Virus record (IMG/VR): IMGVR_UViG_3300049459_000063
Location: 1-30,279 of that record
Direction: 5' to 3' (one strand)
DNA: 30,279 nt
DNA from: a virus
Shown: positions 1 through 30,279 of the stretch, one piece after another
How positions within the stretch are numbered: position 1 is the first letter of the stretch
Layout: each line of letters starts with the position of its first letter
Notes under the pieces: generated by a model
Database searches by the model: none
What the model was told of the DNA's origin: nothing
The model's input: only the letters and a program-made list of their open reading frames with translations
Made by a program: the position numbers and the translations under genes

Positions 1-122
1 AAGATCGGTAGTCAGTGGAATTCGCTGGGTGTCACTGGAATGAAGCTAGGAATAAAACCGTTTCAGCTCTGAGGACGTGCATGCGTCCATGGACTTGTAC
101 AGAAATCCATGGAAAAACAATT
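1..122. other. Left flank, probably host chromosome
   Basis: No gene is recognisable here. The stretch lies outside the tRNA-Gly fragment, so I infer it is host DNA or the edge of another element. It contains two copies of GTCA[G/C]TGGAAT at 11-21 and 31-41, exactly 20 bases apart. It also holds a hairpin (GGACG, loop TGCATG, CGTCC) at 73-88 and the 10-base palindrome GTCCATGGAC at 85-94. Confidence 0.5.
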
Positions 123-169
123 TGGAGCGGGTGAAGGGAATCGAACCCTCGTTATCAGCTTGGGAAGCT
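123..169 (-). repeat. Attachment core: 3' part of tRNA-Gly(CCC)
   Basis: Read on the minus strand, this is the 3' part of a tRNA-Gly with anticodon CCC. It has the anticodon loop (CTTCCCAAG), variable region, T-arm (GGTTCGATTCC) and acceptor end with encoded CCA (CCCGCTCCA). The D-arm and 5' acceptor strand are absent: beyond 169 the sequence is unrelated. A 3' tRNA fragment next to a tyrosine integrase is the classic footprint of integration into a tRNA gene. Its CCA end faces away from the prophage. The restored full tRNA gene is therefore expected at the other prophage end, outside this window. Confidence 0.85.
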
Positions 170-319
170 TTTACTAGTGCAGTCTCAGCGCGTCACAGGG
201 GATATCAATTTCTGCCTGTAGCCCAGTAGAATCGAGGCTCTCAGAGGGTGGTGTTCAATCGTGTTGTTTCAAGCGATATCACCTTAGATCTGGCCGACTG
301 TCACCAGGTACTGTCACCA
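170..319. other. Non-coding stretch between att core and integrase
   Basis: This 150-base stretch should hold the integrase promoter and possibly arm-type sites bound by the integrase N-terminal domain. I could not identify clear repeats or a convincing promoter. The integrase frame stays open back to a GTG at 248, so the untranslated part could be shorter. Confidence 0.3.
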
Positions 320-1549
320 ATGCTCACGGAAAAGCAGATTCAGGCGCTGAAGCCTCGCGAACGGGATTACGTCATGTCGGACGGGCGCACCGCCAAAGGC
401 GAAGGGGTTCTGGTGCTCAAGGTCCGCCCAAGCGGGACGAAGGAGTTTTATTTTCAGCGGCATATCTCTGGAAAAAAGAAGATGGCCAAGCTCGGTACAT
501 GGCCGGAGATGAAACTCACGATCGCCCGGGATAAGTGTCGTGAGGAAAATGGGGTGCAAGCTTCACCAGGTACATTTAAGGATCTGCTTGATCTCTATGT
601 GAAGAAGCTCGAAACCGAGGAAGCTGCATCGGCTGGTGATGTTAAGTGGTCCCTCAAGCATTACGTGAGCGACCCATTCCCCGACCTGGTCAGCAAACCC
701 GCCTCGCTCATCGGTCCGGTCCAGATCCGCAACATCATTGTGAAAATGATCGATGCCGGCATCACCACTTATTGCAATCGCGTCCGTTCTCAACTCCATG
801 CTGCGTTTCAAGTAGGGCTGGAGCAGGAGTACAACCCGCGCAGTTACCTGGCTGTTCAGGTGCGGTTCGGACTGATCAGTAACCCGGTGGCCAGTGTGCC
901 GGTCCAGGACGACTGGGAACAACCTGGTGATCGGGCTCTATCAACGGAGGAACTGGCAACACTCTGGCAGCTACTACCTGAGCATTTGAGTCTGGTGACA
1001 TCTGAGCTGCTGAAATTCCTCATCGCCTCCGGTGGCCAGCGGCCGGAGCAGGTTCTGGCAACCGAGCGGCGCCACTATCTGAACGATCATTTGATTATCC
1101 GAAACAGGAAGGGCAAGAGCGGTGGCAAGGGTATTGAGGGGGAGCGGTCACTACACGTCGTCCCGTTCAACAAGCTGATGCGTCAAGGCCTGAAAGTGAT
1201 GGATGAAATCAGTGAGTCCAGCGCTTATCCCTTTGTGGGCAAGGCCGACGGTAAGTCGCTGCACACGCAGTCGCTGTCCCGAGCTGTGACGAAGCTTTAC
1301 GGCCGACACACGAAGAAGTTCAACGGGCAATTCACCCTGCGCGACATTCGCCGGACGTGCAAAACGCTGATGGGCGTAGCAGGGCTTGATAAGGAGTTGA
1401 AAGACCGCATTCAAGGACATGCGTTTGGCGATGTGGGATCGAAACACTATGACCGTTATACCTACTTCAAAGAGAAGAAGTCCGGCCTGCAGCGTTGGTC
1501 AGTTTGGCTACAGAAGAACGTGATCACGGCGACGCTGACAAATAAGTGA
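320..1549 (+). CDS. int: Tyrosine integrase, P4 type
   Basis: This 409-residue protein catalyses site-specific recombination between phage and host attachment sites. It starts with the DUF4102-type arm-binding domain of P4-like integrases (LTEKQIQALKPRERDYVMSD, about residues 1-80). A core-binding region follows, then the catalytic domain. Visible catalytic residues are Arg241 (GGQRPEQVL), Arg344 (LRDIRRT), His367 (IQGHA) and the nucleophile Tyr377 (HYDRY). The usual HxxR box reads RDIR, so its His is replaced by Arg. I chose the ATG at 320 because family members begin with MLTEKQ; an in-frame GTG at 248 would add 24 residues with no domain match. The gene lies next to the tRNA-Gly fragment and converges on the AlpA-like gene. 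Confidence 0.93.
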   Translation: MLTEKQIQALKPRERDYVMSDGRTAKGEGVLVLKVRPSGTKEFYFQRHISGKKKMAKLGTWPEMKLTIARDKCREENGVQASPGTFKDLLDLYVKKLETEEAASAGDVKWSLKHYVSDPFPDLVSKPASLIGPVQIRNIIVKMIDAGITTYCNRVRSQLHAAFQVGLEQEYNPRSYLAVQVRFGLISNPVASVPVQDDWEQPGDRALSTEELATLWQLLPEHLSLVTSELLKFLIASGGQRPEQVLATERRHYLNDHLIIRNRKGKSGGKGIEGERSLHVVPFNKLMRQGLKVMDEISESSAYPFVGKADGKSLHTQSLSRAVTKLYGRHTKKFNGQFTLRDIRRTCKTLMGVAGLDKELKDRIQGHAFGDVGSKHYDRYTYFKEKKSGLQRWSVWLQKNVITATLTNK

Positions 1550-1567
1550 GGCCGCTTACGCGGCCTC
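1548..1567. terminator. Hairpin between convergent int and alpA-like genes
   Basis: GAGGCCGC, loop TTAC, GCGGCCTC forms a perfect 8-bp GC-rich stem that overlaps the last bases of both convergent genes. On the plus strand it is followed by GGTTGGTTT, so a weak bidirectional terminator is plausible, but there is no clean T-run. Confidence 0.5.
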
Positions 1568-1759
1568 GGTTGGTTTCCATGCTGCAGGGTTTTCTTGCCA
1601 GGCCACGATTGCAGACTCGCGCCATCCGACTCGGCCAGGTGATATCGATACCGGGCGTGGGAACCGCCCGCTTTTCATTGCCCGCCATAGCGTTGCGTGT
1701 GACAGGGATGTAACGGCGATAACGTCCCGTTCTCTCATAAATCGATCCAGCTTGCTCAC
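1556..1759 (-). CDS. alpA: AlpA-family HTH regulator, candidate excisionase
   Basis: This is a 67-residue winged-helix DNA-binding protein of the AlpA/MerR-like excisionase type. The sequence VTSLSHATLWRAMKSGRFPR carries the typical HTH: a Ser-rich turn, then a WR...G.FP stretch before the wing. In P4-like elements such proteins control integrase transcription or act as excisionase, and its place directly against int supports one of those roles here. It starts at GTG 1759, preceded by GGGGAG at a good distance. It is the last gene of the leftward early block. No P2 Cox homologue is otherwise visible, so this is the best excisionase candidate; the Cro-like protein at 7878 is an alternative. 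Confidence 0.8.
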   Translation of the reverse strand: MSKLDRFMRERDVIAVTSLSHATLWRAMKSGRFPRPVSISPGRVGWRESAIVAWQENPAAWKPTEAA

Positions 1760-1813
1760 CGTTGACTATCTCCCCTACAGTTCTGGTAAAGGTCTTCCCA
1801 TTCACTAAAACGG

Positions 1814-2011
1814 TCAACGGACATAGCGACGTCCCTTTGCGAGCCTGGCTGCGAGTTTTTCAGCCATCAGATCGGCCCATTCCTCCGCTTTGCGTCGTTG
1901 CCGGATACGGCTGCAGGTTTGATGTCTTGGTATCGAGCGCGCCTTCCCGCATAAATCGCAGATGCTCGGCAGATCAAGCCGGTGACTTGCCATGGTTGGG
2001 CGTTCACGCAT
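1814..2011 (-). CDS. Small CxxC protein, unknown
   Basis: This 65-residue basic protein has one CDLCGK motif near residue 18, a later Cys (about residue 33) and a charged, probably helical C-terminus (AEEWADLMAEKLAARLAKG). The spacing does not match a family I can name. The start at 2011 is supported by GGAGGGGG directly upstream, and it overlaps the end of the upstream gene by 8 bases, which suggests coupled translation. It is probably a DNA- or RNA-associated accessory protein of the early block, but that is only inference from the Cys pair and charge. Confidence 0.65.
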   Translation of the reverse strand: MRERPTMASHRLDLPSICDLCGKARSIPRHQTCSRIRQRRKAEEWADLMAEKLAARLAKGRRYVR

Positions 2012-2567
2012 TTGCCCCCTCCCGGGTCGAGAACTCGACTAGCCATTGACGTGCGCCGCCCTCTGCGACCTCGCCGTTGCGGTCGCCATTGTTGGTGCAG
2101 TACAAGGTGTGGGCTATTAAAACTTCGATCGCTCCAAGTTTGTGGAACCAGTTTGCAACGGCAGTTGAGTCGCTGAATGAGGCGTCCCATATGTACAGCG
2201 CTGCTGTCCAGATGTTGCCGTTGCGCCAGATGGCCGCACACTCGCCCAGGGCGCCGGCCTTCGGGCAATCACCGCCGGTCATGAGCTTCTGAATTTGTTC
2301 GCAGGTGATCGGTAATGGTGTCTGATCGATTTGTAGCTGTTCGGCCAGCAGAGCTTCAATTTCCTTGAGCCGCTCCTGTGCCTCTGTGACATAAGATGGG
2401 TCGAAGCCGTTGGGTACGCGGGGGCGACAGCCGGCCAGCCAGATGACTTTCTGACAGGCGTCCAGGTCGCGGTGGATCTTCTTCAACTGCTCGACGGACA
2501 CGAGACGCAGGTCTACGGCTGGCGTGGTAGCCTTTCCGGCGCTGACTTCTTGGGGGGTCACTTGCAT
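2004..2567 (-). CDS. Hypothetical early protein, 187 aa
   Basis: I do not recognise this protein. An N-terminal helical part (VSVEQLKKIHRDLDACQKVI, then a Glu/Leu-rich segment around residues 60-80) precedes a C-terminal half with several Cys and Trp residues (GGDCPKAGALGECAAIW, later ANWFHKLGAIEVL). It has no signal peptide or membrane segment. The start is well defined by GAAGGAGAAGCACC before the ATG at 2567. A hairpin with a CTGCAA loop lies just upstream (2591-2620). Confidence 0.7.
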   Translation of the reverse strand: MQVTPQEVSAGKATTPAVDLRLVSVEQLKKIHRDLDACQKVIWLAGCRPRVPNGFDPSYVTEAQERLKEIEALLAEQLQIDQTPLPITCEQIQKLMTGGDCPKAGALGECAAIWRNGNIWTAALYIWDASFSDSTAVANWFHKLGAIEVLIAHTLYCTNNGDRNGEVAEGGARQWLVEFSTREGANA

Positions 2568-2590
2568 GGTGCTTCTCCTTCGGGTTGGTA

Positions 2591-2620
2591 GGTGCCGAGA
2601 GGTTGCAGCCCCTCGGCACC
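2591..2620 (-). promoter_or_regulatory. Intergenic hairpin 1 with CTGCAA loop
   Basis: On the minus strand the arms GGTGCCGAGGGG and CCTCTCGGCACC flank the loop CTGCAA. The tenth pair is G-U in minus-strand RNA but would be A-C in plus-strand RNA, so the full stem exists only in the transcript of the early genes. It lies 23 bases upstream of the ATG at 2567. Plus-strand T's follow at 2624-2628, so a plus-strand terminator is a possible but less fitting reading. Two related hairpins lie at 2794 and 3521. Confidence 0.6.
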
Positions 2621-2635
2621 GACTTTTTCAGATCC

Positions 2636-2773
2636 TTAGCTGAGGATCCAGATCATCAAATCCGGCACCCGGACCGCGACGATGGCAATCAACGCCACCG
2701 TCACTACTGCCCCGGTCAATTGCCCGAGCAGGGCGCCGCGTTCGGTTTGTTCAAGCTGCTCTACGTCTCGCAT
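2636..2773 (-). CDS. Small single-span membrane protein, 45 aa
   Basis: This small protein begins MRDVEQLEQTERGALLGQL and continues into one hydrophobic segment (about residues 21-45, GAVVTVALIAIVAV then VPDLMIWILS). A short acidic cytoplasmic N-terminus with a single membrane helix is the likely form. The start is preceded by a strong ribosome site (AAAGGAGAGAACC) that is identical to the one of the P-loop gene at 3497. The function is unknown. Small inner-membrane early phage proteins sometimes act in superinfection exclusion, but nothing here proves that. Confidence 0.7.
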   Translation of the reverse strand: MRDVEQLEQTERGALLGQLTGAVVTVALIAIVAVRVPDLMIWILS

Positions 2774-2793
2774 GGTTCTCTCCTTTCAAAATT

Positions 2794-2810
2794 GCCGATT
2801 GCAGACCGGC
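2794..2810 (-). promoter_or_regulatory. Intergenic hairpin 2 with CTGCA loop
   Basis: On the minus strand GCCGGT and ATCGGC form a 6-bp stem around CTGCA. The fifth pair is G-U in minus RNA and would be A-C in plus RNA. It follows the TAA of the upstream gene immediately and lies 20 bases upstream of the ATG at 2773. See hairpins 1 and 3. Confidence 0.55.
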
Positions 2811-2811
2811 G

Positions 2812-3195
2812 TTAGCTGAGGCGGTATTGCTTACCGTCCTCGACCACATAGAAATTCACGTCGCGCAGGCGATAAACGCCACCTGGTCCACCGTGCACAA
2901 CGAAGTCGTCATAGGGCGCTTTGTCGACTCGGACCGGGAAAAGCTTGTCTGTCTGGTGGGCGTATTCGCTGCTCTTTTTGAGATGTGCATACAGCTGCTG
3001 CCCCACTGGGCGGCAGCCATCAGGGCCGTGCGCCGCTTCGAAGCCTAGAAACGCGGCGCGGGTTTCAATATTCAGGAATTCGGTACTAGCGCCGGAGAGG
3101 TCCCGGGACAGGTCATAACCGCGCGGCTTTGCCCAATCCTCGAAGGCAAACAGCAGTTCCAAGTTTTCGAGATTCTTCGTAGGTGCTTCAGACAT
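2812..3195 (-). CDS. Hypothetical early protein, 127 aa
   Basis: I do not recognise this protein. It is soluble, mixed alpha/beta by appearance, and starts MSEAPTKNLENLELLFAFED. Its C-terminus is rich in aromatic and charged residues (VYRLRDVNFYVVEDGKQYRL) and could be a small beta-rich domain. I chose the ATG at 3195 because AAAGGAGACCCTC precedes it and because longer in-frame starts would run into the upstream P-loop gene. Its spacing of 11 bases from that gene suggests one transcript and possibly a related job. Confidence 0.7.
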   Translation of the reverse strand: MSEAPTKNLENLELLFAFEDWAKPRGYDLSRDLSGASTEFLNIETRAAFLGFEAAHGPDGCRPVGQQLYAHLKKSSEYAHQTDKLFPVRVDKAPYDDFVVHGGPGGVYRLRDVNFYVVEDGKQYRLS

Positions 3196-3206
3196 GAGGG
3201 TCTCCT

Positions 3207-3497
3207 TTAAGCCTGACGCACCAGGTGAATGACAACATCCGCAAACTGCCCATCTCGGTCTATTCTCGCTTTCCAATGGTTGATCGCGTCGATTTGCTCC
3301 TGGCTGCAGTCGTCGACCAATACAGTCAGGCATCGGCCGAGTTGCTGGGCGATCGAGCGCACAAGAGCTTGAGTGGTGGCCGCTGGACCGCTGATGACCA
3401 AAGGGTGGAAACCCTGCTGTTCCAGCTCGGACTGAATCGATCGCAGCTTTGTGGTCTTGCCTGAGGCCATGGGGCCGGTTATGAGTTTGATTTGCAT
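3207..3497 (-). CDS. Small P-loop NTPase-like protein
   Basis: This 96-residue protein has a clear Walker A motif (GPMASGKTTK, residues 8-17) and a hydrophobic strand ending in two acids (CLTVLVDD, about residues 56-63) that fits Walker B. At this length it is only the core of a P-loop fold, with no obvious sensor or arginine finger. It sits directly downstream of the large replication protein, so a role as ATPase partner in phage DNA replication, or as a regulator of it, is a reasonable inference. The start is fixed by AAAGGAGAGAACC before the ATG. Confidence 0.75.
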   Translation of the reverse strand: MQIKLITGPMASGKTTKLRSIQSELEQQGFHPLVISGPAATTQALVRSIAQQLGRCLTVLVDDCSQEQIDAINHWKARIDRDGQFADVVIHLVRQA

Positions 3498-3520
3498 GGT
3501 TCTCTCCTTTCAGGGGTGTA

Positions 3521-3541
3521 GCGTGGGTTGCAGCCCTACGC
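3521..3541 (-). promoter_or_regulatory. Intergenic hairpin 3 with CTGCAA loop
   Basis: On the minus strand GCGT(A)GGG and CCCACGC pair with one bulged A around the loop CTGCAA. The TAG stop codon of the replication gene lies in the 5' arm. The hairpin ends 23 bases before the ATG at 3497, and the following leader TGAAAGGAGAGAACC is the same as that before the 2773 start. Confidence 0.55.
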
Positions 3542-6340
3542 CTGGAACATCCAGCATTTGACGGTGGGTGACTTGGTGATCGTGTTGTTATGGCGTGTGG
3601 CCTGATGGGCGCGAACTGCGCTGTCGACAGCCTTGTTCGATTCCAGGAATTTGCGGCAGCGGGATTCCTTCAGGCGATCGCGCAGCTCGCTGACGTCGGC
3701 CAGCTTCTGCCGGTGTTCTGTGGCGCGCTCGACGAACTCGTTGAGGTTGATGGCGATGACGTTGTCTTTTTTGCTGTGGTTGACCACTGGGCCATCGACG
3801 TCGAGGCCTTGGAGGTAGTCGTAGACTTCCCAGAATTCAGCGACGACAGGGTGGTCTGCGCTGATCGAGCTTTGGCGCTCGATCGCCATTGAAACGATGC
3901 AACGCTGGGTGGCGCTGATCTGGGCGTCACTCAGCGGTATCAGTGAGCGAATGCAGTCGACCAGGCCGAGCAGTTGGGCGTGGTTTTTAACGATACGTTC
4001 GACGCGGATATACCCTCTCAGCTGATTGCCGCAGTGTTGGCATGCGGCCTTTTCGTTGTTGGCTGGGTACTCGGTATCGCAACTAATGCAATGAGTGTGC
4101 AGCCGACGAAGGCGAGCCTCATGAGCCGAAATTTTGTCGGCAAGCGTTGCCATGACGTCGCCTTCACTCTTCACCGCCTGCAGCAGGAAGTGGCTGAGCT
4201 TGGAGCCATCTAAGGCTGTCAGGCGATCAGCCGCGGCTCGGCTCTCTGGTGTCACGTTGGGTCGCACGAAATGCAACTTCACAATCCGCGTCATGATGGC
4301 TTCGGAAGCAATCACAGGCGCGTTCTGGCTGATGGCGATCGTGCCTCGGAACGGAGGCTCGTAGGTTTCGTTGCCGGCGGTTTTAACGCCCTTTGTTGCC
4401 AAGGTGCCGCCACCGAAATAATCCTTCAGTTCGTCCCATTCGAAGTTCTTCGCGTGAGATTTGTCGTCACCGCTCCGATCCGACTCAAGTAGCACCACCG
4501 GCATGCCGGACACCTGGCCCATCAAGCGACTGCGGCCAGCCTTGGTGGATTTCGACGGGTCAAACCCTTCATAGCCGGCGCGGCCGAGCAGCTTCCACAG
4601 CAGGTTAAGCAGGGTGGTTTTACCGGCACCGGCCTCACCGGTGGCTTCCAGGAAGGGAAAGGATTGGTAGCGAGCACGGATCTGCTCGGCGAATAGTGAG
4701 CCGAACCAGAAGGTCAGCGCGACAACGCCCTGGGCGCCGAAGCAGGTCCAGAGCAATTTCGCCCACTCGTCGCTGTATTCCTTCGGGTCGCGCTGAATCC
4801 GCACCGGCACCGCGCGTTGAAGGGTTTTCAGGCGTAGCTTGCCAAACTCGAAGAACTCTTCGTCGTTAACCTCGACCACCTGGCCATCCTTCACGGCCAG
4901 GTCGCCGTACACGTAGCAGGCGTATTCCTTGCTGTACCCGACGAAGTCGATCGTCTGGACCGTTTTGATCGCAAACAATTGGTCCTTCATGATCTTGTCG
5001 AGCTGCTGGCCGCTGCCTGTGAACACTGCACCGGCTGCCATGCCGAGCAGGCGCTTCTTGAATTCGCTCGCTGCGGCTACCTGGCCTCCGGTGAAGGTGT
5101 TTTTTACCGAACCGCCGTCGTGCGGAAAATCGACACGGAAGAAGTACCAGGACTCGTCAGTGATCTCATTACGCTGGAAGTACAGCGCCTGGGGGTAGCA
5201 GTTGGCGATCTCGACCACGCAGCCCGACATGCGCAACGCTTTCTCACGCATGGCTTTGTTGTTCAGCTGCTGCTCTTCGTGGTTTTCGCTCGTTTCCAGC
5301 GCCTGCATGGCGTTGTTGAATTTGCTGATGTCCAGCTTCCACCAGTAAAGACGGGACTCAAACCCGAAGTGGAACTCCTCGCGCTCGCGCCAGTTGTACA
5401 TCAGCAGCGCTTTTTCAGACGCGCTCTCGGCTATAAGCAGGGCACCGTGGTGGCGGGCCTCGTCGAGGTCCGCTTCTGTGCGCTTGCGGCGATCGTCTTC
5501 ATCACTGATGAAGACCCAGCGCAGATGCAGGTCGTTCCAGTCAACCTTTCGCGCATCGCGTTGCGGAATCTGAGCCGCAGTGCATTCAAAGCCCAGAGCC
5601 CGGGCCATGGCGACCCATTTGCGGGTGTACCGGTGTGCGCCAGGCTCGTTGTCCAGTGCCCACACCAGTCTCGGCAGATTGCCTGCTCGATCGACGGCGA
5701 GTGCTTTCAGCGAGGCCTCGGGAAATGCATTTGACGACATTGCCGCGACCGCATCGATCGCGCTGTGCTCGAGGGCGATCGCATCAAAAATGCCTTCGAC
5801 GATCCACAGTTCTTTGGTCTGTGACAGGTCGATATTCGGCGAGCACCACCAATAGCCTTTGTACGACGCCCCTGGTTTGAATCGGGCTTTCTTCTTGCCG
5901 AAGCGCTGAGGCTGGTCAATCAGGCGCTCCCAGTAGCCGCCGCGCTCCAGAGGAAAACGGACCGTTGCTGACCCGATGTTCAGGTCGCGGTCAAAGTAGT
6001 TTTCCTGGGTGAACAGTCCGGCGACCAGCTCGATCTTGAAGCCCCGGGCGAACTCCATATAAGCGCGGGCGCTTGCTGTCGGTTGATCGTCCGTGGCCGG
6101 CGCACGTTTGCTCCAATCGTCAAACAGATCCGCGTACAGCTCTTTGACATGCCACTGCTGACCGCATTTGCTCTCACGGCCGCACTTGATGAACCACGGG
6201 TTTTCGAAGCTCGAATACAGTTCCTTCTTAGAGCAGGCAGGGCAGGTGCCACCGCGCATGAAGTCGGTGCCTGTGCGATGTCGAAGGCCATAGTCGTTTT
6301 CGAGTCGGGTTAGTACATCGCCCCGCATTTGCTGTTCCAT
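3536..6340 (-). CDS. Zn-ribbon/toprim primase fused to ATPase (replication protein)
   Basis: A 934-residue replication protein with primase and helicase-like parts in one chain. Domains in order (numbered from the GTG at 6346, two residues earlier): N-terminal zinc ribbon with Cys35, Cys38, Cys55 and Cys61; a toprim domain with the acidic motif IVEGIFDAIAL near 182-192 and WALDNE near 229-234; a long middle region; Walker A GEAGAGKTT at 570-578; Walker B-like VVLLESD near 617-623; and a second zinc ribbon, CISC at 753-756 with CQHC at 769-772. It likely unwinds and primes phage DNA. It stands where P2 would have gene A, but it is not a rolling-circle nickase, so the replication mode probably differs. 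I chose the ATG at 6340 because GCAGG lies 8 bases before it. Confidence 0.85.
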   Translation of the reverse strand: MEQQMRGDVLTRLENDYGLRHRTGTDFMRGGTCPACSKKELYSSFENPWFIKCGRESKCGQQWHVKELYADLFDDWSKRAPATDDQPTASARAYMEFARGFKIELVAGLFTQENYFDRDLNIGSATVRFPLERGGYWERLIDQPQRFGKKKARFKPGASYKGYWWCSPNIDLSQTKELWIVEGIFDAIALEHSAIDAVAAMSSNAFPEASLKALAVDRAGNLPRLVWALDNEPGAHRYTRKWVAMARALGFECTAAQIPQRDARKVDWNDLHLRWVFISDEDDRRKRTEADLDEARHHGALLIAESASEKALLMYNWREREEFHFGFESRLYWWKLDISKFNNAMQALETSENHEEQQLNNKAMREKALRMSGCVVEIANCYPQALYFQRNEITDESWYFFRVDFPHDGGSVKNTFTGGQVAAASEFKKRLLGMAAGAVFTGSGQQLDKIMKDQLFAIKTVQTIDFVGYSKEYACYVYGDLAVKDGQVVEVNDEEFFEFGKLRLKTLQRAVPVRIQRDPKEYSDEWAKLLWTCFGAQGVVALTFWFGSLFAEQIRARYQSFPFLEATGEAGAGKTTLLNLLWKLLGRAGYEGFDPSKSTKAGRSRLMGQVSGMPVVLLESDRSGDDKSHAKNFEWDELKDYFGGGTLATKGVKTAGNETYEPPFRGTIAISQNAPVIASEAIMTRIVKLHFVRPNVTPESRAAADRLTALDGSKLSHFLLQAVKSEGDVMATLADKISAHEARLRRLHTHCISCDTEYPANNEKAACQHCGNQLRGYIRVERIVKNHAQLLGLVDCIRSLIPLSDAQISATQRCIVSMAIERQSSISADHPVVAEFWEVYDYLQGLDVDGPVVNHSKKDNVIAINLNEFVERATEHRQKLADVSELRDRLKESRCRKFLESNKAVDSAVRAHQATRHNNTITKSPTVKCWMFQA

Positions 6341-6342
6341 CT

Positions 6343-6576
6343 TCACGCCTGCTTTCTGATGGCGACCTGAAGGGCGCCGAGAGTTGTTTTTTGAGCCGCC
6401 AAGGCGGGGTAGGCAGACAGAATTGCGCCGGTCCGCAAGCCATCAGGGATGCGTCGAAACTCATCCGAGTACCAATGCTCCTGAATGCCCATCCGAAGGC
6501 GCTTACGCAGCTCCTGGTGCAGGGCTTCAGCGAGGTTCTTGCTAAGGTCCATTCGGATGGAAAGTGCTGTATTCAT
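6343..6576 (-). CDS. Hypothetical early protein, 77 aa
   Basis: I do not recognise this protein. It is a basic, mostly helical 77-residue product (MNTALSIRMDLSKNLAEALH, then RKRLRMGIQEHWYSDEFRRI). Its end is within a few bases of the start of the replication protein, and it overlaps that gene if the upstream GTG at 6346 is used. Translation of the two is therefore likely coupled. A small accessory or loading factor for the replication protein would fit the position, but no motif shows this. Confidence 0.65.
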   Translation of the reverse strand: MNTALSIRMDLSKNLAEALHQELRKRLRMGIQEHWYSDEFRRIPDGLRTGAILSAYPALAAQKTTLGALQVAIRKQA

Positions 6577-6640
6577 GGCTTTTTCCCTGATTTCGGGCGC
6601 AACTTGCCCAAACCCACTCGCGAAAGGTGGTGCTATTCGG

Positions 6641-7015
6641 TTAGTTGAAAGGGGCTGTCGGTTGAGGCTCGGTAGCGTCGACCAGGTGTTTGAATATCAA
6701 CACGACGGGAATGGCGAAGGACTTGCCGCTGTCTGGGTCTGTGAGCATCGCCACGGACGCACTGCTGTTCTTTAGGTCGAGGTGGGGCTGTCCACCATCG
6801 GAATGCAATTCGGCGTATGCCAAGCCCGTCAAAGTCTCGGCAAGGTAGACAGGTACTTCCAATGTTGCTTGCAGGTACGTGACGGTGCGGTTGAAGAGCT
6901 GCTGGTCATTTCCCAGGTGTTCAGCCTGGTGGCGTTGCATGTAGCAATGCGCGGCGCTCTGCATGGCGGCGCGGTACTCGCGTTCGGGGTTTTGCGCATT
7001 GGTCATCATGTTCAT
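6641..7015 (-). CDS. Hypothetical early protein, 124 aa
   Basis: I do not recognise this protein. The N-terminal half is helical (REYRAAMQSAAHCYMQRHQA), and the C-terminal half contains a likely beta-rich segment (ASVAMLTDPDSGKSFAIPVV). No membrane segment or signal is seen. It overlaps the end of the Ogr-like gene by one base, so it is translated from the same transcript. Its job is unknown. A 64-base gap separates it from the next gene downstream (6576); it contains a short GGGC...GCCC hairpin. Confidence 0.65.
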   Translation of the reverse strand: MNMMTNAQNPEREYRAAMQSAAHCYMQRHQAEHLGNDQQLFNRTVTYLQATLEVPVYLAETLTGLAYAELHSDGGQPHLDLKNSSASVAMLTDPDSGKSFAIPVVLIFKHLVDATEPQPTAPFN

Positions 7016-7296
7016 CAGGCCGTCTCCAGCTCAAGTAGGTCCATTTGTTGTTCGCCTTCCTTCCTCATCGCGTGTCTGCGAATCGCCACGGGGGCGACCG
7101 GCAGGCGAACGGACGGATTGGGCATACCGGAGGGGCTCATTTCATGAGTCATTTCGAACTCAGCTCGGACTGACCAGCCGCAGGCCTCGTTGGTGCATTG
7201 CAGGTAGGCAATACGCAGAAAAATATGCGTGCCTTCACTTGTGCGGATCCGCATTCGCCCTTGGCAATGCGGGCATACCAGTTTGTAAGTGCTCAC
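7015..7296 (-). CDS. ogr: Ogr/Delta-type zinc-finger late activator
   Basis: This 93-residue protein has the Ogr/Delta zinc-binding pattern C-X2-C-X22-C-X4-C: Cys8, Cys11, Cys34 and Cys39 (CPHC, then QCTNEAC). The family activates late-gene promoters of P2-like phages by binding a dyad upstream of the start site and contacting RNA polymerase alpha. The tail EMSPSGMPNP resembles the conserved stretch after the finger in family members. It is longer than P2 Ogr (72 residues), with a basic and Glu-rich extension. Unusually, it sits inside the early block, not next to gene D as in P2, so late activation would follow directly from early transcription. Candidate targets lie at 16280, 21191 and 28247. 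Confidence 0.85.
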   Translation of the reverse strand: MSTYKLVCPHCQGRMRIRTSEGTHIFLRIAYLQCTNEACGWSVRAEFEMTHEMSPSGMPNPSVRLPVAPVAIRRHAMRKEGEQQMDLLELETA

Positions 7297-7362
7297 TTTG
7301 TTTCCCCCATCGCGAATTGCGACATTTCGGCTAAAGCCGAGAACTGGCGGCGCTTCTTGCGC
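7297..7362 (-). other. Two small hairpins between ogr-like and CII-like genes
   Basis: On the minus strand GGCGC-AAGAA-GCGCC (7349-7363) is followed by TCGGC-TTTA-GCCGA (7327-7340). Neither is followed by a T-run, so they look more like processing or attenuation structures than a terminator. They would set how much CII-region transcript reaches the activator gene. Confidence 0.4.
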
Positions 7363-7848
7363 CTACTTCATATCCTGGCTGCCCGGGTTTTCCCGGTGCA
7401 GAACGATCACCGCAGTGACCTCTTCATGTCTTGCTGCTACGTGTGCTCGATGTGCCGCGATAATGTCCTGCACCTCGTCGTCCTGGATGACGCCGTCTTG
7501 AAGTGCTTTGGCAATGATGGCGTCGACGAGCCCGCGCTTTACGGTGGTGTTGATCGAACGGGCGTATAGGTCGAGGTTGTCGAGCTGCCCTGCCTCAGCT
7601 ACGGGGACAAAAACACCGCCGTACAGATTGCAGACGAAGTCGGGGAGGTGAGTGGTGGCGGTTTGCGACTCCAGAAGGCAGATCTGCTCATCGGTCAGTG
7701 GGCGGCTACCAGCGTTTTCATACGCGTGGTTGTCGAACTTTTTGACCGACATCCCTAGACGCGGTGCTGCGCAATCACGCCCCCCCGGGTATGCGCAAAT
7801 GACTGCGCTCACAACTTGGCGACGGGTTTCTAGAACAGTGCGTTTCAT
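7363..7848 (-). CDS. CII-like phage regulator (YmfL family)
   Basis: This 161-residue protein matches the YmfL / phage CII regulatory family by its N-terminus (ETRRQVVSAVICAYPGGRDC) and by the segment KKFDNHAYENAGSRPLTDEQ, a helix-turn-helix region with a conserved ENAG turn. A following LPDFVCNLYGG stretch is also typical. Such proteins act early in the lysis-lysogeny choice, probably as transcription factors. I chose the ATG at 7848, since upstream residues have no family match. It is the second gene of the early transcript, after the Cro-like gene. Confidence 0.8.
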   Translation of the reverse strand: MKRTVLETRRQVVSAVICAYPGGRDCAAPRLGMSVKKFDNHAYENAGSRPLTDEQICLLESQTATTHLPDFVCNLYGGVFVPVAEAGQLDNLDLYARSINTTVKRGLVDAIIAKALQDGVIQDDEVQDIIAAHRAHVAARHEEVTAVIVLHRENPGSQDMK

Positions 7849-7877
7849 CTTCTGGTTTCTCAAAAAGGTGAGTGCAA

Positions 7878-8099
7878 TTAATTTGAGATCACGCCGTCTT
7901 TGATACCCAGAAGCACAGCCGCTCGGTGAGCTTCGCCTCGCAAACATTTTTTTTGACCATTCAGCACTGCATAAACAGTGCTGGGGTTGAGGTCGTGTCG
8001 TTTGGCGAAATCAGCAGCAGACAGTCCCTGCGCGACCAACTTACTTCGAGCCAGCTGTAAGGCTTGCTCCGTGATAGCTGTGTTCGGCATAGTGCTCAT
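7878..8099 (-). CDS. Cro-like HTH DNA-binding protein
   Basis: A 73-residue HTH protein. The core ARSKLVAQGLSAADFAKRHD then LNPSTVYAVLNGQKKCLRGE is a helix-turn-helix typical of small phage proteins with the LRGEAHRAAVLLGIKDG ending. It is the first gene of the leftward early transcript and lies opposite the repressor gene, the usual place of Cro (or Apl/Cox in P2 relatives). It probably represses the lysogenic promoter. The ATG at 8099 has a weak ribosome site; an internal ATG at 8090 has GAG at better spacing and may be the true start. Confidence 0.8.
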   Translation of the reverse strand: MSTMPNTAITEQALQLARSKLVAQGLSAADFAKRHDLNPSTVYAVLNGQKKCLRGEAHRAAVLLGIKDGVISN

Positions 8100-8127
8100 T
8101 CGTGTGATTTAGTGTGGAATTCTGGCG

Positions 8128-8156
8128 ATCTTGGTACAAATAATTGGGACTGTCAA
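8128..8156 (-). promoter_or_regulatory. Early leftward promoter
   Basis: On the minus strand a perfect -35 box TTGACA (8151-8156) is followed by a 17-base spacer and CAAGAT (8128-8133) as a weak -10. The start site would be near 8121, about 20 bases before the Cro-like gene. The spacer carries TTGGTAC/TTGGGAC on the plus strand, which may be operator half-sites. Confidence 0.65.
8131..8150. promoter_or_regulatory. Possible repressor operator, tandem heptamers
   Basis: TTGGTAC (8131-8137) and TTGGGAC (8144-8150) repeat in direct orientation with a 13-base period inside the early promoter spacer. Binding of the repressor or the Cro-like protein here would block the promoter. This is suggested by position only. 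Confidence 0.3.
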
Positions 8157-8176
8157 GCAATGAGGGTGCGATTTTG

Positions 8177-8524
8177 ATGACCATTGGAGCTCGGCTTCGC
8201 GAAGAACGAGCGCGGCTGGGCGTTAGCCAAACGGAATTGGCAAATGTTTGCGGTGTTAAAAAAAACACTCAGCTGAACTATGAGAAAGACGAGCGAAGCC
8301 CTGATGCCCCGTACCTGCTGCTAGCTCACAAAGCAGGGGTGGATATTTACTACGTTTTGTTCGGTGAGCCTTTACCCGCATTCGCGGATCAGCTGTCACC
8401 TGTTGAATCCGAAGTCCTGTCCTATTTTCGTAACCTGTCGGATTACGACAAAGAATCCATCCGCCGTATGGCTTATGCGATGGCTACCGTCGCAAAAGAC
8501 TCAACACCAGCACCACGTACTTAA
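8177..8524 (+). CDS. XRE-family prophage repressor, no protease domain
   Basis: This 115-residue protein has a classic XRE helix-turn-helix (IGARLREERARLGVSQTELA then VKKNTQLNYEKDERSPDA, residues 3-45) and a short C-terminal region (about 73-105) with EVLSYFRNLSDYDKESIRRM, the type of segment used for oligomerisation. It lacks a LexA/CI-type Ser-Lys autoprotease domain, so RecA cannot trigger its self-cleavage and another inducer is needed. It lies divergent from the early operon, so it is the best candidate for the lysogeny repressor. The ATG at 8177 follows GAGGGT; a TTG at 8144 is in frame but less likely. Confidence 0.88.
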   Translation: MTIGARLREERARLGVSQTELANVCGVKKNTQLNYEKDERSPDAPYLLLAHKAGVDIYYVLFGEPLPAFADQLSPVESEVLSYFRNLSDYDKESIRRMAYAMATVAKDSTPAPRT

Positions 8525-8556
8525 CAGCCATATCTAATGAGAAGGAACTTGCGTTC

Positions 8557-9123
8557 ATGTTTGGGATTACCAAAAGAACTGTGTTGGCTGCTGTACTTGC
8601 ATCATCTGTAGCGCTCTCGGCTCATGCTTTGGAGCCTCAACACTTCGATAATTTGCCTGCGATGGTCGAAGATTTCGGAGATTTTTCCGATGAAAATGGC
8701 ACGTTCAAAGTGCTGAAAGCTCAGCCCCTGCATGTGCAGTTTTCTCCGCAAGTCGTACCTGGTGACCTACCTGAAAATGTTCGATACGAGGTGCAGCGAG
8801 CCGCCCTGTACGGCGTGTATCGGACCTTCGTGCATACCTCCGCCGAGTCGGTTCAAGTCACTGCCCTCCCCATTGAACTGGAAATCAAGAATGGTGTTTC
8901 CAAAAAACTCAAGGGTCCATCGGTTGACGTGACTGTTACTCGGGCCCAAGCGTTGGCAGCTGTACAGAAGCTGATTCAGGTGAACAACCTTGCAGAATTG
9001 GTGAAGCCGGAACAGATGGGAGATATGCAGCTGGATAACTGGACCAAGAACTTCGAGGCCCTGTATTACAAGCAGCAAGGGATCGATAGGCTGCTCGCTG
9101 AATTGAAAGCGAAGCAAGGTTAA
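8557..9123 (+). CDS. Secreted protein, likely lysogenic conversion gene
   Basis: This 188-residue protein starts with a signal peptide: basic KR at residues 6-7, then a hydrophobic core ending in an AHA cleavage site after residue 24. The mature part is soluble, has no Cys, and I recognise no family. It contains VQFSPQVVPGDLPENVRYEV and an Ala/Val/Leu-rich helical C-terminus. It follows the repressor gene by 32 bases with a good ribosome site (GAAGGAA) and no promoter visible between, and a strong terminator follows it. It is therefore probably made in the lysogen and exported to the periplasm or outside, as a moron gene. Its role is unknown. Confidence 0.75.
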   Translation: MFGITKRTVLAAVLASSVALSAHALEPQHFDNLPAMVEDFGDFSDENGTFKVLKAQPLHVQFSPQVVPGDLPENVRYEVQRAALYGVYRTFVHTSAESVQVTALPIELEIKNGVSKKLKGPSVDVTVTRAQALAAVQKLIQVNNLAELVKPEQMGDMQLDNWTKNFEALYYKQQGIDRLLAELKAKQG

Positions 9124-9151
9124 GCGGGATCGTCGTCCGAGGCTCAGCGTC

Positions 9152-9180
9152 AAAAAGCCCAGCTTCTGCTGGGCTTTTTT
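9152..9180 (+). terminator. Rho-independent terminator
   Basis: AAAAAGCCCAGC, loop TTCT, GCTGGGCTTTTTT: a 12-bp stem including A-T pairs, with a T-run. It ends the repressor and secreted-protein transcript. The A-run on the other side may also let it stop leftward transcription coming out of gene D. Confidence 0.92.
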
Positions 9181-9201
9181 GTATCTGAGCGAATGCCCCC
9201 A

Positions 9202-9230
9202 TTGGCTAAATGGTTCGATATGGGTACTGT
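9202..9230 (+). promoter_or_regulatory. SOS-controlled promoter
   Basis: TTGGCT (9202-9207), a 17-base spacer, and TACTGT (9225-9230) form a sigma-70 type promoter. The -10 box overlaps the LexA site at 9227-9242. The start would be near 9237, about 25 bases before the ATG at 9262. Confidence 0.7.
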
Positions 9231-9242
9231 ATGTGCATACAG
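9227..9242. promoter_or_regulatory. LexA (SOS) box
   Basis: CTGTATGTGCATACAG matches the gamma-proteobacterial LexA consensus CTGT-N8-ACAG with palindromic flanks; only the two central bases depart from symmetry. It covers the -10 region of the promoter for the 71-residue gene, so LexA should repress that gene until DNA damage occurs. Confidence 0.9.
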
Positions 9243-9261
9243 TGACGGAGCTTGAAAGACA

Positions 9262-9477
9262 ATGAAACCGATTAGCGTCACCCCCGAAACCGCAGCCGAT
9301 GGGCTCGCTATGTTCGAGCCTATTACGAAATTGGAGCGGGAGTTGATTGTCGGCTACAGACGTTTATCCAGCGATGATCAGGAGCGCTTGCTCCAGGTGC
9401 TGCATGCATTGGTTTCTGTAACCGATGAAGGTAAGCCAAGTGCACGGTTGATGTACTGTCAGCGACACGCCTGCTAA
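9262..9477 (+). CDS. SOS-induced small protein, candidate antirepressor
   Basis: This 71-residue protein has no HTH and no membrane segment. Its residues 21-53 (ITKLERELIVGYRRLSSDDQ, then ERLLQVLHALVSV) align without gaps to residues 73-105 of the nearby repressor (LSPVESEVLSYFRNLSDYDK, then ESIRRMAYAMATV), with 9 identities and mostly conservative changes. This suggests a free copy of the repressor's oligomerisation segment that could form inactive mixed complexes. The gene is placed under a LexA box and its stop overlaps the stop of gene D on the other strand. In P2 relative 186, Tum, a LexA-controlled antirepressor, plays this role; I infer an analogous, not homologous, function. The ribosome site is GGAG upstream of ATG 9262. 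Confidence 0.75.
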   Translation: MKPISVTPETAADGLAMFEPITKLERELIVGYRRLSSDDQERLLQVLHALVSVTDEGKPSARLMYCQRHAC

Positions 9478-10754
9478 GAATGGGAGGCGACTGCCTTGCT
9501 GGAGGTCAGTCGTTTAAGCTCTCGCTCCGCAGCTCGTTTTGCCGAGGCTTTACTCTCATACAGATGTGACAGTCGTTTTGGCTTGCTCTGATCACCCTCG
9601 GTAAGTTTTTGTTGCTTACCGCTCTTCTTGTCGCGGTACCACGCGACGATTCCCGTGTAGTCCTTGGCATCGTCGGCCAGCTCCGCTACCTCGTCGCCAT
9701 CTGGCAACTTTGATTCAAGCTCAAGACTCGTGGTGAATGAGTCCGACGTGAAACTGTGTTTGACGTTGCCCCCCAGCCAGATAATGTCCGCGATTTCCTG
9801 CTTGATCCCTGTCAGGGAGTAGGTGAGCTCTGGCGTTAGATCCGGACGGCCACGCGCCAGCGAATAGCTGAGCGTTGCCGTACCGCGCTGCAGTTTGTTC
9901 CACTCTGCCCGGGCAGCGACCAGCGCGCTTTTCTGGTCGGTGTAGGAGTGCCGCAGGTCCTTGATATTGTCTCCGCCGCCGGATACCGCCTCTTTTTTTT
10001 CGGCGCTGTTGACGTCGTAGTAGAACGCCCGAACGCCGGTGTAACTATCTCGATCCGCTTGAAGGAATCGGTGCTGGTCGCCGTCCCGGCGGGTCAGGGT
10101 GATGTGCGGCAGGTTCAGTCCGCTGGCGCTGGTCGCATTGCCGATCGGCATGAACAGCAGCCTGCCGGCTTTCACTGTGGCGATCGCATCATGCTCTTGT
10201 CCCAGGCGGGAGAGCAGGTTCGCGTCTGATTCATTGGCCTGATCAAGATGCACTAGTTTGATCGCGCTGAGAGCGGCGCTTACCAGCGGGCCAAGGCCGT
10301 AGGCCCCCGCAATGGCTTGCACGACTGTCTCAATCGTTTCGTTATGCCAGCTTCGTTCCCGTTTGACCTTCAGTCCCGCACTCATGTCCACGCTGCGCGC
10401 TCGGATGTTTAATTGGTCCGGCGCTCCGCTGTGTTCGGTCTCATCGACCGTGTATGAGCCTTTGTCGACCAGCCCTGTATCGCTCCAGCCAAGCCACAGG
10501 CGCAAGGTCGCACCCTTCGGTGGAATGACCAGGCGCCCGTCATGATCCGAAAGCGTGACATCGAGCTGGTCTGCCGCGAGTCCGCGGTTGTCGGTCAGTT
10601 CAATGCTCATCAGGCGCTTCTCGATAGCCGCCGTGATGTCGCGTCCATCGACCTCCAGCCGGCAGATCGGACGCGGGTAGGCTTTCGCTTCCCGCATTGA
10701 GGCCTGCGCATCATTCAGATAGCCATCGATCTGGCTCAGTGCCTGGTCGATCAC
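9474..10754 (-). CDS. D: Late control/tail hub protein gpD
   Basis: This 426-residue protein corresponds to P2 gpD (387 residues), the baseplate hub that connects tail tube and spike. Family signs include PRPICRLEVDGRDITAAI at the start, LTDNRGLAADQLDVTLSDHD around residue 55, and a central region with ANESDANLLSRLG followed by GRLLF. The C-terminus is longer and basic (SKPKRLSHLYESKASAKRAA). It starts at GTG 10754, overlapping the stop of gene U by 4 bases, so translation is coupled. It is the last gene of the FI-D transcript and is convergent with the SOS gene; no terminator is visible between them. Confidence 0.93.
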   Translation of the reverse strand: MIDQALSQIDGYLNDAQASMREAKAYPRPICRLEVDGRDITAAIEKRLMSIELTDNRGLAADQLDVTLSDHDGRLVIPPKGATLRLWLGWSDTGLVDKGSYTVDETEHSGAPDQLNIRARSVDMSAGLKVKRERSWHNETIETVVQAIAGAYGLGPLVSAALSAIKLVHLDQANESDANLLSRLGQEHDAIATVKAGRLLFMPIGNATSASGLNLPHITLTRRDGDQHRFLQADRDSYTGVRAFYYDVNSAEKKEAVSGGGDNIKDLRHSYTDQKSALVAARAEWNKLQRGTATLSYSLARGRPDLTPELTYSLTGIKQEIADIIWLGGNVKHSFTSDSFTTSLELESKLPDGDEVAELADDAKDYTGIVAWYRDKKSGKQQKLTEGDQSKPKRLSHLYESKASAKRAAERELKRLTSSKAVASHS

Positions 10755-11191
10755 AGGATTTTCCTCAGAATGTTGCCGGCTGTGCTGACGCCTGCGCCGA
10801 GCAGGTCGACGCGGCCGTCATCGATCCGTTTAAGCGCGATGGTGAACTCAATCCGACGCGCTGCGCCGTCCGAGAAGAACAGGGTCTTGGTCTCGTTGAT
10901 GCTGTCGATCACCCAGATGCCCAAGATCCTGCCGGTGCCTTCAATCAGCGGCCAGGCCTTGCCGGTATCGGCCATGGCGCGAAGTGTGTCGAGGCTGAGC
11001 GGGGTTCCGGCGAGCGCCGGCAGAAGAACTCCAGGCATGCTGATCGAGTCCTCGCCACGGCCCAGGAACTGACGTGATGGATTGGTGCCGATACGGGAGG
11101 TCGAGCCATGACGCCATTCTGTTTGCCGCTGCAGTTCCTGATACGCCAGGGTTTCTAGGCTGAAAATGAACATGCCCAGTGACATCATCAT
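10751..11191 (-). CDS. U: Tail terminator protein gpU
   Basis: This 146-residue protein matches P2 gpU (159 residues), which caps the tail tube and joins it to the head. Conserved stretches include LGMFIFSLETLAYQELQRQT, SRIGTNPSRQFLGRGEDSIS and GKAWPLIEGTGRILGIWVI. The start at ATG 11191 has AGGAGTAAACGGAC upstream, and the ribosome site overlaps the stop codon of gene T. Confidence 0.94.
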   Translation of the reverse strand: MMMSLGMFIFSLETLAYQELQRQTEWRHGSTSRIGTNPSRQFLGRGEDSISMPGVLLPALAGTPLSLDTLRAMADTGKAWPLIEGTGRILGIWVIDSINETKTLFFSDGAARRIEFTIALKRIDDGRVDLLGAGVSTAGNILRKIL

Positions 11192-11197
11192 GTCCGT

Positions 11198-13978
11198 TTA
11201 CTCCTGGTCAAAAAGGGCGCTGCGTCCCTTGGCTTGTTTTGCATGCTGGCGCTTGTCCAGTTCTGCAGAAACGGCCCGCGCGATCGCCGTGGCATCCATC
11301 CCAGCGGCGGGGTGAATGTTGATGACGATTTTATCGGGCGCCATTTGCATCGCCGCCGGAGCTACTGCTGGACCAATTGGCGGGCGGTTGTCGACGGCGA
11401 TCGCACCTTGAGCCCCGCCAATACCCACGGCGATCGCGCCCACTTGGGCCAGTCGCTTGCCCATTCCTAGGATTGATTCGAGCATGCCGCCGTTTTCAGC
11501 TTTCGCTCCCGGAATGGATGCGGCTGGGTTCAGAGCTGCTGCAGCCACACCAGGTATGGCAGAGGCTGGGTTCAGCAACGCTCCAGCATTGGTGATGGCT
11601 CCGATGGTCACAGTTCCCGCGTGGGTCATCAGTTCGCCCACGGCCTTGACGGCTTCCATAGGTCCGTTCTGACCGTCCGCAACACCCTGGGCCAACCCGG
11701 CCATGGTGAAGACGCCGAGCTCGGCGAACACTCTGGAAGGGCTGTGGATGCCGAGTTTTTCCTTGAACCAGTCGACGGTGCTGCTGCCAGCGTCGGAAAT
11801 GGCCGTCTTCACCGAACCCATGGCATTGGTGATGCCGTTAACCAGGCCGGAGATGATCATTCCTCCGAACTCGGTGAATCGGCTGGGCATCTCGACGCCC
11901 ATGTAGTTCATCACCGCTGAGAAGGCCTGGTAGATCAGCCTGATTGGGCTGAAATTGGCGAGCGTCTGCAGGATGCCGCTGATCCCGCCGCTGAAGCCCA
12001 GTTTGATTTCAGCCCAGGCACTGACGAAGTAAGACTTCACCTTGTCCCAGTTCGCATAGATCAGATAGGCAGCGGCGGCGATCGCCGTGATGGCCAAGCC
12101 AATTGGATTGGCCATGAACAGTCGGCCAACCCACATGAATGCCTGCCCGACAAAGGGCAGGACCTTCGAGCCAAGGTTGAACAGCAGCCCGATCACAGAG
12201 GGCAGGCGGATCCCTATCAATGACAACCCGTATCGCACGGCGAGGAACGGGCCAAGGGTCGTGGCCAGTGCGAGGGCAACCGTGCTGAAGCCGATCGACA
12301 ACGCGGCGATGCCGGCGCCGACCTTCAGGATGCCCAGCACCAGTCCCGGGTTAGCGGTCGCCCACGCGTTGACGCGCTCGAGGACGCCGTTAAATCCCGT
12401 AATCAGTTGAATCAGTGCTGGTCGAAGGGTCTCGCCCAAGGCACTGCTCAGGTTGAACATGCGGTTTTGAGACATCTCCCATCGGGCTGACAGTTGGTCC
12501 CCACGGATATCCCCTTCGCGCTGCATTGATCCGTCGCGCTTGGGGGCGTTGTCCGCTCCATTCACCAGGTCAAGTTGTCGCCGGTATTCACCGATGTTGG
12601 ACGCCAGTTTTGCCGCATCGTCGCCGTACTCTTTGCCGAACAGCTGGGTCATCACACCGAGCTGCTGGTTTTTGGGCAGTTTGTTCACCGCTTCCAGCAC
12701 CTTCTGGATGGTGCCCGTCGCGTCCTTGCTCATGCCGTCCTGAACTGCTTTCGCTTCCAGGCCGATCGACTTGAGACCGGTGACAAACCGTTTGGGTTGC
12801 TGGGTGGCGATAGCCAGTTCTCGAATCATTGCATTGGTTGCGGTGGCGGCGATTTCCGACGATGCGCCGAGCGTCAGGAAGGTTGATCCCAATGCGGCTG
12901 CGTCCTTGAACGACATGCCAACCGACGCGGTAATGCCTGCCGTGCGCTGCATGACGTCAATGATGTCTCCACCCTTAGACATGGCGTTGTCGTCCAGGTA
13001 GTTGATCGCGTCGCCGAGCTGGCTGACGTTCTTAATGGGCAATTTGTAGAGACTGGCAATGCGCGCCAGGCTCTCGCCGACTTGGTCCGCAGGTAACTCA
13101 AAAGCCGTCGCGGCGGTCGCGGCGACGCGGGCGAACTCCAGAAGATCGTTTTTGCCCTGGATGCCCATTCGCGCACCGCCTTCCACCAGCGCGGCGATAT
13201 CTGTAGTCGCCATAGGAATGGTTTCGGACATCTTCTTTATTGCCGCGCCCATGTCGTAATAAGTCTGTGTGAGCTGTCCGTTGCCATCCCGGGCACCTTC
13301 GACCTGTTTGGCAACACCCGCCATGGCATCTTCGAATCGAGAATAATCCTTGATCGTCCCTAGGATCGGGAGTCCGGCCGCCGCACCGACAGCACCAGCG
13401 CTCGCTCCGACCATAGCCGCGTTGCCGGCGAGCTCTTTCCCCTTGGAATAGTTCCTCTGTGCCATAGACACCCGTCCCTGCTGTTTGGCGAGCGCAGAGA
13501 GGCGATCTTTCTGAGCCTGGATGGCTTTATTAGTTGCCTCCATCTCGGTTTTTAGGCGGCGCTCGGTGGTGCCGAGGTCGCGGGTATCAGCACCGGTTGA
13601 TTTCAAGAGGGGGATCAGACGCTGTAGTTCCGATCGCTGAGCGGTGTGTTTGTTGGTCAGCTTTTCCACGGAGGCGGAGGCGTTGACGAATGCCTTCTGG
13701 AAAGCAGCGGTGGGGGCGTCCATCTTCTGCAGCTGCTCGCGCAGGCCGCGTAACTTGTCTTGCGCCCGGGCCAGTTCCTCGGAGGATTGGCGGACGGCTT
13801 CCTTCTGGCGGGTATAGCTGGAAATGTTGGACTGCTGGGCGTTGAGTTCCTTCAGCTGGTCCCGTGCCGCTTTCAAGGCGCGAGACGTAGCATTGCTCCC
13901 CGCGCTGATCTGTTTGAGGGGCGCGGTGACCTTGTCGATCGCCGACAGCAGAAATTCCAGCCGCAGCTTGTCAGTCAT
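11198..13978 (-). CDS. T: Tail tape-measure protein gpT
   Basis: A 926-residue tape-measure protein that sets tail length and helps DNA entry. The first 180 residues are charged coiled coil (heptads with LKAARDQLKELNAQQSNISS). Next comes a TP901-like tape-measure domain (GARMGIQGKNDLLEFARVAA, later ATATNAMIRELAIATQQPKR). Hydrophobic segments, likely membrane-active, lie in the middle (GILKVGAGIAALSIGFSTVA and GLAITAIAAAAYLIYA). The C-terminus is Gly/Ala rich. It is larger than P2 gpT (815), implying a longer tail. I chose the ATG at 13978, which overlaps the end of the E' frame by 8 bases; a GTG at 13990 is a possible alternative. Confidence 0.94.
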   Translation of the reverse strand: MTDKLRLEFLLSAIDKVTAPLKQISAGSNATSRALKAARDQLKELNAQQSNISSYTRQKEAVRQSSEELARAQDKLRGLREQLQKMDAPTAAFQKAFVNASASVEKLTNKHTAQRSELQRLIPLLKSTGADTRDLGTTERRLKTEMEATNKAIQAQKDRLSALAKQQGRVSMAQRNYSKGKELAGNAAMVGASAGAVGAAAGLPILGTIKDYSRFEDAMAGVAKQVEGARDGNGQLTQTYYDMGAAIKKMSETIPMATTDIAALVEGGARMGIQGKNDLLEFARVAATAATAFELPADQVGESLARIASLYKLPIKNVSQLGDAINYLDDNAMSKGGDIIDVMQRTAGITASVGMSFKDAAALGSTFLTLGASSEIAATATNAMIRELAIATQQPKRFVTGLKSIGLEAKAVQDGMSKDATGTIQKVLEAVNKLPKNQQLGVMTQLFGKEYGDDAAKLASNIGEYRRQLDLVNGADNAPKRDGSMQREGDIRGDQLSARWEMSQNRMFNLSSALGETLRPALIQLITGFNGVLERVNAWATANPGLVLGILKVGAGIAALSIGFSTVALALATTLGPFLAVRYGLSLIGIRLPSVIGLLFNLGSKVLPFVGQAFMWVGRLFMANPIGLAITAIAAAAYLIYANWDKVKSYFVSAWAEIKLGFSGGISGILQTLANFSPIRLIYQAFSAVMNYMGVEMPSRFTEFGGMIISGLVNGITNAMGSVKTAISDAGSSTVDWFKEKLGIHSPSRVFAELGVFTMAGLAQGVADGQNGPMEAVKAVGELMTHAGTVTIGAITNAGALLNPASAIPGVAAAALNPAASIPGAKAENGGMLESILGMGKRLAQVGAIAVGIGGAQGAIAVDNRPPIGPAVAPAAMQMAPDKIVINIHPAAGMDATAIARAVSAELDKRQHAKQAKGRSALFDQE

Positions 13979-14090
13979 CCTTCGCCCCACTTCGTTTACG
14001 AGCGCGTTCGCGCCATTCCATCAGTTCGGTCAGGGGGAGCGGATCCATCTCCGCTGGCCCCCAGTGAAAAATCACGGCGATATCCGCCAT
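13971..14090 (-). CDS. E': GpE'-type frame (C-terminal part of the E+E' fusion)
   Basis: This 39-codon frame reads MADIAVIFHWGPAEMDPLPL then TELMEWRERARKRSGAKDD, matching the small P2 GpE family used as C-terminal part of the tail assembly chaperone. No good ribosome site precedes its ATG. It is open in the -1 frame through to the slippery site at 14141-14147, so it is probably made only as an extension of E (about 157 residues in total). Confidence 0.85.
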   Translation of the reverse strand: MADIAVIFHWGPAEMDPLPLTELMEWRERARKRSGAKDD

Positions 14091-14098
14091 CGCGTCAT

Positions 14099-14443
14099 CT
14101 ACGCAACGAGGGATGCATCCACCTTCGCCGACTTCGGCAGCAAAAAACCGGCAACCTCGGTGGCCATCTGCACCAGGTCGGCCGGATCCATCAGGCCAAT
14201 GTCGTGGTCGGTCAGGGTCGGCGTGGTGATACGCGGAAGGACCTTGCGCAATGCCAGGACGTCCATCTGCAGCAGATCGGTGAGTGAGACGCCGCGCAAC
14301 TCGCCGGAGACGGGTTTGCGCAGCGTCACCTCGGTGATTTCTGTCGAGCCTCGAATAATCGGTGTGTCCAGGGTGATGACAGGGCGGTTTGGATTCTTCT
14401 CAACTGGTGCGTCTGCAGCTTCGTTTTTTTGGGAGGTGCTCAT
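14099..14443 (-). CDS. E: Tail assembly chaperone gpE
   Basis: This 114-residue protein is the P2 gpE-type tail assembly protein (91 residues in P2), which together with the frameshifted E+E' form helps assemble the tube around the tape measure. Typical segments are TLDTPIIRGSTEITEVTLRK and GELRGVSLTDLLQMDVLAL. A strong start at 14443 follows AAAGGATTTCGAC. Near its 3' end the codons GGT TTT TTG form a T-TTT-TTG slippery heptamer. The start of E' lies in the -1 frame downstream without a stop between. Confidence 0.92.
   Translation of the reverse strand: MSTSQKNEAADAPVEKNPNRPVITLDTPIIRGSTEITEVTLRKPVSGELRGVSLTDLLQMDVLALRKVLPRITTPTLTDHDIGLMDPADLVQMATEVAGFLLPKSAKVDASLVA
14141..14147 (-). other. 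Programmed -1 frameshift site in gene E
   Basis: The minus strand reads TTTTTTG in the phase T-TTT-TTG relative to gene E (codons GGT TTT TTG). A -1 slip places ribosomes in the frame GCT GCC GAA GTC, open through 17 codons to the ATG of E' and on to the stop at 13971. P2 uses the same heptamer for E+E'. Confidence 0.88.
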
Positions 14444-14496
14444 GTCGAAATCCTTTGAAAGTGAGGGGCCGGACGAGCCGGCGGGGAAAGCTGGGA

Positions 14497-15012
14497 TTAC
14501 AGGCCGATAGCCTTACGGTGTTCTGCCAGCATGTCTTTTCCATCGACCTTGAAAATGAAGTTGAGCAAGTCGATCTCGATCTCTTCATTGCCGTCGATCG
14601 TCAGCTTGTAATAGCTGCAGGTGGTGGTGAACTTGTGCTCGGTGTCTTCACCGCTTTCCGAGTCGCCCATGTCGATTTCTTCGTGCCGGCCGCGCACGAC
14701 CACCTCCACGGCTGAAACTTCACCGGTGTCGTCACGCTGAATAGAGCCGGCCCAGCGCAGCATGACGCCACTCGCCGATACCGCACCGTACTGGCGCAGC
14801 GCTGTCAGGTCCCAGCCACCGAGGGTCCATTCGAGCTGAATGCCGTCGTCGCCGTGTCCCAGGTCGACCTTCACTGCTCCTTCCATACCGCCGCCCCGGA
14901 AGGCTTCGAGCTTGCGGGCGAGCTTGGGCAGGGTGACGCTCTTGCACGCACCGACGTAGCTGACGCCGTCGTTGTACAAGTTCATGTTCTTGAGCTTCTT
15001 GGGCAGAGCCAT
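14497..15012 (-). CDS. FII: Major tail tube protein gpFII
   Basis: This 171-residue protein matches P2 gpFII (172 residues), the inner tail tube. It starts MALPKKLKNMNLYNDGVSYV and contains LPKLARKLEAFRGGGMEGAV and GEVSAVEVVVRGRHEEIDMG, typical of the family. A strong ribosome site (AGGAGAG) precedes the ATG at 15012. It follows the sheath gene in the late transcript. Confidence 0.95.
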   Translation of the reverse strand: MALPKKLKNMNLYNDGVSYVGACKSVTLPKLARKLEAFRGGGMEGAVKVDLGHGDDGIQLEWTLGGWDLTALRQYGAVSASGVMLRWAGSIQRDDTGEVSAVEVVVRGRHEEIDMGDSESGEDTEHKFTTTCSYYKLTIDGNEEIEIDLLNFIFKVDGKDMLAEHRKAIGL

Positions 15013-15061
15013 GTGGGCGCTCTCCTAAAGGCGCGGCCAACGCCGCGCGAATGAATGGATA

Positions 15062-16234
15062 TCAGGTGTTGACGCGGCTGGCGAAGTCGACCAGGTAGCG
15101 GTCGGTGATGCGCTGGCGAAGCCCCAGGTTCTCCAGAGGCGGCACCGGCGTGTAGTCGTAGTCCAGGTACAACTTGCCGGCCTTGAGGGTTTCCTTGTCG
15201 TTGGCTGCTTCGTCGTACCAGCACTCGCCACCGATCAGGTATCCAAGGCGTACCAGTTCGCGGAACTTGGCGTTGATACCCTCGACGATGTCGCGGACCA
15301 GGCTTGGGTGCATCGGCTTGTCGATCGCCCAGAATTGGCCCTCAGCCATGGTGTCGGCCAATACCTGGGCAGTGCGGGTGTAGTTTTCGAAGGCGAACAG
15401 TGGGTCGTCGCTGCAAGTGCGCGAACCCCAGAAGCGGAAGCCTTCGCGACGAATCAGCGTGGTGACATCCGCCGCGTTCAGCAGGCCGGCGTCGGTGGCT
15501 GAGTTCTGCAGATCCCAGTAAATGTCCCGGCTCAGTCCGGACACGCCATTTACTGCCACGTTGGAAAGAGTTTTGTGCCAGCCGACCTGCTCATCGAGCT
15601 TGGCGCGCAGGCCCAACGCACGGGCGATCGCCGATGCCGGAGCATCGACATTCAGCGTGGTGTCCCAGTTCACGAAGTCGGGCCAGATGGTCATCAGCTC
15701 ACGGGCACCGAAGTTTTCACGGTAGGCGATGGCATCGGAGACGGTTTCGCAGTCCCAGGCACTGGCGTAAGCGAACCCACGCAGCTTCTGTGCGGTGAGG
15801 ACAAGTTCGGTAGCCACCGCCAGCGAGTCGAGACCAGGTACGCCGAGGATGCGCGGTCGCACGCCCAGCTGCGCTTCCGCAGCCAGCAGAGCCTTGAGCC
15901 CGGTGTACTGACCGCTGGGAGAAACGCCGCCGATCACATTGGTGGTGGTCGCCGCAGCGTCCGCGCCTTCGGCGACACGAACGACGACGGTAATCGGGCT
16001 GGCCTGGTCAGCGATGGCATCCAAACTTTTTGCGAGCGTGCCCTGGACACCGGCCTTACCGCTGGAGGTAAGCACGTCGGTTAGCAGTACTGGACGATTG
16101 AGAGGGAACGCGATCGGGTCGGCATCTTCGGCGGTGCAGACCATGCCGACGACGGCAGTCGCTACGGTGCGGATCGGGCGGGAGCCTTCGTTGATTTCGA
16201 CAACTCGGACGCCGTGGTGATAATCAGTTGGCAT
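15062..16234 (-). CDS. FI: Tail sheath protein gpFI
   Basis: This 390-residue protein matches P2 gpFI (396 residues), the contractile sheath. It begins [20 protein letters not shown]. Family landmarks include [40 protein letters not shown] and [20 protein letters not shown]. Upstream in-frame residues to 16507 are rich in Cys and Pro and are not coding; AGGAATTCCAC before ATG 16234 fixes the start. It is the first gene of the FI-FII-E-T-U-D transcript, and a candidate late promoter lies at 16280-16327. Confidence 0.95.
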
Positions 16235-16279
16235 GTGGAATTCCTGCGCGTTGGTGGCGATGAAGAGCAGGGTGACGCC

Positions 16280-16327
16280 CGCGCGATGCGGCGGCGAGCA
16301 ACCAGGGTTGTAAGAAAGCCGGGCACA
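16280..16327 (-). promoter_or_regulatory. Candidate late promoter for FI (Ogr-type dyad)
   Basis: The dyad GTTGT-N13-ACAAC lies at 16307-16329 with core TGT at 16309-16311 and ACA at 16325-16327. On the minus strand CGCGCG (16280-16285) follows 23 bases later. The dyad centre is 84 bases upstream of the sheath ATG. P2 Ogr sites are TGT/ACA dyads centred near -55, which would give a leader of about 29 bases here. The same arrangement precedes V, O and P. Confidence 0.6.
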
Positions 16328-16404
16328 ACAAGCACGCAGCGGTATCGACTTAAATCGACAGGTAGGCAATGTGACGAGGGAAACTGAAAGACAGTCCCGG
16401 GGGG

Positions 16405-16427
16405 AAGCCTCGCAAGAGCGAGGCTTG
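16405..16427 (-). terminator. Possible terminator after the tail fibre genes
   Basis: AAGCCTCGC and GCGAGGCTT form a 9-bp stem with a short loop just downstream of the tail fibre assembly gene. There is no T-run on the minus strand (CCCCCCGGG follows), so it may act through Rho or as an RNA end protector. The position fits the end of the V-to-G transcript before the FI promoter. Confidence 0.4.
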
Positions 16428-16485
16428 TGATAAGTATCTATGGGCGCAGCAGCAAAGCATTCGCCACGGCAGTATGGGAAGGTTA

Positions 16486-16908
16486 TTAAGTTTGTTCTGC
16501 TATGCACGCCGGCGGAACCGGGCGGGATGCTTCAGACGGAAACGCCGACTGCTCCGGCCAATCTCGCAACGCCTGCATGTAATACAGTAGGCCCGCGAAC
16601 TGCTCCGAGGTGATGGTGGTCGGCCGGCTTAGCTCGCTCTCGTCCCGGTGCCGGTCACGTATCCACTGCACCCGCAGAATCTCGCCGTCGCGCCAGGCGC
16701 GCTCCATCATGGCCAAATCTTCCGGCGGGGGGTCAATGAGGGTCGGCAACCCTTCTGTATCGTGGCCACGAACCTTGCCCGCAACCGGATTACCGAGGAC
16801 TTCCAGATAACGGGCCTCGTCGATTTCCTTGGCATCAGCCGGCATAACCCGGTGAATACCTTCTAAATAGGTAGTAAGCGTCGCTCGGCTGTAAAAACGC
16901 TTCATCAT
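16486..16908 (-). CDS. G: Tail fibre assembly chaperone gpG
   Basis: This 140-residue protein is the tail fibre assembly chaperone that follows gene H in P2-like phages. Its C-terminal half carries [20 protein letters not shown] and SEASRPVPP, the pattern of phage tail assembly chaperones. The ATG at 16908 overlaps the stop of the fibre gene by one base. Fibre and chaperone normally exchange as a pair because they match in specificity. Confidence 0.85.
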
Positions 16909-18761
16909 TAAACTCCGATGCCAATGATTCGGGCCGACGAACTTATCTGGCCGCCCCAGTTGTATAAATTCACCCCGATGGGGGAAACGCCACCCGCAAC
17001 AACGTTTCCGGCGTTGCCATTTCCAGAGTTACCCAACGGCGCGGCCAACGCCCAAATGCAACCAACCGGGAAGGCCATTGGCCAACTAGCTGAACCCGCC
17101 GCACCGGGCGCAATAGCCGACGAACTGGTCCATTGAATGATTAAGCTTCCCAGCCAAGGCGGAAACACAACATAACCCTGCGAATTGAAACTCACTGTAA
17201 AGCCCAATCGCATCTTGTAGGGCGTGACAATGACGTCATCACCTGAGCCCGCATTGACCTGCGCTTGGGTCGCAATTTTGGCGATACCCTTGATTGCCTC
17301 GGTCGCCTGAATGACCAAGGCCGCCACTCCGGCTGAAAACTTTTTCGGGGTCACGTACTTGGTGTCATCGACTCCAGAGTTCGTTTGCACCTGTGTTGCA
17401 GTCATCAAGTCGCCAACGCTGGACACCGTCAGATCTTCATCCCAAAGAGTCCAGGCGTTGACATTCCAGCGCCGAGTATATTTATGCGCCGTCGCATAAC
17501 AGGTCCAATGCTGCGCGGCGGCGTTGCTGTTGAAAACCTCCTGAAAAACTAGATCGCCGGAAATAGCATTTGGCGGAGCGTTAACGAACGACGCGCCCGC
17601 CGCACCAAAATGGCCGGTTCGCCAAGGGATAGTATTCGGATCAGTGAAGGGCTCAACCGGTCCCATCAAGCCACCGGCACCGACGAGCATCAACTTTCCA
17701 ACGGTGGCATCAGTTAGCCCTGTCTGCGCCATAAGACCTAGCTTTTTGGCAATCGCCTGGAAGACGCGAAGCACCGTCATCGGCTTTGCGTTGTCCTGGC
17801 TAACCTGCGCCTCGGCCTCGGCCTGCGTAGGAATATCGATTGCGTAGCTGGCTAGCGTGGTCGGATTGGTGCCACCTATGACTCGGCCGTACTTATCAAC
17901 AGTCACACTGCGGTAGGTACCGGCGTTGAGACCGCTGCGCCCATTGATCATCTCGAACACCAAATCCGAGGTGCCGAGAACAATTGGCGCATCTGTAACC
18001 AGTTGCCAGATGCTGTCGCCGTTGGCCGTGCCACGCTCGACATGCACAAAAATCCCAGGTGTCACTTCCAGACTGCTGTCGGCGTCCGCGCTTCGCGTCC
18101 ACAGACCTGCCGCAGAAACGCTGTAGAGGCCGTTTTCCCTGGGCAAGGCTTGATTTTTCACCAACACCCGCGCCTCGCTGATCAGCGTCACACCGTCGAT
18201 GTTTTGTAGACCGTTCAAGGCAATGGGACCCGTGGTGGCCACCAGAACCGAATGCTTGAAGTCCTGCTTGTTCAGCTCTTCGACGACTTTCTGGTCAACA
18301 TATGCTCGGGTCGCCAGCACAACACTCGGATCAATCTTGAGTTCAACACTGGCGCTGTTGCTGACGACCAGGTTCATTCGAACGACCTGCGTGCGACCAG
18401 AGCCCTGCGTGAGCAGCGGTTTGAAGGATGGCGCGCAGTTGGCAATCGCCACCAGGTCGTTGTCGGCGTCGTATAGCCCGATTTCGCGTATCCACCAGCC
18501 ACCGATTTCTGCAGGAATTACCTGCTCGGCGACGATGACGGCGCCGTTGGCTGGGTCGACCTTGAGCTGATTCAGCGGGGCCCGGCGGCATTCATGGATC
18601 AGCGCTGTTTGTGTAGCGGATGGAATCGGGTCCGCACCATTGGCGTCACCCACGCCCATCTGCGTGATTTTCCAAGGGATGCCCAGGGCATCGGCGTTCG
18701 CCTGTTTGGCGGCGCCAACGTTGGTCAGAATGGCAAAGAACTGAGAGGTCTGGTCAATCAT
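16908..18761 (-). CDS. H: Tail fibre protein gpH
   Basis: A 617-residue tail fibre. Residues 1-160 match the conserved DUF3751-type baseplate attachment part (FFAILTNVGAAKQANADALG and EIGGWWIREIGLYDADND). A middle repeat-like part follows (LPRENGLYSVSAAGLWTRSA), then shaft segments with TGHFGAAGASFVNAPPNAIS. The C-terminus (SLIIQWTSSSAIAPGAAGSA, then ARIIGIGV) resembles the gp53-like receptor tip of R-type pyocin and phage fibres. The tip fixes host range; its coding sequence is more AT-rich than the neighbours, as expected for a swapped segment. It overlaps gene I by 4 bases. Confidence 0.92.
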   Translation of the reverse strand: MIDQTSQFFAILTNVGAAKQANADALGIPWKITQMGVGDANGADPIPSATQTALIHECRRAPLNQLKVDPANGAVIVAEQVIPAEIGGWWIREIGLYDADNDLVAIANCAPSFKPLLTQGSGRTQVVRMNLVVSNSASVELKIDPSVVLATRAYVDQKVVEELNKQDFKHSVLVATTGPIALNGLQNIDGVTLISEARVLVKNQALPRENGLYSVSAAGLWTRSADADSSLEVTPGIFVHVERGTANGDSIWQLVTDAPIVLGTSDLVFEMINGRSGLNAGTYRSVTVDKYGRVIGGTNPTTLASYAIDIPTQAEAEAQVSQDNAKPMTVLRVFQAIAKKLGLMAQTGLTDATVGKLMLVGAGGLMGPVEPFTDPNTIPWRTGHFGAAGASFVNAPPNAISGDLVFQEVFNSNAAAQHWTCYATAHKYTRRWNVNAWTLWDEDLTVSSVGDLMTATQVQTNSGVDDTKYVTPKKFSAGVAALVIQATEAIKGIAKIATQAQVNAGSGDDVIVTPYKMRLGFTVSFNSQGYVVFPPWLGSLIIQWTSSSAIAPGAAGSASWPMAFPVGCIWALAAPLGNSGNGNAGNVVAGGVSPIGVNLYNWGGQISSSARIIGIGV

Positions 18762-19369
18762 GAGTAAATATCCAGAGTGTCGATTGAGTGGTCACGCCCA
18801 CCACGACCGATAACCCCCGAGACTTCAATATCTCGCAGCACCGGTGGGTAAACGTCGATTTCGTCGCCTTCATGTACTGCAGCGGCGAGGTAAAAGCCGC
18901 CCGAGGATTCCAGGCTGATGGCTAAACCTGTCAGGTGACGGCTGACTGGTTTGGCGTCATCGATCAGCCGCTCCAGCTCTTGATACATCTCCTCGGTGAT
19001 ACCGGTATCCAGCACGCCTACTTTCAGCGCGAACGTGCCAGGTGTGCCGGTTGGCGCGGTCTGCCACCACTCCAGGACATCGATTAAGTAACCCAGCGGC
19101 TCGACTACGCGCCTTAGCGCTCCGATCGTCCCTTTGCGTGAATGGATGAAGTACGAGCCTTTAATGACCTGGCGTTTGGTCGACTCCGACCAGGTGCTGT
19201 CCCACCGATCGACGGAGAATGCCCAGGCGAGGTAGGGCAGCAGTTGCACCGGGCATCGATCAGGATTCAGCAGATCTCTTATCGGAACCGGCACGCGGTC
19301 AATTTGCGCGAGCGCCTCGGCTGCTAGCCGCTCAAGCTGTTTGGCATTCGGCGGCAACAGGCTCGTCAT
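18758..19369 (-). CDS. I: Baseplate protein gpI
   Basis: This 203-residue protein corresponds to P2 gpI (176 residues), a baseplate wedge protein. It contains LLPYLAWAFSVDRWDSTWSE and FIHSRKGTIGALRRVVEPLG, hallmarks of the family. I chose the ATG at 19369, which overlaps the end of gene J by 4 bases; a longer frame to 19405 has no match. It lies between J and H as in P2. Confidence 0.93.
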   Translation of the reverse strand: MTSLLPPNAKQLERLAAEALAQIDRVPVPIRDLLNPDRCPVQLLPYLAWAFSVDRWDSTWSESTKRQVIKGSYFIHSRKGTIGALRRVVEPLGYLIDVLEWWQTAPTGTPGTFALKVGVLDTGITEEMYQELERLIDDAKPVSRHLTGLAISLESSGGFYLAAAVHEGDEIDVYPPVLRDIEVSGVIGRGGRDHSIDTLDIYS

Positions 19370-20280
19370 GACAGCGCACCAACGGCCACGCTGTATCCGG
19401 TGCAATACGCTGCCTCGGCTTCGCTCGGCGTGATATCGGTCCAGTTGCTGAGCACCACCTTGCGCACGCCCTCTACATGCAGCGCGGCATGAATGGCCGA
19501 CTCGGAGATCTCTACGCCGAGGCGCCGACGCTGAGTGATGAATGTGACGAGGCGGGATTGCGCCGCTTCGCGGATGGGCTCCGCTTCCGGCCCAGTTGTG
19601 GCGAGATAGATAACCGCGTCGACGTGGTATGGCAGGACGGTCGCCGATTGCACCGTTAGCCGATCGGCAACCGGACGACGGTCATCGTCGCTTAGGTATC
19701 GACTGACGACATCCAGCAACGCCTGGTCGACGCTTCCGTCCCCGACCAAACCCTGAACAGTGACGACGACCACCGCCGGCGACGGGCTTTCAGCCGTTGC
19801 ATCGGCAACGCGGCCGTCTGCGCTGCGCGCGTGCAGGATGTAGCTATTACGGGGCCCAGCGGTGGAGAGTCCTTCCCATGCCATCTGCGCTCGCTCGCGC
19901 AGCGAGTCATCCGACTCCATTACCGCGACGATGGGCGGGACGGCTGCGCTGTTGCCTGGAGTCACGACCAGGCGCTCGACATTGACGTTGCCGGCGAGCT
20001 GCTCCAGGTCCTTTCCCTTGGCCTTGGCCAGCATGTTGGCCAGCGACGCCTCATTCACTCGCTGACGCAGCAGCATTTCGCGATAGGCATTCTCTTGCAG
20101 AAGCTTGGTCATTGGCTCCGACTCGACGGCCAAGGTCGCGGCGACGGCAGCTTGTTGGTCCGCGGGCCAGAGGCTGACCGCATAGGCCTTGCGTTCGGCG
20201 AGAATCTGCTCGTAATCGATCTGCTCGACTACGTCAGGATCCGGCAGCTGAGCCAGGTCGATAGGGGTAAAGGTTTTCAT
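19366..20280 (-). CDS. J: Baseplate wedge protein gpJ
   Basis: This 304-residue protein matches P2 gpJ (302 residues). Signs are FTPIDLAQLPDPDVVEQIDY at the start and the segment ALLDVVSRYLSDDDRRPVAD followed by YLATTGPEAEPI. It forms the baseplate wedge with gpW. Its start overlaps the end of W by 4 bases (ATGA). Confidence 0.95.
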   Translation of the reverse strand: MKTFTPIDLAQLPDPDVVEQIDYEQILAERKAYAVSLWPADQQAAVAATLAVESEPMTKLLQENAYREMLLRQRVNEASLANMLAKAKGKDLEQLAGNVNVERLVVTPGNSAAVPPIVAVMESDDSLRERAQMAWEGLSTAGPRNSYILHARSADGRVADATAESPSPAVVVVTVQGLVGDGSVDQALLDVVSRYLSDDDRRPVADRLTVQSATVLPYHVDAVIYLATTGPEAEPIREAAQSRLVTFITQRRRLGVEISESAIHAALHVEGVRKVVLSNWTDITPSEAEAAYCTGYSVAVGALS

Positions 20281-20630
20281 GCTGTTGCTCCCAAGCTGAG
20301 AGGAACGCGCAGGCTCAACGGCTCGTTGGTGTCCACCAGGCTGCCTTCGATGTCGAGAATTGCCTGGCCGGCAACATCACCCAATGTCAGCTGGACGCGA
20401 CTCAGGCGAATCCGAGGCTCCCAGCGCATCAAAGCGATGGCTGTGGCCGCATAAGCCTGCAGCCGGGTTGCGCTGTTAAGTGGCCAATCAATCAGGTCGG
20501 CGAGCTGGCTGCCGTATTCGCGGCGCATTACGCGGGTTCCGATGGGTGTGGTCAGAATGTCGGCGATCGATTGCACTAGATGCGCGTCGCCGACGATGCT
20601 GCGGCCGGAGCTGCTGTTCATGCCGATCAT
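20277..20630 (-). CDS. W: Baseplate protein gpW (gp25-like)
   Basis: This 117-residue protein matches P2 gpW (115 residues), the gp25-like baseplate wedge part. Conserved segments include IADILTTPIGTRVMRREYGS and WPLNSATRLQAYAATAIALM. It overlaps V upstream and J downstream by 4 bases each. Confidence 0.95.
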   Translation of the reverse strand: MIGMNSSSGRSIVGDAHLVQSIADILTTPIGTRVMRREYGSQLADLIDWPLNSATRLQAYAATAIALMRWEPRIRLSRVQLTLGDVAGQAILDIEGSLVDTNEPLSLRVPLSLGATA

Positions 20631-21172
20631 GGGATTGGTCCTTGGGACGTCCCGTTACCTGACTGAACGCCGGAGGTTCGGTGGTTGACCAGGCTGATTT
20701 TCTGCTCGCCGGCGACGACATCCTGGGTGACTGTCACCAGACCATCGATCACAACGTCACCGGTGACGTGAACACCACCTGGTGCGATGAGATTGGCCTT
20801 GCCGCCATCTGGCAATGTGGCGCTCAGCGTGTGGGTTGCGGTGTCGTAGTCGACGACAGCGCCATCGCGGTATCGACGTCGGCTGCGCGTTGGCACGTTG
20901 TCCGGAGCAGGGAAGCGATCGCTGTACAGGCCGAAGATGACGAAGCCATGGGCGGGGTTGCCGGAAGGCGAAAGCACCAGGCATTGCTCGTCGACACTCG
21001 GCGGATCCCAGTCGCTGTCCTCGCCGGCACGTAGGGCGAAGAACGGGAGCCAGTCAGTCAGTAGGCCGCCGGTTTTCACACGGCAACGCGGCTTCACCGG
21101 ATCGAGCTCGGCGATGGTGCCGGCACGAATCAGGTTTTCAAGGCGTCGAGTCAGTTCAGTAAGAGAGTCCAT
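20627..21172 (-). CDS. V: Baseplate spike protein gpV
   Basis: This 181-residue protein matches P2 gpV (211 residues), the central spike that pierces the host envelope. The N-terminal OB part contains ELTRRLENLIRAGTIAELDP and CRVKTGGLLTDWLPFFALRA. A repeat-rich beta-helix part follows, ending in a Gly/Ser-rich tail; it is shorter than in P2. I chose the ATG at 21172 (MDSLTELTRR) by family match. It has no convincing ribosome site, and the late-promoter dyad centre lies only 57 bases upstream, so the leader may be nearly absent. Confidence 0.92.
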   Translation of the reverse strand: MDSLTELTRRLENLIRAGTIAELDPVKPRCRVKTGGLLTDWLPFFALRAGEDSDWDPPSVDEQCLVLSPSGNPAHGFVIFGLYSDRFPAPDNVPTRSRRRYRDGAVVDYDTATHTLSATLPDGGKANLIAPGGVHVTGDVVIDGLVTVTQDVVAGEQKISLVNHRTSGVQSGNGTSQGPIP

Positions 21173-21190
21173 GCTGCCGATGTTGCAGGT

Positions 21191-21238
21191 CGCGCGTGCG
21201 AGCTGCATCGGCGGCGGGCTGTAGCGCGAGTGCGTACA
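21191..21238 (-). promoter_or_regulatory. Candidate late promoter for V (Ogr-type dyad)
   Basis: CTGTA and TACAG flank the dyad; TGT (21220-21222) and ACA (21236-21238) are 13 bases apart. On the minus strand CGCGCG (21191-21196) follows after 23 bases. The centre is 57 bases upstream of the V ATG at 21172. In P2 the promoter PV lies at the same place, between S and V. Confidence 0.6.
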
Positions 21239-21246
21239 GGAGAAGG

Positions 21247-21699
21247 TCAGCCTGCGAGGTGATCGATGAGCAAGTTTCGGATGTTTTCCAGCTCGTCGCC
21301 GCTGAATCCCAGCAGCTGCCGTGTTTCGTATTGCACATCGGCTTGGCCGCGCTCCGGTCGATCCTTGAGGCCGTACTGGTGAACCCGGGCAATGCGGCTC
21401 ACACGGCCGATATATCCGACCGACAAGCCGTTGGAGGTACTTTGCGTGCGCAGGTAACGGGCTGATTTCAGCTTGGTGAACATCTTGCCCTTGATCCGGC
21501 CTTTTTTTCCACGCAGGTCCTTGGGCTTGCGAGGTGCGAACGCCGAACCATCAGGATTGCGCTGCGTGGTGATGCGTTTCGACTGACTACGACGTAGATC
21601 CCGGGCGATGGTGCCAAGCAGCTTGCGGCGTTCACCCTCGTCCAGTTTGGCCAACAACACTGAAACCCATGTTTCCAAAGCCTGCAGGTCATTGCTCAT
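21247..21699 (-). CDS. S: Tail completion protein gpS
   Basis: This 150-residue protein has the same length as P2 gpS, which completes the tail for head joining. Segments include LEGERRK-like LDEGERRKLLGTIARDLRRS, KRITTQRNPDGSAFAPRKP and RVSRIARVHQYGLKDRPERG. I chose the ATG at 21699, which overlaps gene R by 4 bases; the longer frame to 21741 is not needed. Confidence 0.94.
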   Translation of the reverse strand: MSNDLQALETWVSVLLAKLDEGERRKLLGTIARDLRRSQSKRITTQRNPDGSAFAPRKPKDLRGKKGRIKGKMFTKLKSARYLRTQSTSNGLSVGYIGRVSRIARVHQYGLKDRPERGQADVQYETRQLLGFSGDELENIRNLLIDHLAG

Positions 21700-22178
21700 G
21701 GTTTCTCCCACCGTGCGATGAACTCGCCGCCGGCAGTCCATAGCTCAAGCCCAGGCACGGTGAATGGGTCATCGTCGACCACGGGCTCTGGTGGGTGATT
21801 GACGACCAGGTTGCCGTCGTCCTGGCGTTTGACGATCACACGCTCAGTGAGCGGCAATTTGATCGACAGGTCGACCTTGCTGTTGTCCAGGAGATCGGCT
21901 TCGAAGGCGACGGCAGTTTTGCTGCGGTCGACGTTCTCCATCAGCTCCCGTTGGTTCACCAGGATCCAAGCGAACAGGGGAATGGCGATGGCGTCGGGAT
22001 GGCCAGCGTAATCCGTGAAGATCAGGTTCAGCGTGTAGCTGTATTCGAACGACAGACCAAAGGCAGCGGTACTGCGCATGGTGCCTTTGTCGAGGAATAC
22101 CATCATGCGGTCGGGGTTTTTCTTTAACTCCGGTACCGAGGCGAGCAGGTGAGCGCGTAGCGATTCTGGTTTGTTCAT
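21696..22178 (-). CDS. R: Tail completion protein gpR
   Basis: This 160-residue protein matches P2 gpR (155 residues). It starts MNKPESLRAHLLASVPELKK and contains FEYSYTLNLIFTDYAGHPDA and IPLFAWILVNQRELM, typical of the family. It follows the spanin genes, overlaps Rz1 by 4 bases and precedes gpS, as in P2. Confidence 0.94.
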   Translation of the reverse strand: MNKPESLRAHLLASVPELKKNPDRMMVFLDKGTMRSTAAFGLSFEYSYTLNLIFTDYAGHPDAIAIPLFAWILVNQRELMENVDRSKTAVAFEADLLDNSKVDLSIKLPLTERVIVKRQDDGNLVVNHPPEPVVDDDPFTVPGLELWTAGGEFIARWEKP

Positions 22179-22441
22179 GGTTTACCCGCCTGGGTCTGCT
22201 GATGCTGGTAAACCATATCGACCTGCGCAGCGCATTGCGCCCAGTCGTTCTCGGTGACGTCCTGGTCGTTGAGCAGGGCGCCGTTCTTGTCCGGTTTAGT
22301 CGCCGACAGGGTGCAAGGCACCACGGCCGGACAACCAGTCGCGATAAGCAGCGGCTCCGGTGATGGCGGGGCGCTCGCGCATCCGGCGAGCAGCGTCAGG
22401 GAGAGGCTGATCAGCCCAAAAGCGAAGTTCGGTATTCTCAC
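22175..22441 (-). CDS. lysC: Outer-membrane spanin subunit (Rz1/LysC-like lipoprotein)
   Basis: This 88-residue lipoprotein has a signal peptide with lipobox LLAGC (Cys at residue 21) and a Pro/Ser-rich mature start (ASAPPSPEPLL). It lies in a different frame inside and beyond the end of the inner spanin gene, sharing 146 bases. Outer spanins join with the inner subunit to fuse the membranes at lysis. It starts at a GTG (22441). A QHQQTQAGKP tail ends the protein, and its stop overlaps gene R. Confidence 0.85.
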   Translation of the reverse strand: MRIPNFAFGLISLSLTLLAGCASAPPSPEPLLIATGCPAVVPCTLSATKPDKNGALLNDQDVTENDWAQCAAQVDMVYQHQQTQAGKP

Positions 22442-22727
22442 GTTTCAAGTCCTCAATCGTTCGTTGACGGGTGGCGAGCCCTTGGCGCAGTTGGTTTTGA
22501 ACGCCGCGCAATACGGTTTGGGAGTTCCGCTCTTCCTGCAGAGATGCCTGAAGTTGGTTGGCCGTCGCCTCGCTGCGCGTTGCCCTATCACGAGCGGCAT
22601 CTGCCGCTTGATTCGCCAGCTCTGCATTTTTGTCAGCGACCTCGATCCGCTGGGACTGGGCCCAGACCAGGAGCGCGATCGAGCCGAGCAAGGCGATGCC
22701 GTAGAGCGCCTGGCGCAGCGTGCTCAC
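22296..22727 (-). CDS. lysB: Inner-membrane spanin subunit (Rz/LysB-like)
   Basis: This 143-residue protein has one N-terminal membrane helix (ALYGIALLGSIALLVWA, about residues 7-23) and a long coiled coil (AELANQAADAARDRATRSEA on to LKRENTELRFWADQPLPDAA). This is the form of inner spanins such as Rz and P2 LysB. The C-terminal LPDAARRMRERPAITGA matches family ends. It overlaps the upstream 68-residue gene by 4 bases and the lipoprotein gene by 146. Confidence 0.9.
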   Translation of the reverse strand: MSTLRQALYGIALLGSIALLVWAQSQRIEVADKNAELANQAADAARDRATRSEATANQLQASLQEERNSQTVLRGVQNQLRQGLATRQRTIEDLKRENTELRFWADQPLPDAARRMRERPAITGAAAYRDWLSGRGALHPVGD

Positions 22728-22930
22728 GCGCGGTACCAGCCGAGCTTGTTCATGTCGCCGACGTCCAGCTTTGCGAGAGGACCGCGCACGATCACGACTT
22801 TGCAGCCCGGGGTCATGATGTGAAGGGCTTCGCCCAACAATGCCATGTCCTCATGCCCGGTGGTCTCAGGCACAACTAACAGATCGCCGTCCTTTACGTT
22901 CAGTCGCTGTACAGCGTCGAAATCGATCAT
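22724..22930 (-). CDS. Hypothetical 68-aa protein in the lysis cassette
   Basis: This small protein reads FDAVQRLNVKDGDLLVVPET with later MTPGCKVVIVRGPLAKL and ends GWYRA. It is soluble, beta-rich by appearance and has no signal or membrane helix. I recognise no function. It overlaps the ATPase-like gene and the spanin gene by 4 bases each, so it is translated with them. Its place between endolysin and spanin is absent from P2. Confidence 0.7.
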   Translation of the reverse strand: MIDFDAVQRLNVKDGDLLVVPETTGHEDMALLGEALHIMTPGCKVVIVRGPLAKLDVGDMNKLGWYRA

Positions 22931-23403
22931 TTGAGAAACTCTCCGAGGTAGAGAAGGCGAAAGTCTTCTGGGCTATGGACTAGACGGGCTTCGCTGAGCG
23001 TATCGCCCATGTAGAAAGGCCAGGTGTAACGCTGGAAATGGCCGCTGTTGGCTTCGATGAGACGTAGCAGTAAATCGTTTTCAGCAGTGTCAACGCCCAA
23101 CGTCCGAAGGAACTTAGGTGTGGCGGCGTAGTAAGCCCCGGGCCGAATTTTGGTTGAATCGAGCCAGTCGAATTCGTCGTAAAACCAGACGCTATTGTCA
23201 GTGTCGTCGAGTAAAGCTTCGCTATCAGACAGAATCCGCGCGCCCGGCAAACGGCGTTGCATGTCCTCTACCAGCCCATCACAGGTTACAAACCGTATGT
23301 TGTGGCCTGCGGCCAGATACGGCTTCGCACATTGAATCAGGCGCTCGGTTTTGCCGGTTTGCCTTGGGCTGATGTCGAGATAGGCAATGCGTATACCGGT
23401 CAT
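22927..23403 (-). CDS. P-loop ATPase-like protein in the lysis cassette
   Basis: This 158-residue protein has a Walker A-like motif SPRQTGKTERLI (residues 12-23) and a Walker B-like VWFYDEFDWL (residues 72-81). A later YYAATPKFLRTLG could provide a sensor segment (Ala-Thr-Pro, as in many helicase and terminase ATPases). The protein is short, so it may be a stand-alone core ATPase. It overlaps the endolysin gene by 4 bases. Nothing in P2 sits here, and a lysis role for an ATPase is not known to me. It may be a late-expressed accessory gene; the function is unknown. Confidence 0.7.
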   Translation of the reverse strand: MTGIRIAYLDISPRQTGKTERLIQCAKPYLAAGHNIRFVTCDGLVEDMQRRLPGARILSDSEALLDDTDNSVWFYDEFDWLDSTKIRPGAYYAATPKFLRTLGVDTAENDLLLRLIEANSGHFQRYTWPFYMGDTLSEARLVHSPEDFRLLYLGEFLK

Positions 23404-24239
23404 GCGGCCTCCGGAATGGGGCAGCCTGCAGCGTGACGCTGATAGGCGCGCTCCAGCTTGGTGTCATACAGGTTGCGGGTGTAGTTGGGGCCGTTGTAAG
23501 CCTTGGCGAACGCCGCCCATTTTTTTCCCTTCAGCGACTTGAGCAGCGCCGGGTCAGCTTCGATAAAACGCACGAAGGCTTCGAATTGCTCGTTCTCGTC
23601 TCGGGCCATCCGATCGGTAAAGTCCGAAACGCTTGCGTATCCAAGGCGCTCGGCGTGATAGCCCATCACCTGGAACGCGCCCCAACTGGCCGACTCCAGC
23701 GCGCAAAGATCGTCAATCAGTCGGGCATTTGCCAGCCGCTGGTGCTCTGCCGTTCCGCCGGCGTAACCACCTGATTTCGGATTGACCAGGTTGGGTTGGA
23801 CCACAGCCAGTTGGTCGGCGTGGGCCTTTAAATCGGCTACATCATCACCAGGTGCGCGCGGCGTGCTGAGCTGGCGATACATGATGTGTCGCTCGAAAAG
23901 AATCTTCGGCTTGCCGTTGTCCAGGAAGCCGCTGCCTTGGCTTTCGACTTCGTTGACGGCCATAATCGCGGCGAGCTCAACGCCCAGGCGTGCAGCCGCC
24001 TTCACCAACAGGGCGTGCTGCAGCAGGTTCGAACAATCGGCGCCGGCCAGCGCCAGAGCGATTTTCGAGCCCGCAATACCGTCAATTACCAACCCAACCT
24101 GACGCTGGTAATTACGCACCGCGGATTCGGTGGCATCACCGAAATCGCCATCTGGGTCCAGACCGGCGCCGTGTATGTTGAGCCGCTGTTGCAGTGTGCG
24201 GACCTCTTGCCCGCGATCGCCGTGGCGCAAAACACTCAT
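23400..24239 (-). CDS. Endolysin: peptidoglycan-binding N-acetylmuramidase
   Basis: A 279-residue endolysin. Residues 1-62 form a peptidoglycan-binding domain (GDRGQEVRTLQQRLN, then DGDFGDATESAVRNYQRQVG). Residues 80-275 match the DUF3380 type N-acetylmuramidase. The likely catalytic acid lies in AVNEVESQGSGF (Glu97 or Glu99), with ILFERHIMYR shortly after. It has no signal peptide, so it needs the holin to reach the cell wall. It differs from P2's gene K lysozyme in domain type. It overlaps the holin gene by 4 bases. Confidence 0.92.
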   Translation of the reverse strand: MSVLRHGDRGQEVRTLQQRLNIHGAGLDPDGDFGDATESAVRNYQRQVGLVIDGIAGSKIALALAGADCSNLLQHALLVKAAARLGVELAAIMAVNEVESQGSGFLDNGKPKILFERHIMYRQLSTPRAPGDDVADLKAHADQLAVVQPNLVNPKSGGYAGGTAEHQRLANARLIDDLCALESASWGAFQVMGYHAERLGYASVSDFTDRMARDENEQFEAFVRFIEADPALLKSLKGKKWAAFAKAYNGPNYTRNLYDTKLERAYQRHAAGCPIPEAA

Positions 24240-24550
24240 AGCTGATCCACCTTGCGGTTGAAGAATTGCTTGGCCAGTGCGCGGGTTCCCTCAACGCCCA
24301 GCAGTCCGATCACTCCACCGAAGAACGGGCCAGTGGTGGCCGGAATGCCCAGCAGAAAGAGCCCATGACTGGCCGAAAGCGCAAGGGCGCCGCACAGCGG
24401 AGCTTCAAGTAAAACCCGGCGCCAGGTGCCGCCGCCGTAGATGATCCGTAGCGCGGCGATTACACAGGCGAGGCCGCCTGAGTAGATGGCAGGCCAGTTC
24501 AGTTCGAGCCAGGCAGCGAACCAGGCCCATGTATCCGGTTTGTCAGGCAT
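24236..24550 (-). CDS. Phage holin, lambda-type
   Basis: This 104-residue protein has three hydrophobic spans (IYSGGLACVIAALRIIYG; APLCGALALSASHGLFLLGI; FFGGVIGLLGVEGTRAL) with an N-terminal WAWFAAWLELNWP and a basic tail. This fits class I lambda-like holins common in Pseudomonas phages. It permeabilises the inner membrane at the set time. I chose ATG 24550 (MPDKPDTW); an ATG at 24622 in the same frame would add 24 residues that resemble no holin. It lies between X and the endolysin, as P2 gene Y does. Confidence 0.85.
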   Translation of the reverse strand: MPDKPDTWAWFAAWLELNWPAIYSGGLACVIAALRIIYGGGTWRRVLLEAPLCGALALSASHGLFLLGIPATTGPFFGGVIGLLGVEGTRALAKQFFNRKVDQL

Positions 24551-24612
24551 GCGCGTGATTCCGCTGTCCAAGGTTGAGGGTGATGGTGTATGTGCTTGCG
24601 ATTTCGGATGAC

Positions 24613-24825
24613 TCAATCCCATAGGTTCACCATTTGCAGCTCCGGGGCTTGCGGCGCGATATCCGGCAGCGCTACCAGAGTGCCGTGCGGAATGATCGTG
24701 CCGAAATCTGATAGCCCCGGGTTTGCCTCAAGGACTGCCTCGGTGATGCCGGCAGTGCGGCCGTAGACCCGCCAGCAAATGGCGTCGACGGTGTCGCCCT
24801 GAGCGGCATACACAGAGGTCGTCAT
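24613..24825 (-). CDS. X: Tail protein gpX (LysM-like)
   Basis: This 70-residue protein matches P2 gpX (67 residues), a LysM-like tail protein. It contains YAAQGDTVDAICWRVYGRTA and ITEAVLEANPGLSDFG. Its start overlaps the stop of the upstream gene by one base. Confidence 0.93.
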   Translation of the reverse strand: MTTSVYAAQGDTVDAICWRVYGRTAGITEAVLEANPGLSDFGTIIPHGTLVALPDIAPQAPELQMVNLWD

Positions 24826-25034
24826 CAGCTTTGGTTTTCCGATGCTGGAACAGGGCCGACGTCTTCGGCGTAAATAAATGCGCCATCAGGCGAAACAATT
24901 GCTCCAAGTGATATGCCTGTTTCTGGAACGCGACAAATGGCCAAGCCCAGCGGGTGCATGATTTCTCGGTTAATCCGCACAAGCAGCCCGCGCCGCGAGA
25001 TTTCGTTCCAATCGATCGTTTCGTATGTGGTCAT
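24825..25034 (-). CDS. Hypothetical protein between L and X, 69 aa
   Basis: This 69-residue protein begins MTTYETIDWNEISRRGLLVR and has IMHPLGLAICRVPETGISLG. It is beta-rich by appearance and soluble. Similar small proteins occur at this place in phiCTX-like Pseudomonas prophages, to my recollection, but I know no function. It overlaps gene L's stop and X's start by one base each. Confidence 0.75.
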   Translation of the reverse strand: MTTYETIDWNEISRRGLLVRINREIMHPLGLAICRVPETGISLGAIVSPDGAFIYAEDVGPVPASENQS

Positions 25035-25498
25035 CAGATCAGCTCCACGGTGGAATGGCCGACGCCCAACAGATCGCGAATGGCGAAGCGGGCGTCACGC
25101 CGATATTCATCGACCGAAGGCGTCAGTTCGTCCGCGTTCTTGTTGCCATCGACGCTGGTGTCGTAGCTGCGATATCGCTCAGCGAGCTCAGCTCCGACGC
25201 TGCAGTAGATCGAACGGCGGTAAAGGTGGATGAAGTGGCTTTCGCCGTTGACTTCAAACGCCGGCACAGCGGCGATGGTGGTGTATCCGTTCGCCACGTG
25301 GGCCGACTTCACCTGCGCCAATTCGCCGTTCACCTGAATCAGGGCGTTGACGGTCACGACTTCAATGCGTGCGTCAGTGATGCTGCCATCCAGGCGAATG
25401 GATGTACGCAGATGCACGACATCGATGTCAGGCCAGAACCCATCATTGGTAATGACAAAAGGTTCGTCAGTGCTGCCGGTGGCAATAAATCCGCTCAT
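25034..25498 (-). CDS. L: Head completion protein gpL
   Basis: This 154-residue protein matches P2 gpL (169 residues), which completes the filled head. Segments include GFWPDIDVVHLRTSIRLDGS and the C-terminal DEYRRDARFAIRDLLGVGHS. It starts at ATG 25498 after AGGG. Gene order M-L-X is as in P2. Confidence 0.94.
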   Translation of the reverse strand: MSGFIATGSTDEPFVITNDGFWPDIDVVHLRTSIRLDGSITDARIEVVTVNALIQVNGELAQVKSAHVANGYTTIAAVPAFEVNGESHFIHLYRRSIYCSVGAELAERYRSYDTSVDGNKNADELTPSVDEYRRDARFAIRDLLGVGHSTVELI

Positions 25499-25594
25499 GG
25501 TTCAGCCCTAGGTCGGCGGTGGCCGGGGCGTCACAGCTAGGAAAGGAGACCTGCTGTTCAGCCCCGGGCCGCCGGGGTTGCGGGGTACGCTCGG
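25499..25594. other. Gap between M and L
   Basis: This 96-base gap has a GC-rich hairpin CCCCGG-CGGC-CCGGGG on the minus strand (25562-25577) and two copies of GGGCTGAAC. No gene or late-promoter dyad was seen in it. Confidence 0.4.
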
Positions 25595-26299
25595 TCAGCT
25601 CCCTGGTGGGGGAGCAATCTTTTTCAGGAGGCGTTCAGCGCCTTCCAGATCCTTCTTGCCACCGCAGCTGTTGTTCAGCTCGATGGCTCGTTTCAGCAGC
25701 TCAATACCGGCCATTACCTGACCGGGTTGGCCCGGGTTATCGATGCTCAGACCGGCCACGGTGGCGCGTCCTGTCGCCAGGTACAGCTTGGCCCTGGCTT
25801 CGTCCGGCATGTCCTGTTCGGCGGTCAACTCCATCGTCCGGTGCAAGGTGGCCAAGTCGAATCCTCCACCGGTTTTCTGAGAGCTCAAAGCCGCTTCGGC
25901 AACTTCTTCGGCGACCAGGCAGCCGGTGGTACGTTCGAATCGATCGGGCATCAATAGGTTGTGCTGCAACACGTAGGCCGCGATGTTGAGCGCGCCGCTG
26001 TAATCGGAAGCATCGATCCGCCAGATCATGATGGTGGTGAGTACTTCGTCCTGAGCGCCGTTGCCCGTTGCCAGAACACCGTCGACGTAAGGCACGTAAG
26101 CCGGCAAAAGCTGCAACTTGAGCGCGGCTTTGCCTTCGTTCGACTGGATCTGTTTCAGGCGCAGACGATCCTGCAGCAGCTGGGCCAGCTGCATTTCGTA
26201 GGCCGTCCCGCCCGCCATCGAAACGGCGGGCGAAGCGGCAGCAGCCTCCTGCGAGGCAAGCGCCTGCAGCCGGTGACGTTGAGCGAGGGAGAGGGCCAT
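25595..26299 (-). CDS. M: Terminase small subunit gpM
   Basis: This 234-residue protein matches P2 gpM (247 residues), the terminase subunit that cuts cos. It starts MALSLAQRHRLQALASQEAA and contains WRIDASDYSGALNIAAYVLQ and FERTTGCLVAEEVAEAAL, typical family segments. It follows the capsid gene by 2 bases. Confidence 0.94.
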   Translation of the reverse strand: MALSLAQRHRLQALASQEAAAASPAVSMAGGTAYEMQLAQLLQDRLRLKQIQSNEGKAALKLQLLPAYVPYVDGVLATGNGAQDEVLTTIMIWRIDASDYSGALNIAAYVLQHNLLMPDRFERTTGCLVAEEVAEAALSSQKTGGGFDLATLHRTMELTAEQDMPDEARAKLYLATGRATVAGLSIDNPGQPGQVMAGIELLKRAIELNNSCGGKKDLEGAERLLKKIAPPPGS

Positions 26300-26301
26300 T
26301 G

Positions 26302-27306
26302 TTACGCGGCCTCTTCGATGTTTTCGACCAGGGCGCCGAGACCGAAGTCTTCGATCACGTAGTCCTCGTTCGACGATTGATAATCGGCGATGCGATCACG
26401 CTCCGGCTCGTCCTTGGTCATACGACGACGGCTGCTGATCTGGAAGTAGATCGACAGGTTCTTCAGCGTGGTGATCATGATGCCGCCGTCGATGAAGAAC
26501 GGTGCGTCCTCGATCGGCAAGCCGCCCAAGGTGCCGTTAGCGAGGATCCGCGCGGCTGCCAACTCGTTTTCGTTGTCGGCGGCGCCTTCGATGTTGGCCA
26601 GGAACTTCGCGTGCAGGAGGTTGCGATCGACCAGTACGACCAAGTCCGGACGTTTGCGGTGCCATGGGTCCAGCAGCTGGATGGCGTCGTAAACCAGGCC
26701 GTCGAGGGTTTTGTAGTCGCCAGTCGGGCCGATGGTGACTTTGCCGGCAACCTTGCCGCTGCTCAGCACACGTTCCGGCGCTTTGGTGCGGTACTTCTCC
26801 AGCCAGCCGACGTTCACGTCCTGAAGCAGCTGGTTGGTTGCGCGATCAGTCGTGGGCGCAGCGCTGGTGCCATTGAAGCCGATCATGATGCGGTCAAGGG
26901 CTTGGCGCTCGACGATCGCACCAGAGAGGCGAGACTGGAAGTCCGGGAATTTTGCCCAGGCATCCAGCAGCGCGTAAGGGATCGCGGTGTCGAAGTCGGT
27001 TTTTTTGCAGCTGTACGTGTCGTTTTTAAGCGAGCTGACGCCGCGAGGGTTGCGGGCAGCCAGGCTGGTATCTGTCCGGCCGGCGATGGTCGAGCCGACG
27101 CCCAAAACGATGGCTTCACCGTCTTTCTCGTCGACGCCCAGCACGTTGATTTTTTTCAGGAACGCGCTGGATTCCTGAATCGCCGTTTCCAGCTTCTGTT
27201 GTACAGAAGGGGTGACGGTGAATTTTTCCGCCACAGATCCGACGGAGTTGATCGCGGCGATCTGTTTGGTGAAGCCGTTAAAGGCAATCCGTGTTTCGTT
27301 ACGCAT
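26302..27306 (-). CDS. N: Major capsid protein gpN
   Basis: This 334-residue protein matches P2 gpN (357 residues), the capsid. Landmarks include NGFTKQIAAINSVGSVAEKF, GSTIAGRTDTSLAARNPRGV and VLVDRNLLHAKFLANIEGAA. In P2 the protein is trimmed at its N-terminus by gpO. The start at ATG 27306 follows AGGAGAACACC. Confidence 0.96.
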   Translation of the reverse strand: MRNETRIAFNGFTKQIAAINSVGSVAEKFTVTPSVQQKLETAIQESSAFLKKINVLGVDEKDGEAIVLGVGSTIAGRTDTSLAARNPRGVSSLKNDTYSCKKTDFDTAIPYALLDAWAKFPDFQSRLSGAIVERQALDRIMIGFNGTSAAPTTDRATNQLLQDVNVGWLEKYRTKAPERVLSSGKVAGKVTIGPTGDYKTLDGLVYDAIQLLDPWHRKRPDLVVLVDRNLLHAKFLANIEGAADNENELAAARILANGTLGGLPIEDAPFFIDGGIMITTLKNLSIYFQISSRRRMTKDEPERDRIADYQSSNEDYVIEDFGLGALVENIEEAA

Positions 27307-27342
27307 GGTGTTCTCCTGGGGAGCTTGTAAGGGGCGACGTGA

Positions 27343-28185
27343 TCAGTAGGCGGTCAACACCGCGCCGTCGCCGCCAGGCATTGGTGGGCGGGTCGTTTGG
27401 CTGTGATCCTGGGTGTCACCCAGGCGCTTGATCAGGTCCGCAAAATCGGTGATGAGCTTTTCCTGTTTGCCGGTGAGGGCTTTCAGCGCTTCATCGGCTG
27501 ACGCGACAACTTTGGCCTGGTCAGCGGCGTGACCGGCCAGCGCCTCTACGGCGTCGTTCAGCTCGGTAAATTGAGCGTCGTCCTTGTTCGCTTTGGCCTT
27601 GCTCCGGCCGAGGAGATCGGAAACCCGGGAGAAAAGGCCGTCGATCACGCTTGGGGTTTCGACGACTTCGTCGAACTCCAGCTGCGCTTCGACCAGCTCC
27701 GAGAACAGGTTGTCCGGTTTGCTCTTGCGAGCTTTGAGCGGTGAGGCGTCTGGGTTCTGCGCGCTGAAGGTCAGCATCTCGGTACCGAGGCTCGCCGGCG
27801 AATCGGTGACAGCTAACCCGTCCAGGTAAGCGCGACCGGTGTCGGCAAACTTCGGCGAAATCTCGATGCTGGTGTACAGCTTCTGGCGCGCCTTGTTCAT
27901 GGCGATCAGGTCGTCGGTCGGCTCGATCTGAACGAACAGGGCCAGCTTCTTCACGCCGTTGACGTCGACTTCTTCAGTCTTCGCCGCCAGCACATCGCCG
28001 TAAGCACGGAACGGGCTGTCCGGCAGGACGCTGCGGTAGTGCTCCACCCAGACGCGAGCGCCGTAGGTGTTCGGGTTGTAGGTTTCGGCAGCATCGACAA
28101 GCCATTGGCGCTCGATCTGACGACCATCAGTGGTCGCACCTTCTACGGCGACGCGGAACCATTTGGAGCGAAACTTTTTCTTCAT
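27343..28185 (-). CDS. O: Capsid scaffold and protease gpO
   Basis: This 280-residue protein matches P2 gpO (284 residues), the internal scaffold with N-terminal serine protease that trims itself, capsid and portal. The P2 catalytic residues have counterparts Asp20, His49 and Ser106 (GATTDGRQI, WVEHYRSVLP, KLYTSIEI). The C-terminal part is helical scaffold (AKVVASADEALKALTGKQEK). I chose ATG 28185; the longer upstream frame lacks family match. AGGATCTGTTCC precedes the start. Confidence 0.95.
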   Translation of the reverse strand: MKKKFRSKWFRVAVEGATTDGRQIERQWLVDAAETYNPNTYGARVWVEHYRSVLPDSPFRAYGDVLAAKTEEVDVNGVKKLALFVQIEPTDDLIAMNKARQKLYTSIEISPKFADTGRAYLDGLAVTDSPASLGTEMLTFSAQNPDASPLKARKSKPDNLFSELVEAQLEFDEVVETPSVIDGLFSRVSDLLGRSKAKANKDDAQFTELNDAVEALAGHAADQAKVVASADEALKALTGKQEKLITDFADLIKRLGDTQDHSQTTRPPMPGGDGAVLTAY

Positions 28186-28246
28186 GGAACAGATCCTCAA
28201 AGCGGTGCTGCTGGGTGCAGTTGCGTTGAGGTACATCCTCGGCAGT

Positions 28247-28293
28247 CGCGCGATCGCGGGCAATCAACGCCAGTTGTAGGCACATGCGCTACA
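28247..28293 (-). promoter_or_regulatory. Candidate late promoter for O (Ogr-type dyad)
   Basis: TGT (28275-28277) and ACA (28291-28293) are 13 bases apart. On the minus strand CGCGCG (28247-28252) follows after 22 bases. The dyad centre is about 99 bases upstream of the O ATG. Confidence 0.6.
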
Positions 28294-28320
28294 TGGCACA
28301 TCGCTACGCCTTCACGCGCG
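28275..28320 (+). promoter_or_regulatory. Candidate late promoter for P, sharing the dyad
   Basis: The same dyad read on the plus strand is followed after 21 bases by CGCGCG (28315-28320). Its centre is 58 bases upstream of the P ATG, the same as for V. No Shine-Dalgarno site precedes P. Confidence 0.55.
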
Positions 28321-28341
28321 CGAGGCGTCAGCATCGCCGCC

Positions 28342-30102
28342 ATGACTACAACCGACGCCACTCCCATCCGCGATAACCGCCGTCAGGCCAAGTTCCTTTA
28401 CTGGACCGGACTGCGGATCTGCGCGATCGCAGAAATGCTGGATGAAAAGGAAAAGACCGTTCATGCGTGGAAAACGCGTGACGAGTGGGATCGGGCCGAT
28501 AACGTCGAGCGCATCGGCGGCGCTCTGGAAGCGCGCCTGGTGCAGCTGATCCTCAAGGACGGCAAGACCGGCGGCGACTTCAAGGAAATAGACCTGCTGC
28601 ATCGTCAGCTGGAACGGCAGGCGCGGATCGAGCGTTACAAATCCGGCGGTACCGACACCGACCTCAACCCCAACCTGGCCAAACGTAACGAAGGTCCGAA
28701 GAAGAAAGCGGCTCGCAACGAATTCAGCGAAGACCAAATCGAGCTGCTCACCGAGGCATTCAAAGACGGCTGCTTTGGTTATCAGATGGACTGGTACCGG
28801 GCGAGCAATCAACGCACCAGGGCAATCCTCAAAAGCCGGCAGATCGGCGCTACTTACTACTTTGCCCGGGAGGCGTTCATTGATGCCCTGGTCACCGGGC
28901 GCAACCAGATATTTCTGTCGGCATCGAAAAACCAGGCGCACATTTTCAAGGCCTACATTCAAGGTTTCGCCCGCGAGGTTTGCGGCGTCGAGCTTACCGG
29001 TGACCCGATCATCCTGGCCAACGGTGCCGAGTTGCATTTCCTCGGTACCAACGCCCGAACCGCTCAGGGTTACCACGGTAATTTCTACTTCGACGAATTT
29101 TTCTGGACGTTCAAGTTCAATGAGTTGAACAAGGTCGCCAGCGGCATGGCGATGCAGAAGCAATACCGTCGCACCTACTTTTCCACGCCATCGAGCATGG
29201 CGCACGAGGCCTACACGTTCTGGACTGGCGAGCGCTTCAACAAGGGCAAGCCGGTGGCCCAGCGGCTGAAACTCGACGTGTCGCACGATGCGCTGCAGCA
29301 GGGCCGATTTTGCGAGGACCGGATCTGGCGCCAGATCGTCACCATCCTGGATGCCGAGCAACGCGGCTGCGACCTGTTCGACCTGGAAGAGCTGCGCCTC
29401 GAGTACAACGCGGACGCCTTCGCGAATCTGTTGATGTGCCAGTTCGTCGACGACGGGGCGAGCATCTTCCCGCTCAACGTCCTCCAGCCCTGCATGGTCG
29501 ACAGCTGGGTGGAGTGGTCCGAGGACTACAAACCCTTCGCCGCACGGCCGTTTGCCGATCGGCAGGTGTGGATTGGCTACGACCCTGCGGAAACCGGTGA
29601 CAGCTCCGGTCTGGTGGTCGTGGCCCCGCCGACTGTCCCAGGCGGCAAATTCCGCGTGCTCGAGCGCCACCAGTTCCGCGGTATGGACTTCGCCGCCCAG
29701 GCCGAGGCGATCCGCCTGGTCACGATGCGTTACTGGGTGACGTACATCGGCATCGATATCACTGGCATGGGCTCTGGCGTGGCCCAGCTGGTGCGCCAAT
29801 TTTTCCCCAACGTGACGACCTTCAGCTATTCCCCCGAGGTCAAGACGCGCTTGGTACTCAAGGCCTACGACGTGATTCACAAAGGACGCCTCGAGTTCGA
29901 CGCCGGCTGGATCGACATGGCCCAGTCGCTGATGGCGATCCGCAAGACCATCACCGCCAGCGGCCGGCAGTTCACTTACACGGCAGGCCGTACCGACGAG
30001 ACTGGGCACGCGGATCTCGCCTGGGCGCTTTTCCACGCATTGCAGAACGAACCGCTTGAGGGCCAAACCTCAACGAATACCGGCTTCATGGAGATTTACT
30101 GA
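28342..30102 (+). CDS. P: Terminase large subunit gpP
   Basis: This 586-residue protein matches P2 gpP (590 residues), the ATPase that packages DNA. An N-terminal HTH-like region (LRICAIAEMLDEKEKTVHAW) is followed by a Walker A-like KSRQIGATYYFAREA, a Walker B-like NFYFDEFFW, and a motif with TYFSTPSSMAHEAYTFW. The C-terminal nuclease-like part has GYDPAETGDSSGLVVV and IGIDITGMGSGVAQL. I chose ATG 28342 (MTTTDATPIRDNRRQAKF) by family match; there is no other start nearby. It overlaps gene Q (TGATG). Confidence 0.95.
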   Translation: MTTTDATPIRDNRRQAKFLYWTGLRICAIAEMLDEKEKTVHAWKTRDEWDRADNVERIGGALEARLVQLILKDGKTGGDFKEIDLLHRQLERQARIERYKSGGTDTDLNPNLAKRNEGPKKKAARNEFSEDQIELLTEAFKDGCFGYQMDWYRASNQRTRAILKSRQIGATYYFAREAFIDALVTGRNQIFLSASKNQAHIFKAYIQGFAREVCGVELTGDPIILANGAELHFLGTNARTAQGYHGNFYFDEFFWTFKFNELNKVASGMAMQKQYRRTYFSTPSSMAHEAYTFWTGERFNKGKPVAQRLKLDVSHDALQQGRFCEDRIWRQIVTILDAEQRGCDLFDLEELRLEYNADAFANLLMCQFVDDGASIFPLNVLQPCMVDSWVEWSEDYKPFAARPFADRQVWIGYDPAETGDSSGLVVVAPPTVPGGKFRVLERHQFRGMDFAAQAEAIRLVTMRYWVTYIGIDITGMGSGVAQLVRQFFPNVTTFSYSPEVKTRLVLKAYDVIHKGRLEFDAGWIDMAQSLMAIRKTITASGRQFTYTAGRTDETGHADLAWALFHALQNEPLEGQTSTNTGFMEIY

Positions 30103-30279
30103 TGAGCAACAGCCGCAGCGATACCACGCAGATGTCCATATCAGCCCCGGCTGCGATCGCGGACCAGGTGCTGCCGGCAACGGGCGGCAAGATGGAGGCG
30201 TTTACCTTCGGAGACCCGACGCCTGTGCTCGATGAGCGCGGGATTCTCGACTACCTGGAGTGCTGGGTGAACGGTCGGT
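30102..30279 (+). CDS. Q: Portal protein gpQ, N-terminal part (cut by window)
   Basis: The first 59 codons of the portal gene are present; the rest lies beyond the window. The N-terminus reads MSNSRSDTTQMSISAPAA, then EAFTFGDPTPVLDERGILDY followed by LECWVNGR. This matches the AFTFGEPVPVLD region of P2 gpQ. Its ATG overlaps the stop of P by one base. Confidence 0.92.
   Translation, partial: MSNSRSDTTQMSISAPAAIADQVLPATGGKMEAFTFGDPTPVLDERGILDYLECWVNGR

Follow-up and report, generated by a model that had tools for sequence, protein, structure and literature searches.

What is the role of a small exported protein whose gene lies directly behind the lysogeny repressor of a phage? The question is raised by the window, the whole stretch of 30,279 bases that makes up IMG/VR virus record IMGVR_UViG_3300049459_000063. 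Judged by its genes, among them an integrase, a primase, a BcepMu gp16-like HTH gene, a YmfL/CII-like regulator, Ogr and the gpD tail hub, the window is a P2-like (Peduoviridae) Pseudomonas phage, a virus capable of dormancy. Among named phages, Citexvirus relatives such as Dobby come nearest to it, and close relatives of its repressor are carried by Pseudomonas chromosomes, e.g. that of P. arsenicoxydans E3. Forty-seven bases beside the integrase (123-169) match phage regions in two records and correspond, on the minus strand, to the 3' half of a tRNA-Gly-like gene; they are the probable core of the attachment site. In the P2 layout Ogr lies at the genome end, unlike in the window, where this late activator (7015-7296, minus strand) belongs to the early operon and immediately follows the CII/YmfL-like gene. 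An Rfam FinP match at 2582-2657 scores under its gathering score and was disregarded.

The repressor operon and its exported gene

The features of the locus are as follows.

8100..8176, no strand assigned: divergent repressor/early-gene control region, flanked by the BcepMu gp16-like HTH gene on the minus strand (7878-8099) and by the repressor
8177..8524, plus strand: lysogeny repressor, HTH, 115 aa from ATG (Pfam HTH_31 1.6e-6, HTH_3 1.4e-5; PHROG 8 transcriptional regulator 1.1e-13)
8540..8545, plus strand: AGAAGG, the Shine-Dalgarno sequence 11 nt ahead of the ATG of the exported gene, kept in relatives
8557..9123, plus strand: exported 188-aa protein (signal peptide 1-24, mature 25-188), from the ORF, orthologues, fold model and dN/dS
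8557..8628, plus strand: Sec signal peptide with cleavage between AHA and L, read from the sequence by eye
9152..9180, plus strand: intrinsic terminator with a 12-bp stem and TTCT loop, found by folding, conserved in L002-L007 and in gene-less relatives
9227..9242, plus strand: LexA (SOS) box CTGTATGTGCATACAG, at the same place in most relatives
9262..9477, plus strand: SOS-controlled ORF of 71 aa with homology to the C-terminal domain of the repressor, marking the far border of the slot

The first-pass annotation had described an exported gene that follows the repressor by 32 bases, with a ribosome site of its own, no visible promoter and a strong terminator behind it, and each of these elements was recovered. 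The gap between the two ORFs is exactly 32 bp and contains the AGAAGG motif. A consensus scan detected no sigma-70-like promoter on either strand between 7800 and 9500; the promoter and operator of the repressor are expected within 8100..8176, where the relative L007 has a perfect palindrome, GTCCCAAT-N2-ATTGGGAC, which is imperfect in the window. The stem-loop of the terminator, AAAAAGCCCAGC-TTCT-GCTGGGCTTTTTT, folds with a dG of -21.3 kcal/mol (z -5.0 against dinucleotide shuffles). It was missed by a simple terminator scan, probably since its T run belongs to the stem, and was revealed by folding; because the stem-loop is near-symmetrical, it possibly acts in both directions. What the Shine-Dalgarno sequence and the terminator indicate is just that the exported gene could be expressed together with the repressor. 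The N-terminus of the product, MFGITKRTVLAAVLASSVALSAHA followed across the cleavage point by LEP, reads by eye as a classical Sec signal with an AxA cleavage site, in agreement with the signal peptide proposed earlier for the 188-residue protein.

Six IMG/VR relatives (L002-L007) carry full-length orthologues at 73-97% identity in the same context. Together with a low dN/dS and a high-confidence fold, they argue that the 8557-9123 ORF is real. In pairs with dS above 0.3, the dN/dS of the exported gene is 0.06-0.19, similar to that of the repressor, which indicates strong purifying selection. The gene is absent from the same place in L013, L014, L016, L017, L019 and L020, whose repressors are 63-88% identical and are followed directly by the LexA box and SOS ORF. 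The terminator is kept in L013, L014, L016 and L017 and is also visible in L019. L013 retains the leader AGCCATATCTAGTTAGAAGGAACT with the Shine-Dalgarno sequence of the exported gene, the gene itself being gone, and L019 retains a decayed leader in which this sequence is degraded. A Shine-Dalgarno sequence without its gene is most simply a deletion scar, so that at least the L013/L019 sublineage probably lost the gene by deletion. The exported gene is thus optional cargo, present or absent among close relatives, and where present it is intact, selected and non-structural. These observations support the earlier view of it as a lysogenic-conversion (moron) gene. It has the strand and the probable mRNA of the repressor, with a terminator after it and no separate promoter detected.

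An exported family behind repressors

The exported protein belongs, by sequence comparison, to a previously unnamed family. We searched for its members with repressor relatives as bait and then with profiles over Pseudomonas-group genomes and IMG/VR contigs, picking start codons by eye where several were possible. The repressor bait yielded L021 (Pseudomonas sp. RIT-PI-S), with a 46% homologue behind a 64% repressor. Profiles added the Pseudomonas-group genomes L033, L034, L076 and L077 and the IMG/VR contigs L042-L053, and a distant member, L069, lies between a repressor and a P2-type integrase (hhalign 99.4%, E 9e-22). Each of the 25 intact family loci follows an HTH repressor of the same strand at a distance of 12-86 bp, in P2-like phages or prophages, and nearly all hosts of intact copies are Pseudomonas. 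The repressor linkage seen in the window therefore extends to every intact member. Within the samples searched, the one copy outside the repressor-linked slot is L078, a frameshifted remnant in a decayed setting away from any repressor. The family was found in 3 of 398 genomes of the genus sample and in 4 of 398 of the family sample, one of them the decayed copy. The class sample gave 0 of 369, an empty answer that proves little, and since contigs are recovered by way of exact peptide seeds, the true extent of the family may be greater.

Export is conserved in the family through three routes, as judged from the N-termini. Sec-type signals were recognized by eye in the window, L033, L042, L046 and L076, and lipobox-like signals in L043, L044, L051, L052 and L077; these signal and lipoprotein assignments include several non-canonical lipoboxes (LHGC, LQGC, SGGC). 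In L050 the domain is preceded by a transmembrane (TM) anchor, and in L034 by a zinc ribbon and then a TM helix. The use of several routes to keep a single domain on the outside of the membrane is good evidence for the envelope as the place where it acts. The envelope location suggested by the first-pass annotation accordingly finds a parallel, at the level of sequence, in every relative, with export maintained while the N-termini change.

The exported domain appears to be exchanged between repressor alleles. L044 and L051 have repressors that are 57% identical, against 94% identity in the mature domain, and share a downstream nuclease gene; the window and L006 differ by a dS of 0.10 in the repressor and of 0.43 in the exported gene. 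Such swapping marks the domain as cargo, and exchange that is independent of the repressor allele argues against a role as a repressor partner or a co-specific signal.

The window protein and its homologues gave no match at or above the cut-off in Pfam, PHROGs, NCBIfam or PADLOC, the known exclusion and defence families modelled in these collections included; the domain has no match among PDB sequences and no tblastn match in INPHARED or PLSDB. An AlphaFold2 model built from 16 diverse mature domains (mean pLDDT 94.6, pTM 0.90) predicts one compact alpha/beta domain of about 165 residues, ordered as a long helix (49-70), then strands, a further helix and another pair of strands. Positions here follow A8 numbering (window protein position minus 23). 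Invariant positions in the 16 aligned members include D19, N24, R58, Y62, R66, H70, T71, T105, R106, Q135, D137 and W139. Structure prediction and remote fold search left the fold as unfamiliar as the first-pass annotation had held it: Foldseek returned nothing significant in PDB (best E 0.18) or BFVD (best E 0.073), and the best VIA score, Z 4.4, was to an unrelated fold, with nucleases below Z 4. Comparison with PDB and BFVD does not by itself prove the modelled fold new.

Possible function of the exported protein

A TM helix or a lipid anchor tethers known exclusion proteins on the outside of the cytoplasmic membrane, the soluble periplasmic exception being Glo of phage K139 (PMC3952083). 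The slot between cI and int in P2-related phages of the K139/PhiO18P type is an anti-phage hotspot (Rousset et al. 2022, PMC9122126), and Glo, annotated 'periplasmic protein; involved in phage exclusion', sits in that slot, in the lysogenic operon. Like the window protein, whose periplasmic residence is predicted, Glo of K139 (kappa; Peduoviridae, Vibrio) is a small Sec-exported protein of the periplasm and is encoded behind cI in the lysogenic operon of a P2-related phage. It differs in having 137 aa with cysteines, in lying behind orf2 and not immediately behind cI, and in its reported exclusion role, there being no such report for the window family. Homology between the two was rejected (hhalign probability 0.2%, 18 columns), and their likeness, as exported products of the repressor operon in P2-related phages, goes no further than a working resemblance. 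The hotspot itself resembles the window slot in holding variable cargo, defence candidates included, directly behind a P2-related repressor (PMC9122126). Its far border is the integrase, whereas the Pseudomonas slot ends at the LexA-controlled ORF and the gpD tail gene, and the cargo in the window is the exported domain.

Other exported or membrane-anchored phage proteins offer further parallels. Ltp of TP-J34, HK97 gp15 and P22 SieA are lysogen-linked superinfection exclusion proteins with a lipid or TM anchor, placed at or outside the cytoplasmic membrane, as would be those family members that have, in other phages, a TM anchor or a signal of the lipobox-like type. They share no detected family with these members, being set apart by their descriptions and not by sequence, and the window copy appears soluble. 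They are treated in PMC3952083, PMC11436027 and a reference in PMC13190303. Dobby gp33 and the zinc-ribbon membrane proteins of Aeromonas phage LPM4 and Pseudomonas F_HA1961sp are small exported or anchored proteins at the same or a comparable lysogeny-region position in Peduoviridae. Their domains are different, and only the zinc ribbon and TM segment of L034 match LPM4 and F_HA1961sp.

The neighbourhood of the family also contains candidates for defence. In L034, a KAP P-loop NTPase (9126-10496) matching PADLOC candidate PDC-S20 at 1.9e-83 stands directly behind the family member with zinc ribbon and TM helix, and in Collimonas L022 a PDC-S49 match (5.8e-22) follows a related repressor. In L044, L045 and L051, a secreted SNase+Excalibur nuclease gene of the repressor operon starts at the stop of the exported gene with a 4-base overlap; the nuclease could degrade incoming DNA in the periplasm. 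Dobby gp33 (L081 25930-26280), small and exported but unrelated to the family, occupies the slot behind a homologous repressor. Annotated as hypothetical only, it has a clear signal peptide, and four phage records of P. aeruginosa contain it. Near repressor slots or the decayed family copy, two more small exported proteins are encoded that look related to one another by eye (L024 5868-6308; L078, reverse strand, oriented 3002-3508).

We consider it slightly better than an even chance (about 0.5) that the exported protein serves superinfection exclusion in the envelope, being made from the repressor transcript and working like Glo. The first-pass annotation had named the envelope, superinfection and host interaction as possible targets, and among these the genomic context favours superinfection exclusion, by virtue of exclusive adjacency to repressors, three modes of export, a hotspot slot shared with Glo, nearby defence candidates, presence or absence among relatives, modular swapping and the exported protein of Dobby. 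The gene would be translated from the repressor mRNA, so that the protein would be present whenever the prophage is silent. After Sec export it would reside in the periplasm as a soluble protein, and the mature domain would act there, or on the inner membrane at its outer face, against superinfecting phages; the step blocked would probably be penetration by the tail or entry of the DNA. Residence in the envelope, a mark of superinfection exclusion, is here predicted from sequence. A fuller version of this proposal sees an undescribed superinfection-exclusion family with a new exported alpha/beta fold and interchangeable anchors. Such a family would block either penetration by the tail or entry of the DNA, and would pass as a heritable exclusion module from one repressor allele to another among P2-like Pseudomonas phages; we offer this version tentatively, at somewhat short of even odds.

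As a cargo site, the slot might just as well accommodate genes for host fitness. The exported domain may thus bring about lysogenic conversion of another kind, changing the envelope of the host or its fitness in the niche (stress, surface, competition, host interaction) with no phage as its target. Location and selection would suit any cargo gene expressed in lysogens, and the near confinement of the family to Pseudomonas prophages makes a host-specific role possible. We nevertheless regard this as rather unlikely, given the several candidate defence genes in the slot, the precedent of Glo and the finding of the family outside the repressor-linked slot only as a decayed copy. The invariable adjacency to the repressor might instead reflect a partner in the lysogeny switch, an exported signal or sensor feeding back on the repressor as in communication systems, and the cytoplasmic-type zinc ribbon and TM helix before the domain of L034 form a layout that could transmit a signal. 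A specific partner should, however, co-vary with its repressor, which the L044/L051 and L006 exchanges contradict; relatives with the same repressor type manage without the gene, and a folded domain of 165 residues is unlike a peptide signal. Such a role seems distinctly improbable.

Very improbable, too, is a mature domain that works after export as a PD-(D/E)XK-like nuclease, cutting incoming DNA in the periplasm. The weak Foldseek and VIA matches, all non-significant, include many restriction-endonuclease-like folds (HincII, Sau3AI, cap-snatching endonucleases, Cas4-like ACE1), the predicted order of helix, strands, helix and strands is compatible with such a fold, and a true secreted nuclease shares the operon in L044, L045 and L051. 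The identity is disfavoured on motif grounds, as no D...(D/E)xK motif is conserved in the 16 aligned members, and at the expected place the last strand before the second helix ends in the conserved T105-R106. Least probable of all is a gene of the lytic cycle with its own promoter, placed next to the repressor by accident. In its favour counts that the case for expression in lysogens is drawn from sequence. Against it, the gene points away from the early operon and shares the strand of the repressor, the region gave no promoter match, and the gene is followed by the terminator and then by a separately LexA-controlled ORF.

Envelope exclusion proteins encoded in repressor operons, the preferred reading here, are a recognized kind that is thinly sampled, with few folds known, and in this instance a whole unnamed family is recognizable by position alone. 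A confident model, conserved candidate residues at Arg, His and Asp positions and natural pairs of close phage relatives with and without the gene make the question directly testable. The slot between the repressor and the SOS gene in P2-like Pseudomonas phages is a suggested place to seek new exclusion genes.

The SOS-controlled ORF at the border of the slot

The 71-aa ORF behind the LexA box is related to the repressor itself. Comparison of its family with the C-terminal domain of the repressor family gives an hhalign probability of 97.1% (E 6e-11), and every member of the ORF family scores above all shuffles in both directions. Profile matches of the window repressor include no S24 or other self-cleaving peptidase domain. 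In a repressor of this kind, an SOS-induced copy of the C-terminal domain that is devoid of the DNA-binding half would be a natural decoy, and the ORF is therefore probably a decoy antirepressor induced by the SOS response. Salmonella prophages provide known examples of antirepressors under LexA control. The 71-aa ORF is possibly a more novel finding than the exported protein.
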